Below are positions 1 to 64,000 of a DNA stretch of 64,000 nt, piece by piece (position 1 is the stretch's first letter; the number at the start of each line of letters is the position of its first letter). This DNA is from Marinobacter nanhaiticus D15-8W. GTDB taxonomy: Bacteria; Pseudomonadota; Gammaproteobacteria; Pseudomonadales; Oleiphilaceae. The notes under the pieces were generated by a model. The model had not been told where the DNA came from. It saw only the letters and a list, made by a program, of their open reading frames with translations, and made no database searches. A program made the translations under genes and the position numbers. The stretch covers positions 3,720,001 to 3,784,000 of the forward strand of contig NZ_AP028878.1 in assembly GCF_036511935.1 (NCBI RefSeq), read 5' to 3'.

Positions 1-214
1 GCTGGTGCTGATGCACACCTGCCCGCACCCACTTAATCCCGCAAGTGCTTACCCGCGCCATCCCGTCAAGGTGGAATTCCTGACAGGACCGGCGATGACC
101 GAAGACGACTACTGCCTGAACTTCCGCCCGGAAAACCGCCGCGCCCTGGAGAACACCCGGCTTTACTACCTGGACCCGGCCATCAGTCCGACCGTGGCGT
201 ACCAGAATCCATAA
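1..214 (+). CDS. DUF1989 urea carboxylase-associated protein 1 (UAAP1), C-terminal fragment
   Basis: This is the last ~70 residues of a protein whose start lies outside the window; the reading frame is open from base 2 to the TAA at 212-214. The tail (…NTRLYYLDPAISPTVAYQNP) and the position directly before a second DUF1989 gene and a urea-carboxylase-type enzyme fit urea carboxylase-associated protein 1. Published work on this family shows that such DUF1989 pairs form carboxyguanidine deiminase, acting on the product of guanidine carboxylation. Only 12 bases separate it from the next gene, so the two are surely co-transcribed. Substrate assignment is by family and context, not by residues seen here. 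Confidence 0.75.
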   Translation, partial: LVLMHTCPHPLNPASAYPRHPVKVEFLTGPAMTEDDYCLNFRPENRRALENTRLYYLDPAISPTVAYQNP

Positions 215-226
215 GGGAGCAAAAAA

Positions 227-868
227 ATGATCCGTGAAAGCCAACGTCAGATGCTCGCTGCCCATTTCCGGCAGGTGATCCCCGCCGGCGATTACTTCAT
301 CCACAAGATTCGGGCCGGAGACACCTTTCGCATCCTCGACCTCGAGGGTAACCAAGCCGCCGATACCCTGTTCTACAACGCCGATGACCCGGCAGAGCGC
401 TACAGCGCGGTGGATACGGTTCGCGAGAACGGCAACGTCTATCTCACCGCCGGGACCCTGCTCATGTCCAACCGGGGCAACCCCATGCTTGAAATCGTTG
501 CGGACACCTGCGGTCGGCACGACACCCTGGGCGGCGCCTGTGCCAGCGAAAGCAATACGGTCCGCTATGCCCTGGACAAACGTTGCATGCATTCCTGTCG
601 GGACAGCTGGATGCTGGCGATCAACCGCCACGAGGAATTCGGCCTGAGCAAACGGGATATCACGCACAACATCAATTTTTTCATGAACGTGCCGGTCACC
701 GCCGAAGGCGGGCTGACGTTCGAGGACGGTATCTCCGGGGCCGGCAAATACGTCGAACTGGAAGCCAAGATGGACATCACCGTGCTGATTTCCAATTGCC
801 CCCAGCTCAACAACCCGTGCAACGGCTATAACCCGACGCCCATTGAAGTGGCGGTCTGGTCGCAGTAA
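227..868 (+). CDS. DUF1989 urea carboxylase-associated protein 2 (UAAP2; probable carboxyguanidine deiminase subunit)
   Basis: A 213-residue DUF1989 protein, full length for the family. A Cys/His set that could bind metal is visible: C95, H98, C105, C120 and C124 ([22 protein letters not shown]). The ATG at 227 follows a GGGAG ribosome-binding site. It sits between UAAP1 and a multidomain biotin carboxylase, the standard order of clusters long annotated as urea degradation. In recently characterised bacteria the two DUF1989 proteins act as a heteromeric carboxyguanidine deiminase, giving allophanate from carboxyguanidine. I infer that role here; which of the published subunit names applies I cannot decide. 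No other sensible reading frame overlaps it. Confidence 0.85.
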
Positions 869-972
869 GCGAAGGCTCACATCGGTCCTGCCCATCGACA
901 GGATCACCGCGGGGACGACCCTGCCGGACAGAACGTGAAGACGGGACGACCCGTCAGCTCAGGATCACCACC

Positions 973-3900
973 ATGTTCACCAAGGTATTGATTGCCAACC
1001 GCGGGGCCATTGCCACCCGCATCATCCGGACCCTGAAAACCCTCGGCATCACCAGCGTCGCCGTCTATGCCGAGGTCGATGCCGATTCACTCCACGTGCG
1101 CCAGGCCGACGAGGCGTATTCCCTCGGGCCGGGTAACGCCAGCCAGACCTACCTGGATCAGGACAAGCTGCTGGCGATCATGGAACACGCCAAGGTCGAC
1201 GCGGTCCATCCCGGCTACGGTTTCCTCAGCGAGAACCCGGCCTTCGTCGAACGTTGCGAAGCCGCGGGCATTGCCTTTATCGGACCCACCGCGCAACAAA
1301 TGCGGGACTTCGGTCTCAAGCACACCGCCCGGCAACTGGCCGAAGATGCACAGGTACCACTGCTGCCCGGCACGGGGTTGCTGGACGATGTTGCATCGGC
1401 ACAGGAAGCTGCCCGCACGATTGGCTTTCCGGTCATGCTCAAGAGCACAGCCGGCGGCGGCGGCATCGGCATGCAGATCTGCCACGACGACGCCAGTCTG
1501 CACCAGGCCTGGGACAGCGTGAAGCGTCTGAGCGCCAACAACTTCTCGAATGACGGGGTATTTCTCGAAAAGTACATCGACAAGGCGCGCCATATCGAAG
1601 TTCAGGTTTTCGGTGACGGCCGCGGCGAAGCCATCGCTATCGGTGAGCGGGACTGCTCTGCCCAGCGGCGCCACCAGAAGGTGATCGAGGAAACCCCGGC
1701 GCCGAACCTCCCCGACGATGTCCGTCACACCCTGCACGACACCGCCTCGCGATTGATGGCGGCCGTCGACTATCGCAACGCGGGCACCGTCGAGTTTATC
1801 GTCGACCAGGCCACCAACGCGTTCTACTTCCTGGAAGTGAACACCCGCTTACAGGTGGAACATGGGGTTACCGAGCAGGTATTCGGCGTGGATCTGGTGG
1901 CGTGGATGCTTCAGTTGGCTTCGGGTGACCTTCCTGCCCTGGAAGACCTGGAAAAGGAAACGGTACCGCAGGGCCATGCTATACAGGTGCGCCTCTATGC
2001 CGAGGATGCCAACAAGGACTTCCAGCCCTGTGCCGGCCTGCTGACAACCGTTCGCTTTCCAACCCTAGAGAACGGCCGGATCGACCACTGGATTGAAGCA
2101 GGCATCGAAGTACCGCCTTTGTTTGACCCGATGCTGGCGAAAGTGATCGTTCACCAGCAGGATCGCGAACGTGCGCTGCACGCGCTGGACGATGCCCTCG
2201 CCGGAACGGTGATCGAGGGCATCGAGACCAACCGGGATTACGTCAGGGATATCCTCGCGGACCCGGTCTTTGCCGAAGGCCGGATGACCACCCGTTACCT
2301 CAACGATTTCCGCTTCCAGCCAACGACCTTCGATGTGCTCTCGGCGGGAACCCTGACCACGGTGCAGGACTACCCGGGTCGCACCGGTTACTGGCCGGTG
2401 GGCGTACCACCTTCGGGGCCATTCGATAGCCTCAGTTTCCGCCTGGCCAACCGCCTCCTGGGCAACGACGACACCGCTGCAGGTCTAGAACTGACCCTCA
2501 ACGGTCCGATATTGCGGTTCAACACGCCCACAGTAATCGCGCTGACCGGCGCCGATATGGATGCCACCCTAGATGGCGAACCCGCAGCCCGCTTCCGTCC
2601 GCTATCGGTCAACGCTGGTCAAACGCTCAAACTGGGTAAGGTACGGGGACAGGGTGCCCGGGCCTATCTCGCTATTGCCGGCGGCATCCAGTGTGAGCCT
2701 TACCTGGGCTCGCGCAGCACCTTTACCCTGGGCCAATTTGGCGGGCATGGTGGCCGAGCGCTACGGTCCGGGGACGTGCTCCATATCAAGTCCGGAATGA
2801 CCGTGGGCAACGAAACCGCCCTGCCCCAGTCCATCCGTCCGGCTTTAAGCGATCACTGGACCCTGAGGGTGACCTATGGTCCCCACGGCGCTCCGGATTT
2901 CTTCACCGAAGAGGACATAGAGACCTTCTTCGGCACCGACTGGCAGGTGCACTACAACTCCAGTCGGACCGGTATTCGCCTGGTCGGGCCCAAGCCGCAA
3001 TGGGCCCGCCGGGATGGCGGCGAGGCCGGCATGCACCCCTCCAACATTCACGACAACGCCTACGCCGTCGGCACCGTGGATTTTACTGGCGACATGCCTG
3101 TTATCCTGGGCCCGGACGGACCGTCACTGGGCGGCTTCGTATGCCCTGTCACTACGATCAAAGCCGACCTGTGGAAACTGGGCCAGCTCAAGGCCGGCGA
3201 TCTCATTCGCTTCCAGCCCGTCAGCCTCGAGGAGGCCGACACACTGGCACTGGCCCAGGACAGGGGCGTGGCCGAATTCACGGTTTCAGATCGCACGGTG
3301 GATACGTTCCGGCCCGACACCCCCGTTCTAAAAAGACTCAGTGGCGAGCAGGCCGGTGTCGAGGTCGTCTATCGACCGGCCGGCGACCGATACCTGCTGA
3401 TCGAGTACGGCCCGCTGGAACTGGACCTGCGGCTTCGCTTCCGAGCCCATACCCTGATGCTCTGGCTGGAAGACCAGAAACTGGACGGCATCCTCGAACT
3501 GACCCCGGGCATCCGCTCGCTCCAGGTCCATTTCGATCCGATGGTACTTCCCAGAACGCAACTACTGGACCTGCTGGAAGCAGCGGAAGAACATCTGCAG
3601 CAACAGAAAGACCTGGAAGTGCCGTCCCGTATCGTTCACCTGCCTCTGTCCTGGGACGACGAGGCGTGTCGACTGGCGATCGAGAAGTACATGCAGTCGG
3701 TGCGCAAGGACGCGCCCTGGTGCCCGAGCAATATCGAATTCATTCGCCGCATCAACGGGCTCGACAGTATCGATGAGGTCAAGCGCGTCCTGTTCGAGGC
3801 CAGCTATGTTGTGATGGGTCTGGGGGATGTCTACCTCGGCGCGCCGGTCGCCACGCCTTACGACCCCCGGCACCGGCTGGTGACCACCAAGTACAATCCG

Positions 3901-4560
3901 GCCCGGACCTGGACGGCAGAGAATTCCGTGGGCATCGGCGGTTCCTACCTGTGCGTCTATGGCATGGAAGGTCCCGGCGGTTACCAGTTTGTCGGGCGCA
4001 CATTGCAGATGTGGAACCGTTACCGCAAGACCGCGGCGTTCGAAGAGCCATACCTGCTGCGGTTCTTCGACCAGATTCGCTTCTACGAAGTCAGCGCAGA
4101 CGAACTCGTGCAGATCCGCCGGGATTTTCCCAAGGGCGACTACCCGCTGAAAGTCGAGGAAACCACCTTCAGCCTCAACGACTACCAGGCGTTCCTCGAA
4201 AAGAACGCAAACGATATCGAAACCTTCACGACACAGCGCAATGCGGCATTCGACGAAGAGCTGGAACGCTGGGTCGCCAGCGGTCAGATCAACTTCGAAT
4301 CCCAGCAGGATCTCGCCGAGCATGAGGGCGATGGGTTACCGGATGGCATCCCGGTTGAGTCACCGGTCGCGGGCAGTCTCTGGCAGCTGTCGGTGGCGGA
4401 GGGAGACACCGTCGAAGAAGGCCAGACCGTCGCCATCCTGGAATCCATGAAGATGGAAATCGAGGTTGCGGCCCCGGTTGCGGGGAAGATTCTGGCGATC
4501 AGTCGCTCCGAAGGACAACAAATCGACGCTGGCCAGGCTCTCATGGTGCTGGAGAGGTGA
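973..4560 (+). CDS. Urea/guanidine carboxylase, biotin-dependent
   Basis: A 1195-residue cytoplasmic enzyme with the full urea-carboxylase domain order: biotin carboxylase N-domain (residues 1-110, starting MFTKVLIANRGAIA), ATP-grasp with glycine loop GGGGIGM at about 160-166, biotin carboxylase C-domain (to about 440), KipA-like AHS2 and KipI-like AHS1 carboxyltransferase domains (about 460-980), and a C-terminal biotinyl domain whose ESMKME motif places the biotin lysine at K1160. It uses ATP and bicarbonate to carboxylate urea or guanidine. Two upstream DUF1989 genes point to guanidine. No allophanate hydrolase follows: the next gene is convergent. A 104-bp gap precedes the start and a perfect hairpin terminator follows the stop. 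Confidence 0.93.
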   Translation: MFTKVLIANRGAIATRIIRTLKTLGITSVAVYAEVDADSLHVRQADEAYSLGPGNASQTYLDQDKLLAIMEHAKVDAVHPGYGFLSENPAFVERCEAAGIAFIGPTAQQMRDFGLKHTARQLAEDAQVPLLPGTGLLDDVASAQEAARTIGFPVMLKSTAGGGGIGMQICHDDASLHQAWDSVKRLSANNFSNDGVFLEKYIDKARHIEVQVFGDGRGEAIAIGERDCSAQRRHQKVIEETPAPNLPDDVRHTLHDTASRLMAAVDYRNAGTVEFIVDQATNAFYFLEVNTRLQVEHGVTEQVFGVDLVAWMLQLASGDLPALEDLEKETVPQGHAIQVRLYAEDANKDFQPCAGLLTTVRFPTLENGRIDHWIEAGIEVPPLFDPMLAKVIVHQQDRERALHALDDALAGTVIEGIETNRDYVRDILADPVFAEGRMTTRYLNDFRFQPTTFDVLSAGTLTTVQDYPGRTGYWPVGVPPSGPFDSLSFRLANRLLGNDDTAAGLELTLNGPILRFNTPTVIALTGADMDATLDGEPAARFRPLSVNAGQTLKLGKVRGQGARAYLAIAGGIQCEPYLGSRSTFTLGQFGGHGGRALRSGDVLHIKSGMTVGNETALPQSIRPALSDHWTLRVTYGPHGAPDFFTEEDIETFFGTDWQVHYNSSRTGIRLVGPKPQWARRDGGEAGMHPSNIHDNAYAVGTVDFTGDMPVILGPDGPSLGGFVCPVTTIKADLWKLGQLKAGDLIRFQPVSLEEADTLALAQDRGVAEFTVSDRTVDTFRPDTPVLKRLSGEQAGVEVVYRPAGDRYLLIEYGPLELDLRLRFRAHTLMLWLEDQKLDGILELTPGIRSLQVHFDPMVLPRTQLLDLLEAAEEHLQQQKDLEVPSRIVHLPLSWDDEACRLAIEKYMQSVRKDAPWCPSNIEFIRRINGLDSIDEVKRVLFEASYVVMGLGDVYLGAPVATPYDPRHRLVTTKYNPARTWTAENSVGIGGSYLCVYGMEGPGGYQFVGRTLQMWNRYRKTAAFEEPYLLRFFDQIRFYEVSADELVQIRRDFPKGDYPLKVEETTFSLNDYQAFLEKNANDIETFTTQRNAAFDEELERWVASGQINFESQQDLAEHEGDGLPDGIPVESPVAGSLWQLSVAEGDTVEEGQTVAILESMKMEIEVAAPVAGKILAISRSEGQQIDAGQALMVLER

Positions 4561-4562
4561 CA

Positions 4563-4583
4563 GGGGAGGCATAAAGCCTCCCC
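4563..4583. terminator. Bidirectional hairpin between convergent genes
   Basis: Perfect 8-bp stem ggggaggc / gcctcccc with a 5-base loop (ataaa), lying in the 32-bp gap between the carboxylase stop (4560) and the end of the convergent cytochrome gene (4593). There is no long T run on either side, so termination strength is uncertain, but position and symmetry suit a shared terminator. Confidence 0.65.
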
Positions 4584-4592
4584 GAGCCTCCA

Positions 4593-5804
4593 TCAAGGCG
4601 CAGGACAGGACAGCGAATCGAGGCTGTTAATCCAGGCTTCGATCAGTGCCAACCCTTCGTCATGGACAATCGTGCGCCCGATCTCGGGCATCTTGTCCCC
4701 CGGCTCGTTACTGGCCATTCGGAAATGCAGAATCGAAGTGGCCGCATCGCCCGGCACCACATCATAGCTCAGGCTACCGCCGCCGTAGGCCACCGGTTTC
4801 TTGCAAACGCCGTGCTTGGTTGGTTCGCTGGCATAGTCGCGCCAGTACTCCAGGTGCAGACCGGTATTGCTGGCACCCCCTTCCGGCCGGTGGCAATGGG
4901 CGCAATTGACATCCATGTAGCCCTTGGCCAGCGCCATCAACTCCGTATCGGACTTACCCGCTAGCAAGGTCGCGTCAATGTCGTTGTAGGCGGGAATCGT
5001 ATCGATGGTATTCAGATCCGCCGGCACGCCCTTCAGGATGCCGGCTTGCTGCCAATGCGCAAGCTGGTTTTCGGCCCCCGAGGTGTAGTCGAGGTTCCGG
5101 TTCAGCAATCGTGCTTTGGGACCGATCGGCACGATACCGTTGGTGGCTCCATCGTTATATTGATGGCATTGCTTGCACTGGTTCTTGTCCGGCACCTGGT
5201 AGGCCAGGTCGATCTGGCTGCCGTTATGCACAGTGGAAACGTTCACCGTACCACCGGCCACCTGCAACTCGGCATCGGTAAAATCGTCATTCCAGATATA
5301 AGGTAAGGCCACCCAGCCGCTCTCGCGATGAATCAGCAGACGGGTTTCGACCAGGGTTTCGTTCTCCGGTCCGCGGAAGGCCGTATCCGCCGGGATCGAG
5401 AAAGTCTTGCTGATCACCGTCCCCACCGGGAACTCGAACGCCTCGTTAGCGCTGTATGTCGCCTGCGAGCCCTCCGGCATGAAGACGAAGCGATACTTGC
5501 TGGAATAATCTGTAAACAGCGGCGTAGTCAGGTCGTAAGGGATACCCGTGGCGTTTGGGTTCGCCGTGGGGTCTTCCGCATCGGCAAACAGACGGTAGCT
5601 GCTGAGGTACTTACAGTCCGCCGTATTGAGCGCGGCCTGGTTGATAGCGCCGCCCAGCTCGCCGCAAACGCCGCTTTCCTTTGAAGGACTGGTCGGTTCA
5701 GCGGTGTCGTCGTCACCTGAACCGCCGCCACCGCCACAGGCCGCCAACAGCAATGTGCAACCCAACACACCCAATGCACTTCGACCGGTCTTGTTAAAAA
5801 TCAT
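4593..5804 (-). CDS. Diheme c-type cytochrome lipoprotein (SO2930 / TIGR03806-like)
   Basis: 403 residues. The N-terminus is a lipoprotein signal (LLLAACGGGGGSG), so the mature protein is lipid-anchored in the periplasm or outer membrane. Two CxxCH haem-binding motifs are present: CKQCH at C210-H214 and CAHCH at C301-H305, the second in a cytochrome-c-like C-terminal segment ending with a GDKMPEIG stretch that could supply the axial Met. Family knowledge: this type (SO2930-like) is regularly encoded next to a parallel beta-helix protein of the TIGR03805 type, and that is the upstream gene here, 63 bp away on the same strand. Electron donor and acceptor are unknown. A hairpin lies in the gap before its start. 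Confidence 0.8.
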   Translation of the reverse strand: MIFNKTGRSALGVLGCTLLLAACGGGGGSGDDDTAEPTSPSKESGVCGELGGAINQAALNTADCKYLSSYRLFADAEDPTANPNATGIPYDLTTPLFTDYSSKYRFVFMPEGSQATYSANEAFEFPVGTVISKTFSIPADTAFRGPENETLVETRLLIHRESGWVALPYIWNDDFTDAELQVAGGTVNVSTVHNGSQIDLAYQVPDKNQCKQCHQYNDGATNGIVPIGPKARLLNRNLDYTSGAENQLAHWQQAGILKGVPADLNTIDTIPAYNDIDATLLAGKSDTELMALAKGYMDVNCAHCHRPEGGASNTGLHLEYWRDYASEPTKHGVCKKPVAYGGGSLSYDVVPGDAATSILHFRMASNEPGDKMPEIGRTIVHDEGLALIEAWINSLDSLSCPAP

Positions 5805-5823
5805 GGAATTCGACTCCTCGGCC

Positions 5824-5849
5824 GCCTCCGCTGGATTGGCAGCGGAGGC
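5824..5849. repeat. 10-bp inverted repeat between beta-helix and cytochrome genes
   Basis: Perfect stem gcctccgctg / cagcggaggc with a 6-base loop, inside the 63-bp intercistronic gap of the minus-strand pair. It starts 19 bases past the beta-helix stop. It could be a partial terminator, an mRNA stabiliser for the upstream message, or a processing site; there is no T run. Confidence 0.6.
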
Positions 5850-5867
5850 ATGTTGATGCGGGGAAAA

Positions 5868-7358
5868 TCAAAGCGCGCAGGACGCCGCGCTGGGATCACC
5901 GGTTTCGCTCGAACCACAACCGTAGGCCGTGCCATTGATCGTGGCGGAGGAGGCCGGTAACCGGGCTAAGGGCGTGCCACAACTCAGCAGACTGCTCTGC
6001 GTGGCCTCGAAGAACAGCCGTGGCTGGGGTGTCATCGAGCCGCCGAAGTTGGTCGGATCAGTGGGATCGGTGCCATAGACCTGGCCATAGCTCACGTTTC
6101 CATTGCTCTCCGCGCAGATCATGTCCGCCGGGCCGAAAGGTGCTCCGGTCGTATTCGGATCTACACCGGCGTTGGCCAGCAACTCGCCCAGACCGTCGTA
6201 AAGCACGGCGGGAAAGGCGCTATGGGTCACCAAATAGCCGTTGATGATGTCTTGAATAAACGCCCCCTCAGGTGCAGTACTGGATTCCGAAATGGCGTTG
6301 TCATGGACGTGGATATTGCGGGGTACAGGCTTCCAACCGTCATCGATCACCGGCGCATAGGTCGGATTTGCATAACTGAGCTGATCATCCGCGAGGTAGT
6401 AGGAACTGATCGCCACCGAAGTCGTTTTATGACCGCTGATGGTGTTGTTGTAGATCTCCACATCGCTGGTCGACAGCACGATCACACCGGTGCCCGGCGG
6501 CACGATATGCACCCCCGCGGGATTGGCACTGGCGTTGGCAAAGTTCTCGGTGTTGTTGTCGGTGACTTCATTGTCGAAGACCCGCACCGTGGAGCCATAC
6601 AGCCCGTTGCCGATCGGTAGGTCGAACACCAGGATCCCGCCCGTGTTACCGGTGGCAACATTGTCGTAGACATCGGCGTTGGTGGAGTTCTCGATTTCGA
6701 TACCTGCGACGTTCTCTACCGCCTCGTTACGCCGCACGACGATGTTGCTGGACTGCCCCACGTAGACCCCGGCGTCCGCTGAGCCGCGCACGTAGGAATC
6801 CTCGATCAGGATGTTCTGGCACTCCACTGGGTAGAGGCCGTAGGCACCGTTGTTTTCGTCCAATTCGCCCTCCCATACCGTGGCGACGGACTGAATATGG
6901 ATGCCGTCGGTGTCCTTGAGCTTGATGGCATTGTTCGCGGCCTCGTAGACACCGATGTCCTTGATGGTGATATTGCTGCCGTTCTGGACGAAAATGCCGT
7001 CACCACCCGCCGAGCCGGAGAAGTCGAGGATCGTCTTGTCCATGCCGTAGCCCATGATGGTGATGTTGTTCACCGGCGTGCCGTCACCATCGGAATCCGC
7101 GTCGAAGGTCAGGGTATCAGCCATATCGAAGCGACCTTCGGGGAACACGATCACCGCGCCGGATTCGGCGTTGATGAAGGCTTCCTTGGCATTCTGGGTC
7201 AGGTTATCCGAGGCCAGCATGATCGCCCCGATGGGAAACTGGGATGAAGTGTCTGGATCGTCGTCGCTATCGGAGCTGCCGCCGCAGCCAGCCAGACTCA
7301 CGACCAGAAGCAACGCACTGAATGCCATACCGGCTTGAAACGCTTTCTCTCTTATCAT
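5868..7358 (-). CDS. Parallel beta-helix repeat lipoprotein (TIGR03805-like)
   Basis: About 496 residues from the ATG at 7358, chosen because it has AGGGAG upstream and begins a clean lipoprotein signal (MIREKAFQAG…LVVSLAGC, lipid cysteine C25); the open frame extends 39 codons further upstream without a better start. An acidic linker (SSDSDDDPD) is followed by a long right-handed beta-helix with repeated short turns such as NITIMGYG, NITIKDIG, NIVVRRNEA and VEIYNNTIS. The protein resembles pectate-lyase-type folds, but I see no evidence for a polysaccharide substrate. It is transcribed together with the diheme cytochrome. The tail has cysteines (CGTP, YGCGSS, SCAL) that may form disulfides. 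Function of the pair is unknown. Confidence 0.8.
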   Translation of the reverse strand: MIREKAFQAGMAFSALLLVVSLAGCGGSSDSDDDPDTSSQFPIGAIMLASDNLTQNAKEAFINAESGAVIVFPEGRFDMADTLTFDADSDGDGTPVNNITIMGYGMDKTILDFSGSAGGDGIFVQNGSNITIKDIGVYEAANNAIKLKDTDGIHIQSVATVWEGELDENNGAYGLYPVECQNILIEDSYVRGSADAGVYVGQSSNIVVRRNEAVENVAGIEIENSTNADVYDNVATGNTGGILVFDLPIGNGLYGSTVRVFDNEVTDNNTENFANASANPAGVHIVPPGTGVIVLSTSDVEIYNNTISGHKTTSVAISSYYLADDQLSYANPTYAPVIDDGWKPVPRNIHVHDNAISESSTAPEGAFIQDIINGYLVTHSAFPAVLYDGLGELLANAGVDPNTTGAPFGPADMICAESNGNVSYGQVYGTDPTDPTNFGGSMTPQPRLFFEATQSSLLSCGTPLARLPASSATINGTAYGCGSSETGDPSAASCAL

Positions 7359-7563
7359 TGTTATCCACTCCCTGTTCTTGTGGTTATACCGGGGGTCCGG
7401 ATATGTCCAACTTAGGAAGCGGTCAGGGAAGCCGCGAGCGAAAGCAGCATGCAGATCCCTCAAGCCACTGTGCAATTCCTGAAATCCCTTGGGAGGCAGG
7501 CGCTATAAGGCCTATGCCGGAACCCTGGAATCGATGTGCAAAAGATGAAATTCCAGGATCTGA

Positions 7564-8580
7564 TCAGTTGTCTGCGGGTACCTTGCCGCCCGCCTGCCGG
7601 TACTCGGTCGGGGTCATAGCAGTGATTTCCCTGAACGCCCGGTTAAATGAGCTGAGGGTGCGGTAACCCACATCGAGGGAAATATTGAGGATAGGCGTTT
7701 CCGGCTCGCGCAGCAGACGGCGGGAGGCATCGGCGATGCGCAACTGGTTGATGTAGTCGTTGAAGTTGCGGTAACCGAGGGTCTGGTTGATGACCCGTCG
7801 CAGGCGGTATTCCGGAATCTCCGTTGCCTGAGAGAGCATGGCCAGGGTTAGTCGCTCAGTGCGGTAGTACCCCTGCTCCATGGTCCGCGCCAGCTGCAGG
7901 GCATCGGCGCCCTGCTCGACACAGGGCCGGGAAGGCGGATTGGCTGCAGGCATGCTTTCCGCCTCGGTCACCTCCAGCACTCCCTGGCGCCCCTGGATCA
8001 GGAAAGACGCCGCAAGAAAGGCTGCGATTGCCGTAACGAGCCCTGGCATAAGCTCATCGGACCACCCCATATTGAGCGTCACCGCTGCCCAGCCCACGGC
8101 ACCACCCACCACTAACAGGATGAACAACCGCGCCCGGCGGCGTGCCTCCACCAGATCATCCCGCCAGTGGGACACCACATGCCAGAAGCCCCGTAGCATG
8201 ATGGCATATTCGAAGTAGCGTCCCAGGCTCCAACCCAGGAAAACGCCTGGGGCGAACGGGTCGTCAGGGCCCACGAATGGCCGTGCGACGGCAGGCGCAA
8301 TAAAGCTATAGACCGCCATTGCCCCCCAGATGCTTATCAGTTTTGGCCGACGGGCGAAGGTGAGCTCGCACAGTAGCCAGAAAAGCCCCGGCAATGCGGT
8401 CTGGATATCCGAGGTAATCCAACGCCATTGGGGATCGACCAGCGGATCGAGCAGGAACGCGACGGACGTGAGGACAATGAGCAGGAAGACACGGCCGATC
8501 CAAGAATGCCGGAAATCGCGCAGGATCACGACGCTCAGCAGACACAGGCAACCGAGGCCGAAGCCGGTCAGCAAATGCAC
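7564..8580 (-). CDS. AraC-family transcriptional regulator with N-terminal membrane segments
   Basis: 338 residues from the GTG at 8580, preferred because AAAGG lies 7 bases upstream; the frame can be extended to a TTG at 8646 that has no ribosome-binding site. The first ~210 residues are mostly hydrophobic helices (for example HLLTGFGLGCLCLLSVVIL, LFILLVVGGAVGWAAV), suggesting about seven membrane spans; the last ~100 residues are an AraC double helix-turn-helix ending in the usual signature region (ILNISLDVGYRTLSSFNRAF). Such proteins couple a membrane sensor to DNA binding. It lies upstream of the beta-helix/cytochrome pair on the same strand, 205 bp away, and may control it; the signal is unknown. 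Confidence 0.8.
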   Translation of the reverse strand: MHLLTGFGLGCLCLLSVVILRDFRHSWIGRVFLLIVLTSVAFLLDPLVDPQWRWITSDIQTALPGLFWLLCELTFARRPKLISIWGAMAVYSFIAPAVARPFVGPDDPFAPGVFLGWSLGRYFEYAIMLRGFWHVVSHWRDDLVEARRRARLFILLVVGGAVGWAAVTLNMGWSDELMPGLVTAIAAFLAASFLIQGRQGVLEVTEAESMPAANPPSRPCVEQGADALQLARTMEQGYYRTERLTLAMLSQATEIPEYRLRRVINQTLGYRNFNDYINQLRIADASRRLLREPETPILNISLDVGYRTLSSFNRAFREITAMTPTEYRQAGGKVPADN

Positions 8581-8776
8581 GGAAGAACCTTTAGTTATTC
8601 TTGTGGTGGTGTCCCTCAAGTCTATGCCGCCGGTAAAAATGATCAAGTGTCACGAAACGGCTCTGTGTTTGCCAACCAGAAGCAGTGTCTGCCGCACCGG
8701 CTGACGTCCGATAACGTAGAGGGGAAGACTGAACGGCGCCGGGATAAAAAAAAGCCGCATAGCCGGAGACACCGAT

Positions 8777-8956
8777 CTAATGTGACTTGACCTTCTGCTT
8801 GCCACAGCGCTCGCACCGATAAACAGTCACCAGCTTGCCAGCTTTGACGTCGAACTCCTTGTCCTTGCAGACCACCCACTTGTGGACGTCATGTTGACAA
8901 AGCCCCTTGCGGGGTTTCTTCTTTTCCGGTCGTTTGAAGGGAAGGATATCGCCCAT
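8777..8956 (-). CDS. Small zinc-ribbon-like protein, 59 residues
   Basis: A short gene read directly from the sequence: ATG at 8956, TAG at 8777-8779. The product starts MGDILPFKRPEKKKPRKG and carries C20, H23, H26, C30 and a C48-ERC51 pair (YRCERCGKQKVKSH), the spacing of a small treble or ribbon-type zinc site. It is very basic, with 15 lysines in 59 residues, which suggests nucleic-acid or ribosome contact. Conserved Cys pairs and codon use like the neighbours argue that it is real. No function is known to me. A weak stem followed by eight T residues (minus strand, about 8745-8770) lies just past the stop. Confidence 0.7.
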   Translation of the reverse strand: MGDILPFKRPEKKKPRKGLCQHDVHKWVVCKDKEFDVKAGKLVTVYRCERCGKQKVKSH

Positions 8957-9171
8957 AGCGGTTCACTCACGGTTGTACCGATATTGAGCATACCGCCAAC
9001 CGCCCTGCTCGGGAAGCAAGCACATCGCTACCCATCAACACTAAAATCGTTAAACAGTGCAATCATTTAAAAAGCTACAGTGCCAATCCGCGCCGCACCT
9101 GCTAGCTTAAATAAGGCAGGATGCATCATCGAGGCTACCAGGGACGCTAACCGTGAGTTACGTTCTTTCCT
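8957..9171. other. AT-rich intergenic region, probable promoters
   Basis: 215 bp between divergent genes. It is clearly richer in A+T than its flanks (ttaaacagtgcaatcattta area, 9050-9070) and holds no convincing gene. It probably carries promoters for the zinc-ribbon gene and the broken binding-protein gene, but I could not fix -35/-10 boxes. Confidence 0.4.
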
Positions 9172-9991
9172 ATGCATTCATTGATGCCGCACCGTCGGGT
9201 TCTGTGCAAAGCCACACCACTTCGCACCCTGCTGGGCCTGACCCTGATGGCCAGTCTAACCCTGTTCTTCAGCCCGGTTATGGCAACCGGAACTGTCCGC
9301 CTGACCAACGGCGACTGGGCACCCTATCTCAAGCGCGAAGCACCGCATGGCATCATCGCCGAGATTATCGAAGAAGCCTTTGCGGAATCAGATACGGCCG
9401 TACACTGGGGATTCTTCCCGTGGGCACGGTCGTACGCCCTCGCGCAAAAGGGCATCTGGGATGGCTCCGCAGCCTGGGCTTGTACGGCCGAGCGGGCACC
9501 CTATTTCTACTTCAGCGACCCCATCATTCCCGTCAAGCTCGCCTTCTTCTACCGGCGTGAACGAGCCTTCGACTGGAAAAGCCCTGCAGAAGGCAATCGC
9601 TGATAGCCTGATCAAGGTGGAAGTTGCGACCTCTGACGAGATCAATTTCCGCAAGCTACTGGCCGGCCGGATCGACCTGTTCCCAATCGATGTTGTGGTC
9701 GGGCGCCGCCTGTTGGCCCGTCATTTCTCACCGCAGGATGTGGAAAAGCTGGCGGTCCATCCGCGGGTCGTCTATGCGACCCAATTGCACCTGATGCTCT
9801 CGAAGCGGGTGCCCGGCAACGCTGTGCGCATGGAACGTTTCAACCAGGGCCTGGCAGCTATCCGCCAACGTGGCCGCATCGACGCGATTCTCGACGACGC
9901 CGCCAGCGATATCCCCTATCCGATAGAGCTCTACGAGGATGAGCCGGCGCCCGCCGACTGCGAGTTCGAATCCCTCGACGGCAAAGTGTGA
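9172..9991 (+). pseudogene. Solute-binding protein (SBP_bac_3-like), inactivated by a 59-nt internal deletion
   Basis: Two frames together match the intact paralogue at 10117-11022 end to end. The first frame (9172 to the stop at 9603) encodes a signal peptide and the first half (VRLTNGDWAPYL, WGFFPWARSYALA, GSAAWAC, RAFDWKS); the second frame (from about 9590 to 9991) continues LQKAIADSLIKVEVATSDE to the end. Lining up the DNA with the paralogue, 60 bases coding for ~20 residues are replaced by one base, a net loss of 59 nt that shifts the frame. Any product would stop after ~143 residues, before the second lobe. An assembly error is unlikely because a whole block, not one base, is missing. 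Confidence 0.85.
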
Positions 9992-10116
9992 GCCGCGAAA
10001 CGTTAAATAATGTAAGGATGGCACGCCGCCAGGTGCGTCACCCCTGATCTGCTGTTAGCCTAATCGACGTTTGGCTGTTCAACCTTTAAATGGCTGCAGG
10101 GATGCAATAACCACGC

Positions 10117-11022
10117 ATGAGCCATCGAACTGGCCCCAGTGCCGGGGCGTGTCTGATCGGGCTACTTCTGTTGGCCGCCGCCAGTCTTGCCTTTGCAAGC
10201 GGGCCGGTGCGCCTGACCAATGGGGATTGGGGGCCCTACCTCGAGCCCGACCCGCCCTATGGCATCGTCAGCCAGATTGTCGAGGCGGCTTTTGCCGAGA
10301 GCGATCTTTCAGTCCTCTGGGGCTTCTTTCCCTGGTCCCGTTCCTACGTACTCGCCCGCGATGGACAATGGGACGGCTCGGCTGCCTGGTCCTGTAGCCG
10401 GGAGCGCTTCAGGGAGTTTTATTTCAGCGACGCCTTGCTACCGTTCGACTATGTCTTCTTCTACCGCCAGGGTCGGGCCTTCAACTGGCAAACGGCCAAC
10501 GACCTCAAAGGCCTGAGGATCGGACTGACCCAGAACTATGTCTACGGCGACGTAATCCAAAAGGTCAAGGAAAGCGGCCTCGCCAAGCTTGAGGTAGCCA
10601 CCTCGGACGAGATCAATTTCCGCAAACTGCTGGCCGGCCGTATTGACCTGTTTCCCATGGATCCCATCGTCGGCCGGGACCTGTTGGCCCGGCAGTTCAG
10701 CCCGGAACAAACTGAAAGCCTGGCGATACACCCCCGGGTGGTTCACTCGGCCAACCTCCACCTGCTGCTCTCCCGTCGTGTGGCTGGCAATGGCCGCCGT
10801 ATGGAGCAATTCAACGCCGGCCTGGCAGCCTTACGCCAACGTGGCGATATCAAGGCTATCGTCGACACCCTTCCCTCAGGCCCAGCCCACCTATCTGTAA
10901 ACTACGATCGGCAGCGGCTGGCCATACGCTGCGAGTTCGATATCGAGACAGTCACGGTGGGTTCGGCGTTGAATAGCGAAGGACGTGTCTCGAAATCCGG
11001 CAGCACACACGACATCCAGTAG
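10117..11022 (+). CDS. Periplasmic solute-binding protein, SBP_bac_3-like
   Basis: 301 residues with an N-terminal signal peptide (LLLLAAASLAFASGPVRL) and a two-lobe extracellular solute-binding fold of the amino-acid/polar ligand type (family 3). Typical pieces are visible: YLEPDPPYGIVSQIVEAAF, GLRIGLTQNYVYG starting the second lobe, and LLAGRIDLFPMD. No ABC permease or ATPase lies nearby, so it may be an orphan receptor or a sensor-associated binding protein; many stand-alone proteins of this kind in marine gammaproteobacteria have no known ligand. It is a recent relative of the broken copy just upstream, with long identical stretches such as EVATSDEINFRKLLAGRIDLFP, split here only by synonymous changes. 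Confidence 0.8.
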   Translation: MSHRTGPSAGACLIGLLLLAAASLAFASGPVRLTNGDWGPYLEPDPPYGIVSQIVEAAFAESDLSVLWGFFPWSRSYVLARDGQWDGSAAWSCSRERFREFYFSDALLPFDYVFFYRQGRAFNWQTANDLKGLRIGLTQNYVYGDVIQKVKESGLAKLEVATSDEINFRKLLAGRIDLFPMDPIVGRDLLARQFSPEQTESLAIHPRVVHSANLHLLLSRRVAGNGRRMEQFNAGLAALRQRGDIKAIVDTLPSGPAHLSVNYDRQRLAIRCEFDIETVTVGSALNSEGRVSKSGSTHDIQ

Positions 11023-11139
11023 GTTTCGACTCCCCAAACCGCGGGTACAGGGCCGCCCATTCTTTCCCCATCCCCTCAATGTTATGCTTGATACGGAGGA
11101 AGATCATTCAACCATTCTCGTCCAAGTCGGCAAATACCC

Positions 11140-11709
11140 GTGTCTGCAAATACGATCGATATCAACCGCCAACGCCATCGCTTCGACGGTCGCGAATCCG
11201 TATGGCTGTTCGGCTATGGCTCGCTAATTTTCAAAGCGGACTTCCCTTACCTGGAGCGCAAGCCCGCCTCCATCCGCAATTGGGAGCGGCGTTTCTGGCA
11301 AGGGTCCCACGACCACCGCGGAACGGTCGAAGCACCCGGACGGGTGGTCACGCTGATCGAGAACCCCGGCGCCCTGTGCCGCGGGATGGGCTACCTGATC
11401 TCACCGGATGTGTTCGACCACCTGGATATCCGGGAGAAGAATGGCTATCTCCGATTCAGCACCACCCTTACCTTTGACGACGGCGATGAGACTGAAGGAC
11501 TCGTCTATATTGCCACGCCAGAGAATACGGCCTTCCTCGGTCCCGCCCATGAGCGCGATATAGCCCTGCAGATCGCCTCGGCAACCGGCCCGAGCGGTCC
11601 CAACCGGGAATACCTGGTGCGCCTCGCCGAATCCCTGCGCGAACTCTCCGCCGTGGATGTCCATATCTTCGATATCGAGCGCTACCTCGAGGAACACGCG
11701 ACCGATTGA
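11140..11709 (+). CDS. Gamma-glutamylcyclotransferase, ChaC-like
   Basis: 189 residues starting at a GTG (11140). The N-terminal FGYGSLIFK matches the ligand-binding YGSL loop of the cyclotransferase family, and the glutamate of IREKNGY fits the catalytic acid of ChaC enzymes. These cytoplasmic enzymes split gamma-glutamyl peptides such as glutathione to 5-oxoproline plus a dipeptide. The size and the fold order agree with bacterial ChaC. It is monocistronic as far as can be seen, 117 bp after the binding-protein gene and followed by a 237-bp gap. The alternative upstream frame fragments do not join it. Substrate (glutathione versus other gamma-glutamyl compounds) cannot be told from sequence. 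Confidence 0.85.
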   Translation: MSANTIDINRQRHRFDGRESVWLFGYGSLIFKADFPYLERKPASIRNWERRFWQGSHDHRGTVEAPGRVVTLIENPGALCRGMGYLISPDVFDHLDIREKNGYLRFSTTLTFDDGDETEGLVYIATPENTAFLGPAHERDIALQIASATGPSGPNREYLVRLAESLRELSAVDVHIFDIERYLEEHATD

Positions 11710-11946
11710 GGCCTCGGCGGCGCCGGGTGACATGTATCCAAATACGGCAAGAACGTAAATTTTTGTGAGGGAAATCACACTGTAACCGTTTGGTCATCTG
11801 CCTTCGCTTCAATGCCCTTTTCAGGAATGTCTATTCCCTAAAAGCCCTTTCTTAACAAGATACTGCGCCCTCGTACCGGGAACGCTTGTCCGGCGAAGGT
11901 CGGTTTCTGTTGTTGCAGGGCTCAATAATCGATAAGGGCTCTGATA

Positions 11947-13527
11947 ATGTCTGCGAACGCTTCTCTTCTCGTCGAAATGCTCTGGCGCCTCAAACGGGGT
12001 GCCGACCAGGGACAGTGTCCTGGTGTCCAGTTCATCCACCTGAACAACCTGTTGCGGGATGTCGAGTACCGTGAGGACATCCTCAGCCGGATCGAAGCCG
12101 GCGGTTCCGATGAACTCAAGGCACTGGTGAAGGAAATCCGCGAGGCGGATAACGGCGAACCGCTGATGGCAAAGCCCCGGAGCCAGCGTTACGAGCCCCG
12201 AGAAAAGCAGCCCAGGTCGCCTCGCAGCCGCGGTTTCAAAACCGCCGCCTGGGCATTCCCGGTCGTGACTGCGGCGGCCGTCATCGTTGGTTTTACGGCG
12301 TTCGAGAACAAGACCGTGCGGATCGGTCAGGACATCGTAGCCGACACCACCTGGGAGGCTGGCAAGACCTACGTACTGGAAAAGACCATCTACGTCGAAC
12401 ACGGCGCCAGCCTTACCATCGAGAATGGTGTCACGATCCAGGGCGAGCGAGGCTCGGCATTGATCGTCACCCGCGACAGCAAGCTTTTTTCCCGCGGTAG
12501 TGCAGACAGCCCCGTTATCTTCACCAGCGCCCAGAACGAAGGTCAGCGCAAGCGTGGCGACTGGGGCGGCGTCGCCCTGCTAGGCAAGGCCCCGGTCAAC
12601 CAGCCCAATGCGGCTATCGAAGGCGTACCGGAAGGCGACGCCCGCGGTCAATTCGGTGGCACAGACCGTCAGGACAGCTGCGGCGTGATGCAGTTCACTC
12701 GCATCGAATTCGCCGGTTTCGAAGTCTACAAGGACAATGAACTCAATGGCCTGACACTGGCCGGTTGCGGCCAAAATACGATTATCGAGAATGTCCAGGT
12801 GCACCGCGCCCTGGACGACGGTATCGAGATGTTCGGTGGTCAGGTAGACCTGAAGAACATCGTTATCACCGGTGCCGGCGACGACGGCCTGGACTGGGAC
12901 TGGGGCTGGACCGGACGCGTCCAGTTTGCCGTGATCCAGCACCATCCGGATGATGGCGACAATGGTTTCGAAGGCGACAACAACGGCGACGATCACAATG
13001 CGCGTCCGCGTTCCGAGCCCACCTTCTACAACGTCACGATGGTAGGCGGCGGTCTGTCTGCCAAGAAGCACCGGGGCATGGTGGTTCGTGAGGGTTCCGG
13101 CGGCCACTTCCACAACATGATCATCGACAGCTACGGCATCGAGGCCATCGATCTGCGTGATGAAGTCTCGGCACTGATCGGAGCGGGCACCCTGGAGTTT
13201 TCAGGCAACATCGTCGCCAGCACCGGCAACCTGGGCCAGAGCGCCGATGAGCAGGGCGATACCAATGACGACTACGGCTTCGACGAGAAGGCCTGGATCC
13301 GCTCGTCGCAGAACAATAATAATTTCCGGGTGGAAAGTGCGATGCTGGCTGCCGCACGAAACGTCAGCTCGCCCAACTTCCAGCCGATCATGACTTCACG
13401 CCAGATGCAGGCGGTGGCGCCACCGCAGAGCGAGTTCTTCGACGAATCCGCCATTTACCAGGGCGCCATCAACCCGATTGCGGATAAGAGCTGGCTGGAG
13501 GGTTGGACAGCGTTTCCGGAATCCTGA
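11947..13527 (+). CDS. Membrane-anchored beta-helix protein with cytoplasmic N-terminal domain
   Basis: 526 residues in three parts. Residues 1-75 form a soluble, charged helical domain (FIHLNNLLRDVEYREDILSRI) with no signal peptide; 76-97 are a basic linker; 98-118 are one membrane helix (AAWAFPVVTAAAVIVGFTAF); and 120-526 look like an extracytoplasmic beta-helix rich in D and N (VYLEKTIYVEHGASLTIENGV-type turns, GDDGLDWDWGW, DDGDNGFEGDNNGDDHNA). The basic linker on the inside fits an N-in, C-out orientation. The C-terminal part resembles large secreted proteins of unknown role often annotated as hypothetical. It is the second beta-helix protein in 8 kb. Acidic clusters could bind calcium. 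Function unknown. Confidence 0.65.
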   Translation: MSANASLLVEMLWRLKRGADQGQCPGVQFIHLNNLLRDVEYREDILSRIEAGGSDELKALVKEIREADNGEPLMAKPRSQRYEPREKQPRSPRSRGFKTAAWAFPVVTAAAVIVGFTAFENKTVRIGQDIVADTTWEAGKTYVLEKTIYVEHGASLTIENGVTIQGERGSALIVTRDSKLFSRGSADSPVIFTSAQNEGQRKRGDWGGVALLGKAPVNQPNAAIEGVPEGDARGQFGGTDRQDSCGVMQFTRIEFAGFEVYKDNELNGLTLAGCGQNTIIENVQVHRALDDGIEMFGGQVDLKNIVITGAGDDGLDWDWGWTGRVQFAVIQHHPDDGDNGFEGDNNGDDHNARPRSEPTFYNVTMVGGGLSAKKHRGMVVREGSGGHFHNMIIDSYGIEAIDLRDEVSALIGAGTLEFSGNIVASTGNLGQSADEQGDTNDDYGFDEKAWIRSSQNNNNFRVESAMLAAARNVSSPNFQPIMTSRQMQAVAPPQSEFFDESAIYQGAINPIADKSWLEGWTAFPES

Positions 13528-13543
13528 TCGGGCCGTTCGTCGG

Positions 13544-13571
13544 GACCCAGCCGGATCGATACGGCTGGGTC
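13544..13571. terminator. Hairpin between convergent genes
   Basis: Perfect 10-bp stem gacccagccg / cggctgggtc with an 8-base loop, 17 bases past the beta-helix stop and 28 bases before the end of the convergent DUF4124 gene. Its position suits a bidirectional terminator; there is only a short T-rich stretch on the plus side. Confidence 0.7.
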
Positions 13572-13598
13572 ATTCCGTTCTCTCATCGGAACGATTTG

Positions 13599-14051
13599 CT
13601 AACCGCAATGCTTCTCGTACTTCTCGCGGTACTCACGCCGGACGCGGTCCCCGGTTTCGTCGTCGAGAAACACTCTCTCCCCCTCTTCATTCAGCTCATA
13701 GAAGAGGGAAACCCGCTCCATGTGCTTAAGCTCGGCGAGCATCTGCTGGCACGCCTGTTGGCGCTCGGCTTCGCGGGTTTTCTGTTCCGCCAGTGCCTGC
13801 GCTTCTTTCTCCCGCTCTTCCTGGCGGCGCTGGAAGAAGTTGTCGAGTTGCTCCATGCGGGCCGCGTGATCCTCGCCATCGGAATTCAGCTTCCGGGGCT
13901 GCTGGATACGCAATTCCCGAGCCTTCGCCTCCTGCGGTGGCCGATCTCCGAAATGAACACGCCCCTCGGCATCGGTCCACTGGTACACTTCGGCGCAGAG
14001 TTGGAACGGCACAAACGCCAAGGCCGATAATACAAGCACTCTGTTCAACAT
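13599..14051 (-). CDS. DUF4124 domain-containing periplasmic protein
   Basis: 150 residues. A cleavable signal peptide (MLNRVLVLSALAFVPFQLCA) is followed at once by the DUF4124 core (EVYQWTDAEGRVHFGDRPP), a short beta-rich module common in gammaproteobacterial envelope proteins. The remainder (about residues 60-130) is a highly charged, probably coiled-coil helix (FFQRRQEEREKEAQALAEQ). The domain's role is not established. It lies divergent from djlA, with about 130 bp between them, and convergent with the beta-helix gene across a shared hairpin. Confidence 0.85.
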   Translation of the reverse strand: MLNRVLVLSALAFVPFQLCAEVYQWTDAEGRVHFGDRPPQEAKARELRIQQPRKLNSDGEDHAARMEQLDNFFQRRQEEREKEAQALAEQKTREAERQQACQQMLAELKHMERVSLFYELNEEGERVFLDDETGDRVRREYREKYEKHCG

Positions 14052-14180
14052 TTTCTTCCCTGACCCATGTTCTGCCGGCGTTTTAGCCGCTATGTATCAA
14101 CTGCTTATCGACTGGGTATCAACTGCACATAAACGTATCGTAACGCCCGTCATAGCAAAAAACACGATAGGATTCGCGGC

Positions 14181-14954
14181 ATGTTTCTCGCAATCATTTT
14201 TGGTGGCCTGATCGGCTACAGCTTCGGACGCTTCCCCGGCCTGCTCATCGGCGCTGTGGCCGGCTATTTTCTCGCCAAGGCACTCACCCGCAAATTACGC
14301 CAGGGCCTCTTTCAGGTCCAGTCCCAGTTCCTGGAAAGCACCTTTTCGGTGATGGGCGCGCTCTGCAAGGCCGACGGTGTGGTCACTCGGGACGAGATCC
14401 AGGTGGCCGAAACCCTGTTCAGCCGCCTGCGCCTGTCCGATGCCCAGCGTGAGACTGCCAAGGCGGCGTTCCAGCGCGGTAAGGCAGCGGACTTCGATCT
14501 GGAGGGTGAATTGGAGCAACTGCTCCGCGTTACCCGCGGCCAGAGGGCGCTGCTCCAGATGTTCCTGCAGGTGCAGGTCTCAGCGGTGGCGGCCGACGGT
14601 GAGGTCCATCCAGCCGAGCACCAGATGCTGTTGCGCATCGCCCGTAAACTGGGCATCCCCGAGGCCCAGGTTGAACAGCTCGAAGCCATGCTGCGTGGCG
14701 CCCGCGGCGGTGCAGCTAGCGGCGGCCCAAGCACAGGCCAGCAATTGGCGGACGCCTACAAGGTACTGGGGGTTTCCGAATCCGCCAGCGATGCTGAAAT
14801 CAAGAAGGCCTACCGCAAGCTGATGAGCCAGAATCACCCCGACAAGCTGGCCGGCCGGGGCCTGCCGGAGAGTATGCGGGAAATGGCCGAAGAGAAGACC
14901 CGGGAAATCAGCCACGCCTATGACGTTATCAAGGCCGCCCGCGGCACGGGCTAG
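14181..14954 (+). CDS. djlA: Co-chaperone DjlA (membrane-anchored DnaJ-like protein)
   Basis: 257 residues with the DjlA layout: an N-terminal glycine-rich membrane helix ([23 protein letters not shown], a known dimerising type, here split by context), a TerB-like helical domain (about 50-175), a short linker ([11 protein letters not shown]) and a C-terminal J domain (about 192-257) carrying the essential HPD at H219-D221. DjlA stimulates DnaK at the inner membrane and is linked to envelope stress and capsule signalling in E. coli. In many relatives it sits near lipopolysaccharide genes; here it is alone. The start at 14181 begins the membrane helix directly and needs no adjustment. Confidence 0.93.
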
Positions 14955-15242
14955 CTAGCGTCCGACTCTCACGGACAGCGGAGGCGACGGTATTCGATCG
15001 CTTCCCGCTGGAGCGGCCGCTCTCTTTCCGGTTTGCACGCCTTACCCGTAAAACGAGCGCCCCATTCGCTGTATATTTTTTATACGCAACCTGACCTTCC
15101 AACTCCCCCGCAATTCCGCCTTTCCCGTCATAGCCGGGCCGTAAACCTGCTCCCTAGAATCGCAGGTGTCTTGTTCGGTGTATTGGTAGCGAGACGAAAA
15201 CAACGCCAAAAACTCTCGAATGACATCAGGGAAGGAACAACA
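14955..15242. other. 288-bp intergenic region upstream of secreted hydrolase
   Basis: It holds no convincing gene, although the hydrolase frame stays open back to 15033. An AT-rich block (gtatattttttatacgcaac, about 15070-15090) is the best promoter candidate. A weak 5-bp hairpin (gtccg / cggac, about 14959-14975) directly after djlA may terminate it. Confidence 0.4.
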
Positions 15243-16058
15243 ATGAAACTGCAAGTCCTTAAAACAACGTGGGTTGCCAATGCTGCTGCCGCTGTAGGAA
15301 GCATTCTCCTGTCTACCGGAGCCCTCGCGATGACACCGGGCGGCGATTCCCTTGCCGCCTATGCCGAGGATGGGCCGTTTGCGACGACCAGCCAGTCCGG
15401 TGGCTTCTCCTGCACCATCTATCGTCCGATCAGCCTGCAGGACGACCATCCGGTCATCCTTTGGGGCAACGGCACCGGCGCGTCGCCATCGACCTACGGC
15501 AGCGGCCTGCGGCACTGGGCCTCCTGGGGATTCGTTGTGGCTGCTGCCAATACCTCCAACGCCGGCTCCGGTGAAGAGATGCTGGACTGCCTGGACTACC
15601 TGCAAGGGACCAGCTATGCCGACCAGCTCGACTTTTCCAATGTGGGAGCATCCGGCCACTCTCAAGGCGGCGGCGGAACCATCATGGCTGCCCGCGACAA
15701 CCGCATTACCGCTACAGCGCCGGTGCAGCCCTATATCCTTGGCCTGGGTCACGAAACTTCCTCCCAATACCAGCAGACCGCGCCGATGCTGTTGCTTTCC
15801 GGCTCCGTCGATACCCTGGCCGGCCCTACGCTGAACCAGGCGCCGGTCTACCGCCGTGTTGATGTTCCCGTATTCTGGGCTACGCTCAGGGGAGCCAGTC
15901 ACTTCGAGCCGGTTGGTAATATGGGTGACTTCAGGGGCATCACCACGGCCTGGTGGCTCTACCAGCTGACAGGCGACGCCGATGCTGCGGACCTGTTTAC
16001 CGGCCCCTGCGAAGTGTGTGGTTTGAGTGACTGGGACGTCGAGCGCAAGGGACTGTAA
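15243..16058 (+). CDS. Secreted alpha/beta hydrolase, chlorophyllase/PET-hydrolase-like
   Basis: 271 residues from the ATG at 15243, chosen because it follows GAAGGAAC and opens a signal peptide (…AAAAVGSILLSTGALA). The frame upstream adds 70 unlikely residues. A complete catalytic set is visible: nucleophile S140 in GHSQGG, acid D190 in SGSVDTLAGP and H220 in GASHFEP; WGNGTG supplies an oxyanion-type loop. A C-terminal CEVC pair could form a disulfide. The fold belongs with exported esterases of the chlorophyllase / polyester-hydrolase (PETase-like) superfamily rather than with LipA-type lipases. The natural ester is unknown. An AraC regulator follows, and a Lif-like foldase gene after that. 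Confidence 0.8.
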   Translation: MKLQVLKTTWVANAAAAVGSILLSTGALAMTPGGDSLAAYAEDGPFATTSQSGGFSCTIYRPISLQDDHPVILWGNGTGASPSTYGSGLRHWASWGFVVAAANTSNAGSGEEMLDCLDYLQGTSYADQLDFSNVGASGHSQGGGGTIMAARDNRITATAPVQPYILGLGHETSSQYQQTAPMLLLSGSVDTLAGPTLNQAPVYRRVDVPVFWATLRGASHFEPVGNMGDFRGITTAWWLYQLTGDADAADLFTGPCEVCGLSDWDVERKGL

Positions 16059-16105
16059 GAGATCTCTTCCGGATCCGGCATCACTGCCGAACCCGTCTCA
16101 ACCAG

Positions 16106-16136
16106 AACGGCCGTGTTCCTGTGGGGCACGGCTGTT
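16106..16136 (+). terminator. Hairpin terminator after hydrolase gene
   Basis: A 10-bp stem aacggccgtg / cacggctgtt with one G·U pair and an 11-base loop, 48 bases after the hydrolase stop. It separates the hydrolase from the AraC gene, so the two are probably separate transcripts. No strong T run follows. Confidence 0.6.
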
Positions 16137-16183
16137 ATGCGCTTGCCAATAACAACAAGACATGAGCAGCCAGGGAGGCTTCA

Positions 16184-17230
16184 ATGGATTTCGATGCCAA
16201 GCTCATTCCCCTTCATCGCCACCCTCTCGGTTTTATAGAAGCATTCTGCAGCCTGGGCGCGAGGCAGGAGGAACTTCTCAAGGGCACGGGTATTTCCCCA
16301 GCCACCTTCGATATGCAGGAAGTCTATATTAGCTACAACCAGATCCATGCGTTGATACGCAATGGCATCCGGCTGTGTCCGCTACCTGCAGTCGGTGTCC
16401 ATGTTGGCATGCGCTTTGACTGGTGCTTCTGGGGGCCGGTCGGCTTTGCGGTATACTGCAGCCCGAGCCTCAAGGACGCCGCCGAAGCTTTCAAACGCTA
16501 CATGGTTACGGCCCAGCCCTTCTACACTATGGTTGCCTCACAACCCAATGCTTACCTGGATGCTGACAACCGGGTGGTGGAACCGCTCGACTACCCGACC
16601 GCCGACGACCGTGACCCTATGGTCAGGCAATTCATTCACGAATTCCGGCTCGCAGTAAGCCTGCGTATCTGGGATATGTGCGGCAACAAATCTGTGGACG
16701 ATCCATCGATCCATGTCCGCCTCACCACCCCCAAGCCCGAGGATACGTCGCTCTACGATTCGCTCCCCTGCACGTCGATCACCTTCGACTGTGACGAATC
16801 CAGCATCTCCGGTCAGATCGATTTCGCCTTCAAGCGTTTTCGGTTGCTGCGACTGAGGACATTCGAGCGCCTCGTGCGCCAGTGCGAACGGGAGCTCAGC
16901 CGGATGCCGGCACACGTAACCTTTGCAGACCGCGTCCGTTGGCATATCCGCGCCCACTTCAAACCGGACATCAACCTCGAACAGGTCGCCACCCAACTCA
17001 GCATGACGCCCCGCAGCCTGACCCGTCGCCTGGCCGGAGAGAACGCATCTTTCCGGCGGATCCTGCATGAGGTCAGAATGGAGATCGCGTCCCACCAGCT
17101 GCGGTTTTCCCGGCTAAGTGTCGAGGATGTCTCCGAGATCACCGGTTTTTCCTGTGCCTCAAGCCTGCGCCGGGCCATGAAGAACTGGACTGGCACGACT
17201 ATTAGCCAGATCCGCGAAGCTGTTGCCTGA
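16184..17230 (+). CDS. AraC-family regulator with arabinose_bd-type N-domain
   Basis: 348 residues. Residues ~15-200 match the N-terminal ligand-sensing domain found in OruR/ArgR-like and other lipid- or amino-acid-responsive AraC proteins (FWGPVGFAVYCSPSLKDAAEAFKRYM). The C-terminal ~100 residues hold the double helix-turn-helix (LEQVATQLSMTPRSLTRRL … VEDVSEITGFSCASSLRRAM). Members with this N-domain often control esterase, lipase or fatty-acid genes, so the flanking hydrolase and Lif-like gene are reasonable targets; that is inference. It is followed after 9 bases by the Lif-like gene, whose ribosome-binding site overlaps this gene's end, so they are probably co-transcribed. Confidence 0.85.
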   Translation: MDFDAKLIPLHRHPLGFIEAFCSLGARQEELLKGTGISPATFDMQEVYISYNQIHALIRNGIRLCPLPAVGVHVGMRFDWCFWGPVGFAVYCSPSLKDAAEAFKRYMVTAQPFYTMVASQPNAYLDADNRVVEPLDYPTADDRDPMVRQFIHEFRLAVSLRIWDMCGNKSVDDPSIHVRLTTPKPEDTSLYDSLPCTSITFDCDESSISGQIDFAFKRFRLLRLRTFERLVRQCERELSRMPAHVTFADRVRWHIRAHFKPDINLEQVATQLSMTPRSLTRRLAGENASFRRILHEVRMEIASHQLRFSRLSVEDVSEITGFSCASSLRRAMKNWTGTTISQIREAVA

Positions 17231-17239
17231 GGAACGGCT

Positions 17240-18115
17240 ATGCTCCGCTTCAATACAAAGTTCCAAAGCAACGCAAAGCGTACCGAAGTAAAGCTCAGAC
17301 GCGATCAACGACAGCGGACCTTCAAGTTTAGTCTGGCCATAGCGGTCCCATTGGCCCTGCTGATGGCGGCGACCTTCATTGGTTTGAAAGCAACCACGCC
17401 GGAGAACGCCACTCCACTTCAAACCCAAACCTCACCGCAAGGTACGCAATCACCGCAACTTGAAAAGCCGTCCGAAACCGGCGGCGTGTCGCCCAAACCT
17501 ACGGCAGGTGTCACCACTCATTTACCAAGTAAATACATCGAGCTGCCGGCTCCTTCCTCTGAGCGGCACGTCTCCCAGACAGAACAGGACCCCGTTTTCA
17601 AGCTGGACGACATCGCCACGGCCCTGAGTCGCATCAAGCTCGATGACGACGGCCAGATCCTGGTCGACCGGCAAGTCAGAACAGTGCTGGAAGCTGCATT
17701 CATGCAACCGAAAACACCCGTAGACGAAACCCGTTTCGAAGAGCTCAAGACTCTGATCGCAGGGGGGCTGGATGGTGAAGCGGGACAACAGGCCGCTGCC
17801 ATGGCTGAACGTTTCTATCGCTATAGCAATGCCTATCGGGAAGTGGCGGACACCTTCGGTCACCACGGCGCGCTACAGAACGTTGAAGCCGATTTCGAGC
17901 AACTCAGCCGCCTGCGTCGGACTTATCTCGGCGACGAACTCAGCGATTCGTTGTACGGCGAGGAAGAAGCCCTGATGCGCTATACCCTGCAAAGCATGCG
18001 TATCCAGACCGACGGGAAACTGTCACCAGAACAGAAACAGGTGCAGCAGGAACAACTCAGGAAGCGGGTGCCGTCGGCGTTGCTCGGCGCGCCGGAACAA
18101 GCCAGCCCGCCCTGA
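17240..18115 (+). CDS. Lipase-chaperone (Lif)-like membrane-anchored protein
   Basis: 291 residues. A short basic N-tail, a membrane anchor (FSLAIAVPLALLMAATFIGL, about 32-51), a variable P/T/Q-rich linker (to ~115), then a helical domain resembling the C-terminal part of lipase-specific foldases: ILVDRQVRTVLEAAF, AERFYRYSNAYREVA and FEQLSRLRRTYLGDELSDSLYGEEEALMRY divided here over several helices. In true Lif proteins an RxxFDY motif is needed for folding the lipase; here only the arginine remains. No LipA-type lipase is in the window; the secreted hydrolase upstream is the nearest candidate client. Its last 59 bases overlap the convergent acyltransferase gene. Confidence 0.65.
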   Translation: MLRFNTKFQSNAKRTEVKLRRDQRQRTFKFSLAIAVPLALLMAATFIGLKATTPENATPLQTQTSPQGTQSPQLEKPSETGGVSPKPTAGVTTHLPSKYIELPAPSSERHVSQTEQDPVFKLDDIATALSRIKLDDDGQILVDRQVRTVLEAAFMQPKTPVDETRFEELKTLIAGGLDGEAGQQAAAMAERFYRYSNAYREVADTFGHHGALQNVEADFEQLSRLRRTYLGDELSDSLYGEEEALMRYTLQSMRIQTDGKLSPEQKQVQQEQLRKRVPSALLGAPEQASPP

Positions 18116-19637
18116 ACAGGGTCGCAAGCAGCGCGCCATACAGCACGCTACGGAAAAGCCAGGGGAACCGGGTGAATAGACTGTCTACCCCGGACGCCGC
18201 CACCGGGATATCGACCCAGTAACCGGCCTCTTCACCGTAGGCAGACTGGAACAGGCGCTGGCCATTGGGCAATACGACCGCCGAGGGGCCGTTGTTCATC
18301 ACATGCAACAGCGGCGTCCGATTTTCCACGGCACGAAGCACCGAGGCATTGAGATGTTGAAAAGGCTGCTGCGTGGGGCCGAACCAGGCGTTGTTGGATA
18401 CCGTGACCAGCAACTCGCCGGGGCCACCACCACGGGCCGCATCGGCCACAAAGTAGGGAAACATCGCCTCGTAGCAGATCAGCGGAACCACCTGCATGCC
18501 CTTGAGCGGAAACCGGGCCGGCCCTTCCCCGGCCGATACATGGCTGAAAAAATCCCCCAACTCTCCCCGCACCCAGCGCCGGGCTTCCGGGAACACCCCA
18601 AGGAGCGGCAAGTACTCGCCAAAGGCGACCCGCTTGGTCTTGCGGTAATGGCCCTGGTCACGCCCCTCGTCATCGATAAGCACCGCCGTGTTGAACTCCG
18701 AGCGGCTGTGGGCGTGATTTTCCCGCTCCATCGCCTGGAACAGCAACGCCGCCTGCATCCGGTTGGCCGACCGGCGGAAGGCCTCGGCAACGCGCGGTTC
18801 ATGGAAATAGGAATTGAACCGGGCCTCGGGCCAGACCACCAGCCCGGCACCCGCGTCGGCAAGTTGTTCCGACAGGGCAAGCGCGCGCGGGTAGCTCGAG
18901 CTATAGCCGGCCGCCGGCGGCCGCTGATCCACGCCTGCCGGTACGTTTTCCTGCACAAATCCGACACGGCGGGTCGGCCACTCCGCCAGACGGGCGTCCC
19001 ATAAACCGAGACTAACCAAGCCATACGCTAGCCAAGCCAATGGCAGCACCGCCGCCGCCCAGCCGATCCGGTCGCGCTGGGCCGGAACCTGCCCGGCCAA
19101 CCAGCGGAATAGCAAAACGTTGACCAGCGCGATCAGCGCATCCAAACCAAGTACGCCGGTCAGGGATACCGCCTGCAGGGCGGTCAGGAACAGACTCTGG
19201 CTTTCGCCAAGCTGGGCGTGGAAGAGCATCGGGAAATGGCCGAAGAACAAGGCGACGAGCATTGGGAACAGCAGGAGGTCCGACCAACCGGTCCGGCGCC
19301 TGAGCCACTGGAACACCAGTGCCAAGAACGCCGGCAGCTGTGCGCTGTACAACCAGAAGAGAGCGGAGAGCAGAAAGGTTACGAACGGGCCAGGCGCCCA
19401 GAGCTGCCCGATAAAACCGACGATCCACCAGGCGCCGACACCATAGAGCGCCAGTCCACAGATCAGTCCCAATAGGTAGGCCTCGGCCAGGCGTTTGCCC
19501 CGCAAGGCAAACAACAAGGGTACGAAACCCGCCCAGCTCAACAGGAACAGCTCGCTGTGGTTGTACGGCAACGCCAGCAGTACACCCGCACTTGCGGCCA
19601 GGAGGCTATCCGTGGCGAGTAAACGTCCCTGACTCAC
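18057..19637 (-). CDS. lnt: Apolipoprotein N-acyltransferase (Lnt)-type enzyme
   Basis: 526 residues from a GTG at 19637 that overlaps the upstream stop (GTGA), which implies translational coupling. The first ~210 residues contain about six membrane helices (FLLSWAGFVPLLFAL, YLLGLICGLALYGVGAWW); the rest is a periplasmic nitrilase-like domain. The catalytic triad is complete and at the usual positions: E271 (WPEARF), K333 (YRKTKRVAFGEY) and C388 (LICYEAMFP), against E267/K335/C387 in E. coli. Lnt adds the third acyl chain to lipoproteins in the inner membrane. Housekeeping lnt normally lies next to ybeX/corC, so this copy, paired with a Lif-like gene, may be an accessory paralogue. Confidence 0.85.
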   Translation of the reverse strand: MSQGRLLATDSLLAASAGVLLALPYNHSELFLLSWAGFVPLLFALRGKRLAEAYLLGLICGLALYGVGAWWIVGFIGQLWAPGPFVTFLLSALFWLYSAQLPAFLALVFQWLRRRTGWSDLLLFPMLVALFFGHFPMLFHAQLGESQSLFLTALQAVSLTGVLGLDALIALVNVLLFRWLAGQVPAQRDRIGWAAAVLPLAWLAYGLVSLGLWDARLAEWPTRRVGFVQENVPAGVDQRPPAAGYSSSYPRALALSEQLADAGAGLVVWPEARFNSYFHEPRVAEAFRRSANRMQAALLFQAMERENHAHSRSEFNTAVLIDDEGRDQGHYRKTKRVAFGEYLPLLGVFPEARRWVRGELGDFFSHVSAGEGPARFPLKGMQVVPLICYEAMFPYFVADAARGGGPGELLVTVSNNAWFGPTQQPFQHLNASVLRAVENRTPLLHVMNNGPSAVVLPNGQRLFQSAYGEEAGYWVDIPVAASGVDSLFTRFPWLFRSVLYGALLATLFRAGWLVPARRATPTAPAS

Positions 19638-20200
19638 CTTGTACCCTGCCCTAAAGACGCCGCGCTTGAACCGCCTCCACCCATGGCCCGCTGCATGGCG
19701 TTCTGCTGATGGAACAGCGCACGGGCGTTCGAACGCCCGAAGTGGGCTGCCTGAAGATATTCAAGCTCGGTCAGGGTCAGCGGAGAGGAGAACCGACGGC
19801 GCGCTTCGCGGTAATCGGTATAACGGAACAGGAACTCCGCCAGCTCAGCTCCCGCCTCGGACGGTAGTCCTTGCTGCAGCAGGAAACGAATACGAGCCCG
19901 GGTTTCGGCAGGTATGGGCGACGCCATACCCTCTGCACTCGCCTCCAACGCGGCAGCGGTCCGGGCATCGACAATGAGGTCCCCGGAAACCGTAAGTGGT
20001 GCCCGCTCCATCAGCCGATCCAGCACGCCCCAGTCCACCATTGCGCCCGAGCCATCCCAAGGCGCCAATGTAACTCGCCCCACTAACCCAGCCGCATTGT
20101 GTCCGGGTGTCAGGACCGCCGCAGCGCAGACGAAGATCGCCAGAAGGATCGGAGGGATAAACGCCCCAGCGCGGGAAGACGACATCGCTTGGACATCCAT
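19634..20200 (-). CDS. Short Lif-like (lipase-chaperone-like) membrane protein
   Basis: 188 residues from the ATG at 20200 (the frame also opens at a TTG at 20209; neither has a clear ribosome-binding site). A membrane anchor (IPPILLAIFVCAAAVLT) is followed by a compact helical domain aligning to the Lif-like protein at 17240-18115: GDLIVDARTAAALEAS, LAEFLFRYTDYREARRRF and LTELEYLQAAHFGRSNARALFHQQNAM, the last resembling the L..LR..hFG…A..LF.EE helix of lipase foldases. It lacks the long linker and the RxxFDY motif. It overlaps the acyltransferase start by 4 bases, so the two form one operon. No lipase accompanies it. Role unknown. Confidence 0.6.
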   Translation of the reverse strand: MDVQAMSSSRAGAFIPPILLAIFVCAAAVLTPGHNAAGLVGRVTLAPWDGSGAMVDWGVLDRLMERAPLTVSGDLIVDARTAAALEASAEGMASPIPAETRARIRFLLQQGLPSEAGAELAEFLFRYTDYREARRRFSSPLTLTELEYLQAAHFGRSNARALFHQQNAMQRAMGGGGSSAASLGQGTR

Positions 20201-20334
20201 TTTTGCCAATAGTGTGATGCGTCATGCTAACACCGGCCAGACTCGCGGACGCTAACGCCAGATACCCACCACATCATCCAGGTGGAAACTGAAGTTACAA
20301 CTCCATGAAAAGACGGGCTTCGCGTTGCGGAAGA

Positions 20335-20646
20335 CTAGAGAAAATAACGCGTGGCGGCCGCCGCGAGGATACCGCCGGCGATGGCCGGCAGCGGCTTGTG
20401 CAGCACCAGCATCAGGATAGCGGTGGTCGCCAGCGCCAGTTTGGCCCCGAGGTCCCCGGTAAAGGCCATTGGGGTCAGGATGGCGATCAGCACCGAGCTC
20501 GCCATGGTATTGATGAAACTCTCCACTCGCGGATTGATGGTGACGAAGGACATCAGGAAAGGCCCGCCCCAGCGGGTGGCCAGTGTCACCAGGGCCATAA
20601 TGGCGATGATCAGGATAACCCCGAGGTGAGTGGTCTCAATGCTCAT
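20335..20646 (-). CDS. azlD: Branched-chain amino-acid exporter small subunit AzlD
   Basis: 103 residues from ATG 20646, which overlaps the end of azlC; the longer open frame upstream is azlC read in another frame. About three to four membrane helices (LGVILIIAIMALVTLATRW, SVLIAILTPMAFTG, LATTAILMLVL) and the conserved TRWGGPF near the start match AzlD. With AzlC it forms an inner-membrane exporter for branched-chain amino acids and analogues. No Lrp-type regulator is beside it. Confidence 0.88.
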   Translation of the reverse strand: MSIETTHLGVILIIAIMALVTLATRWGGPFLMSFVTINPRVESFINTMASSVLIAILTPMAFTGDLGAKLALATTAILMLVLHKPLPAIAGGILAAAATRYFL

Positions 20647-21352
20647 CGGACTTGTGCTCCAGCCAGAAGAAGCCGACTGCACCGCCGGCAAGCGCACCGA
20701 CCACCACATGGGTATGGGGCGGCAGCCACCAGTAGGCCATCATCGCCGCCGTGCCGGCTACGATCCAGGCCACGATGACCCGCGGATTCTTGCGCCCGCC
20801 CAGGGCCATGGACAGCAGGAAACAGCCCAGCACCATATCTAGACCCAGACTTTTGGGATCCTGCAGCAACCCGCCGAAATAGACACCCAACAACGTACCG
20901 ATCAGCCAGGCCATCCAGAGCACGACACCGCCACCAAGGATAACCTCGAGATTACGCCGGCCGTTCTGGTAGTCCTGGGCGGCGACAGCCCAATTGGCGT
21001 CGGTGAGCACCAGCAAAATGCCATAGCGCTGTGCGGTCGGCATCTGACGCAGCATGGGATAGAGCGAAGCGCCCATCAGCAGGTGGCGGGAATTGATGGC
21101 GAAGGTGATGGCAATCAGCGGCAGCAGGGCCACCTGGTCGCCCCAAAGTTCAAGAGCCGCGAACTGCGAGGCGCCGGCAAAGACCAGCACGCTCATCAGC
21201 GTCCCTTCCAGCGGAACGATCCCTTTCTGCACCGCCGCCAAACCGAAGGCAGCACCGAATGCCACCACGAATAACGAGATGGGCAGCAGCCGGAGGAACT
21301 CGGCACGGACCTGCGCGGGATCGAGCCGGTAGGTCGCAGGGGAGGTCGTCAT
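20636..21352 (-). CDS. azlC: Branched-chain amino-acid exporter large subunit AzlC
   Basis: 238 residues, integral membrane protein. FVVAFGAAFGLAAVQKG and VFAGASQFAALELWG are the family signature near residues 35-75; NSRHLLMGASLYPML follows as expected. AzlC and AzlD export branched-chain amino acids (or azaleucine) across the inner membrane. The start at 21352 is fitting in length for the family. Its stop overlaps azlD, so the two are translated together. It is followed downstream only by azlD. Confidence 0.92.
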   Translation of the reverse strand: MTTSPATYRLDPAQVRAEFLRLLPISLFVVAFGAAFGLAAVQKGIVPLEGTLMSVLVFAGASQFAALELWGDQVALLPLIAITFAINSRHLLMGASLYPMLRQMPTAQRYGILLVLTDANWAVAAQDYQNGRRNLEVILGGGVVLWMAWLIGTLLGVYFGGLLQDPKSLGLDMVLGCFLLSMALGGRKNPRVIVAWIVAGTAAMMAYWWLPPHTHVVVGALAGGAVGFFWLEHKSDEH

Positions 21353-21475
21353 CGACGTGATCGATTAAAGGTCATCACGGCACGCTAATGAAACCTGTGT
21401 AGCCTGCGTATAGGTACATACCGAAGCCGTCATTATTCACTGGCGGATAGTGTGTTCGATAAAGGGGTCGCCCCC

Positions 21476-22360
21476 TCAGGACCAGGGGACGGCACCCGCA
21501 TTGGAACTGATGATGCAGCGAATCCAGGGCAACGCTTCGGGATAGTGCCGCGTATCCATAACGAATTCCTGTCCGCGCGCGACCGCCTGCAGGATGACGC
21601 GGTGGGTTTCCCGTTGCCAACGGTCGGCTTTGGCGTGATAGGTCAGCGGTACCTGGCCCCCACGGGGGAAGCACCAGCGCGGCAGGGCCCATACCCCTGG
21701 CCGATTGGCGCGGCGATCAGTCAGCTGCAGCGATGCGCAATGCCGCTCGAACCAGCCCGCGCCGGGCAGGCCCGATGGCAATTCTCCCAGAGCCAGTGAG
21801 TCAGAGGCTAGGTAGAGGGTGTTGCTAGGATCGTTCCGCCAACGAAAATGCGGATGGTAGCGGGCCCAGGGCAAGGCGGCGTCATCAAGCGTGTCGACAC
21901 CAAGGATATCGCCGATCTGCAGCCAGCCCCAGATGACATGTTTTGCAGCCTGGGTCGGATCGAAGCGCCAACCGTACGCAGTCTCGATCACTGGCCGGAA
22001 CAACCCGAAGAAGACGAACAGGTCTCCAACCTCGACCCCCTGGTTCTTGAGATGCCCCTGGGCCGCTCCGCTCTGACCGAAAATCGGCCGCCAGCCGGGC
22101 AAACGCGGTAAGGCTGCGGCATTGAGGTCCGGATCGATATGGGCGCCGCTCTGCGCCTGGAGGCGTTGGCGAGTTAGCATCGGAACGTGGTCGCCCAGGG
22201 CGATACCCTGATGGGTGATGTCCGCAAAGGGCACCCGCGACCGCTCGTCCGGAATCGGCAGCGACAGCAACCGGCCATCGGGAAGGATGGGGCTCGGGCA
22301 CCCGCCGGAACTGGAATCGAAGCCCTTGCGACTGAATATGATGCGGCGCGGCTGGATCAT
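21476..22360 (-). CDS. Nmad3-family protein (nucleotide-modification-associated domain 3)
   Basis: About 294 residues from ATG 22360 (a GTG four codons upstream is possible). The N-terminus IIFSRKGFDSSSGGCPSPIL and the following PDGRLLSLPIPD are the hallmark of the Nmad3 family, defined by its association with modified nucleotides in phage and bacterial gene neighbourhoods. Further family stretches: VGDLFVFFGLFRPV, HVIWGWLQIGDI and YLASDSLAL. The reaction is unknown. It lies 18-30 bases after a membrane methyltransferase gene on the same strand. I see no methylase, nuclease or phage gene nearby, so a DNA-modification role is only a family-level suggestion. Confidence 0.8.
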   Translation of the reverse strand: MIQPRRIIFSRKGFDSSSGGCPSPILPDGRLLSLPIPDERSRVPFADITHQGIALGDHVPMLTRQRLQAQSGAHIDPDLNAAALPRLPGWRPIFGQSGAAQGHLKNQGVEVGDLFVFFGLFRPVIETAYGWRFDPTQAAKHVIWGWLQIGDILGVDTLDDAALPWARYHPHFRWRNDPSNTLYLASDSLALGELPSGLPGAGWFERHCASLQLTDRRANRPGVWALPRWCFPRGGQVPLTYHAKADRWQRETHRVILQAVARGQEFVMDTRHYPEALPWIRCIISSNAGAVPWS

Positions 22361-22390
22361 TGAAACAAACACACTACGGTGCGGTGTCGC

Positions 22391-22996
22391 TCAGAACCAC
22401 CTGGGGACCCGCTTGAGATAGTCCATATATTCCTCACCGAAGACTACGCCCAGCGCCTTTTCCTCGGCTAGGGCCTGGCGCAGGATAACCAGAACTCCAA
22501 CGCCCAGGCATACCAGGGAGAATACACTGGGCAGCGCCAGGAAGAAGCCCAGCTGGCCGAGGATGATCCCCAGGAACAACGGGTTGCGCGAACGGCTGAA
22601 AGGTCCCGAGGTGATCAGGTGCCCGCGATTCGCATTGTCGATACCGGAACGCCAATCTTCGTGCATATAGGCCTGCACGTAATCGATCAGCGAGAAGGAG
22701 GCCAGCAACATAATGGCGCCCGCAGCCAGGACCGGCGGTTGGTACAGGAATTCGAACACCCCGAGCCAGCGATCGATATCGACAAATATCCGCACGACAC
22801 AGACCCCGAGGATACTGGCCCGGAAGATATTGAATACGTGACGGTGCCACCAGGTACCACTTCCCCGGGCGCCGTAGTGGATATGGGAAAAACGCATGCG
22901 GTCGTAGAGCCCCAGGCTACGGCTGGTGTAATGCAGCCCGATCATCAGGAAGTAGATACCCAGGAAATACCTGACCAGTAATTCAACCGAACCCAT
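22391..22996 (-). CDS. PEMT/ICMT-type membrane methyltransferase
   Basis: 201 residues with about five membrane helices. The conserved C-terminal motif of isoprenylcysteine/phospholipid methyltransferases is present: HLITSGPFSRSRNPLFLG (glycine-proline-x-x-x-x-RNP) followed by LAEEKALGVVFGEEYMDYLKRVPRW. Such enzymes methylate a lipid-like or small thiol acceptor at the membrane using SAM; bacterial substrates are mostly undefined. GAGGAAC precedes the ATG at 22996. It is transcribed with the Nmad3 gene, which is the next gene downstream. Confidence 0.85.
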   Translation of the reverse strand: MGSVELLVRYFLGIYFLMIGLHYTSRSLGLYDRMRFSHIHYGARGSGTWWHRHVFNIFRASILGVCVVRIFVDIDRWLGVFEFLYQPPVLAAGAIMLLASFSLIDYVQAYMHEDWRSGIDNANRGHLITSGPFSRSRNPLFLGIILGQLGFFLALPSVFSLVCLGVGVLVILRQALAEEKALGVVFGEEYMDYLKRVPRWF

Positions 22997-23166
22997 GTCG
23001 GAAAAAGTTCCTCGTTTTCTTGGCAGCGGAGCAGCTTAGGCCGTTCATCCGGCACGGACAACCATCTATGTTCATTCGTGGCCTGTGCTGCATTTCCCGA
23101 TATGACATTCAGTCATGTTCAGCGTTGAGGTAACGTAGGCGCATGACTCGACAATAACGGACACCC

Positions 23167-24597
23167 ATGACCGCCCAGGAAAGATTAGCGCCGGTACACG
23201 CTTTCTCCAACGATGCCCTGTCCGACCATGACGCCACGGCCCTTGCAACATTGATCCGCCAGGGCAAGCTGAGTTCCCGCGAGGTTATTGCTGCGGCGAT
23301 CGAGCGCGCGCGCAAAGTCGAACCGGTTCTCCACGGTCTGGCCCATACGGATTTCGAAGGCGCCTTCCGCGCAGCATCACGGCCGGGCCAAGGCCCCTTT
23401 TCGGGTGTGCCGACGCTTATCAAGGACAATACCGATGTCGTCGGCCAACCGACCTTGCACGGCTCCCTGGCAACGTCCGGAGAATTGAAAAAAACAACAT
23501 CGCCCTTTGCCCGCCAGCTTCTGGCGCAGGGCATGATCCCCTTGGGCAAGAGTGCCCTGCCCGAGTTCGGCTTCAATGCCTCCACTGAACCGGCCCATGG
23601 GGCGCCGACCCGTAACCCCTGGAATCCCGCCTTTTCCTGCGGCGCCTCATCCGGAGGTTCGGCGGCCCTGGTGGCCGCTGGCGTCGTGCCTATCGCCCAC
23701 GCCAACGACGGCGGTGGGTCGATCCGTATCCCCGCCGCATGCTGCGGGCTGGTCGGACTCAAGCCCAGCCGGGGCCGGCTGGTGGAGAATGAGGCGGGCC
23801 GTGTCCTGCCGATCAATATCATCAGCGAAGGCGTGGTCACTCGTTCGGTCCGGGATACGGCTCGTTTCTTCAGCGAAGCGGAGCGCTACATTCACAATCC
23901 CAAACTGCCCGCCATGGGCGAGGTGCTCGGCCCCGGCAAACGTCGGCTGCGGATTGGACTCGTCGTCGATTCCATCACCGGAAAAGGCACGGATGCGATC
24001 ACGCGGGAAACGGTGGAGTCCACTGCAGGCCTGCTCGAAGACCTGGGACACGCCATCATCCCGATGGAGGTGCCGGTCCCGCGGCAATTCGCCGAGGACT
24101 TTGCCCATTACTGGGCCTTCCTGGCCTTCATGATGCGCAAAGGCGGCCGCTCCTTCCTGGGCCGCGGATTCGACCCGGGCCGTGTGGATGCCCTCACCCG
24201 CGGCTTGAGCAATCGTTTTACCGCGCGTTTCCATCACTTGCCGGCAACACTCTGGCGGCTGCGTCAATCCCAAACCCTCTACTCACGGGAGCTCGAGCGA
24301 CTCGGCGTCGATACCGTGCTGTCACCGGTCGTGGCCCATACCACCCCGCCGCTGGGCCACCTGGGTACCGAGCAGCCATTCGAGCTCCTGTTCCAGCGCC
24401 TGATCGACTATGTCAGTTTCACCCCACTGGCCAACGCCGCGGGCGCTCCGGCAATCTCACTACCCATGGGGAAAACCCCGGACAACCTTCCCGTGGGCAT
24501 CCACCTGTCGGCACGGCGAGGTCGCGAACGGGATTTGCTGGAGTTGGCCTTCGAGCTCGAGCAGGCAAAGCCGTGGCGCACTATACAGGGCCTGTGA
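23167..24597 (+). CDS. Amidase signature enzyme
   Basis: 476 residues, cytoplasmic. The amidase-signature Ser-cisSer-Lys triad is visible: K86 in LIKDNTD, the serine pair S161/S162 in CGASSGGS, and nucleophile S185 in DGGGSIRIPAA. These enzymes hydrolyse carboxylic amides such as amino-acid amides, nylon oligomers, or aryl amides; the substrate cannot be read from sequence. It is close to the 6-aminohexanoate-cyclic-dimer hydrolase/general amidase branch in layout, which is an inference from motif spacing only. It stands alone, divergent from the methyltransferase and convergent with the diguanylate cyclase gene 19 bases away. Confidence 0.88.
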   Translation: MTAQERLAPVHAFSNDALSDHDATALATLIRQGKLSSREVIAAAIERARKVEPVLHGLAHTDFEGAFRAASRPGQGPFSGVPTLIKDNTDVVGQPTLHGSLATSGELKKTTSPFARQLLAQGMIPLGKSALPEFGFNASTEPAHGAPTRNPWNPAFSCGASSGGSAALVAAGVVPIAHANDGGGSIRIPAACCGLVGLKPSRGRLVENEAGRVLPINIISEGVVTRSVRDTARFFSEAERYIHNPKLPAMGEVLGPGKRRLRIGLVVDSITGKGTDAITRETVESTAGLLEDLGHAIIPMEVPVPRQFAEDFAHYWAFLAFMMRKGGRSFLGRGFDPGRVDALTRGLSNRFTARFHHLPATLWRLRQSQTLYSRELERLGVDTVLSPVVAHTTPPLGHLGTEQPFELLFQRLIDYVSFTPLANAAGAPAISLPMGKTPDNLPVGIHLSARRGRERDLLELAFELEQAKPWRTIQGL

Positions 24598-24616
24598 GTC
24601 TGCAGTGAGCGGCGCG

Positions 24617-26488
24617 CTATACGAGATGCAGTTGGGCACTTCCATTGGCGTCGAATACAGACACCTTGTTACGGCCGCTGCCCTTGGCTTCGTATAGGGC
24701 CTCGTCTGCCTGGCGGAAGATCTGTTTGGCCGCATCGGCACGGTTGGGCACCAGAGTGCACACACCGACGCTCACGGTAAGCCGGATCAGATCGTCGGAG
24801 ACCTGAAAATCCGTAGTCTCAATACTCTCGCGGATCTTTTCAGCAACCCGCACGGCACCGTCTTCCGGCGTGTCTGGTAGCACTACGACAAATTCTTCGC
24901 CACCATAACGGGCGGCCAGATCCTGCGGGCGGGTGACAAACTGGCGGATGCCCTGGGCCACCATTTGCAGGCAGTCATCTCCCACCAGGTGACCATAGGT
25001 ATCGTTGAACTGCTTGAAGTGATCGATATCCACGATCATGAGGGACAGTGGCTGACCAAAGCGGTAAGCCCTTACGCAGGCGGACTGGAAGGCCCTGTCG
25101 AAGTGTCCGCGGTTCTTAAGGCCGGTGAGCGCATCGGTAGCGCTAAGTTCCATCAGCTGCTCGTTGAGGTTTTCCAGGTCCCTGGTGCGTTCCTGTACGC
25201 GCTCTTCCAGCAAGGCGTTGGCCTCCTGCTGCACCTGTAGGCTTTTCTCCTGGGCCAGACGCGCCTTGCGCTCCTCCCGGTAGAGCTGCTCCTGGGCCTC
25301 GAACGCCCGGCGCTTCTCCTTGTTCAGGCGATCGGCCAGGGCGATGGAAAGCAGGATTACGCCCAACGCCGAGCCCACCTGGGTGGCGTTTTCGGTGAAG
25401 AGGTTATGCGGCAAGACCGTGAACTTGTTCAACGCCAGCAGGATGCCGCCAAACAACATGAAGAACCAGGCTACACCGAAGTAACGGGCGGCAATATCCT
25501 TCTTGAGCCAACGGACCGTGCCCAGAACCAACATGCCGGTGCAACCAATAGCGGCCAGGACAATTGTGGGTAGAATCATCACGCTGTAGGGCACGATCAA
25601 CGCCGCCAGCGCAAACAGGCCGGAAAGCGCAACGACCACAACCGTGGCCCAGGCCAATCGCGGGTGTACGTGGGGTAGCACGGTCAGGAAACGCATCGCG
25701 AAGATACCGCCGAACGCCACCGTGAGGTTGAGGAAGAAGATGATCGCCTGGTCATTCCACCAGGTCGCTTCAGGCCACAGATATTGAAAGGCCATACCAT
25801 GAAGGCTGGCGAGAAACAGGGGCATCGCGGTGATGTACCCCACGTAGTAGAGGAAACTGCGCTCTCCCACTGCCAGGAAAACAAACAGGTTGTAGAGCAC
25901 CATGACCAGGATAATGCCGTAATAGATCCCTTCCAGTAGCAGCCGCGGCTGCTCAAGGGCGAAGAAGGCTTCCCGCTCCCAGAGCGTCATCGGCAGTTGC
26001 AGGGAACTGGCGGTGTCTACCCTCAGGTAAAGCGTGACCTCGCCCTGAGGCGGGAAAGACATCGGCACCAGGAAATTGCGGTGCTGGACCGGCCTGGCAT
26101 AGAACGGCTGCTTGTCTCCAAGGGACCATGACTGCCCTACTTGCCCAGCGCTGACACGATAGATATCCACGTGATCGAGCACAGGATAAGCAATCTCGAG
26201 CAGGTTGTTCATGGTGATCAACTGGGGGTTTTCCACCGTCACCCGGAACCAGTAGGCGTTGTCCTGGTACCCGAGATTGATATCGTCTTCACGCGGGTTG
26301 GACGTCCAGGCCGAATCCTGCAATTGCAGGACCTCCTGCAGGGTAATCTCGTCCGACCCCTCCGCCCAATAGTCGGTATGCGGGGCCAGCGATTCCTTCT
26401 GGGTAAACGGCGACAGGATCAGGGGGTCGGCGACCACCTGCATACTAAAGGCAAGGTAGAGAAATGCCAGGATCAACCACCGCATCAT
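24617..26488 (-). CDS. Diguanylate cyclase with 7TMR-DISM sensor
   Basis: 623 residues. A signal peptide (MMRWLILAFLYLAFSMQVVA) is followed by a periplasmic 7TMR-DISMED2-type jelly-roll domain (about 30-170), seven membrane helices (about 180-390), a coiled coil (EEQLYREERKARLAQEKSLQVQ region) and a C-terminal GGDEF domain (about 445-610). The active-site motif is GGEEF, and an intact inhibitory site RPQD lies five residues before it, so the enzyme should be product-inhibited. It makes c-di-GMP in response to a periplasmic ligand, likely a carbohydrate or other small molecule in this sensor class. It is monocistronic, convergent with the amidase. Confidence 0.93.
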   Translation of the reverse strand: MMRWLILAFLYLAFSMQVVADPLILSPFTQKESLAPHTDYWAEGSDEITLQEVLQLQDSAWTSNPREDDINLGYQDNAYWFRVTVENPQLITMNNLLEIAYPVLDHVDIYRVSAGQVGQSWSLGDKQPFYARPVQHRNFLVPMSFPPQGEVTLYLRVDTASSLQLPMTLWEREAFFALEQPRLLLEGIYYGIILVMVLYNLFVFLAVGERSFLYYVGYITAMPLFLASLHGMAFQYLWPEATWWNDQAIIFFLNLTVAFGGIFAMRFLTVLPHVHPRLAWATVVVVALSGLFALAALIVPYSVMILPTIVLAAIGCTGMLVLGTVRWLKKDIAARYFGVAWFFMLFGGILLALNKFTVLPHNLFTENATQVGSALGVILLSIALADRLNKEKRRAFEAQEQLYREERKARLAQEKSLQVQQEANALLEERVQERTRDLENLNEQLMELSATDALTGLKNRGHFDRAFQSACVRAYRFGQPLSLMIVDIDHFKQFNDTYGHLVGDDCLQMVAQGIRQFVTRPQDLAARYGGEEFVVVLPDTPEDGAVRVAEKIRESIETTDFQVSDDLIRLTVSVGVCTLVPNRADAAKQIFRQADEALYEAKGSGRNKVSVFDANGSAQLHLV

Positions 26489-26745
26489 AGGTTGTACCGC
26501 ACCGCTTATTTCTTCGATTAATTTTTGTCATCGTTGTGCCGTCAGTATGGTTGAATCGAAAAGCTTTTATAGGCCGGATTTGTAAACAACTGTTTTATCT
26601 TCGAGTCGACGGGCGGCGTTCGGCCTGATAATCGCGTTGGGTCGATATTTGGAAAGCCACTCAAGACTATTCTTTGCGTTCCATATTTTTATTTGTAACA
26701 GCAGGGACTTAAGCTAAACCCAGCCAGTAAACTCAGGGAAAGACG
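26489..26745. promoter_or_regulatory. AT-rich divergent promoter region
   Basis: 257 bp between the divergent diguanylate cyclase and lpxR genes. The segment at 26500-26720 is much richer in A+T than its surroundings (atttttatttgtaacagcag near 26683) and should hold promoters for both. I found no gene and no clear palindromic operator. Confidence 0.5.
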
Positions 26746-27774
26746 TTGAAGACAGTTTCCAGACTAGCCGCCTGTATTGCGCCGTTCGCGGCAACCATCG
26801 CCAATGCCCAGCCCGTCCAACCAGCCTCCCTACAACTCGAATTTGCCAACGACATCATTGTCGGGTCGGACAACCAGTTCACCAATGGCCTGGCCGTGCA
26901 TCACAATTCGAGAACCTTTGCCAGGCTGGAAGACACCGGTGGAACGCTGGCTTTCGGCAAATTTCTCGCCGTCCCTTTCTTGCCGGAATCACCGGGGCTG
27001 ACCTACCGCGAGACCTGGGTATTCGGCCAGAGCATCCAGACGCCAGCAGCCATCGAGGACGAGGACCTTATCCTTAACGATGTGCCTTATGCGGGCGGGC
27101 TGGCCTGGTCCAACAGCTTCTATACGTTCGACAATGAACGCTTCTTTGGTTTCCAGTGGCTGTTTGGGATCGTCGGTGAACAAGCCGGTGCGAAAGAGGT
27201 GCAACGTGGCGCCCACGCAATCCTTGGCGGTGACAATCCGGAAGGATGGGATAACCAACTGGATACCGAGCCACTGCTGAACCTCTATTACAGCGCCAAG
27301 TACAAGCTGTTCGATGCGGACTGGATCGACCTGAGCGTTGCCGGGGACGTCGCGGCGGGTAACCTGATGACCTTTGCCCAGGCTGGGCTCGAGTTGCGGT
27401 TTGGCGACACGCCCGGTGGTTTCACCTACATTCCCGACCCCATAGGCCGAGGCATGGATTACGACGCCACCCTCCGGGCTCCCTCCCAATATTACTTTTT
27501 CGGATCGGCAGTATTACGTGCAACCTCCATGCCCTGGTCGATGGCTACCCGTGGCAACCTGCTGGTGGACGATAATCCCTGGACAGAGAACAACACCATC
27601 GACCCGGAAACCAATACGGCCCAGCTCATCCTTGGCCTGCACTACCTGGCGCCCACTTGGGGCGCGCACCTGACCCTGTGGTTATCCTCCGACTCGGTGG
27701 ACAAGGACGGACTTGCTTCGAGCGAGGATCCACGCAACAGCTTTGGCTCGCTCTTGGTGGAATATCGTTTCTAG
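26746..27774 (+). CDS. lpxR: Lipid A deacylase LpxR-family outer-membrane protein
   Basis: 342 residues starting at a TTG (26746) that is supported by CAGGGAA seven bases upstream and by a clean signal peptide (LAACIAPFAATIANA). The mature N-terminus LEFANDIIVGSDNQFTNG matches the DUF2219/LpxR barrel start, with the Asn-Asp pair that forms part of the active site in Salmonella LpxR; the protein ends with an aromatic (…LLVEYRF), as outer-membrane barrels do. LpxR removes the 3'-acyloxyacyl group from lipid A and changes immune recognition and envelope properties. It is a single gene. Enzymatic activity should be tested, since many DUF2219 proteins are uncharacterised. Confidence 0.85.
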   Translation: MKTVSRLAACIAPFAATIANAQPVQPASLQLEFANDIIVGSDNQFTNGLAVHHNSRTFARLEDTGGTLAFGKFLAVPFLPESPGLTYRETWVFGQSIQTPAAIEDEDLILNDVPYAGGLAWSNSFYTFDNERFFGFQWLFGIVGEQAGAKEVQRGAHAILGGDNPEGWDNQLDTEPLLNLYYSAKYKLFDADWIDLSVAGDVAAGNLMTFAQAGLELRFGDTPGGFTYIPDPIGRGMDYDATLRAPSQYYFFGSAVLRATSMPWSMATRGNLLVDDNPWTENNTIDPETNTAQLILGLHYLAPTWGAHLTLWLSSDSVDKDGLASSEDPRNSFGSLLVEYRF

Positions 27775-27783
27775 ATCTCCTGG

Positions 27784-28206
27784 CTACTCACCCTGGATCG
27801 TCGCAACGATTCGCCGGCCACCGCCGTGATCCCTGTGCTCACACAGAAAAATCCCCTGCCAGGTCCCGAGCACAGGCTGACCGTCGCGAATGGGCAATGA
27901 CAGCGACGGCCCGATCAGCACGCTCTTGATATGGGCGGGCATGTCGTCCGGGCCTTCCAACGTGTGCTCATAGTGGGGCGCGTTTTCCGGCACCATCACG
28001 TTGAAGTGACGTTCGAGATCGCCACGCACATCCGGGTCGGCATTCTCGTTCACGGCCAGGGAAGCGGAGGTGTGCTGAATGAACAGATGCAGCAGACCAA
28101 TGCGGATGTCTGCCAATTTCGGTAGCTGTTCGAGGACTTCCCCCGTCACCAGGTGAAAGCCCCTGGACCGGGGTTTGAGTCTTATTTCCTGCTGATGCCA
28201 GGTCAT
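27784..28206 (-). CDS. yjbQ: YjbQ-family protein (UPF0047, secondary thiamine-phosphate synthase type)
   Basis: 140 residues, the normal size for this family. Conserved stretches include GLLHLFIQHTSASLAVNENADPDVR (given here only by its core, HTSASL and NENADPDV), a DLERHFN loop, and the C-terminal GTWQGIFLCEHRDHGG motif. E. coli YjbQ has weak thiamine-phosphate synthase activity, but the true role is unknown. It ends 9 bases from the end of lpxR, convergent, with no hairpin between. Confidence 0.9.
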   Translation of the reverse strand: MTWHQQEIRLKPRSRGFHLVTGEVLEQLPKLADIRIGLLHLFIQHTSASLAVNENADPDVRGDLERHFNVMVPENAPHYEHTLEGPDDMPAHIKSVLIGPSLSLPIRDGQPVLGTWQGIFLCEHRDHGGGRRIVATIQGE

Positions 28207-28454
28207 TTTCGTCTCCTATTCAGCATCCTGATTCACCGCCCCGTTGGACATTGCATCACCCTGCCCCAACCCATGTGTTGGACAGGCATGGCAAGCGTTG
28301 CCATTATTAAGACGTACGAAGCCTCCGGATGCGCCCTAAACAACGACACTTCAGAGTACATCCAGAGTCTTCCCGGGGCGACTTTCCACGTATTGGACAG
28401 ATTCGTGTGTGCTTTTTTTGCCAACGGTGATTGAACGGGCTGTAACGACCACTC
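28207..28454. other. Intergenic region, no supported gene
   Basis: 248 bp between the divergent yjbQ and GGDEF/EAL genes. Open frames on both strands exist but have low-complexity, unfamily-like translations and no ribosome-binding sites. Promoters for both flanking genes must lie here. Confidence 0.4.
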
Positions 28455-30305
28455 ATGTCCCAGAACAAGACGTTTATCGAGTTTCACGAAGCCCTGCTGA
28501 AACTGAGTCATAACCCTGACTTTATCAACGAGAACCGCAGCAGGAAACTGGCGTCGCTAAGTGCCCTGGCGGGTCGCCTGCTGCAGGTAGACCGGGTCGG
28601 CATTTGGCAAATGAATGTCGGGCAGGACCGCATCGATAGCGAAGTCCTGTACCTGCTCGATAAGGGGCACGACTATCGACCGCTTTCCCTGGTCAAGGCG
28701 GACAACCCCGCCTACTTCAAGGCCCTCGCCACCGCGCGGGTAATCGACGCTGGTGATGCCCTGCACGACCCCCGGACCACCCGTTTCAACGAATCCTATT
28801 TCCAGCCGATGGGCATCCACTCCTTGCTTGATGCCCCCGTATTCGATGGTGGACGGCTAAGCGGCGCTATCTGCCTGGAGTCCCTGAGACGAAGGACTTG
28901 GACTCTGCCGGAGATTTCCTTCGCGACCGCAATCGCCGACACCGTCAGCCTGATCAATACCCATGAAGCGTGGATACGCTCGCAGCAACAGCTCGACTAC
29001 GTTACCCACTACGACAGCCTGACAGGCCTTCCGAACCTGCAATCATTCCGCGAGCGGCTGCAGAATCTGATCCAGAAGATGCGCCAACGCGAGAACGATG
29101 GCTTCACCATGATCTGGATCGACCTGGACCGGCTCAAAGCGATCAACGACGGTATGGGTGCCGCCGGCGGAAACCGGGTGATTGCCGAAATCGCCAACCG
29201 CCTGCGCGGCCTTTACCTGCCGGGTCGTGACAAACTGGCCCGAATCGGCGGCGACGAATTCGCCATGCTGGTTCGCGATCACGAGCAGCACCATCATCTG
29301 GGTGACCTGATCCAGCAGATCCAGCACTGCATCAGCGACCCGATGACGATCGACGACCAGACCCTGCGCATGACGGCCAGCATCGGTATCTGCCGCTATC
29401 CGGAGGACGGCAGGGATTGTGAGTCGCTGCTACGTAGCGGCGAAGCGGCCATGTACCACGCCAAGGAGAGCGGCCGGGCGCAGATGCAGGCGTTCCGCCC
29501 CGACATCCATTCTACCGCCCGCTCACGCTTCGTATTGGAGAGCGAGCTGCGCCACGCCATCCAGCACAACCAGCTTGAGGTGTACTACCAGCCTATCGTC
29601 GAACCGCATAACGGCGAGATCGTCAGCAACGAGGCGCTGGTGCGCTGGAACCATCCGGTGCGCGGCTGGATGTCACCGATCGAGTTCCTCGACGTGGCCC
29701 GCAATGCCGGGCTGATGCAGGACCTGGGCATGTCGGTATTGCGCCGGGTCTGCAAGGATAGGAGCGAAGCCAAGCGCCAAGGCATCGTGATGTCCACAAC
29801 CGCCATCAACCTGTCCTCCGAGCAGGTAATGGACGCCCGCCTGCCCCTGCGCATCCAGGACATACTGGATGAATACGGCCTGAGCGGTGACCAGCTGGAG
29901 TTCGAGGTGACCGAGGATGCCATCAAGGGCGATTCGAAGAGCCTGCAGGCGACGCTGAACGAGCTGGTCAACCTCGGCTCACGACTGTCTATCGACGACT
30001 TCGGCACCGGCTATTCGTCGTTGTCACGACTCAAGCACCTGCCCTTCTCCAAGCTCAAGATAGACCGCTCGTTTATTCGCGAAATCCCCGGCGATGCGGA
30101 TGACTGTGCGATCACCCTCTCCATTCTGGGCCTGGCCCGCGGTTTGGGTATGCGAGTAGTGGCTGAAGGGGTGGAAACCGAGGAACAGCGCCAATGGCTG
30201 ACCGAACAGGGCTGCGATCTCCTGCAGGGTTACCTGTTCAGCAAACCGGTCCCTATCGCTACACTGCTGTCGTATGACGACCAGCTCCGGCAATCTGCGC
30301 TCTGA
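28455..30305 (+). CDS. GAF-GGDEF-EAL c-di-GMP enzyme
   Basis: 616 residues, cytoplasmic. A GAF-type sensor domain (about 20-170, VDRVGIWQMN … HSLLDAPVFDGGRLSGAICLE region), a GGDEF domain with an intact GGDEF (about 185-345) and an EAL domain with EALVRW, a glutamate in FEVTEDA, DDFGTGYSS and the KIDRSFI lysine (about 365-610). Both active sites look intact, so it may make or degrade c-di-GMP; there is no RxxD inhibitory site before GGDEF. Phosphodiesterase activity is the better bet, with GGDEF as an effector or regulatory part; this is inference. It lies 60 bases upstream of the GNAT gene on the same strand. Confidence 0.92.
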   Translation: MSQNKTFIEFHEALLKLSHNPDFINENRSRKLASLSALAGRLLQVDRVGIWQMNVGQDRIDSEVLYLLDKGHDYRPLSLVKADNPAYFKALATARVIDAGDALHDPRTTRFNESYFQPMGIHSLLDAPVFDGGRLSGAICLESLRRRTWTLPEISFATAIADTVSLINTHEAWIRSQQQLDYVTHYDSLTGLPNLQSFRERLQNLIQKMRQRENDGFTMIWIDLDRLKAINDGMGAAGGNRVIAEIANRLRGLYLPGRDKLARIGGDEFAMLVRDHEQHHHLGDLIQQIQHCISDPMTIDDQTLRMTASIGICRYPEDGRDCESLLRSGEAAMYHAKESGRAQMQAFRPDIHSTARSRFVLESELRHAIQHNQLEVYYQPIVEPHNGEIVSNEALVRWNHPVRGWMSPIEFLDVARNAGLMQDLGMSVLRRVCKDRSEAKRQGIVMSTTAINLSSEQVMDARLPLRIQDILDEYGLSGDQLEFEVTEDAIKGDSKSLQATLNELVNLGSRLSIDDFGTGYSSLSRLKHLPFSKLKIDRSFIREIPGDADDCAITLSILGLARGLGMRVVAEGVETEEQRQWLTEQGCDLLQGYLFSKPVPIATLLSYDDQLRQSAL

Positions 30306-30365
30306 GTCCGCCGCGACAAGTCCGGTCACCGTCTTCAATCCAATCAGATACCAAAAGGAAACACC

Positions 30366-30953
30366 ATGCCCGTTTCCCTCGAAAAACTGCAGGGAAAGGA
30401 CCTGCTGTCCCATCTCGATGCCTTGGCGGACCTGCGCATGAACGTGTTCCGGGATTTCCCCTACCTTTACGACGGTAGTCAGGCCTATGAGCGGGACTAC
30501 CTGCGGACCTATGCCACATCTCCGGACTCGATCTGCATCATTGCGCAGGAGGATAAGGCTATCGTCGGGGCCTCGACGGCAATCCCCATGGCCGACGAAA
30601 CCGACGCCTTCCGCCAGCCGTTCGTTGATGCCGGCTGGGATCCGGACGATATTTTCTACTACGGCGAGTCCGTCCTGCTGCCCGACTACCGGGGCAAAGG
30701 GATCGGTGTCGCCTTCTTTGATCGCCGCGAGGAACATGCGCGCCAACAGGGCTATCGCTATGCTGTATTTTGCGCGGTAGTACGTCCGGACGACCATCCC
30801 GCCCGGCCCAAGGACTACGAGTCGCTGGACCGGTTCTGGCATCACCGGGGCTACCAACCGATCGCAGGCCTTGAAACACACTATGCCTGGACGGATATAG
30901 GAGGCAGCAAAGAAACCGAAAAGCCCATGCAATTCTGGTTCAAGGCGCTCTAG
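30366..30953 (+). CDS. GNAT-family N-acetyltransferase
   Basis: 195 residues with AAGGAA before the ATG. The acetyl-CoA loop is visible as VLLPDYRGKGIGVAFFDRREEHAR (core RGKGIG at about residue 121), preceded by the central beta strands (ICIIAQEDKAIVGAS) and followed by YRYAVFCAVVRP. It transfers an acetyl group to an unknown amine. The C-terminal RFWHHRGYQP stretch is typical of small-molecule acetyltransferases. It may be co-transcribed with the upstream c-di-GMP gene; the following ABC importer has its own leader of about 100 bp. Confidence 0.88.
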   Translation: MPVSLEKLQGKDLLSHLDALADLRMNVFRDFPYLYDGSQAYERDYLRTYATSPDSICIIAQEDKAIVGASTAIPMADETDAFRQPFVDAGWDPDDIFYYGESVLLPDYRGKGIGVAFFDRREEHARQQGYRYAVFCAVVRPDDHPARPKDYESLDRFWHHRGYQPIAGLETHYAWTDIGGSKETEKPMQFWFKAL

Positions 30954-31056
30954 AGCCCGGCTTGTTTGGTACACAGGTCAACGCATTAACCAAACGGGAC
31001 ACTAACCGGGACAACCGTTCCGGGCCGGGCGTTCCGTCCATCGAAGGGAGACGACT

Positions 31057-31818
31057 ATGAAAGCCCTGCTATTGAGTGTGATCACGGCCTTATCAATGGC
31101 TATCAGCCCGCTGGCCCTGGCCCAGGACAACAGCGACCCACTGGATGTGGGTATGTCCGGCCGCTATTTCCCGTTCACGTTTGTCGAGAAGGACCAACTC
31201 AAGGGGTTCGAAGTCGATGTGATGAACGCCATCGCAAAAGAGCTGGGACGGGAAGTGAACTATCACACCGCCGCTTTCTCCGGCCTGTTTGGTATGCTTG
31301 AGTCCGGCCGCATCGATACGGTCGCCAACCAGATCACCATTACCGAGGATCGCCAGGCGAAGTACGTTTTCACCCAACCCTACGTCTATGACGGGGCTCA
31401 GGTGGTGACCAAACAAGGCAACGACGAAATCGAAAGCGTCGAGGACCTCAAGGGCAAGACGGTGGCGGTGAATCTCGGCTCAAACTTCGAGGCCTTGCTG
31501 CGCGAGCTGCCCTACGCCGACGAAATCGACATCCGCACCTACGAGAGCAATCTGGAGCAGGACACGGCCCTTGGGCGTGTAGATGCGTTCGTGATGGACC
31601 GGATCAGCGCCAGCCAGATCATCAAGGATAAACCACTACCACTGGAACTGGCCGGCCCAACCTTCTCCACGATCCGCAACGCCTACCCGTTCCCGGATAC
31701 CGAAGAAGGACGTGCGCTGCGCGACAAGTTCGACGCGGCTATCGACAAACTGCATAAAGACGGCACATTGAAGAAAATTTCCGAATCCTGGTTCGGGACC
31801 GATATCACACAACCCTGA
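31057..31818 (+). CDS. Amino-acid ABC transporter, substrate-binding protein
   Basis: 253 residues with a signal peptide (LLLSVITALSMAISPLALA) and a family 3 solute-binding fold: VGMSGRYFPFTFVEKDQLKGFEVDV near the start (core GRYFPFTF), IDTVANQITIT, LKGKTVAVNLGSNFEAL and ending LKKISESWFG. Proteins of this type, with permease and ATPase following directly, import polar amino acids; the spacing and hinge motifs resemble cystine/cysteine-type binding proteins, but the ligand is not certain. GGAG lies just before the ATG. First gene of a three-gene operon; 14 bases separate it from the permease. Confidence 0.9.
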   Translation: MKALLLSVITALSMAISPLALAQDNSDPLDVGMSGRYFPFTFVEKDQLKGFEVDVMNAIAKELGREVNYHTAAFSGLFGMLESGRIDTVANQITITEDRQAKYVFTQPYVYDGAQVVTKQGNDEIESVEDLKGKTVAVNLGSNFEALLRELPYADEIDIRTYESNLEQDTALGRVDAFVMDRISASQIIKDKPLPLELAGPTFSTIRNAYPFPDTEEGRALRDKFDAAIDKLHKDGTLKKISESWFGTDITQP

Positions 31819-31832
31819 ACCGGGATTTCTCC

Positions 31833-32507
31833 ATGCAGGTTCTCGACGTCACCTATATGCTGGAGCTGGTCCCCATCCTGCTCCAGTATCTCCCCCTGAC
31901 CCTGGAAATGGCCACGCTGGGTATGATCCTGGCGTTGGTGCTCGCCTGCCTGCTGGCCGTGGTCAGGGTTCTGAAGATCCCGGTCCTCAACCGCTTCACC
32001 ATCCTGTTCATCTCCTTCTTTCGCGGAACGCCGCTGCTGGTGCAGCTATTCCTGTTCTACTACGGGCTACCGCAGATCTTCAGTTCGCTGACAGCCATCG
32101 ACGGCATCACCGCCACCATCATGGGGCTAACGATGCACTTTTCCGCCTATATGGCGGAATCCATCCGTGCTGCCATCGTCGGCGTGGATCGCAGCCAGAC
32201 CGAGGCCGCACTGTCCATCGGTATGACCAACGCCCAGTTGATGCGGCGGATTATCCTGCCCCAGGCTACCCGCATCGCCGTACCGACGCTGATGAACTAC
32301 TTCATCGACATGATCAAGGCGACGTCCCTGGCCTTCACTCTAGGGGTCACCGAACTGATGGGCGCCACCCAAAAGGAAGCGGCCGGCAGCTTCCTCTATT
32401 TCGAGGCGTTTATCGTTGCGGCGGTGATGTACTGGATCGTCGTCGAGGCGCTGGCCTGGCTTCAGCGTTACCTGGAATTCCGACTCAACAAGGCCTATAG
32501 CCGATGA
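31833..32507 (+). CDS. Amino-acid ABC transporter, permease
   Basis: 224 residues with about five membrane helices (MATLGMILALVLACLLAVV, FTILFISFFRGTPLLVQLFL) and the EAA loop EAALSIGMTNAQLMRRIILPQA that docks the ATPase (core EAALSIGM). HisM/GlnP-type permease for a polar amino acid importer; one gene suggests a homodimer. It overlaps the ATPase start by 4 bases (ATGA), so the two are translationally coupled. Confidence 0.93.
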   Translation: MQVLDVTYMLELVPILLQYLPLTLEMATLGMILALVLACLLAVVRVLKIPVLNRFTILFISFFRGTPLLVQLFLFYYGLPQIFSSLTAIDGITATIMGLTMHFSAYMAESIRAAIVGVDRSQTEAALSIGMTNAQLMRRIILPQATRIAVPTLMNYFIDMIKATSLAFTLGVTELMGATQKEAAGSFLYFEAFIVAAVMYWIVVEALAWLQRYLEFRLNKAYSR

Positions 32508-33250
32508 TCAAGCTCAAGGGACTGCGCAAGAAATTCAAGGACCAGTACGTGCTCAACGGCATCGACCTGGACATTGAGCAGGGCGAGATCGTGGTGATCA
32601 TTGGCCCTTCCGGTACCGGCAAGTCCACCCTGCTGCGGTGCGTCAACTTTCTCGAGCAGCCCACCGAGGGGGAGATAACCGTCGGCGACCTGACCGTGGA
32701 TTTCTGCAAGGCAAGCAAGAAAGACATCCTGGAACTGCGTCGCCGCACGGCCTTCGTGTTCCAGAACTATGCCCTGTTCGCCAACAAGAGCGCTCTGGAC
32801 AATATCGCCGAACGGCTGATCGTGGTGGACCGCTGGCCCAAGCAGAAGGCCCATGACAAGGCGCGGGAAATCCTCAAGCGAATCGGTATGGAGGAAAAGG
32901 CCGAATCCTATCCCGCGGCCTTGTCGGGTGGCCAGCAGCAGCGGGTGGGCATTGGCCGCGCCATGGCTACCGGGGCCGAGGTCATCCTGTTCGACGAACC
33001 TACCTCGTCCCTGGACCCGGAATGGGTGGACGAGGTGCTGGCGCTGATGAAACAGCTGGCCCGCGAACGCCAGACCATGCTGGTGGTGACCCACGAGATG
33101 AGTTTCGCCCGCGACGTGGCGGACCGAGTGATCTTTATCGATGGTGGCCGGATCGTGGAACAGGGGCCGCCGTCGGAATTCTTCTCCAACCCCCAGGACC
33201 CGCGCACCCGGGATTTCCTCAAGAAAATCCTTGCCGATCAGCCTGCCTGA
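32504..33250 (+). CDS. Amino-acid ABC transporter, ATP-binding protein
   Basis: 248 residues with all ABC motifs: Walker A GPSGTGKST, Q-loop region VFQNYALF, signature LSGGQQQR, Walker B VILFDEPTSSLDPE and the H-loop VVTHEM. It powers the importer formed with the two preceding genes. The 13 final bases overlap the end of a convergent lipoprotein gene. Full-length, no oddities. Confidence 0.95.
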   Translation: MIKLKGLRKKFKDQYVLNGIDLDIEQGEIVVIIGPSGTGKSTLLRCVNFLEQPTEGEITVGDLTVDFCKASKKDILELRRRTAFVFQNYALFANKSALDNIAERLIVVDRWPKQKAHDKAREILKRIGMEEKAESYPAALSGGQQQRVGIGRAMATGAEVILFDEPTSSLDPEWVDEVLALMKQLARERQTMLVVTHEMSFARDVADRVIFIDGGRIVEQGPPSEFFSNPQDPRTRDFLKKILADQPA

Positions 33251-33687
33251 CAGGTTGCGGTAACGCGGCGAAAATCCAGTCGACGAGTAACCGTTTCGGT
33301 CTGGGTAAACGTCATGGGTGCTTCCCGAACGCTACCGATGCGGCCTCCGCCGGCACTGGGCTGGGCGATGATCACGCCTGACGGATAGGCGACAGGAACA
33401 GGCACGTTGCGGGCGAATTCCGATCGATCAAGGTGGGCCAGCTGTAACCTCGACGCTGGCAGTCCGGTTTCGGTAGCGCAGGCGGCCAGCGCGCGGGCCT
33501 CCAATTCGCTCCAGTCGTGATTCGCCTCGTCTGTATAGGTCACGATCTGCCGATCCCCATCTTTGGAGAAGGTATAGCCTACCGTCCCGTCGAAGTGACG
33601 CGGCGCACTCTGACAACCGGCAAGTGCGGCAGCGAATATCACGCCGGAGGCAAAACTAGCGCTTTTGCACAGTCGTTGTGGATTCAT
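33238..33687 (-). CDS. Small lipoprotein of unknown function
   Basis: 149 residues from ATG 33687, with GGGAGG upstream; the open frame continues far upstream only because it runs antiparallel to another gene's codons. The N-terminus is a lipoprotein signal (SFASGVIFAAALAGC, lipid cysteine C25). The body has four cysteines in all and a D/E-rich beta pattern (VGYTFSKDGDRQIVTYTDEAN) that I do not recognise. Its start lies inside the end of the upstream PhoD-like gene (32-base overlap), so it is probably translated from the same message, and its 3' end overlaps the convergent ABC gene by 13 bases. Confidence 0.7.
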   Translation of the reverse strand: MNPQRLCKSASFASGVIFAAALAGCQSAPRHFDGTVGYTFSKDGDRQIVTYTDEANHDWSELEARALAACATETGLPASRLQLAHLDRSEFARNVPVPVAYPSGVIIAQPSAGGGRIGSVREAPMTFTQTETVTRRLDFRRVTATCQAG

Positions 33688-35677
33688 CCTGGCGCCTCCC
33701 CTTCCGCAGATGCCCTCGACCAACAGCCCGATAATTGTCGTGCTCTTCCGGATCTTCCCGGCGGAAGAGGGTATCGGTATCAGTCGCGTTAAGTTGGGCG
33801 ATCTGCACGGGTCGGCCCTCATCATCGAATTGGACATACCCCATACCTGCTCCGTTCCACAGACGCTCTCCGGCGTCCCTATTTTCCGGGTACCAGGGCG
33901 ACACCCGCATGCGCCGGCGCTTGGTAAACCAGTTGAGCGGCGACCAAGGGGCGTAGAGCCAGCGGTTGAGACGATCCAGCAGGCTAAGCAGCTTGTGGGG
34001 AAACTCGTTCTTGAGCCCGCTGCTGGTGATCTGCCAAATCTTGGGGCCCGGCTTGTGACGCAGCCGCACGTCGTAGACGAAGGAATAATGGACGTCGCCG
34101 GAGAGCAGCACGAAGTTCTGCGGCGTACGTGCATGCCCGAAGATATTGAGGATGACGTTAGCCGCGCCGCGGTGCGCCATCCAGTTTTCCGCATCCACCA
34201 CCAGCGGCTTTCCGAACCAGGAGAACACGGCCTGGATGCCCTCGATCAGCTTGACCCCGAACACCGGCGTCGGTGATACGATGATCGCGGCAGATTGGTG
34301 CAGGATATCCTGCTGGAACTCGGTCAGTGCCTCCCAATCCATCAAGCCAGAAGGCTTACGCCGTCGCACCTCGCTACGCCAACGCCGGGTGCGGGTATCG
34401 AGCACGATAATCCGCGGCCGGGTATCCAGTACGAATCCCCATCGATCGAAACGCACCAAACGACTGACGAGGGCATCCTGCGTATCGGCATCCAGCTTTC
34501 CACCTTCATCCTCGGCATGCCGGGAGCGAAACAACCGCGCCGTGTCGTCCATCAGTTCCGCCAACGAGTCCGGTGCATTACCCCAGGCCTGGCACAACAG
34601 GTAAGCAATCAGGGCGTTGCCGATAATCCGGCGGGAAAACGGATGGCCGTAGACGGTTTCCTCCCAGAGTGCGGATAGGTTCCAGTCATCGGTCACGTCA
34701 TGATCGTCGAAGATCATGTAGGTCGGGACTTGGGCCAATAACCGGGCGGCCGAAGGCAATTCAGCCACAAAGCGATCGATCACCTCTTGTTCCTGGCGAT
34801 AGATAGTCTGGTGCTCGGCATCCAACTCCGGCTCGGGAAGGTCGGCAAAGCGCCAGGGTACCGGCGACCAGACGAGCATGTACATCGCCAGCACCTCCGC
34901 CAGGGAGACCGTATGGTTCTTGGCGTTGGCCGTGGAGAAGATTGGCTTACGCACGCCCCCGAAAAAGCGTTCGATCAGTGCCTCGTTGTAATGGGTCTCG
35001 GGCAGCATGTGTTCGCGGCCGTAATAGGTATCGCGATCCTGCAGCAACTCGCGGCTATCGCCGACACAGGCTTCGCTGAGGTCCTCCTGAAAAAGCCCCA
35101 GGTGCCGGATAACGCCATGAATCGCCCGTAGCGTCGGCCCGGCCACGTCGTCGGCGTAGATCTGGTCGCCAGTCAGGAGCATCAGCGAGGGCCTGTCCGT
35201 TGCCGATTGCCAGCGCTCGGAGAGCCACCGGTCAGCCCGCGCCATACCATCACGGGAAGGATGGTGCGGGCGCCGGCAGGAACCATGCAGGAGATGCGTC
35301 ACCCTGGAGCGAACGACTAGCGCGGGGCGATGCTGGCCATCGTAGAGCAGGTGCGGCGCCCAGTCGCCGATGCCCTTTCCATCAACGAGAAGGTCGTACC
35401 CGATCAGCGTCTCTTCGGGCAGGTGCCGATCGGGCTTAATGTCGAGGAAATGGATAAAGGCCCGCTCGCCAACCTGGATCAACCGGTAATCTGCTTCAGA
35501 CAAGCGTCGGTTCCAGAACGGCTCGCCGCCCTCGCCCTGGTACAAACGCAGTGCCATCTCCAGCGGGCGCGTAGCCACCAGCCAAAGCACCAGACGTTCG
35601 GTACTGGCCCGACGTAATAGTGGACCGACGAGAACCGGTTGATCGGGTGCAACTGATGGGTCACGGGGCGACTGCAA
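33656..35677 (-). CDS. PhoD-like metallophosphatase
   Basis: 673 residues. Metal-binding motifs of the PhoD/metallophos superfamily are present in order: LLTGDQIYADDVAG, YMIFDDHDVTDDW and VLLSGDVHYSF. There is no signal peptide, so it is likely cytoplasmic, unlike secreted Bacillus PhoD. A TTG at 35677 is the probable start, with AGGTGA eight bases upstream. These enzymes hydrolyse phosphodiesters or monoesters; large cytoplasmic relatives in gammaproteobacteria lack a proven substrate. A partial CTGTC…GACAG repeat just upstream is too poor to call a Pho box. It overlaps the lipoprotein gene that follows. Confidence 0.85.
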   Translation of the reverse strand: MQSPRDPSVAPDQPVLVGPLLRRASTERLVLWLVATRPLEMALRLYQGEGGEPFWNRRLSEADYRLIQVGERAFIHFLDIKPDRHLPEETLIGYDLLVDGKGIGDWAPHLLYDGQHRPALVVRSRVTHLLHGSCRRPHHPSRDGMARADRWLSERWQSATDRPSLMLLTGDQIYADDVAGPTLRAIHGVIRHLGLFQEDLSEACVGDSRELLQDRDTYYGREHMLPETHYNEALIERFFGGVRKPIFSTANAKNHTVSLAEVLAMYMLVWSPVPWRFADLPEPELDAEHQTIYRQEQEVIDRFVAELPSAARLLAQVPTYMIFDDHDVTDDWNLSALWEETVYGHPFSRRIIGNALIAYLLCQAWGNAPDSLAELMDDTARLFRSRHAEDEGGKLDADTQDALVSRLVRFDRWGFVLDTRPRIIVLDTRTRRWRSEVRRRKPSGLMDWEALTEFQQDILHQSAAIIVSPTPVFGVKLIEGIQAVFSWFGKPLVVDAENWMAHRGAANVILNIFGHARTPQNFVLLSGDVHYSFVYDVRLRHKPGPKIWQITSSGLKNEFPHKLLSLLDRLNRWLYAPWSPLNWFTKRRRMRVSPWYPENRDAGERLWNGAGMGYVQFDDEGRPVQIAQLNATDTDTLFRREDPEEHDNYRAVGRGHLRKGRRQDESTTTVQKR

Positions 35678-35762
35678 CTGTCTTCACCTCTGACAGAATT
35701 ATCGTTTCCCTAACCATAGCGGGCGGTCCGCCGCGCGAACAGTGCCGGCAATGACGATTTTT

Positions 35763-36563
35763 TCAGGGTCCGAACCGGCACCTTAATAGTTCGCCCCAAC
35801 CAAGCTGCTCGGCGACGATCCCGAACCCCGCTTCCGGTTTTGCCGTCAGGTTTAGGGGTTCGTCAGTCACCGGGTGGGAGAAACGCATACCAACGGAAGC
35901 AAGGAACAGCCGCGCCTCCCCGAAATGCTCGGCAAAAAAGCGATTGTGCCTGCCCCGTCCGTGGTTGGCGTCGCCGATGATGGGATGACTGATGTGCTTC
36001 ATGTGCCGACGCAACTGATGCCGGCGTCCAGTCACGGGAGCGAGTTCCATCAGCGCGTAGCGGCTGGTCGGGTAGCCTTCCACCGCGTAGGGGATCTCGG
36101 TGGTTCCCAGTCGCACGTACTCCGTCACCGCCTCCCGGGCGATCATCGTCTGCCCTTTCAGTCGCCGGTCATCCGGCTCCTCCCGCAGGGCATGGTCGAT
36201 ACGCCCCTGCTCCTGCGGCCAGCCGCGGACGATCGCGAGATAGGTCTTGCGCACCCGGTGGGCCATCATCTGCTCGCCCAGTACCTTTGCCACCTCCGGC
36301 TTGCGCGCGAACAGCAGCAGTCCGGAAGTGGGCCGGTCCAGGCGATGAACCGGGTAGACATGCCGGCCGCCATTCAGCGCGCGGGCATACTGTAGGGCGA
36401 ATTCCGTTTCGTGGCGGTCGATGGGACTCCGGTGAACCAGCAGGCCCGCCGGCTTGTGCACCGCCAGCAGGTCGTCGTCCTGATAGACCAGGGCCAGGGG
36501 ATTGTGGGGCTTGGGAACGGAAGACACGTGTGGGACCTGTCGATGGGAAACCTGGCAATCCAA
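35763..36563 (-). CDS. truC: tRNA pseudouridine(65) synthase TruC
   Basis: 266 residues of the RluA family. The catalytic motif HRLDRPTSGLLLFAR is complete, with the catalytic aspartate in HRLD, and YQDDDLLAVHKPAGLLVHRS at the start is typical of TruC, which converts uridine-65 of tRNA Ile/Asp to pseudouridine. The frame opens at a TTG (36563), but the family usually starts nearer to 'LVYQDDD'; a GTG at 36527 is an alternative. Divergent from the cNMP/CBS/DUF294 gene across a 128-bp region that carries a direct repeat. Confidence 0.9.
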   Translation of the reverse strand: MDCQVSHRQVPHVSSVPKPHNPLALVYQDDDLLAVHKPAGLLVHRSPIDRHETEFALQYARALNGGRHVYPVHRLDRPTSGLLLFARKPEVAKVLGEQMMAHRVRKTYLAIVRGWPQEQGRIDHALREEPDDRRLKGQTMIAREAVTEYVRLGTTEIPYAVEGYPTSRYALMELAPVTGRRHQLRRHMKHISHPIIGDANHGRGRHNRFFAEHFGEARLFLASVGMRFSHPVTDEPLNLTAKPEAGFGIVAEQLGWGELLRCRFGP

Positions 36564-36613
36564 TACGCGACTGGGCGAACAGGAAGCCTCCTGACGAAAA
36601 CGCCTTTTTAATT

Positions 36614-36651
36614 GATTACCGGAAACTTTTGAGTGATCACCGGAAATTTTG
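36614..36651. promoter_or_regulatory. Direct repeat, two copies 21 bp apart
   Basis: gattaccggaaac (from 36614) and gatcaccggaaat (from 36635) differ at two positions in 16 when extended through the tttt tail. The 21-bp start-to-start distance equals two helical turns, as for AraC-like or response-regulator half-sites. It lies 41 bases upstream of the cNMP/CBS/DUF294 start and 51 bases from truC, so it could control either or both. Confidence 0.6.
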
Positions 36652-36691
36652 CCAGAATAACGGCATACCGCAACTTGGGGACCAGGGACCG

Positions 36692-38596
36692 ATGGAAGTC
36701 GAGCAAATCGAGATCAGGGATCACGTCAAACGCTTCGCACCGTTTGACGACTTGCCCGAAGAAACCCTCAACCGGCTCGCCACCCAGGTGGAAGTCGCCT
36801 ATTACCGGGCCGGATCAACCATCCTCACCTTCGGCCAGCCAATCGGGGATCTGTATTTCATCCGCAGCGGCGCGGTGGAAGTCTACCGGCGTAACGGCGA
36901 ACTCTACAATCGTTTGAGCGAAGGCGACATCTTCGGTCAGATGGGACTGATGATGCACAAGAAAGTGCGCTTCCCAGCTACCGCGATCGAGGACACCCTG
37001 GTCTACCTGATCCCGGACGAAATTTTCCAGGAACTCTGGGAGAGCGACGAACATTTCGCCGATTTCGTCGAGATCGAAGATCGGTCGCGACTCCGCGCGG
37101 TCGTCGAGCGCCAGGAAAAATCCAACCCATTGATGACGTCGCGGGTGCGCAAACTGCTGTCCCGCGAGCCAGTGACTGCGTCGGCCTCGGCGACGATCCA
37201 GGAGGCCGCGCAACTGATGACCGAGGAAGGCGTCTCAGCGCTGGTGCTGACCCATCCCGGTGTGCGCATAGATCAGGACTGGAAACCCGGCGACAGCCCC
37301 ATCGTGGCAGGCATTATCACCGACCGTGATCTTCGCACCCGCGCCCTGGCAGCAGGCTTGCCACTGGATACCCCGGTTAGCGAGATCATGTCGCCGGATC
37401 TCGTCTACATCCAGGCGGATCTCTACGTGTTCGAGGCGATGCTGGCCATGCTGCGTCACAACGTTCATCATCTCCCGGTACTGGACCGTCATCGCCCCAT
37501 CGGCGTGCTGGCGCTGTCGGATATCGTCAAGTACGAATCCCAGAGTGGTCTCTATCTGGTCAGCAACATCCACCACCAGCAGGACGTGCGCGGCCTCAAG
37601 CGCTTGACCCGGGACGCGCGCGCCACCTTCGTGCGAATGGTCAACGAGGACGCCAATTCCCACATGATCGGCAGTGCCATGGCGGGCATCGGCCGGGCCT
37701 TCTCGCAGCGGCTGCTGGAGCTGGCCGAGGAGAAGCTGGGACCACCGCCCATTCCCTATTGCCTTATGGCCCTGGGTTCCATGGCCCGGGACGAGCAGTT
37801 GATCGTCACCGATCAGGACAACGCCCTGGTACTGGACGACAGCTTCGACCCGGATCAGCACGACGCCTACTTCAGGGAGCTGGCCAAGTTCGTCAGCGAC
37901 GGCCTGGCCGAGTGTGGCTACGCCTACTGCACCGGCGGCATTATGGCCACCAACGACCAGTGGCGGCAGCCCCTACGGGTGTGGAAAGACTACTTCACCG
38001 ACTGGATCGAGAACCCCAGCGCCAAGGCTCTGCTCAACAGTGCCATCTTCTTCGACCTGGACGGCATTGCCGGGCACACCGAGTTCACTGAACAGCTCAA
38101 GACGCTGGTGGCGGAAAAGGCGCAGAATAATCCCCGGTTCCTCGCCTACCTGGCCCACGCGGCGCTGAATCGCACGCCACCACTGGGCTTCTTCCGGGAT
38201 TTCGTCATGGAGAGCGACGGCATGCACCGCAACTCCATCAATCTCAAACGCCGGGGTACCGCGCCACTATCCGACCTGATCCGTGTCCACTCGTTGGCCT
38301 GCGGATCCCGCGCCCAGAATACCTTCAATCGTCTGCGTGCGATCAGCGAAACCCAACTGCTCGCCGATGGTGTGGCAGGCAATCTGAGGGACGCCCTGGA
38401 GTTCATCTCTATCGTGCGCATCCGTCACCAGTCCCAGGATATCGAGCAAGGGCGCGAACCGGACAACAACATCAATCCGGAGCACCTTTCTTCCTTCGAG
38501 CGGCGTAATTTGAAGGATGCCTTCCAGGTTATCAGCAACGCCCAGAAATTCCTTCGCCACCGGTACCACGCCAGTGGCGGCGGCAGGATTGGCTGA
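36692..38596 (+). CDS. cNMP-binding, CBS and DUF294 nucleotidyltransferase-like protein
   Basis: 634 residues from ATG 36692; the frame upstream is antisense to truC. Domains: a cyclic-nucleotide-binding domain (about 10-125, GDLYFIRSGAVEVYRRNGEL region), two CBS modules (about 150-280, EAAQLMTEEGVSAL and VFEAMLAMLRHNVHHLPV), then a DUF294 putative nucleotidyltransferase domain with MALGSMARDEQLIVTDQDNAL (core GSMARDE and DQDNA) and its C-terminal helical partner. Relatives are predicted signal-transduction proteins with unknown output. The exonuclease gene starts 13 bases downstream, an arrangement common in pseudomonads. Confidence 0.9.
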   Translation: MEVEQIEIRDHVKRFAPFDDLPEETLNRLATQVEVAYYRAGSTILTFGQPIGDLYFIRSGAVEVYRRNGELYNRLSEGDIFGQMGLMMHKKVRFPATAIEDTLVYLIPDEIFQELWESDEHFADFVEIEDRSRLRAVVERQEKSNPLMTSRVRKLLSREPVTASASATIQEAAQLMTEEGVSALVLTHPGVRIDQDWKPGDSPIVAGIITDRDLRTRALAAGLPLDTPVSEIMSPDLVYIQADLYVFEAMLAMLRHNVHHLPVLDRHRPIGVLALSDIVKYESQSGLYLVSNIHHQQDVRGLKRLTRDARATFVRMVNEDANSHMIGSAMAGIGRAFSQRLLELAEEKLGPPPIPYCLMALGSMARDEQLIVTDQDNALVLDDSFDPDQHDAYFRELAKFVSDGLAECGYAYCTGGIMATNDQWRQPLRVWKDYFTDWIENPSAKALLNSAIFFDLDGIAGHTEFTEQLKTLVAEKAQNNPRFLAYLAHAALNRTPPLGFFRDFVMESDGMHRNSINLKRRGTAPLSDLIRVHSLACGSRAQNTFNRLRAISETQLLADGVAGNLRDALEFISIVRIRHQSQDIEQGREPDNNINPEHLSSFERRNLKDAFQVISNAQKFLRHRYHASGGGRIG

Positions 38597-38609
38597 GCGG
38601 AGACAATCA

Positions 38610-39338
38610 ATGGTTCGACCCCCCATGGCCTCGCCACAAACTAATGCGTTGGATTGGCCGGCTCGTTTTGCAGAACTGGCCAGCAGCGCCAGACATCCCC
38701 AGTTGAAAGCCTACTACGAACAAGCCCTGCCCTCGGGAGAAACGCCCATGGCTGAAGTGCCGATGGTAGCCATGGACTTCGAGACGACAGGATTGGATTC
38801 GGGAACCCACTCGATCGTCAGCATCGGTTTGGTGCCCATGGACAGTCATCGCATCTACTGCCGACAGGCAAAGCACTGGGTTGTCCGCCCGGTGCTACCG
38901 CTGCACCGGGAATCGGTAACCTTTCACGGGATAACCCATTCGGAGATCCGCCAGGCGCCGGACCTCAACGATATCATCGGCGAACTGCTGGAGGCCCTCG
39001 CCGGTCGGATTGTGGTGGTCCATTACCGGACTATCGAGCGGGAATTCCTCGACGCCGCCTTTCGCTGGCGCCTGGAGGAAGGTATCGAGTTCCCGACCAT
39101 CGATACCATGGAACTCGAAGCACGCTGGCATCGCCAGAAACGCCCGGGATTCTGGGATCGCGTGCGCGGCCGCAAACCGGAATCGATCCGGCTGGCCGAC
39201 AGCCGTACCCGCTACGGCCTGCCCTACTACGCCCCGCACCATGCCCTGACCGATGCCCTGGCCACAGCAGAACTGCTTCAGGCGCAACTCCAGCACCGGT
39301 TCCAGCCGGATACGCCCTTGCGGGAGCTGTGGCGCTGA
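38610..39338 (+). CDS. DnaQ-like 3'-5' exonuclease (DEDDh)
   Basis: 242 residues from ATG 38610 (GGAG upstream; the frame extends further but overlaps the preceding gene). DEDDh motifs are visible: MVAMDFETTGLD (Asp/Glu), a central VVVHYRTIEREFL (Asp equivalent not obvious here, position held by the Y/R segment), and HHALTDALATAELL (His, Asp). The replaced residue at the middle motif (HYR where HN..FD is usual) makes substrate and activity uncertain. In operon with the cNMP/CBS/DUF294 gene, so a nucleotide-signalling or DNA-repair role is plausible. Confidence 0.85.
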   Translation: MVRPPMASPQTNALDWPARFAELASSARHPQLKAYYEQALPSGETPMAEVPMVAMDFETTGLDSGTHSIVSIGLVPMDSHRIYCRQAKHWVVRPVLPLHRESVTFHGITHSEIRQAPDLNDIIGELLEALAGRIVVVHYRTIEREFLDAAFRWRLEEGIEFPTIDTMELEARWHRQKRPGFWDRVRGRKPESIRLADSRTRYGLPYYAPHHALTDALATAELLQAQLQHRFQPDTPLRELWR

Positions 39339-39354
39339 AGCACCGTTAACGCTT

Positions 39355-39801
39355 CTAATCGATAAACCGGTCCCGTTGCTCCGGCTTTGGCATCGGGCAA
39401 TGATCGTAGCGGCCAAACCATTGGTAACGGTGACGGCCAATAAAGTCGTACACCCCGTCGCGGAGTTTAAGAGGCAGCCAGCGGATGAGTGCGAGCCAGC
39501 GCCAGGGACGCGGTAACCGGGCGAGGATCCGGACCATGGCCGCACTACGCAGGTATGCCTGCCCACCGTCGATCAGGACCACACTATCCATGGCATCCGG
39601 CGATAAGCCATGATGCTCGCATAGCTGACGCCCCTGGTCCGATTGCAGCCGGCCGAGGCGGAAATGCCGTTGGTGGTCGTACTCCAGCACGAAGCGACTC
39701 CAGAAATTGCAGAACGCGCAGGTGCCATCGAACAGGATGACGGGCGCCTGTTTCGGGGATTGGCGGGTGCTGGTCTGGCTGGCGTTATCCATCGCTCTCA
39801 A
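39355..39801 (-). CDS. DCC-family thiol-disulfide oxidoreductase-like protein (DUF393)
   Basis: 148 residues; a second in-frame ATG at 39792 gives a slightly shorter product. The family motif FDGTCAFCNFWSRFV carries the DGxCxxC pair, and the C-terminal RWLPLKLRDGVYDFIGRHRY segment with a nearby CPMP is typical. These small proteins are predicted redox proteins with unproven substrate, sometimes linked to electron transport. It is convergent with the exonuclease gene (16 bases between) and divergent from the hydrolase gene. Confidence 0.88.
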   Translation of the reverse strand: MRAMDNASQTSTRQSPKQAPVILFDGTCAFCNFWSRFVLEYDHQRHFRLGRLQSDQGRQLCEHHGLSPDAMDSVVLIDGGQAYLRSAAMVRILARLPRPWRWLALIRWLPLKLRDGVYDFIGRHRYQWFGRYDHCPMPKPEQRDRFID

Positions 39802-39942
39802 CTATTCCCTATCCTCAGGACCTACTGTGAAGGTGGCCCTGCCAATCAACCGTACGGCCTGTGTGGCCATGCCCAAGGCTGCTCGACATGGCTAAGGTGG
39901 ATCTTTCGGCGTTCGATCCCCTGCGCAGTCGAGGAGCTTTCC

Positions 39943-40911
39943 ATGCCTACACAGCAACATATCCAGAGCCACGGCGTCCAACTTAACGTGAGTACTCGCG
40001 GTAATCCGGCAAACAGCGCCATCGTACTCGTGCACGGCTACCCGGATAACCAACAGGTATGGAAAGCCGTTGCCGAGCGTTTGGCTGGGGACTGGTTCGT
40101 GGTCACCTACGACGTGCGCGGCGCCGGGCTCTCTGATCGCCCGGTGCACTCCCGGGACTATCGAATGTCGCTGCTGGCCACTGACCTCGAAGCCGTCGTC
40201 AACGCAGTACTCCCGGATCGCACATTCCATCTTGTCGGGCACGACTGGGGCTCGATCCAGAGCTGGGAATCGGTCACTGGCGGTCCAATACAATCGCGAA
40301 TCCTGTCCTACACCACGATTTCCGGCCCGTGTCTGGATCATATAGGCCATTGGCTGCGTACACGTCTGCGGCATCCCAGCCCGCGCCACTTCCGTCAGCT
40401 TGCCGGTCAGTTGGCCAGCTCCTGGTACATTGGCGCCTTCCACTTGCCCTGGCTGGCGCCGATGCTGTGGAATCGACTCCTCGGGGCACGCTGGAGTGGT
40501 TATCTCAAATCCAGCGAGGGCATCGCCAATGTCGAGGCCAATCCCTACCAGGGCCAGGACGGTCGCGACGGCATTCGCCTCTATCGCGCGAATATATTCC
40601 AGCACCTGCTATTCCCGCGAGTCCGCTATGCCCGCTGCCCGGTCCAGCTGATCGTGCCCACGGACGACCGTTATGTGGGTAGCCAGTTGTTCGAAGGATT
40701 GGAAGACTGGGTGCCCGCCCTCTACCAGCGTGAAATTCAGCGCGGGCACTGGTTGCCACTGAGCCAACCGGGCGTGGTCGCCGACTATATTGGCGAATTC
40801 GCCCGTCATATGGAATCCAGTCAGACCTGCGAACGCCTCGCCGCTTGCCGCCTCAGTCCCGGCCGTAGCGCTGCCGATCAGCCAAGAGGCCGCGCCAAAA
40901 AGTTCGCATAG
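39943..40911 (+). CDS. Alpha/beta hydrolase, epoxide-hydrolase-like
   Basis: 322 residues from ATG 39943, supported by GAGGAG; the open frame begins earlier but antisense to DUF393. HGYPDNQQVW supplies the oxyanion HGxP, and the nucleophile is aspartate, D101 in VGHDWGS, which places it with epoxide hydrolases/haloalkane dehalogenases, not serine esterases. The sequence resembles the N-terminal half of EphD-type bifunctional enzymes, which add a short-chain dehydrogenase domain; that half is absent, and a basic, low-complexity tail (PRGRAKKFA) takes its place. Substrate unknown. Confidence 0.85.
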   Translation: MPTQQHIQSHGVQLNVSTRGNPANSAIVLVHGYPDNQQVWKAVAERLAGDWFVVTYDVRGAGLSDRPVHSRDYRMSLLATDLEAVVNAVLPDRTFHLVGHDWGSIQSWESVTGGPIQSRILSYTTISGPCLDHIGHWLRTRLRHPSPRHFRQLAGQLASSWYIGAFHLPWLAPMLWNRLLGARWSGYLKSSEGIANVEANPYQGQDGRDGIRLYRANIFQHLLFPRVRYARCPVQLIVPTDDRYVGSQLFEGLEDWVPALYQREIQRGHWLPLSQPGVVADYIGEFARHMESSQTCERLAACRLSPGRSAADQPRGRAKKFA

Positions 40912-41036
40912 GCAACCGGTTCTTGTGCGAACAAAATCGATACATTGTCATAAATCTGTAACCTGGTTTTCATATTATCCTGCCTCGTAGTAGGTGCCCT
41001 CCCTGGGTACCCCTTGACACGTTGTGAGGATAGTCG

Positions 41037-42662
41037 ATGCAGTGGTATACCCGGAGCATTCTTAATCGGGTGCTAACGATCATTATTGGGGTGAATCTGG
41101 TAGTTGCCGCCGTCGCCGGCACCTACTTCAACTACTCCCTCCAGGTCAAGGAAGACTATGCCCGCCTCAGCACTGAGGACCTGGGCCAGGCAATGGAAGC
41201 GCAAGATATCCTGAGTGCCTTCAAGACGCAGGTTCAGGAATGGAAGAATGTCCTTCTGCGCGGTACCGATAACGAAGACCGCAACAAGTATTGGGCGCGT
41301 TTCCAACAGCAGGAAAAGACGATCCAGCAATCCCTGGATGCGTTGATCCCCCGTATCGAAGAGCCGGAAGCCAAAGCCCTGCTCGAACGCTTCCGTAACT
41401 CCCATCGCCAGATGGGCGAGGCCTATCGCGAAGGCTTCGAATCCTTCGTCGATGCTGGACTCGATCACCAGGCCGGAGACGAGGCTGTGCGGGGAATCGA
41501 CCGCGAACCAAGTGAGCTGATCGAGCAGGCCGCGGCCCAAATCCGCGCCGACGCATGGCAGCAACTTGACACCTTGAACAGCGAAGTCACCAGCAAGGCG
41601 ACATCGTTAGGTACTATATTGATGCTGATAATCCTGGCAGGAACCATCGCCTGCGTGGTTGTGCTGATCAAATCCGTGATAAGGCCGACCCAGTCCCTGA
41701 TCCAGAATATCCAGCAATTAGGCGACGGCGACGCAAGCGAAGCGGTGACCCTCAGGCGCCAGGACGAACTTGGCCGCCTGGCCGACGCTGCACGCAAGCT
41801 TCACCAGTTCCTTGTGACCACCAGCGAACAGCTTTCGGACAATGCAAACCAGCTCGATGCCACCCGGATCACCATCCGCGACAACGCGGATCAGGTCTCC
41901 AATCGCGCCGACGATGCACACCAGCGTATCGACCAGATCGCCACGGCCATGAACGAGATGTCTGCAACGGCGCAGGATGTGGCACGTCACGCGGCGACCG
42001 TGGCTAGCGAAGTGCAGGAAACCTCAAGGCAGACGAATACAGCAGACGGACAAATTCAGTCCGCCGTCGACAGCATGGAGCGGCTGGTTTCGCAGATTCG
42101 CAGTTCGAGCGAAACAGTCTCGCGCCTCGCCGGAGACAGCCAGAAGGTTAGCAAGGTGATGGAAGTCATCCGCGAGATCGCCGACCAGACCAACCTGCTG
42201 GCCCTGAACGCCGCCATCGAAGCGGCACGCGCCGGTGAAGCGGGACGCGGATTCGCTGTAGTGGCCGATGAAGTACGCAACCTCGCCTCCAAGACACAGG
42301 AAGCCACCGTCGATATCGACCGGATCATCGAGACGATCCGAAGTGGCTCGCAGGATGCGGTGGAATTCATGAAGGCCAGCGAGATCGTCGGTCAGGAGAG
42401 CAGTGAAGCGGTAAGTACGGTACGCCACAGCCTGGGCGACATCCAGGCGCGTATGTCGCAGGTCAACGATGCGACTACCCAGGTAGCAACCGCAGCCGAA
42501 GAGCAGACCAGTGTCTGCGAGGATATCAACCGCAATGTCTCAGGCGTGGCGGATATCTCTGAAGCTATGAGCCGGGCGGCGCAGGAGAACCTTGCCACCG
42601 TTCCCAAACTGGAAGCCATGGCGAAGGAAGCCAACCGGCTGGCTGGCCGGATTCGGACCTGA
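41037..42662 (+). CDS. Methyl-accepting chemotaxis protein
   Basis: 541 residues. Membrane helix 1 (about 9-30), a four-helix-bundle-type periplasmic sensor (about 31-185; [33 protein letters not shown] suggests a helical bimodular-like or 4HB domain), membrane helix 2 ([20 protein letters not shown]), HAMP, then a cytoplasmic signalling domain with the conserved hairpin [20 protein letters not shown] (core). The C-terminus (LAGRIRT) has no CheR/CheB-binding pentapeptide. It senses an unknown ligand and controls CheA/flagellar rotation. A strong hairpin follows. No other chemotaxis gene is nearby. Confidence 0.95.
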
Positions 42663-42672
42663 GCCAGAACAT

Positions 42673-42701
42673 CCAGGGCGTTGCGCGGCGCATCGCCCTG
42701 G
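42673..42701 (+). terminator. Hairpin terminator after chemoreceptor gene
   Basis: Outer stem ccagggcg / cgccctgg (8 bp) with an inner 5-bp stem tgcgc / gcgca, one T-T mismatch and a single-base loop; it begins 11 bases past the stop. A T-rich stretch (ttgttgattctta) follows, fitting an intrinsic terminator. Confidence 0.75.
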
Positions 42702-42741
42702 GTGCCATTGTTGATTCTTAGGCGAACCAGAACGTTTCCCT

Positions 42742-42894
42742 TCAGCCGATAAGGGCACTTCCGGCGGATAACAAGCCTGCGAGTACAGCGATCCCCAACG
42801 CAATTCCCGCCAGCTTCAACCCCTCCATGATCTCCATATCCCGAGGTTCCGCCTCGTCCATCATTACCAGAGCTGTGTGCGACTGGAGCTTCAT
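42742..42894 (-). CDS. Small membrane protein, 50 residues
   Basis: Candidate short gene from ATG 42894, which is preceded by GAGAGGGGGGATAGGG. The product starts MKLQSHTALVMMDEAEPRD and ends in one membrane helix (LAGIALGIAVLAGLLSAGSAL). The frame extends upstream to 42990 without a better start. It lies antisense to nothing, in the gap before the TonB receptor. Similar short tail-like membrane proteins occur in related genomes, but I do not recognise a family; it could be non-coding. Confidence 0.4.
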   Translation of the reverse strand: MKLQSHTALVMMDEAEPRDMEIMEGLKLAGIALGIAVLAGLLSAGSALIG

Positions 42895-42984
42895 CCCTAT
42901 CCCCCCCTCTCGACGTTGAATGGGTCGATGCCGGCGTGCCTGACGCACAGCCATTAATCGATCACATAGCCATACACTATATGC

Positions 42985-43137
42985 GAACAATTCTTATTTA
43001 CAAGTAGAAATCCAAAGCCAGAGTTATTGATAATCACTATCTCCTTGATTACCATGCCCCACCCGTCGCATTTCGGATAACACCTACAACAACAGCGCAC
43101 GGTTTTCCCAATTTTGTGATGCCACGAGGAGTTACAG
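42985..43137 (+). promoter_or_regulatory. Fur-box promoter of the TonB-dependent receptor
   Basis: gttattgataatcactatc at 43024-43042 matches the 19-bp Fur consensus at 16 positions. It lies in an AT-rich leader about 96 bases before the receptor start, and a weaker match (gaacaattcttatttac, 42983-42999) sits upstream. Iron-replete Fur binding here should repress the receptor gene. Confidence 0.75.
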
Positions 43138-45378
43138 ATGAATTTCGGTTCCCGTCATCCGCTGTCCAGGGGTATTAAGGCCGTCCTGGGCCTATCGCTC
43201 ATGAGCACGCTTCCGCCGGTCGAAGCGATGGAGTCAGGTGCAGCAAAACTGGATGAACTGGTAGTCGTCGGCACCCGTACCCCCACCCAAATCAGTGAGG
43301 TGCCGGGTACCGTATGGGTCGTCGAGCAGGAACAGCTTGTCGAACAGGTGCAGGCCGGCAAGACCCTGAAGCAGGCCCTGGGGCAGCTCATCCCCGGCCT
43401 CGACGTCGGGCCGCAGGGGCGCACCAACTACGGCCAGAATATGCGTGGTCGCAGTGTGCTGGTAATGATCGACGGTGTTTCCCTGAATTCGTCGCGCTCG
43501 GTCAGCCGCCAGTTCGACAGCATCGATCCGTTCAATATCGAGCGTATCGAAGTGCTCTCCGGCGCCACCTCCCTTTATGGCGGTGGCAGCACCGGTGGCA
43601 TCATCAACATCATCACCAGGAAGGGCGAAAGCGGTGGTCCGCACTTTACGTCACAGGTGGGGGCAACCAGTGGCTTCAACGACAGCGACGACCTGGACAC
43701 GCGGGTGGCGCAGTCTGTCAGCGGCGGCACCGACCGCATCCAGGGTCGGCTGGGCGTGGCGCTCGAAAAGAAGGGTGGCCAGTTCGATGCGGACGGCGAC
43801 CAGATCAAACCAGATATCACCCAGACCGACCTGCAATACAACCGGTCGGTGGATGTCACCGGGAATCTCGGCATCGAACTGACTTCCGACCAGCGCCTGG
43901 ACATTACGGCTCAGTATTACGACTCACGGTACGATGGCGATCGGGGGCTGTACCTGGGTGAGGATTTCGATGCGGTGACCGGCGTCGATCGCAATGCCTT
44001 TGCCATTCGCGACGGTGTGGATTTCGACCAGGAGCCCGCTACCGAGCGCTACCAGGTCAACCTGAACTACCAGGCCTTCGATGTACTGGGGCACACCTTC
44101 TACGCGCAGGCCTATACCCGTAGCGAAGAATTCAGCTTCCATCCGTTCCCGTACGTGAAGCTCAATGACAGCGGCGCGATCCGGACCGGCTCCTACTACT
44201 CCGCTTCCAAACAGAATACCGATCTCAGCGGTATGAAGCTGCTGCTGGAGCGCGAGCAGGACACATGGCGGTTCAGCTACGGTGCCGACTATTCTCATGA
44301 GACCTTCGACGCCACGCAAATGCTGTTCGACTTCGACACCGCTGCGGAAACCGGTGGTCTGGTGGCGCAGGAAGCCGACAGGGTTGGACGTTATCCAGGC
44401 ATCACCATCGATACCTTCGCACCTTACTTCCAGGCGGAGAAAGAACTGACGGCCAATTGGCGGATAAGCGGTGGCGTACGCTACGAGCGCACCTGGGTCG
44501 AAGTCGATGACTTCGTCGACAGCGACTATCAGGTAATGGCTTCTCAGGGCCTTATCGGCAGCGCCGAGGCGGTGCCGGGCGGCAAGAACGACTACGAAGA
44601 GGCCCTGTTCAACCTGGGAACCGTCTACGACCTTGGGGGCGGCCAGCAGGTCTGGGCCAACTACAGCCAAGGCTTCGAACTGCCGGACCCGGCGAAATTC
44701 TACGGCCAGGGCAAATACGCTATGACAGGAGGAGAAGCGGTGTTGGTCGATAGCGTTAACGTCGAGGACTCGCCGCTCCAGGCCATCAAGACGGATCAGG
44801 TGGAGCTGGGCTGGCGCAATTCCAGCGAGGCCTGGGATGCCCAGGTGGCACTCTACTACGCCTGGTCGGACAAGGCGCTAAGCTATGACCGTGACACCCT
44901 CTCCGTTCAGGTAAACGAACAGAAAACCCGTGACTACGGCGTCGAGGCCAGCGCAGTCTACCGGTTTGCCGAGTACTGGGAGGTGGGCGGTACCACCCAT
45001 CTGACACGATCCCAACAGAAGGTGGACGGCGACTGGCAAGACCGAGCAGTGACCGCCGCCAGCCTCTCCAAGGTGACCGGGCATGTCGGCTGGCAGGACC
45101 GACTCAACCAGGCGCGCCTGCAAGGCACACGCGTGATCCCCCTGGATGACGATGCCGGCCAGCAGATCGACGGCTACACCCTGTTCGATCTCACTGGAAC
45201 GCGCGAATTGCCCTTCGGCCGCCTGTCACTCGGTATCAGCAATCTGCTGGACGAAGACTACTCCACCATCTGGGGCCAGCGCTCGGTGATCTTCTATTCC
45301 TCCTACGGGCCGGAAGAAATGTTCGATTACAAGGGTCGTGGACGGACCTACACGCTGACCTATACGGCAGACTATTGA
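43138..45378 (+). CDS. TonB-dependent siderophore receptor
   Basis: 746 residues. Signal region (about 1-30) then a TonB box DELVVVGTRTP, plug domain (about 45-165; MRGRSVLVMIDGVSLNSSRS and SLYGGGSTGGIINIITRKG core pieces) and a 22-strand-type outer-membrane barrel ending TYTLTYTADY with C-terminal aromatic residue. The plug spacing resembles IutA/aerobactin- and hydroxamate-type receptors, but the ligand is not certain. A good Fur box lies upstream. No siderophore synthesis or ABC genes are in the window, so it may import exogenous siderophores. Confidence 0.92.
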   Translation: MNFGSRHPLSRGIKAVLGLSLMSTLPPVEAMESGAAKLDELVVVGTRTPTQISEVPGTVWVVEQEQLVEQVQAGKTLKQALGQLIPGLDVGPQGRTNYGQNMRGRSVLVMIDGVSLNSSRSVSRQFDSIDPFNIERIEVLSGATSLYGGGSTGGIINIITRKGESGGPHFTSQVGATSGFNDSDDLDTRVAQSVSGGTDRIQGRLGVALEKKGGQFDADGDQIKPDITQTDLQYNRSVDVTGNLGIELTSDQRLDITAQYYDSRYDGDRGLYLGEDFDAVTGVDRNAFAIRDGVDFDQEPATERYQVNLNYQAFDVLGHTFYAQAYTRSEEFSFHPFPYVKLNDSGAIRTGSYYSASKQNTDLSGMKLLLEREQDTWRFSYGADYSHETFDATQMLFDFDTAAETGGLVAQEADRVGRYPGITIDTFAPYFQAEKELTANWRISGGVRYERTWVEVDDFVDSDYQVMASQGLIGSAEAVPGGKNDYEEALFNLGTVYDLGGGQQVWANYSQGFELPDPAKFYGQGKYAMTGGEAVLVDSVNVEDSPLQAIKTDQVELGWRNSSEAWDAQVALYYAWSDKALSYDRDTLSVQVNEQKTRDYGVEASAVYRFAEYWEVGGTTHLTRSQQKVDGDWQDRAVTAASLSKVTGHVGWQDRLNQARLQGTRVIPLDDDAGQQIDGYTLFDLTGTRELPFGRLSLGISNLLDEDYSTIWGQRSVIFYSSYGPEEMFDYKGRGRTYTLTYTADY

Positions 45379-45395
45379 TCCCATACCACGGTGGA

Positions 45396-45462
45396 GCGGT
45401 TCGCATGCTCACCGGCACCCTACGAAGCAACCGTAGGGTGTCGTGGGCAAAAAGCGAACCGC
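45396..45462. repeat. Nested inverted repeat after TonB receptor
   Basis: Outer arms gcggttcgc (45396-45404) and gcgaaccgc (45454-45462), and an inner perfect stem caccctacg (45416-45424) / cgtagggtg (45432-45440) with a 7-base loop. It lies in the convergent gap between the receptor and cyanase. The GTAGGGTG core resembles repetitive extragenic elements of other gammaproteobacteria; it may also terminate both genes. Confidence 0.6.
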
Positions 45463-45532
45463 ATCAATCTGTCGACGCCACGCTCCGACTCATCCAATAG
45501 CAAACCTCAAGCCGAAACAAGTGGTCTCCGCC

Positions 45533-45973
45533 TCACCATTTCTTGTAAGGCAAGAACTTTCCACTCATGGTCACCACCACCCGATCCCCCGCCGGATTCT
45601 CTTCTTTATCCACCGCCATGGTGAAATCGATCGCGCTCATGATGCCGTCGCCAAATTTCTCGTGAATCAACGCCTTCAGGGTATCGCCATACACCCCGGT
45701 GACTTCATAGAAACGATAGATCAACGGGTCCTGCGGCACGCTCCAGTCCCAGCTCTTGTATGGACAGTCCTGCAACGCATCGGCGACCTCTTTATCAAGC
45801 CCAAGGGTCTCGCACACGGCCATGGCCTTGTCCTCCGTCATGCTGTTGGAACCAAAGCAGGCTGAGGTCGTGAATACCGGCGACAGGCCAATCGCGCTGG
45901 CCAACGCCTCCCAGGTCATGCCCTTGGTAGATTTCGCCTCCAGGATCTTGGCAGTCATCATTTCTTTATCCAT
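45533..45973 (-). CDS. cynS: Cyanase (cyanate hydratase)
   Basis: 146 residues. The catalytic residues are at the expected places relative to E. coli cyanase: R87 and E90 in IYRFYEVTGVYGD (E. coli R96/E99) and S113 in GDGIMSAIDF (E. coli S122). The N-terminal helical domain (TWEALASAIGLSPVF) is typical. The decameric cytosolic enzyme converts cyanate plus bicarbonate to ammonia and CO2. The usual partners, carbonic anhydrase (cynT), transporter (cynX) or nrt-type uptake genes and CynR, are absent; it stands alone between a TonB receptor and the proline-racemase-family gene. Confidence 0.95.
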   Translation of the reverse strand: MDKEMMTAKILEAKSTKGMTWEALASAIGLSPVFTTSACFGSNSMTEDKAMAVCETLGLDKEVADALQDCPYKSWDWSVPQDPLIYRFYEVTGVYGDTLKALIHEKFGDGIMSAIDFTMAVDKEENPAGDRVVVTMSGKFLPYKKW

Positions 45974-46119
45974 AACCTATCCCCTTTCTGAGTCACGCGC
46001 ACCGTAATGGCGCATCAATGCCGGCAAAGCAGGGGCTTGCCGGCCAACGAGATCTGCATGGAGGGGAATGGTGCAAGACGTGCGCCACCATCAGGCTCGC
46101 GCAGAGGCGGGAGGAATCT

Positions 46120-46145
46120 GGGGCCCATAACCTGACCGGGGCCCC
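46120..46145 (-). terminator. GC-rich hairpin after proline-racemase-family gene
   Basis: Stem ggggccc / gggcccc (7 bp) with a 12-base loop, just past the stop of the minus-strand gene at 46168. A short T run (plus-strand aaaa at 46147-46150 reads as TTTT only before the stem), so the terminator assignment is weak. Confidence 0.4.
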
Positions 46146-46167
46146 GTTTTCAGGCAGGCTGGGCGGG

Positions 46168-47232
46168 CTAACCCGGCTCGGTATCCAGGACATCCTCAAG
46201 ATCGGTAGCATCCACCAGCGGATCATCCAGATCCACTACGATCTCAGAACGTGCGAGAGTCCAGGCCTTGCCGGTGATCGTGCTGTTCATCGCCCGGTAT
46301 CCGGCAACCGTATCGGGGCCGAGAACCGTGCCGACAAACGAACTGCCCCGGGGGGAGACGGTTTCCAGCCACTGGCCGTCCTTGATCTCGCCATCTTCAT
46401 ACATCAGCGCCATCCGCGCCGATGTCCCGGTGCCCGTCGGACTGCGGCAGATTACGCCGGGGTGCACGTAGGTGGCCGACCTCGAACGGAAGCCGTTGTC
46501 GTCCACTTTATCCACCGGGCCCATGAAGTGCGCAAAGGGCAGCGGCCCCACCGCGCCCAGCTCCGGATGTTCCTGGGTCACCTGGGGGCGGGCCGCGGTA
46601 ACCAGGGCATGGCCGAACGCAGCCATGGCCGGCATCTCATCCGCGGTTATCTTAAAACCCTGCTCGGTCGCGTCCACCAGGACAAAATAGGCGCCACTCC
46701 AGACCAGGTCGTAACGCACCTTGCCGTAGTGCGGGACATCCACCACCTCGTTGCGCGCCGCAACATAGGCAGGCTCGCAACGTGTCGTGACCGAGTGCGT
46801 GCGCCCGTTATGGTTGTGAGCGGTCACATGCGCCAAACCGGCGGGTGATTCGAGAACCAGCGTCTGCTCACCTTCTTCCATCGGCACGATGCCGCTCTGC
46901 AATACGGCAGCCGCCGTGCAGATCGTATTGGAACCGGAATACAACGGATACCCCATCGCTTCCATAATGATGTAGCCAGCCTGTGCCTTGGGGTGGGCCG
47001 GCTCGACGATCAGGTCCAGCGACATATAGGGATCGCCGTAGGGTTCTGACAGTAGCAAACGGCGGAAACCGTCGCCGTGCTCCTGAATATAACGCATTTT
47101 CTCCAGTACCGAGCCGCCGGGAAGATGCCCAACACCACGAGTGATAATGCGACTGACATCGCCGCCGGACTGCATGTCCACCAAGCCGATGGTACGCATC
47201 CGGTGCTTGGAGTTGCCGGGTTTATCTAGCAT
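46168..47232 (-). CDS. Proline-racemase-family enzyme with both catalytic cysteines replaced (probable hydroxyproline dehydratase type)
   Basis: 354 residues from ATG 47232, which has AGGTG six bases upstream (a GTG at 47241 is also open). The fold matches proline racemase / hydroxyproline epimerase, but the two acid-base cysteines are missing: the first motif, normally MCGHG, reads LYSGSNT with S99, and the second, normally SPCGTGT, reads SPTGTGT with T266. Cys-to-Thr at the second site is the known mark of trans-3-hydroxyproline dehydratases; the Ser at the first site is rarer. A dehydratase role is therefore likelier than racemisation, but I cannot prove it. No proline uptake or 2-oxoglutarate-linked gene is adjacent. 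Confidence 0.85.
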   Translation of the reverse strand: MLDKPGNSKHRMRTIGLVDMQSGGDVSRIITRGVGHLPGGSVLEKMRYIQEHGDGFRRLLLSEPYGDPYMSLDLIVEPAHPKAQAGYIIMEAMGYPLYSGSNTICTAAAVLQSGIVPMEEGEQTLVLESPAGLAHVTAHNHNGRTHSVTTRCEPAYVAARNEVVDVPHYGKVRYDLVWSGAYFVLVDATEQGFKITADEMPAMAAFGHALVTAARPQVTQEHPELGAVGPLPFAHFMGPVDKVDDNGFRSRSATYVHPGVICRSPTGTGTSARMALMYEDGEIKDGQWLETVSPRGSSFVGTVLGPDTVAGYRAMNSTITGKAWTLARSEIVVDLDDPLVDATDLEDVLDTEPG

Positions 47233-47571
47233 AGGCTGCACCTACCTCTTCACGCTTACTGTCCGGAACCACAACGGGGTTACCAATGGATTTGGGACGC
47301 CGAGGCCTTCCGGTCTCATGAAGCGGGACGGCCCGTACGTCCGATGCGATCGAGCCTGGTCGCTGCCGTCGCCGACCTAACGTAACACCCGGCGCAGAAC
47401 CGCGAACCAGCCGTGGAACCCCGGCAGCCCAACCATCGAGCTCATCGTGCACAACATAGGTTAGGGCATCTGGCAACCACAATCATAGTCCATCAGGCGC
47501 AGAAGAAGGTCGTAATATCCGAAGTGGGCATACTCAACGACGAGGGAGCGGCTGAGAGAGGAGGGAGCAAG
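47233..47571. other. Intergenic region without a supported gene
   Basis: About 340 bp between the proline-racemase-family gene start and the end of the AI-2E transporter gene. Two or three open frames of 75-86 codons occur on both strands, but translations are low-complexity and no ribosome-binding site supports them. A promoter for the minus-strand gene must lie here. Confidence 0.5.
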
Positions 47572-47604
47572 GTCCGCTCCGGACATAAGCTTGCCGGAGC
47601 GGAC
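47572..47604 (-). terminator. Hairpin terminator of AI-2E transporter gene
   Basis: Perfect 11-bp stem gtccgctccgg / ccggagcggac with an 11-base loop, 7 bases past the stop codon at 47611. A second 9-bp inverted repeat gcgttatcg / cgataacgc (47608-47627) overlaps the stop itself. Together they form a strong end structure. Confidence 0.7.
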
Positions 47605-47610
47605 GTGGCG

Positions 47611-48747
47611 TTATCGTGCGATAACGCGATAGATCGGCCTTAAGGTAGGAATCTGGCGCAGCACCACCTGGATAACAGTCATCAGCGGCACCGCCATGAG
47701 CACACCGATAGCGCCCCAGAGCCAGCCCCAGAAGAAGATCGACAGGAAAATCACCACAGGATTGATGGACATACGGAAGCCGTGGATATAGGGCTCGATA
47801 AAGAACCCCACTAACGATGTGAGCGCCAGGTAGCCCAATGGCGCAACGGCCATCATCCAGAGCTCGTCGAGGGTGGTCGCCGAAATTACGGCCAGTAAGC
47901 CAATAGTGCCGATCACGCCAAGATAGGGTACGAAGCGGGCGAGACCGGCAATCAGCCCCCAAACCGCCGGCGATGGCAGCCCCACGGCCCAGCACATCAA
48001 ACCGGTCAGCAAGCCAACCAGGAAGTTGCTGGTGCTGATCACGGCCAGGTACTGGGCGATCTGGCTCTGGGAATCACGTACAACGCGCAAAACCATGCGC
48101 TGATCATTGCGGGGAAGCTGCCTGACGAAATTACGTATCAGACTGTCGCCGCTAACCAACAGGAAATAGCTTAGGGCCAACGCCAGTGCCAGACCGGTCA
48201 AGCCATTACGGACTTTAGTGAACAGGGTCTGCTGCCACGAGTTGGATTGCACCACTACCTTGGTCGGCTCATCGCCTTCCGAGAGGCTTTCCATCTGCTC
48301 CTGTACTTTTCGGGCTGATTTGGTGACCTGTTCCAGACTTGCGGTAATACCGCCGCCGCCTCCAACCAGCAAGCGGGACATACTTTCCGGGGCCTTCTCG
48401 ATCCATTTCATCACGGGTTTGGAGACGGCCCAGCCGATTCCGGCCATTCCGGCCAGCAGCCCAAGGATCAGAACAAGCGCCGTCACGCCCCGCGGAATGC
48501 GCCAGCGACGGCGCGCACCACGAACCGCCGGAGCCATCAGGAGACTGGTGAGTACAGCAAGGGTAATCGGCAGGATAATCTGGTGCGCTACGTATAAGGT
48601 GTAGAGCACACCGAGGATAAAGATGCCGTATAGAGGTGTCGCCAGATCACCGCTGGATGCCAACTGCCGGAGCAGTTTTCTGCCTTTCTGTTCCTTACTG
48701 TTATTGCCGTTGTAGTCGTCAGTATTATTATCCGGCGTTTCCGTCAT
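47611..48747 (-). CDS. AI-2E family transporter (permease)
   Basis: 378 residues from ATG 48747, which has GGAG upstream; the frame extends 19 codons further. About eight membrane helices, with two near the N-terminus (YGIFILGVLYTLYVAHQIIL), a soluble helical stretch around residues 110-170 containing a glycine run (LLVGGGGGITAS), and the C-terminal conserved GLIAGLARFVPYLGVIGTI / GYLALTSLVGFFIEPYIHG pieces (cores). The family moves diverse small molecules or ions; AI-2 transport is shown for only a few members. Single gene with a strong hairpin after it. Confidence 0.9.
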   Translation of the reverse strand: MTETPDNNTDDYNGNNSKEQKGRKLLRQLASSGDLATPLYGIFILGVLYTLYVAHQIILPITLAVLTSLLMAPAVRGARRRWRIPRGVTALVLILGLLAGMAGIGWAVSKPVMKWIEKAPESMSRLLVGGGGGITASLEQVTKSARKVQEQMESLSEGDEPTKVVVQSNSWQQTLFTKVRNGLTGLALALALSYFLLVSGDSLIRNFVRQLPRNDQRMVLRVVRDSQSQIAQYLAVISTSNFLVGLLTGLMCWAVGLPSPAVWGLIAGLARFVPYLGVIGTIGLLAVISATTLDELWMMAVAPLGYLALTSLVGFFIEPYIHGFRMSINPVVIFLSIFFWGWLWGAIGVLMAVPLMTVIQVVLRQIPTLRPIYRVIAR

Positions 48748-48763
48748 CCAGGGCTCCCTCTGC

Positions 48764-48793
48764 GGCCTATTGCCATCCGGACGGCAATAGGCC
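48764..48793. repeat. 11-bp inverted repeat in 5' leader of AI-2E gene
   Basis: Perfect arms ggcctattgcc and ggcaataggcc with an 8-base loop, 17 bases upstream of the ATG at 48747. On the transcript it could form a hairpin close to the ribosome-binding site and limit translation, or act as an operator. Confidence 0.5.
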
Positions 48794-48912
48794 GTCCCGG
48801 TCAATCGGTTACTCTATGGGGTCCTTGTTATGGATGTCCAGATAACCAGGTTAATGTGGGCTCGAATTCGCAGACCGGCATCCCGCGCGAGGAATACCGG
48901 CCCACCATGGCA

Positions 48913-49800
48913 TCACTCCCCCCGGTAGAAACGCTGGATACTGGAAAAGTCCAGTCGACCGTTCCCCTGCTGCCCATGCAGCGCATAGAGGTTGCGCGCA
49001 AGGGAACCCATGGGAATGGGCGCCTTGTTCTTCACAGCATTGTCGAAAGCCAGCCCCAGGTCCTTGTTCATCAGATCCACAAGGAAACCGCCCTGATAGT
49101 CGTTGGATGCAGGTACGCCTTCCATCACACCGGGCCAGGGGTTATAGACGTTGAGCGCCCAGTTGCCGCCGGAGCTCTGGCGCATGATTTCAGACAGAAC
49201 GGCAGGATCCAGGCCGTTCTTCGCGCCCAGGGCCAAAGCTTCGCAAGTGCCGTTCATCAGGATCGCCAGCAGCATGTTGTTGCAGAGCTTGGCCACCTGC
49301 CCTGCGCCGTGCGGACCGGCGTGGAAGATGTTCTTGCCCATGTCCTGCAGGATCGGTTTGGCGCGCTCGAAGGCCGCTTCTTCGCCACCGCAGATAAACG
49401 TCAGCGTACCCGCTTTGGCACCACCGACACCGCCGGATACCGGCGCATCCAGGAAAGCAATGTCCTGCTTGACCGCACGCTCGGCCACGACACGCGCCGT
49501 TTCGGGTGCGATGGTCGACGAGTCGATCACCAGGGTGGAAGACGGCAGGCTGTTCAACAAACCATCATCGCCCAGGTAGACCGCCTCGACGTGCTCCCCT
49601 GCCGGCAACATGGTGATCAGGCACTCAGCGCCTTTGGCCGCATCGTGGATATTCGGGGCCGTCTTGGCGCCGGCCTCTTCCAGGGTTTTCATGGCGTCTT
49701 CGGACAGGTCGAAGACGGTGACGGTGTGACCGGCCTTGAGCAGGTTGAGGGCCATAGGGCCGCCCATGTTGCCCAGGCCGATAAAGGTGATGTTGGCCAT
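48913..49800 (-). CDS. mmsB: 3-hydroxyisobutyrate dehydrogenase MmsB
   Basis: 295 residues. NAD-binding motif FIGLGNMGGPMALNLL at the N-terminus, the substrate-binding loop DAPVSGGVGGAKAGTLT, and catalytic lysine in GAGQVAKLCNN mark the beta-hydroxyacid dehydrogenase family. It oxidises (S)-3-hydroxyisobutyrate to methylmalonate semialdehyde in valine catabolism, the reaction just before MmsA. Last gene of the mms operon, 173 bp after the preceding one, in a gap that holds a long inverted repeat. Confidence 0.95.
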   Translation of the reverse strand: MANITFIGLGNMGGPMALNLLKAGHTVTVFDLSEDAMKTLEEAGAKTAPNIHDAAKGAECLITMLPAGEHVEAVYLGDDGLLNSLPSSTLVIDSSTIAPETARVVAERAVKQDIAFLDAPVSGGVGGAKAGTLTFICGGEEAAFERAKPILQDMGKNIFHAGPHGAGQVAKLCNNMLLAILMNGTCEALALGAKNGLDPAVLSEIMRQSSGGNWALNVYNPWPGVMEGVPASNDYQGGFLVDLMNKDLGLAFDNAVKNKAPIPMGSLARNLYALHGQQGNGRLDFSSIQRFYRGE

Positions 49801-49872
49801 TTTTCGTTCTCCTTGTTCTTGTTGGTTGCCCGGTACTTTGAGTATTTTTTAGGCAGCCTTTCGGCCTGCTCC

Positions 49873-49934
49873 GAAGCTGAAGCGTCGGCTACACTTCCCG
49901 GCAAACTCGAGTATGTAGCAGAAGCTTCAGCTTC
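49873..49934. repeat. 11-bp inverted repeat between mmsB and hydrolase gene
   Basis: Arms gaagctgaagc (49873-49883) and gcttcagcttc (49924-49934), perfectly complementary with a 40-base loop, in an unusually wide intercistronic gap of the mms operon. It might reduce read-through into mmsB, stabilise the upstream message, or be a dispersed repeat copy. Confidence 0.6.
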
Positions 49935-49973
49935 TGAGGCACCAAAGGTGCCCGATCGCTCTTTCTAACAAAG

Positions 49974-51047
49974 CTACTCGAAGAAGCTCTCCACCCACGC
50001 CGGATCCATCGCCCGCAGCGACGGATAGCGCCAGCGAGGGTTCTTGTCCTTGTCGATCAGCAATGCCCGGATGCCTTCGGCAAATTCACCTTTCTGCAGG
50101 CAGCGAATCGACAGGTTCAGCTCCTTGTCGAAGACGGCTCTCAGGCCGTCAAGCCGGGTTTCACGGAGCTGCCGTTCGAGGATCGCCATGGTGGTGGGCG
50201 AACCGGTTTTCGCGGTCTGCGACGCGCGCTGGAACCATTCGTCATCGCCGTCGTAGGCGGCGATGCGCTCCACCTGGGTCGCCAGGTCGTCGGCATCCAT
50301 CAACTGCTGGATCGCGTCGCGACGTTCCCGCACGGCAGACGACGGCATCGCGCTCACCGACTCCCGTTCGAACGTCCGCAACACCTGGGTTACCCCCGCG
50401 TGGGCGTTGGTTGCCAATTCAGTCGAAGCCAGCAAGCCCTCAAGAACAGCCTCCCGCTGATCGTTACGGATCATTCGGTCCGCCATACCCAGGTAGCAGG
50501 CATCCGCGGCGTTGAGGTGCACACCGGTCACACCAATGAAGAGACCCAACTTCCCGGGCATGTGATTCAGGAACCAGCTTGCGCCCACATCCGGATAGAG
50601 GCCGATGGTCACTTCCGGCATGGCCACCCGGGATTTTTCGGTGACAACCCGGTGCGAGGCGCCGGCCAGAAGGCCCACGCCGCCGCCCATGACGAAACCA
50701 TGGCCCCAGGCGACGACAGGCTTGGGATAGGTGTGAATCTGGTAGTCGAGGGCATATTCCTCGGTAAAGAACGCCACCCCCTCGTCCGGCCCCGCGCTGC
50801 CCTCGGTCATCGAGCGGTAGAGCGCAACGATGTCGCCACCCGCGCAAAAGGCCTTGTCGCCAGCACCTTCCAGCCAGACGGCGGCGATACCATCATCCTT
50901 CGCCCACTCGTCGAGCTGACGCTCCAAATCACGAATCATGGGCAGCGAAATCGAATTCAGCGCCTTGGGCTGATTGAGAATGGCGACACCAATGCGCTTG
51001 CCACCGGCGGCCGCCTTCTCCTCAAAAATGATTGGTTGTTCAGGCAT
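49974..51047 (-). CDS. 3-hydroxyisobutyryl-CoA hydrolase-type enoyl-CoA hydratase/isomerase family protein
   Basis: 357 residues of the crotonase fold: the oxyanion glycines in GHGFVMGGGVGLLAGA and FCAGGDIVALYRS, and VAMPEVTIGLYPDVGASWFL, which marks the 3-hydroxyisobutyryl-CoA hydrolase (HIBCH) branch (PDVGAS). It removes CoA from 3-hydroxyisobutyryl-CoA before MmsB acts. Close linkage to mmsA, the acyl-CoA dehydrogenase and mmsB supports that assignment. 12 bases separate it from the upstream crotonase gene, so same operon. Confidence 0.92.
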   Translation of the reverse strand: MPEQPIIFEEKAAAGGKRIGVAILNQPKALNSISLPMIRDLERQLDEWAKDDGIAAVWLEGAGDKAFCAGGDIVALYRSMTEGSAGPDEGVAFFTEEYALDYQIHTYPKPVVAWGHGFVMGGGVGLLAGASHRVVTEKSRVAMPEVTIGLYPDVGASWFLNHMPGKLGLFIGVTGVHLNAADACYLGMADRMIRNDQREAVLEGLLASTELATNAHAGVTQVLRTFERESVSAMPSSAVRERRDAIQQLMDADDLATQVERIAAYDGDDEWFQRASQTAKTGSPTTMAILERQLRETRLDGLRAVFDKELNLSIRCLQKGEFAEGIRALLIDKDKNPRWRYPSLRAMDPAWVESFFE

Positions 51048-51059
51048 GCTTGCTCCTGA

Positions 51060-51839
51060 TTAACGGTTCTTCCATTCGGGTGTGCGCTTTTCCAGAAACG
51101 CATTGACCCCTTCGCTCTGGTCTTCGGTCGAGAACAGCTCGACGAACAGTTCACGCTCCATACGCCAGCCGTCTGCGTGGGAGCGACCATCGCGGGCGCT
51201 CATGACCAACGTCTTGCAACGGGCAATGGAAGAAGGACTTTGCTTGCAGGCCCCTTCCGCCAGTTCGATGGCCTTGTCCAGGGACTGGCCGGCAGGCACG
51301 ACTTCTTCCACCAGACCGATGGCCAGTGCCTTGTCTGCCTTCACCCGTTCGCCGCAAAGGATCATCCGTTTGGCCCAGCCCTCGCCCACCAGCCACGGCA
51401 GGTTCTGGGTACCGCCAGCGCAAGGCAGCAAACCAACACCGGCTTCCGGCAACGCCATCTGGGCGTGCTCTTCGGCGATGCGGATATCACAGGCCATGGC
51501 GCATTCCAGACCACCGCCCATGGCATAGCCGTTGACCGCTGCGATGGATACGCCGCGGAAACCGCTCAGGGTTTCAAAAGCCTGGCCAAAAGCCTGGGCC
51601 ATGCGGTTGGCGCGGCCTTCGTCGCCATCTGCGAAGATCTTCAGGTCGGCGCCGGCGGAGAAGAACTTCTCACCCTCGCCGGTGATCACCAACGCATAGA
51701 TATTGCGGTCGGCATTGAGGGATTCGATGATTTCCGTCAGTTGGCCCAGGGACTGTTCGGTCCAGGTATTGGCCGGCGGATTGGCGATGGTCAGGATCGC
51801 CACATGGCCGCGGTTCTCGAGCTGGATCAGGTCGCTCAT
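51060..51839 (-). CDS. Enoyl-CoA hydratase
   Basis: 259 residues, crotonase fold: EKFFSAGADLKIFADG, AVNGYAMGGGLECAMACDIR and catalytic-region glutamates in ALPEAGVGLLPCAGG. In this operon it should hydrate methacrylyl-CoA to 3-hydroxyisobutyryl-CoA. The start follows AAGGAGAAT and is 44 bp after the acyl-CoA dehydrogenase stop. Standard valine-pathway member; no oddities. Confidence 0.93.
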   Translation of the reverse strand: MSDLIQLENRGHVAILTIANPPANTWTEQSLGQLTEIIESLNADRNIYALVITGEGEKFFSAGADLKIFADGDEGRANRMAQAFGQAFETLSGFRGVSIAAVNGYAMGGGLECAMACDIRIAEEHAQMALPEAGVGLLPCAGGTQNLPWLVGEGWAKRMILCGERVKADKALAIGLVEEVVPAGQSLDKAIELAEGACKQSPSSIARCKTLVMSARDGRSHADGWRMERELFVELFSTEDQSEGVNAFLEKRTPEWKNR

Positions 51840-51883
51840 TCGTTATTCTCCTTTTGGGAACATCTGGGTGAACCAGATGCTCC

Positions 51884-53059
51884 TTATCGAATTGCCTCCG
51901 CAACGCCGGCCTCAAGGACCCGGCGCGCGATGATCAGTCGCATGATTTCGTTGGTGCCTTCAAGAATCTGGTGTACCCGCAGGTCACGCAGGTAACGCTC
52001 CAGCGGATACTCGCGGATATAACCGTAGCCACCATGCAGCTGCAGCGCCTGGTTACAGACGTCGAAACAGGCGTCCGTGGCGAAGCGCTTGGCCATGGCA
52101 CAGTAGAGGCGGGCTTCGGGATCGGCGTGATCCAGTTTCCAGGCCGCCAACCGTACCATCTGGCGTGACGCGACCAGATCGGTCGCCATGTCCGCCAGCT
52201 TGAACTGCAACGCCTGGAAATCGGCCAATGGCTGACCAAACTGACTGCGCTCGTGGAGATAGTCCCGGGAGCGGGTCAGCGCCGCCTGGGCGCCGCCGAG
52301 GGAACAGGTCGCGATGTTGAGTCGGCCACCATCCAGGCCTTTCATGGCGATACGGAAGCCTTCACCTTCCTCGCCCAGGCGGTTTTCTGCCGGTACGTAA
52401 ACATTATCGAAACTGACCTGACGGGTCGGCTGACTATGCCACCCCATCTTCTCTTCGGACTTACCGTAGTGAATGCCTTCGGCGTTGGCCGGCACCACAA
52501 AGGCGGAAATGCCCTTGGCGCCGCTGTCCGGCACACCGGTCCGTGCCATGACCACCAGCATCTGCGTCGCACCGGCGCCGGAGATGAACACCTTGGAGCC
52601 GGTCAGCCGGTAGCCGTTATCGTCCCGGACCGCCTTGGTCTGCAGGTTGGCCGCATCCGAGCCCGCGCCCGGTTCGGTCAGGCAGTAAGACCCCAGGTAC
52701 TCGCCACTGGCCATGCGCGGGGCGATGGCATCCTTGACCGCCTCGGAGCCGAATTGGGCCACCATCCAGGTGGCCATGTTATGGATCGTGATGTAGGCGG
52801 CAGTGGACGGACAGGCGGCGGCCAGTTCCTCGACGATGATCGAGGTATCCAGCCGCGACAGGCCCATGCCACCGCAGGTTTCAGGTGTGTAGATGCCGCA
52901 GAAGCCGAGCTCGCCCGCTTCTCGGATCACCTCCACCGGAAACGTATGGTCGATGTCCCAGCCGGCGGCATGGGGCGCCATGGCCTTCTCGGCGAAGGCC
53001 CGGGCCGCATCACGGTATGCCAGTTGGTCTTCGTTCAGCGCGAAATCCATACCGGCCAC
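51884..53059 (-). CDS. Acyl-CoA dehydrogenase (isobutyryl-CoA dehydrogenase type)
   Basis: 391 residues; a later in-frame ATG (53050, MDFALNEDQL) is an equally good start. FAD/acyl-CoA dehydrogenase signatures YCLTEPGAGSDAANLQT and the C-terminal QLHGGYGYIREYPLERYLRDLR are present, with catalytic glutamate in the usual IYEGTNEI-like stretch (ILEGTNEIMRL). It oxidises isobutyryl-CoA to methacrylyl-CoA. Second gene of the operon, starting 3 bases after mmsA. Confidence 0.93.
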   Translation of the reverse strand: MAGMDFALNEDQLAYRDAARAFAEKAMAPHAAGWDIDHTFPVEVIREAGELGFCGIYTPETCGGMGLSRLDTSIIVEELAAACPSTAAYITIHNMATWMVAQFGSEAVKDAIAPRMASGEYLGSYCLTEPGAGSDAANLQTKAVRDDNGYRLTGSKVFISGAGATQMLVVMARTGVPDSGAKGISAFVVPANAEGIHYGKSEEKMGWHSQPTRQVSFDNVYVPAENRLGEEGEGFRIAMKGLDGGRLNIATCSLGGAQAALTRSRDYLHERSQFGQPLADFQALQFKLADMATDLVASRQMVRLAAWKLDHADPEARLYCAMAKRFATDACFDVCNQALQLHGGYGYIREYPLERYLRDLRVHQILEGTNEIMRLIIARRVLEAGVAEAIR

Positions 53060-53061
53060 CC

Positions 53062-54558
53062 TTACCGCATCTGGATGGAGAAGTTCGGTCCGGAGACCGC
53101 TTCACTGGAGAACCAGCGGGCGGTGATGGTCTTGGTTTCGGTATAGAACTTCACCGCCTGCTTGCCGTAGGCATGCTGGTCGCCGTAGAACGAGCCCTTC
53201 CAGCCGGTGAAGGAGAAGAACGGCAGGGGTACCGGGATGGGAATATTGATCCCGACCTGGCCCACGTCGATATCGTGCTGGAAGCGACGGGCGGCTCCGC
53301 CTGAGCTGGTAAAGAGGGAGGTTCCGTTGCCGTAGGGGCTCTGGTTGACCAGATCGATCGCTTCACCCAGGGAATCCACCTCCATGCAGCTCAGGACCGG
53401 CCCAAAGATTTCTTCCTTGTAGATGCTCATCTCAGGCTTGACGCCGGCGAACAGTGTCGGCCCCACCCAGTTGCCATCCGGCAATCCGTCCACGGTGCAC
53501 CCACGGCCATCCAGGAGAAGGCGTGCGCCTTCCTGCTCGCCCTGGCCGATCAACTGTTCGATGCGATCCTTGGCCTTGCCGCTGATCACTGGCCCGTAGC
53601 TGGCACCGGAGTCATTCCAGGCACCCGGGCGAACCTTGGCCATGGCTTCTTTCAATTCCGGAATCCACTCCTGGGCCTCACCGACGAACACGGCCACGGA
53701 AATCGCCATGCAGCGCTGACCTGCCGCCCCAACGGAGGCGCCCACAAGAGCACTGATCACCTGCTGCTTGTCGGCATCCGGCATGATCACCATATGGTTC
53801 TTGGCACCGGCAAAGCTCTGGACACGCTTCATGTTCCTGGTGCCCGTTTCATAGATATAGCGGCCAACCGGCACGGAACCGACGAAAGAGACCGCCTTGA
53901 TCGCCGGGTCAGTCAGCAGCTTGTCTACCTGAGGCTTGGCACCATGGATCACCTGCAGCACGCCCTTGGGTGCGCCGGCTTCCTCGAACAGTTCCGCCAG
54001 ACGGGTCGGTGTCAGAGGATCCTGCTCGGACGGCTTGAGGATAAAGGTGTTACCGGCCGCAATAGCCATGGGGAACATCCACAGCGGGATCATCGCTGGG
54101 AAATTGAACGGCGTAATACCGGCACAAACGCCCAGCGGCTGGGTGTAGGAATAGGTATCGATCTCGCGGGCCACGTTCTCGACAGTTTCACCCATCATCA
54201 GGGACGGAATGTTGGCCGCATGTTCGACCACTTCGATACCGCGCCACACATCGCCCTTGGCATCCTCGAAGGTCTTGCCGGTTTCCTGGGACAGGATTTC
54301 GGCAATCTCGTCGTGGTGTTCCTTCAGCAGCGCCTGGTAGCGCATCATCAGGCGCGCCCGCTCGGAAACCGGTGTTTCCTTCCAGCTCTTGAACACCTCG
54401 CCAGCGTTGGCGATGGCACGCTGCATCTCGTCTTCTGTGGCGCAGGGTACCTGGGCAATCACTTCGTTGGTGGCAGGGTTGGTGACATCGATCCAGTCGT
54501 TGGTGGCGCTCTGGCAGAACTCGCCTTCGATGAAGAGTGGCACTTTTTTCATGATCAT
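53062..54558 (-). CDS. mmsA: CoA-acylating methylmalonate-semialdehyde dehydrogenase MmsA
   Basis: 498 residues. The aldehyde dehydrogenase catalytic cysteine is C283 in [11 protein letters not shown], and [20 protein letters not shown] and [10 protein letters not shown] are the MmsA-type cofactor and oxidative patches. It converts methylmalonate semialdehyde, with CoA and NAD, to propionyl-CoA and CO2, ending valine catabolism; it also serves inositol and beta-alanine routes in other bacteria. First gene of the operon, divergent from mmsR. A direct-repeat operator lies in between. Confidence 0.95.
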
Positions 54559-54661
54559 TCCCCAGTTGTTTTTGTAAGCAAGGAGTTGCCGACCATGCCG
54601 CCGGGGCAGCTGGACGGCCCATTTGAAATGATCCTAGCACAGCATTCTGACGGGAAAGATT

Positions 54662-54694
54662 GACTAAATTTCGTCCGTGATGGACTATTTTTCG
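54662..54694. promoter_or_regulatory. Putative MmsR operator: two direct half-sites 21 bp apart
   Basis: gactaaatttcg (54662-54673) and gactatttttcg (54683-54694) match at 10 of 12 positions and start exactly 21 bp apart, two turns of the helix, as expected for an AraC/XylS dimer. They lie ~104 bases upstream of mmsA and 38 bases upstream of mmsR, so one site pair could activate the operon and autoregulate mmsR. Confidence 0.7.
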
Positions 54695-54731
54695 ATTACC
54701 TACAAGAACAGCGTGAAGGCCGCCAACGATA

Positions 54732-55607
54732 ATGACCCGCACCTCGCAATGGCCGCTGCCACAGGACAGCATCCGCTACGTGATCCCCTCCCGGATGATT
54801 GCCATGCTTGCCAGCCATCCGTTGACCCGGGATCTCTACCCCCTGGCCTTCGGCCACTATCGGCAGGCCTATGGCCACCACATGCACCGCCAGCATCACG
54901 ATGACGACCTGCTGATCTACTGCACCGACGGCCTGGCGCACCTGAACGTGGAAGGGGAAAGCTACCGGATCGAGGCCGGCGACCTGCTCCTGCTGCCCAG
55001 GGGCGCCAGCCATCGGTATACGGCGGATAACGAAAAACCCTGGAGCCTGCACTGGGTTCATTTCGCTGGTGGACTGGCGCCGGCATTCTGCGAGCATATG
55101 GGTTTTTCGGCGCAGGCACTGGTGCGCCATGTCGGCCAACAGCCGCGCCTGCTGGTGGATTTCAACGGCCTGCTTTCAGTGCAACAGACCGGCTTTCGCC
55201 CCGCCGGGCTGATCCATGCCGCCAATCGCCTGCGCCAGCTGTTGTCAGCCGTCACGCTATGCACCGAACCCCTGGCCCACCGCCAGCCACTGGACCTGGA
55301 CAGCATCCACGGTTTCATGAAGGAACACCTGGACAAGCGCCTGTCCCTGGAACATTTGGCGGAACTCAGCGGGCTGTCGCCGGCCCACTTCGCCACCCGT
55401 TACCGCTCGATCACCGGCGTGGCCCCCATCCAGCACTTCCTGCATCTGAAGGTGGAGCGCGCCTGTCAGTTGCTGGATAACTCGGACCTGTCCTTCCGGA
55501 CCATCAGCGACAGCCTCGGTTATGAGGACAGCTACTATTTCTCGCGGCTGTTCAAGAAGGTGATGGGGATATCGCCCCGAGATTACCGGCACACGCGGCG
55601 GCACTGA
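54732..55607 (+). CDS. mmsR: AraC-family transcriptional activator MmsR
   Basis: 291 residues. An N-terminal cupin-like ligand domain (IYCTDGLAHLNVEGESYRIEAGDLLLLP core parts: EAGDLLLLPRGASH) is joined to a C-terminal AraC double helix-turn-helix (SLEHLAELSGLSPAHFATRY and TISDSLGYEDSYYFSRLF). Its position, divergent from mmsA, matches the Pseudomonas mmsR-mmsAB arrangement, where MmsR activates the operon in response to valine or 3-hydroxyisobutyrate. Direct-repeat half-sites in the intergenic region fit this. Confidence 0.9.
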   Translation: MTRTSQWPLPQDSIRYVIPSRMIAMLASHPLTRDLYPLAFGHYRQAYGHHMHRQHHDDDLLIYCTDGLAHLNVEGESYRIEAGDLLLLPRGASHRYTADNEKPWSLHWVHFAGGLAPAFCEHMGFSAQALVRHVGQQPRLLVDFNGLLSVQQTGFRPAGLIHAANRLRQLLSAVTLCTEPLAHRQPLDLDSIHGFMKEHLDKRLSLEHLAELSGLSPAHFATRYRSITGVAPIQHFLHLKVERACQLLDNSDLSFRTISDSLGYEDSYYFSRLFKKVMGISPRDYRHTRRH

Positions 55608-55719
55608 GTGGGCCGCTCGGTGTCAAAAAGGCCAGATCATCATTGCGGCAAACCGGCCACTTTTGTTCCTGTGCAAAACTGTTTAGTCTGACCATTCCAT
55701 AACAATAACGGACCACCAC

Positions 55720-56145
55720 ATGGCGAGCTATACCATTGAAATACAGGAACAATACGACCTTCCACGGGAGCGGGTATTCCAGCTGTTTGCCGATCACAAT
55801 CAGATAGGCGATATCCTCGGCGCGCCGGTCAAGCGGATCAAGGACAGTGATCAGGCAGACCCCAACGGTGTCGGCTCCGTACGCAAGGTGGGCATGGGTC
55901 CCATCAGCCTTGAAGAAACCGTTATCGCCTTCGAACCGGACGCGCTGATCGAATACACCGTGACCAGCATGAGCCCGATCCGCAATCATTTGGGTCGGAT
56001 CCGGTTCGACGAACTCAACGGCAGGACGGTCGTCAACTACACCATCCGCTTCGATGATCTCATTCCGTTCAGCGGGAAGGTGATCAGTGTCGGCCTGGAA
56101 CAGGCCATTCGCCGCGGTATGAAAAAAGTTCCAAAACTGGCCTGA
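55720..56145 (+). CDS. SRPBCC-family protein
   Basis: 141 residues with the START-like/polyketide cyclase pattern: YTIEIQEQYDLPRERVFQLFADH at the start (core RERVFQLFADHNQIGDIL), a central strand set (IEYTVTSMSPIRNHLGRIRF) and a terminal helix (LEQAIRRGMKKVPKL). These small proteins bind hydrophobic ligands or act as cyclases or stress proteins. Ligand unknown. It is divergent or isolated: 112 bases after mmsR and 264 bases before the AEC transporter start. Confidence 0.85.
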   Translation: MASYTIEIQEQYDLPRERVFQLFADHNQIGDILGAPVKRIKDSDQADPNGVGSVRKVGMGPISLEETVIAFEPDALIEYTVTSMSPIRNHLGRIRFDELNGRTVVNYTIRFDDLIPFSGKVISVGLEQAIRRGMKKVPKLA

Positions 56146-56186
56146 CCTTCCGTGAGCCTCGAGTAGACCAGAGAGCAGCTATGGAT

Positions 56187-56205
56187 GGGCGGGAACACCC
56201 CGCCC
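56187..56205 (+). terminator. GC hairpin after SRPBCC gene
   Basis: Stem gggcggg / cccgccc (7 bp) with a 5-base loop, 41 bases past the stop. No T run. A further ~130 bp up to the transporter start show small inverted repeats but no gene. Confidence 0.4.
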
Positions 56206-56408
56206 CCTCCTCGGGGCGCTAGCCAGCTCCTCCGGTTCGTGCCGTAAGCACGTTGCCCTGTTGTCCGTGGGCGCCCTTCACCAACTAAAGTCACCTTACT
56301 CAACCCTACGATCTTTGGTGAAGTAGTACACTCGGCCAGTGGTTGAGCCTGCGGCTGCGGCGCCATACTTCTGTCCTCAACGCTGGAACACACCGGAAAG
56401 GAGCTCAA

Positions 56409-57347
56409 TTGCTCGGCATTCTGTCCACCACGGCGCCCATATTCATGCTGATCGCGCTGGGCTACGTTGCAGTGCGCAGCCGACTGTTCCCAGCCGAAGG
56501 TGTTCACGGCCTCGGTCGCTTCGTGCTGTATTTCGCCCTGCCCGCGCTGATCTTCACCACGATCACCCAGATGAAGTTCAGCGAGGTGGTCGATCCGTCT
56601 TACCTGACGGTTTATGGTCTTGGCTCCATCCTGTCGTTCCTGACAGGGCTCAGTTTCAGCAAGTTCGTCCTCTCGGATTCCCTGGCCCGCGGCGGCATCA
56701 AGGGCATCGGCATGGCTGTTTCCAACAGTGCGTTCTTCGGCTATCCCGTTTTGCTCCTGACATTCGACCATCCACCGACCAATGCGTTTGCGATGTGCGT
56801 GATGATCGAAAACGTGGTTATCCTGCCGCTGGCGCTTATGGCTATCGAATACAGCGAGGGGCGACGTCATGGGACAGGCCTTGTCACCGCTCTCCGCTCG
56901 ATGGCCACACGAGTCGCACGCAATCCACTGGTAATCGCCATCGTCAGCGGTATCGCCATTTCTGCGGCCGGGCTCGGTATTCCCGACGTTATCAACAAGA
57001 GCCTGGATATGCTGGGACGCACGTCAGCAGCGGTTGCGCTGTTCGTGGTTGGGGCATCGCTGGTAGGCAATTCGGTGCGGGGGAACATCGGCGAGATCGG
57101 CATGGTGGCCATCGGCAAGCTGACGGTACACCCACTCATGATGGTCCTACTGGTCTGGCTACTGCCGGACTTCGATCCAGACCTTCAGAAAGCCGCGATC
57201 CTGATGGCCGCCATGCCGATGATGAGTGTCTATCCGATTATCGGCAGCAGTTACGGCTTCCGGAACCTGTGTTCGAGCATCCTGGTAGTGGCGACCCTGT
57301 CTTCGTTCGTGACGATATCGGTTGTCATGGGTCTACTGTTCCAGTGA
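56409..57347 (+). CDS. AEC-family transporter (auxin-efflux-carrier type)
   Basis: 312 residues from a TTG at 56409, chosen because AAAGGAG lies directly upstream; a longer frame opens at 56343 without such a site. Ten-helix architecture (LGILSTTAPIFMLIALGYVAV, LVIAIVSGIAISAAGLGIP) with the family's ALFVVGASLVGN and C-terminal PMMSVYPIIGSSYGF (core). Members move organic acids, malate or malonate, or other anions out or in; substrate not known. Single gene, followed by a bidirectional hairpin. Confidence 0.85.
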   Translation: MLGILSTTAPIFMLIALGYVAVRSRLFPAEGVHGLGRFVLYFALPALIFTTITQMKFSEVVDPSYLTVYGLGSILSFLTGLSFSKFVLSDSLARGGIKGIGMAVSNSAFFGYPVLLLTFDHPPTNAFAMCVMIENVVILPLALMAIEYSEGRRHGTGLVTALRSMATRVARNPLVIAIVSGIAISAAGLGIPDVINKSLDMLGRTSAAVALFVVGASLVGNSVRGNIGEIGMVAIGKLTVHPLMMVLLVWLLPDFDPDLQKAAILMAAMPMMSVYPIIGSSYGFRNLCSSILVVATLSSFVTISVVMGLLFQ

Positions 57348-57395
57348 GCAGTCCGAATGCTCGTCGTCGTTGTAAGCCGTTTCTTTAAATAAAGA

Positions 57396-57422
57396 ACCCC
57401 AGACATGAATCATGGCTGGGGT
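57396..57422. terminator. Intrinsic terminator between AEC transporter and methyltransferase genes
   Basis: Stem accccag / ctggggt (7 bp) plus an inner catg / catg pair around a 3-base loop. On the minus strand it is followed by a T-rich run (ttctttattt), the standard intrinsic terminator for the gene at 57446-58114; on the plus strand it follows the transporter stop by 49 bases. Confidence 0.75.
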
Positions 57423-57445
57423 CCAGGAACGCCATTGCGGCAGTA

Positions 57446-58114
57446 TCAATGGGTCAGCGGCTTGTGGAACAGCGCCACATCCTTCGCTGGAACCTCCAGC
57501 TCCCACCCCATGGCACGGGCCAACCATTGCAGCGTAGTCTCGCGGTAGAACACCACATGGGTCGGGTCGCGCCGATAGTGCCAGTTGGCAAAACGGGCAT
57601 CGTCCGTCTGGAAGCAGGTCATCACACCCAGCCAGCCGCCGGGCTTGAGCAATGCGTCCAGTTGCTGGAAGACCTGGTGGGGGTTATGCAGATGCTCGAT
57701 CACCTCTGTACAGGTGATGAAATCGTAACGCCGCGCCAGGGTTTCCGGGTTCGGCGCGTAAAACGGGTCATAGAGCGATACCTCCATCCCCTTGGCGGCC
57801 AACATCTTGGCCAGCGCAGGCCCTGGGCCACAGCCGAAATCCAGGCCATGGGCTTCATCAGGCGCCCGGGTCAGGATCGGGTCCACAAGCTTTGACAGGA
57901 AACGCTGGTAACCCGAATCGTCCGGGTTGTTATCGTGCAGGTCGTAGATCTGTTTTTCCGCATCCCTGTCCAGCCAGTGCTCAGGCGCCATGAGCGTGGC
58001 TTCACAGCGACCGCAACGCCAATACGGCACGTCGCTGACAACCTCGAGCAGGCGCAGGGCAGCTTCCTGGCATACGGAACACTGTGCGGGTGCAATCGGT
58101 TGTTCGGAAATCAT
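57446..58114 (-). CDS. Class I SAM methyltransferase with N-terminal zinc ribbon
   Basis: 222 residues from ATG 58114, after GGGAG; the frame extends 31 codons further without support. CSVC and CGRC pairs (about residues 12-38) form a zinc ribbon, followed by the SAM-binding HGLDFGCGPGPALAKML (core DFGCGPG), VSLYDPFYAP and FITCTEVIEHL. Zinc-ribbon methyltransferases of this kind resemble enzymes acting on small metabolites or tRNA, but the acceptor is not predictable here. Terminated by the preceding hairpin; divergent gene neighbours give no clue. Confidence 0.88.
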   Translation of the reverse strand: MISEQPIAPAQCSVCQEAALRLLEVVSDVPYWRCGRCEATLMAPEHWLDRDAEKQIYDLHDNNPDDSGYQRFLSKLVDPILTRAPDEAHGLDFGCGPGPALAKMLAAKGMEVSLYDPFYAPNPETLARRYDFITCTEVIEHLHNPHQVFQQLDALLKPGGWLGVMTCFQTDDARFANWHYRRDPTHVVFYRETTLQWLARAMGWELEVPAKDVALFHKPLTH

Positions 58115-58243
58115 GAGTCTCCCTGCCCGTCCCAGCGGGACAGACGTTGTTGATGGTTTACGAACGGAATGGAGCGCCAGTGTCCATGTTGAACCGGCCC
58201 CCTTCAATACGCCCTAGCCGCAATATCGATGGAGCGCCTTCCC

Positions 58244-58828
58244 CTACTGCGTCGTTTCCGGCATGACCCGCGCGAGCACGTCATTATCCTCGTCGAGTGG
58301 CAGCGCCAGGATCACACCTTCGCCGGAGCGGGTATAGGCATCCGCCAATGCAGAGATATTCACCTGATGCGATACCAGAACGATAGGCTGACCGGAGGGC
58401 AGTTCGTTGACATTCTTCACCGTCTGCCGGGTTTGGGCGGCGCGATCGCCCTGACCGCCGAAGAAGGAGTTGAGCGAACTCATAATCGCCACTTCGCCGA
58501 TATTCATCAGTTCGGCGGTTTCCTTGCACCGGCACCAGGCGCTGGAGAAAACCTGGGCCTCATTGATGCCGTGACTTTCCAGGAATTCGCCCCAGTCCCG
58601 AGCCTGTTGGCGCCCGACATCGTTCAGGTTGCGCTGGGTATTACAGTCATTGACCTCAAAATGGTCAGGATCGCCGACACCCGGCGCCAGCGCGTGACGC
58701 AGGATCAGTACCGCCTCGCCATCCCGCAGCGCCTGCCATGCCGCGGCATCGTCCGCTGTGGCGAACGGAGCATTGAACAGGCAGAGCAAGGCAAGAACCG
58801 GCAACAGAACGCGAAAATGACGAAACAT
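58244..58828 (-). CDS. Exported histidine phosphatase (SixA-like)
   Basis: 194 residues with a signal peptide ([18 protein letters not shown]). The phosphohistidine motif is [13 protein letters not shown] (RHA, catalytic His), with a downstream HQVNISAL His. SixA-type proteins act on phosphohistidine or small phosphates; being exported, this one should act in the periplasm on unknown substrates, as do several small histidine phosphatases of marine bacteria. No operon partner. AGGAGAGG lies before the ATG. Confidence 0.85.
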
Positions 58829-58957
58829 GGCCTCTCCTCCAAGCGGGCGCCTCCTTGGTTTAAGCTACGACCAAACCCGCCAATTTGCTCACTCCGCACG
58901 GTGTTCTCGTGGGCAAATCGGAGTATCCTCAGCGGCATTCATCGAGGAGAACCGACT

Positions 58958-59407
58958 ATGCCAATCTGGGTCGACGCCGATGCCTGCCCGGTCCCCATCC
59001 GCGAAATCCTGTGCCGCGCAGCCAACCGCTGGAAAGTGGACACAACCTTCGTGGCCAACCAGAGCGTGCGGGTACCGCCCTCGCCCTTCATCCGCACGCG
59101 CCAGGTGGCCCGGGGATTCGACGTCGCCGATCGCGAAATCGTCGATCAGCTCAGCAGCGGCGATCTGGTCGTCACCCAGGATATTCCCCTGGCCGCAGAG
59201 GCCATCGAAAAGGGCGCCGCCGCCCTGAGCCCACGCGGTCAACCGTTTACACCGGACAACATCCGCCAGCGCCTGGCCATGCGCAACTTTATGGAAGAAT
59301 TGCGCAACGCCGGCCAGGTCACCGGTGGCCCATCCAGCTTCTCACAGACAGACCGCAAGGCGTTTGCCGATCAGTTGGATCGGTGGCTACAGAAGCACGC
59401 GCGCTAG
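58958..59407 (+). CDS. YaiI/YqxD-family protein (UPF0178)
   Basis: 149 residues from ATG 58958 (GAGGAG upstream). [20 protein letters not shown] at the start, [16 protein letters not shown] and [27 protein letters not shown] (cores) are the UPF0178 signature; predicted PIN-like fold with conserved acidic residues, but no function known. Divergent from the histidine phosphatase gene; followed by a 337-bp gap. Confidence 0.9.
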
Positions 59408-59744
59408 TGAAACAAATCGACGAACGATCCAGATCACCCCTGAATTCATTATTTACGAGTCCATCCCGAGATTTACCGGAAGGTAAAGGAGCCCCTCGAT
59501 AAAGAAGGGACGGGGACGTTCCGGTCGTCAAGGCTGCCAGCACGGCCATCCATGGCAGCGGCAGCGAGGGCCTCGCTCCCCTCACGGGGCTAACAGCCTC
59601 TCTTTCTCGAAAGCACTTATTGTCACCTGCAACTGATAGCTATTTCTTTTAAGCCAAGCCAATTTCCGCTAGTCTGTGCGCCTTTCCAGGCCTTGTCCCA
59701 TCTCTTCCTTTCGGCGGTCAGGGCGTCCAAGTCGGAGATTATCC
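59408..59744. repeat. Intergenic region with clustered inverted repeats
   Basis: 337 bp between yaiI and the ABC exporter. Inverted repeats gctgcca / tggcagc (59533-59559) and agcgagg / cctcgct (59563-59577) with a small cccctcacgggg hairpin form one block (about 59490-59600) that looks like a dispersed palindromic element rather than a regulatory region. A small similarity (atggatgg core) exists to 56170-56200. The segment 59620-59700 is AT-rich and probably holds the exporter promoter. Confidence 0.5.
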
Positions 59745-61550
59745 ATGTCCAGCAATACCAGCAGTTTCCAGGCCCTCGGCCGTCTGCTTCGCTACGCCCG
59801 GGGTTACCGTCGCCAGATCATCGCGGCCACAACCTTCTCGATTATCAACAAGCTGTTTGATATTGCCCCCGAGCTGCTGATCGGCGTGGCCATCGATGTG
59901 GTGGTCAACAAGGAAGAAAGCTTCGTTGCCGCAATTGGCTTTACCTCGGCTGAAGAACAAATCGTCGTACTGGGTGTGCTGACCTTCTTTATCTGGGCTG
60001 GCGAATCCCTGTTCGAATACCTGTTCCAGGTCGCCTGGCGTAACCTGGCCCAGCGACTGCAGGCCGACCTGCGCCAGGATGCCTACGAACACGCCCAGCG
60101 CCTGGACATGCATTTCTTCGAATCCCGCAGCTCCGGCCAGTTGGTCGCGACCATGAACGACGACGTCAACCAGCTCGAGCGCTTCCTGGACGGTGGCGCC
60201 AATGCAATTATCCAGGTCGCGGTAACCATCCTCGCCGTTGGCGCGGTGTTCTTCGTCATATCGCCAACCGTCGCCGCCCTCGCCTTCACCCCGATCCCGG
60301 TCATCATCTGGGGCGCTTTCTACTTCCAGCGCAAGGCCGGCCCGCTATACGCGGACGTTCGGGATAAGGTGGGTGATCTATCGAGCCGTCTAGCCAACAA
60401 TCTGGGCGGCATTGCCACCATCAAGAGTTTTACCGCCGAGAAGCGTGAGGCTGAGCGCCTGCGCGAGTCCAGCGACGCCTACGTGGCAGCCAACCAACAC
60501 GCCATCCGCATCAGCTCTGCCTTCATACCGCTGATTCGCATGGCCGTTCTGGTCGGTTTCCTGGGCACCTTCACGGTTGGCGGGATGATGGCGCTGAACG
60601 GAGACCTCAACGTGGGCGCTTACGGCGTACTGGTATTCCTGACTCAACGTCTGCTGTGGCCGCTGACCGGCATGGCCCAGGTTATCGACCTGTTCGAACG
60701 CGCCATGGCCAGTACCCGCCGAATCCTCGACCTGATCGCCGAGCCGGTCCATGTGCGCGACCAGGCAAACCAGCCCCTTGCCCAGCCCGTTCAAGGTGCT
60801 GTGACCTTCGAGAACGTCCAGTTCCGCTACGCCAACAGTGAGTCCGGCGTACGCGGCATCAGCCTGGATATCACCGCCGGCCATACCCTGGCCCTGGTTG
60901 GCGCCACCGGCTCAGGCAAATCGACGCTGATCAAACTGCTACTGCGCTTCTACGATGTCCAGGGCGGCCGCATCCTGATCGATGGCAAGCCGATCCAGGA
61001 TGTCAGCCTCAAGTCCGTGCGGGAAGCCATCGGCCTGGTCAGCCAGGACGTCTATCTGTTCGAGGGGACCATACGCGACAACATCGCCTATGGCCGGCCG
61101 GATGCCACCGATGCGGAAATCATCGAGGCGGCCAAGACCGCTGAAGCCTGGTCCTTTATCGAGAACCTGGCGGACGGCCTGGATACGCCGGTCGGCGAAC
61201 GCGGCGTGCGCCTCTCCGGCGGCCAGCGCCAGCGGCTGTCCCTGGCCCGCGCCCTGCTGAAGGATCCGCCCATCCTGGTGCTGGACGAAGCCACCAGTGC
61301 CGTGGACAACGAAACCGAGGCCGCTATCCAGCGCTCCCTGCGTCGCATCGGCCACAACCGTACGGTGATCATGATCGCCCACCGCCTGTCGACGATTGTC
61401 CACGCGGACCAGATTGCGGTGATCGAGGATGGCGAGGTTCGCGAGCGCGGCACCCACGAAGAACTGATCGACCGGGACGGAAGCTATGCCGCCCAGTGGC
61501 GCGTACAGACCGGTGCGATGAAGGAAGGGGATCAGGTCGTCGCCAAGTGA
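59745..61550 (+). CDS. ABC exporter, fused permease and ATPase
   Basis: 601 residues from ATG 59745 with GGAG upstream; the frame extends 23 codons further. An N-terminal six-helix transmembrane domain (about 20-310) with cytoplasmic loop [25 protein letters not shown] signature core ([11 protein letters not shown]) is followed by an ATPase domain: Walker [26 protein letters not shown] and Walker [13 protein letters not shown]. It works as a homodimer or heterodimer exporter of lipid A-like molecules, drugs or peptides; the substrate is unknown. Its last 19 bases overlap the convergent ZIP gene. Confidence 0.93.
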
Positions 61551-62281
61551 CCCAGCACCCCGAACAGGAAACCCACAACGGCACCCAGTGAGGGTGCCCA
61601 ATGCCTCTCCAATCGGGCCTGGGGAGCGATGTCCTGGAAGACCAGGTAGAGGATACCGCCAGACGCAAAGAGCATGATGAACGCGAGCACCGCATCATGC
61701 TCTGCCAGCCAGTAATGTCCTACCAAGCCCGCCGCAGGGCCGAGCGGCACCAGCAAGCAGAAGAGAAGCAATACCGTCTTGCCCCTCATGTTCTGGGCAA
61801 CGCGACCACGCCGGATCTTGTCTGGATCTTCCGAGGCCGTCATCTCGCGGAACGCATTGAATCCTTCCGGCACGTTCTGCAGTGCGATCAGGATAGCCAG
61901 CAGTACACCCCCCTCACCGTCGATGGCGAACATGGCGCCCAGCGCCAGGGACTCGGGAATGAAATCCGCCAGCATCGCAATCAACTGCGACACCGAGCCA
62001 CGGGAGCGGGACAGGATGGCGTCCAGGTAGCCAAAGAAGAGTCCGCCCAGGATCATCGCCAGCGCAATCATCAGGGCGTTACTCGCCGGAAGCGCCTCAG
62101 GCACGAGTACCAGGGCAACGGCTGAGAGTAGCGCACCGCCACCGAAGGCGATGACACTATGACGCAGTTCGTTGTCGAGCCAGTTGGGGCCCAAGTGCTC
62201 GATGCGCCCGAGCAGGGCTCCCGCGGGCATGGCCGCCCCAGCCAGGGTGGCCAGGACGACAGTGGTCCAGATCGATGTCAC
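61532..62281 (-). CDS. ZIP-family metal transporter
   Basis: 249 residues, about eight membrane helices. The ZIP metal-path motifs are visible: LADFIPESLALGAMF (core) in helix IV and LIALQNVPEGFNAFREM in helix V, lacking a long histidine-rich loop. Members import zinc, iron, manganese or other divalent cations, or in some bacteria move other ions. No metal regulator is adjacent. Its stop region overlaps the convergent ABC exporter by 19 bases. Confidence 0.88.
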   Translation of the reverse strand: MTSIWTTVVLATLAGAAMPAGALLGRIEHLGPNWLDNELRHSVIAFGGGALLSAVALVLVPEALPASNALMIALAMILGGLFFGYLDAILSRSRGSVSQLIAMLADFIPESLALGAMFAIDGEGGVLLAILIALQNVPEGFNAFREMTASEDPDKIRRGRVAQNMRGKTVLLLFCLLVPLGPAAGLVGHYWLAEHDAVLAFIMLFASGGILYLVFQDIAPQARLERHWAPSLGAVVGFLFGVLGHLATT

Positions 62282-62327
62282 TGAATGATCATCCTCGTGC
62301 TAACGCCCGCAGCCAGAACTATCAGTT

Positions 62328-62543
62328 TCAACTGCCTTCGATCCGGAACCCGACTTTAAGGACCACCTGGTAGTGGCCGACTTTCCCATCTTCCACATGG
62401 CCGCGGGTCTCGACCACTTCGAACCATTCCACATTCTTGATGCTCTTGCTGCATTCGGTGATAGCGTTGTTGATGGCATCGTCGATGCTGTTGCGGGAGG
62501 AACCCACCACTTCAACCTTCTTGTAGACGTGATGATCAGACAT
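62328..62543 (-). CDS. Dodecin-family flavin-binding protein
   Basis: 71 residues, the usual dodecin size. HVYKKVEVVGSSRNSIDDAI, a central W in VEWFEVVETRGHV (the flavin-stacking tryptophan) and VGHYQVVLKVGFRI define it. Dodecins form hollow 12-mers that store or scavenge riboflavin/FMN, sometimes CoA. GGAG lies upstream of the ATG. Standalone gene, about 220 bp from the divergent PQQ-enzyme gene. Confidence 0.93.
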   Translation of the reverse strand: MSDHHVYKKVEVVGSSRNSIDDAINNAITECSKSIKNVEWFEVVETRGHVEDGKVGHYQVVLKVGFRIEGS

Positions 62544-62802
62544 CGCGTTCTCCTTACGCTGAAAGTTTTAGAGAGTGTTGAAAGTGTTTAAACGTGTTCG
62601 CAAACTCGTACAGCGGGTGAACCCAAACGAGCCTACCCGTGAGTATGGCACACACAACGGCTCCGGTTTCAAATACTTATGAGTGTCCTGCTAACCGTTA
62701 CTGAAAAGAAAATCTGAACCAATACGCTCCGGGTATATCTAAGAAGCTTCGGAAAAAAGCGTGATACGCCCACGAAAGTCCATCAACCGCAGGAGGCAAC
62801 TG
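62544..62802. promoter_or_regulatory. Divergent intergenic region of dodecin and PQQ enzyme genes
   Basis: 259 bp, AT-rich near 62570-62600 and 62680-62720. It holds imperfect gtgttgaaagtgttt-like tandem units and no gene. The promoters of the divergent flanking genes should lie here. The PQQ-enzyme frame stays open back to 62761, but the strong ribosome-binding site is at 62790-62796. Confidence 0.4.
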
Positions 62803-63945
62803 ATGTTGAGCTCGCGATTTTCCCGGAAGGCTTTGCCCGCGATCACCGGGGTGGTTCTCAGTTCGCTGTTGGTCACTCATCAGGCTCAGGCCGAAACGTT
62901 TACTTCGCAATATCACGACTATACGGTCGAGACCGTCGCCACAGGCCTGGAGTACCCCTGGGCCATTGCCTTCCTGCCCGACGGCGACGCCTTGGTGACC
63001 GAACGTGCCGGGCGCCTGCGCATCTTGCGCGACGGCCAGATCCTGGAACAGCCGGTAAGCGGCGTACCCGACGTGAAAGCCGCCGGCCAGGGCGGGCTTA
63101 TGGATATCATCCTGCACCCGGATTTTGCCGATAACCAACTGCTGTTTATCAGCTACGCCCACGAGAATGCCGACGGGGTAACCACACGCGTAGCCCGTGC
63201 CCGATACCAGGACGGCGCCTTGGGTGAAGTAGACGTCATCTTCGAAGCCCTGCCACGCTCCAATACCACCCGCCATTTTGCCGGACGCATGGCCTTCGAC
63301 CGGGAGGGCTACCTCTATGTGCCCGTCGGTGATCGCGGCGAGAAGGATCGTGCCCAGGATCTCAGTGACGATGCCGGTGGCGTGCACCGTATCACCATCG
63401 AAGGCGAACCCGCGCCGGGTAATCCATTCCTGGATGATCCCAACGCCCGGGATACCTTCTTCACCTATGGCAACCGCAACATCCAGGGTATGGATCGCCA
63501 TCCTGAGACCGGGGAAATCTGGAGCCACGAACATGGCCCGCGTGGAGGCGACGAAATCAATATCATCGAGGCTGGCACCAACTACGGCTGGCCGGAAATT
63601 ACCTACGGCATCGGTTATAGCGGCCTGCCCATAACCGACCGCACCCAGGCACCGGGCATGGCCCAGCTACTGCACTACTGGGATCCATCCATTGCTCCTT
63701 CAGGCATGGCCTTCTATACCGGTGATATGTTTCCGGAATGGCAGGGCGACCTGTTCGTCGGCGCCCTCAAGTTCCAGAAGGTTGTCCGTCTGCGGATCGG
63801 CAGTGGAAATGAAATCGCAGAGGAAGAGGACTTGCTGACGGATATGGATCACCGCATCCGCGCGGTAACCCAGGGGCCCGACGGCGCCATCTGGTTGCTG
63901 ACCGACTCGTCGGATGGCCGCGTTATGAAGATGATTGCGCCCTGA
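62803..63945 (+). CDS. PQQ-dependent soluble aldose/sugar dehydrogenase
   Basis: 380 residues from ATG 62803, preceded by a strong AGGAGG; 14 further codons upstream are open but unsupported. A signal peptide (AITGVVLSSLLVTHQAQA) exports it. The six-bladed beta-propeller pattern of soluble glucose/aldose dehydrogenases is clear: LEYPWAIAFLPDGDALVTER, GGLMDIILHPDF, TTRHFAGRMAFDREGYLYV and WSHEHGPRGGDEINIIEAG (cores). It oxidises sugars in the periplasm using PQQ and calcium. No PQQ synthesis genes are in the window. Confidence 0.9.
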   Translation: MLSSRFSRKALPAITGVVLSSLLVTHQAQAETFTSQYHDYTVETVATGLEYPWAIAFLPDGDALVTERAGRLRILRDGQILEQPVSGVPDVKAAGQGGLMDIILHPDFADNQLLFISYAHENADGVTTRVARARYQDGALGEVDVIFEALPRSNTTRHFAGRMAFDREGYLYVPVGDRGEKDRAQDLSDDAGGVHRITIEGEPAPGNPFLDDPNARDTFFTYGNRNIQGMDRHPETGEIWSHEHGPRGGDEINIIEAGTNYGWPEITYGIGYSGLPITDRTQAPGMAQLLHYWDPSIAPSGMAFYTGDMFPEWQGDLFVGALKFQKVVRLRIGSGNEIAEEEDLLTDMDHRIRAVTQGPDGAIWLLTDSSDGRVMKMIAP

Positions 63946-63946
63946 C

Positions 63947-64000
63947 TCACTCGACGCCGGGACGAACCGCATACAGTGCGCCGATGTTGCGGGCAGCACG
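63947..64000 (-). CDS. C-terminal end of an unidentified minus-strand gene
   Basis: The last 17 codons before a TGA at 63947-63949 read RAARNIGALYAVRPGVE on the minus strand, running off the window edge. Convergent with the PQQ-enzyme gene, one base after its stop. The fragment is too short to identify and could be spurious. Confidence 0.4.
   Translation of the reverse strand, partial: RAARNIGALYAVRPGVE

Follow-up and report, generated by a model that had tools for sequence, protein, structure and literature searches.

A Lif-like protein pair and an Lnt paralogue in a conserved gene module with a candidate role in polyester hydrolase biogenesis

In this study, we analysed a 64,000-nt stretch of the Marinobacter nanhaiticus D15-8W genome (contig NZ_AP028878.1, positions 3,720,001 to 3,784,000; the window) and found two proteins resembling lipase foldases (Lif), LifA and LifB, encoded together with a paralogue of apolipoprotein N-acyltransferase (Lnt), Lnt2, and a secreted alpha/beta hydrolase. 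Comparison with other genomes suggests that the locus represents a variant of a conserved hydrolase-LifA-LifB-Lnt2 module, which probably serves the biogenesis of secreted polyester hydrolases, with Lnt2 acylating a non-standard acceptor, perhaps the hydrolase. The module is nearly always accompanied by PET-hydrolase-type enzymes in the sampled genomes, suggesting a dedicated system for making and exporting them.

On the forward strand of the window, the hydrolase gene (15243..16058) is followed by genes for an AraC-family regulator with an Arabinose_bd domain (16184..17230; PF12625 and PF12833) and for LifA (17240..18115; 291 aa). The genes for Lnt2 (18057..19637; 526 aa) and the short Lif-like protein LifB (19634..20200 from an ATG, with an alternative TTG start at 20209) lie on the reverse strand. 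The LifB stop and the Lnt2 start overlap by four bases (GTGA; 19634..19637, reverse strand), a −4 spacing that recurs in 12 of 22 loci, and the two genes are probably translationally coupled through this overlap. The LifA and Lnt2 coding sequences overlap tail-to-tail by 59 bases (18057..18115), and an overlap of the two ends was seen also in genomes G041 and G035. All coordinates, strands and overlaps in a preliminary description of the locus held when checked against the sequence. Its picture of a Lif-like pair around an Lnt is right for the window but does not extend to 11 other loci, where the order is LifA-LifB-Lnt2. The AraC regulator gene adjoins that of LifA in eight loci (the window, L054, L055 and L058-L062).

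Sequence profiles identify LifA and LifB as divergent Lif homologues, in agreement with the preliminary description of both as Lif-like. LifA matches Pfam Lipase_chap (PF03280) with 58.5 bits against a cut-off of 25.7, over profile positions 3-94 of 192 only, and the LifA family profile matches the Lif of PDB entry 2es4_D at 9.7e-16. In Pfam/TIGR profile scans the window LifB alone matched no family above cut-off, PF03280 included. Its orthologues of L131 (40.9 bits), L130 (33.7), L258 (30.8), L089 (28.1), L090 (25.9) and L087 (25.7) reached the PF03280 cut-off, and among those scanned the orthologues of L054, L055, L056, L136 and L257 fell under it. BLASTP aligned the window LifB with LifA at E=2e-6, and hhalign matched the LifB family profile to both the LifA family and canonical Lif (the latter with a probability of 97.8%). 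In the PDB, the sole match of an 18-row LifB profile at E<=10 was the lipase chaperone 9g8u_B (4.6e-7). These matches place the likeness of LifA, LifB and Lif well above chance, and a chance resemblance of LifA and LifB is thereby ruled out.

Neither protein has a complete MD1-EHD-MD2 folding domain: LifA lacks the back part of the Lif domain, as its profile match shows, and alignments of the LifB family are confined to the front part. According to an excerpt of PMC7046727, the RxxFDY motif is a conserved feature of all foldase families, and its mutation is inactivating. The motif had been reported missing from both window proteins, and its FDY is indeed replaced in LifA and missing from 26 of 26 LifA rows and from all 20 LifB rows covering the site, a count that leaves out the LifB of L093, which is ended by its contig. 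LifA is longer in most cases outside the window's subclade, L257 and L258 being exceptions. Inspection by eye shows a hydrophobic stretch close to the N-terminus of both LifA and LifB, which would hold them in the inner membrane. LifA falls in the LifA group of a Lif tree, a quick search in which the LifB grouping is weak and in which three long Lif that had been labelled LifA (L089, L092 and L091) sit on the side of LifB. A canonical-type Lif is also encoded at 4.966 Mb of the genome; none of the five genes scanned beside it is a lipase gene.

Lnt2 consists of LNT_N and CN_hydrolase domains and scores 218.9 bits against TIGR00546 (cut-off 132.9). Its E271/K333/C388 triad (numbered as in the protein of the window), rightly described as complete, is invariant in 20 of 20 aligned Lnt2 sequences, and E267, K335, C387, E343, E389 and W415 (E. 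coli numbering) are kept in 23 of 23. A tryptophan at E. coli position 237 is present in none of the 23 Lnt2 sequences versus 21 of 21 housekeeping Lnt rows. This residue, according to an excerpt of PMC6971011, is needed in E. coli Lnt only for acyl transfer to apolipoprotein. The loop concerned is rebuilt in Lnt2 and carries a tryptophan further along in seven of the 23, so that a substitute for W237 is possible. In addition, the WxRxW motif (137-141) is deleted and R442 is replaced by H. In an Lnt tree, also a quick search, all 23 Lnt2 fall to one side of a long branch (SH-aLRT 99).

A further lnt, grouped with ybeX, ybeY, phoH and a MiaB-type gene, is located at 1.877 Mb, which confirms the suspicion that the genome has two copies and rules out Lnt2 as its only Lnt; all three Lnt2-bearing genomes of the window's genus carry the housekeeping gene. 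The idea that the module acts in lipoprotein acylation found no support, since a lipobox pattern scan found no conserved local lipoprotein as a client in the Lnt2 loci and since Lnt2 lacks W237. Proteins with a GDSL or FGE-sulfatase domain that are encoded downstream of Lnt2 were rejected as a general client, given that a GDSL match (in one case a 97-aa piece) occurs near Lnt2 in only six of 23 loci.

The product of 15243..16058 is a relative of cutinases and PETases and is predicted to hydrolyse polyesters. It matches PF12740 with 53.6 bits (cut-off 28) and, in the PDB, 9w68 ('PETase'; 6e-92) and 2fx5 ('lipase'; 3e-82), and carries the GxSxG motif as GHSQG. Read by eye, it has a signal peptide and a mature N-terminus MTPGGDSL. 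It is a good candidate for the client that the preliminary description had seen in it, and a counterpart lies at the same place in G041 and G035. The PETase tree was likewise a quick search and includes long branches.

In all 22 testable loci, the 23rd (G425) being at a contig end, a Lif-like gene lies directly upstream of Lnt2 in the same orientation, versus one of 38 control Lnt loci, which have short flanks (some <1 kb upstream) and include one duplicate (L001 = L053, leaving 37 distinct). This gene encodes LifB in 21 of the 22 and a full-length Lif in the other. The order LifA-LifB-Lnt2 occurs in 11 loci, and in five of these, from families f1, f38 and f189, a PETase-family gene (one broken) heads the run as PETase-(AraC)-LifA-LifB-Lnt2. 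Two genomes of another taxonomic order (L257 and L258) have the PETase-LifA-LifB-Lnt2 run. Conservation of the neighbours as a set is thus borne out in several families and one further order.

Of the 23 loci, 13 encode a PETase or cutinase of PF12740 (broken in one case) at most 10 kb from Lnt2; the other 10, some truncated by contig ends, have none within that distance. Six f1 genomes, as well as G329 and G387, have PETase and Lnt2 on different contigs, and G036, the one Lnt2 genome with no PF12740 match, has a run of secreted class-2 lipase, PPIase, Lif and Lnt2. LifA is found beside PETase/cutinase genes with no adjoining Lnt2 in L063, L097 and L058, and the Lif-like genes in L241 and L242 are placed likewise; in G302 and G469, both without Lnt2, an FDY-less Lif lies next to PF12740 genes. 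The fetched flanks held no PETase or cutinase gene near LifA of G011 (L057) and of four g13 genomes (L059-L062), and no Lif-like gene near 18 listed PF12740 loci away from Lnt2. Clustering of the fetched neighbourhoods revealed no shared biosynthetic gene. A plasmid search gave only matches of <60% identity, about 30% among the matches listed.

Among 163 genomes of the window's family, 11 have PETase-family genes (E<=1e-10) and 12 have Lnt2, with 11 in common; the one Lnt2 genome beyond these is that with the class-2 lipase run. Among 390 genomes of the order sample, Lnt2 occurs in 11 and PETase (>350 bits) in 12, with nine in common. Fisher tests, which count related genomes as independent, gave 3e-16 for the family sample (0.003 at genus level) and 2e-14 for the order sample (1.4e-5 at genus level). 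Per genome, at most the best nine and best 14 candidates were scored for the family, the best three and best six for the order and the best four beyond the order, so some occurrences may have been missed. Three genomes of family f20 in the order sample have a PETase of >350 bits and no Lnt2, and the fetched flanks of these PETases (L231-L233) held no Lif-like gene. PETases are made in active form in E. coli without helpers. Taken together, these two facts indicate that the module is not strictly required.

On the proposed mechanism, once Sec has exported the hydrolase, LifA and LifB, anchored in the inner membrane, would most likely bind it and keep or mature it in the periplasm, in the way Lif handles lipase but through another client-contact motif. 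Lnt2, coupled to LifB, would most likely take an acyl chain from phospholipid as the usual Cys acyl-enzyme and hand it on, though not to ordinary lipoproteins. The most likely acceptor would be the hydrolase, at a flexible N-terminal spacer, with tethering before or after export.

In its most specific form, which we put forward as possible but tentative, Lnt2 would be a new kind of protein acyltransferase whose substrates are secreted hydrolases that are not lipoproteins, N-acylated at the N-terminus that signal peptidase I cleavage leaves. LifB and LifA would present the hydrolase, and polyester hydrolases might, equally tentatively, be lipid-anchored without a lipobox cysteine. Acylation of hydrolases by Lnt2 gains support from glycine-rich mature N-termini, resembling a lipoprotein linker minus its Cys, in some hydrolases of two folds: alpha/beta (PETase, cutinase, class-2 lipase and the G030 lipase) and SGNH (the GDSL protein). 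Among 93 signal-peptide-like genes of gene-called loci, a crude scan, which missed some cases visible by eye, found GGG at the mature N-terminus in only four, all of them encoding such hydrolases. Against this reading, of 19 PETase N-termini readable by eye in Lnt2 genomes, 10 have GGG, seven a P/T/D-rich spacer and two none; the spacer-less PETases, of G000 and G035 (L063 and L097), count against spacer acylation. Also against it, cutinases of the window's genus have GG only. All these cleavage sites are guesses, made by eye and with crude scripts rather than a trained predictor, and one script set several too early.

Several other explanations bear on the same observations. LifA and LifB could serve the hydrolase while Lnt2 aids attack on the hydrophobic polyester by acylating a lipid or a small molecule, for instance to give a surfactant-like N-acyl compound. 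This would fit the retention of the acyl-enzyme residues alongside changes at W237, 137-141 and R442 relative to housekeeping Lnt, as well as the lack of a conserved lipoprotein client. We consider it rather unlikely, however, because Lnt2 stands right behind a chaperone-type LifB in 21 of 22 testable loci, which indicates a protein partner, and because the clustered neighbourhoods have no biosynthetic gene in common. LifA and LifB might instead be assembly or regulatory partners of Lnt2, in a module that remodels the envelope when the hydrolase is made. Such a role is unlikely given that LifA and Lif-like genes lie beside PETase or cutinase genes with no adjoining Lnt2 (the five loci named above), although LifB is locked to Lnt2 while 10 of 23 loci lack a PF12740 gene within 10 kb, and the separate PETase loci fetched have no Lif-like gene.

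That Lnt2 is a conventional second apolipoprotein N-acyltransferase with incidental linkage is very unlikely. Its TIGR00546 score and full triad are what this would predict, but Lnt2 forms a separate long-branch group lacking W237 in 23 of 23, coexists with a housekeeping lnt in the genus's three Lnt2-bearing genomes and matches the distribution of PETase-family genes almost perfectly in the family sample. We give hardly any weight to a shared niche or hitch-hiking, whereby PETase and Lnt2 would be accessory genes of polyester or hydrocarbon users that do no joint work. Both genes are patchy, and in the Lnt2 tree G013 and G135, both of f1, group with other families, a pattern that transfer would produce; nevertheless, the PETase-(AraC)-LifA-LifB-Lnt2 order in five loci of f1, f38 and f189 (in one of them the PETase is broken) and the retention of LifB directly before Lnt2 argue against mere co-travelling.

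If the module does act in polyester hydrolase biogenesis, it would bear on the folding, export and surface retention of PET and polyester hydrolases and could provide helper proteins for their heterologous production. The Lnt family would gain a role outside lipoprotein maturation, and Lif-type chaperoning would reach beyond lipases, with the FDY contact shifting with the client. A search of open-access full texts, a set that leaves out most subscription papers and all preprints, revealed under the wordings used no paper that joins a PETase, cutinase or polyester hydrolase with a lipase chaperone or foldase, or apolipoprotein N-acyltransferase with a PETase or lipase-specific foldase, and none on a PETase gene cluster with chaperone and AraC.

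Like Lif/LipH of the LipA systems of P. aeruginosa and Burkholderia glumae (PF03280), the Lif-like proteins of the module have a Lif domain behind an N-terminal hydrophobic stretch and are often encoded beside a secreted alpha/beta hydrolase. Unlike Lif/LipH, they lack FDY, come as two per system and, in the window, are limited to roughly the first half of the Pfam domain; the candidate client is a PETase or cutinase rather than a family I lipase, and an Lnt paralogue belongs to the set. Lnt2 shares with Lnt the two domains, the E/K/C triad, E343, E389 and W415, and differs from it in the residue changes described above, its place behind LifB, its status as a second copy and its separate tree group.

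Among known marine PET hydrolases of Marinobacter, Ple628 and Ple629 (PMC7666164), Ple628 is the best PDB match of the G093 PETase and of one of two searched G099 PETases, both from Lnt2-bearing f1 genomes, and has a Gly-rich stretch before the catalytic domain that is similar in alignments to the module PETases. The words 'chaperone' and 'acyltransferase' are absent from the available main text of that paper. Finally, G030 (L094) has, like the module, consecutive genes for a secreted lipase-like alpha/beta hydrolase, a Lif and an Lnt paralogue; unlike in the module, the Lif has the FDY motif and the Lnt lies outside the Lnt2 group, on a very long branch.

The positions of LifA (the long Lif-like protein, 17240-18115, plus strand), Lnt2 (the Lnt-type acyltransferase paralogue, 18057-19637, minus strand) and LifB (the short Lif-like protein, 19634-20200, minus strand), with the GTGA overlap of LifB and Lnt2 (19634-19637) and the tail-to-tail overlap of LifA and Lnt2 (18057-18115), agreed in a sequence check with the preliminary description, which had taken both outer proteins for Lif relatives lacking the RxxFDY motif. 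LifA scored 58.5 bits against Lipase_chap (PF03280), the match spanning positions 3-94 of the 192-position profile, and its family profile retrieved Lif from the PDB (2es4_D, 9.7e-16). LifB alone matched no family profile above cut-off; its kinship with Lif was borne out by BLASTP against LifA (2e-6), with which hhalign (LifB family, 97.8% to canonical Lif and 98.5% to the LifA family) and the PDB search concur, a lipase chaperone being the single match of the LifB family profile at E<=10. One LifB orthologue (locus L131) reached 40.9 bits against Lipase_chap, and others ranged down to no match. According to PMC7046727, RxxFDY is a motif that all foldase families conserve, and mutating it causes inactivation. 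FDY was absent from 26 of 26 LifA rows and from all 20 LifB rows covering the motif (row L093, which a contig end cuts before it, was left out), whereas five canonical-type Lif proteins had FDY (two) or near variants (three). Loss of FDY would go with a change of client in LifA and LifB.

The central protein is an Lnt, matching LNT_N, CN_hydrolase and TIGR00546. The genome holds two Lnt genes above the LNT_N cut-off, and the second, ybeX-linked lnt that the preliminary description had proposed searching for lies at 1.877 Mb beside CorC (ybeX), YbeY, PhoH and a MiaB-type radical SAM gene, which is the housekeeping arrangement. By sequence, Lnt2 is a separate subfamily. Its best scores were 488-809 bits in 11 of 390 genomes sampled across the order (the rest 163 bits or less), 636-767 bits in 12 of 163 family genomes (next one 211) and 590-751 bits in three of 369 class genomes (its own, G676 and G788; next 172), and a long branch (SH-aLRT 99) in a tree of 48 Lnts set 23 Lnt2 on one side. 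In E. coli numbering, E267, K335, C387, E343, E389 and W415 were kept in all 23, the WxRxW stretch at 137-141 was deleted and R442 was replaced by H. Tryptophan at position 237, reported in PMC6971011 to be indispensable for one step only, the second, in which the acyl chain passes to the lipoprotein, was found in 0 of 23 Lnt2 vs 21 of 21 housekeeping rows. Since seven of the 23 have a tryptophan further along the rebuilt loop, it could possibly replace W237 in those seven. Within the Lnt2 tree, f1 genomes G013 and G135 grouped with another family and another order (rows L093, L243, L133, L135, L257 and L258), suggesting horizontal transfer of the module. A further Lnt paralogue group occurs in genus g4 (L244 in G003, L078 in G036, L086 in G030), where each gene converges on one for an AraC-type regulator and its fetched flanks contain no Lif-like gene.

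A Lif-like gene lay directly upstream of Lnt2, on the same strand, at 22 of 22 testable loci (the 23rd, in G425, stops at a contig edge, and in G013 only a partial LifB is visible), with a spacing of -47 to +11 bases in all and the window's 4-base overlap in 12. Among 38 control loci of other Lnt genes (37 distinct, flanks at most ~1.5 kb), one had a Lif-like gene nearby (L075, G030). The pair proposed in the preliminary description is kept together in related genomes and in another order. Eleven loci have the order LifA-LifB-Lnt2 (L130-L137, L243, L257, L258), preceded in G496 and G480 by PETase and AraC genes and in G135 (L243) by a PETase broken into three frames (11907-12851), which heads the run, and an AraC gene; in G676 and G788, which belong to a different taxonomic order, a PETase gene is directly followed by LifA-LifB-Lnt2. 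Three of six genomes of the window's genus (the window, G041 and G035) have cutinase-AraC-LifA facing Lnt2-LifB, next to azlC. Because of these differing orders, we read the window's layout as a rearrangement of a more widespread module. A GDSL hydrolase and an FGE-sulfatase-domain protein follow Lnt2 at L089, L092, L130 and L134, and partly at L087 and L090; several of these downstream GDSL proteins have a Gly-rich N-terminus. At 11947-13527 the window encodes a 526-aa protein with a sub-threshold beta-helix match, conserved beside djlA in G041 and G035.

The hydrolase (15243-16058, plus strand) matched PDB entries 9w68 ('PETase', 6e-92) and 2fx5 ('lipase', 3e-82), the latter being the Pseudomonas mendocina enzyme; three PETases from Lnt2 genomes, also searched against the PDB, matched Ple628, Ple629 and other polyester hydrolases. 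In the family sample, PF12740 (the PETase/cutinase family) at E<=1e-10 occurred in 11 genomes and Lnt2 in the same 11 plus G036 (Fisher 3e-16, on related genomes that are not independent; 0.003 at genus level), and in genus g13 (at least 107 genomes) both were present in the same six. In the order sample, Lnt2 occurred in 11 genomes and a PETase above 350 bits in 12, nine being shared (genus-level test, 1.4e-5). Lnt2 without such a PETase was found in G011, with a cutinase ~1.6 kb before LifB (L056), and in G425, with a PF12740 match at 3e-24; the converse held in three f20 genomes. Because only one (G425) of 29 further genomes with weaker PF12740 matches (E<=1e-20, <350 bits) has Lnt2, the link is with high-scoring PETases and cutinases, not with PF12740 at large. 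Overall, 22 of 23 Lnt2 genomes have a PF12740 gene, within 10 kb of Lnt2 at 13 of 23 loci. The exception, G036 (83% complete), has a different hydrolase in the same plan: at L091 (C9, 8673-13150), the gene for a secreted class-2 lipase is immediately followed by those for a PPIC-type PPIase, then a full-length Lif and finally Lnt2.

Parts of the module also occur separately. PETase-AraC-LifA stands apart from Lnt2 at L063, in the window's own genome, and at L097, and Lif-like genes, likewise without FDY, adjoin divergent PF12740 genes at L241 (G302) and L242 (G469), in genomes without Lnt2. No Lif-like gene was present in the fetched flanks of nine PF12740 loci without adjacent Lnt2 (L231-L233, L236-L240, L245) or of nine loci where the PETase of an Lnt2 genome lies apart from Lnt2 (L234, L235, L259-L265), 18 in total. 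Nor was a PETase or cutinase present in the fetched flanks of LifA at L057 and L059-L062. AraC-LifA pairs without Lnt2 at L058-L062 adjoin a pair of large proteins, which at L059 are an AcrB-type pump and an HlyD-type partner; the other pairs cluster with these.

The simplest account would be that the module serves the maturation of secreted polyester hydrolases: LifA and LifB, with probable inner-membrane anchors, would receive the hydrolase, and Lnt2 would probably form an acyl-thioester and deliver the acyl chain elsewhere than to an ordinary lipoprotein. The hydrolase would be the most economical acceptor because, of the 19 PETases of Lnt2 genomes whose N-terminus is readable, 17 show by eye a spacer of ~19-29 residues separating the signal peptide from the catalytic domain (Gly-rich in 10, Pro/Thr/Asp-rich in seven), and hydrolases of other families at Lnt2-type loci have a Gly-rich start too. 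Against this, a spacer is missing from the PETases of L063 and L097, and the PETases of the three f20 genomes, which lack Lnt2, have one of ~11-12 residues. Acylation of the hydrolase by Lnt2 is put forward as a hypothesis. At L094 (G030, C45, 6528-10128), three consecutive genes encode a secreted lipase-like alpha/beta hydrolase, a Lif with FDY and an Lnt paralogue that falls outside the Lnt2 group, and the mature N-terminus of this lipase is, by eye, Gly-rich (GGGAKTY).
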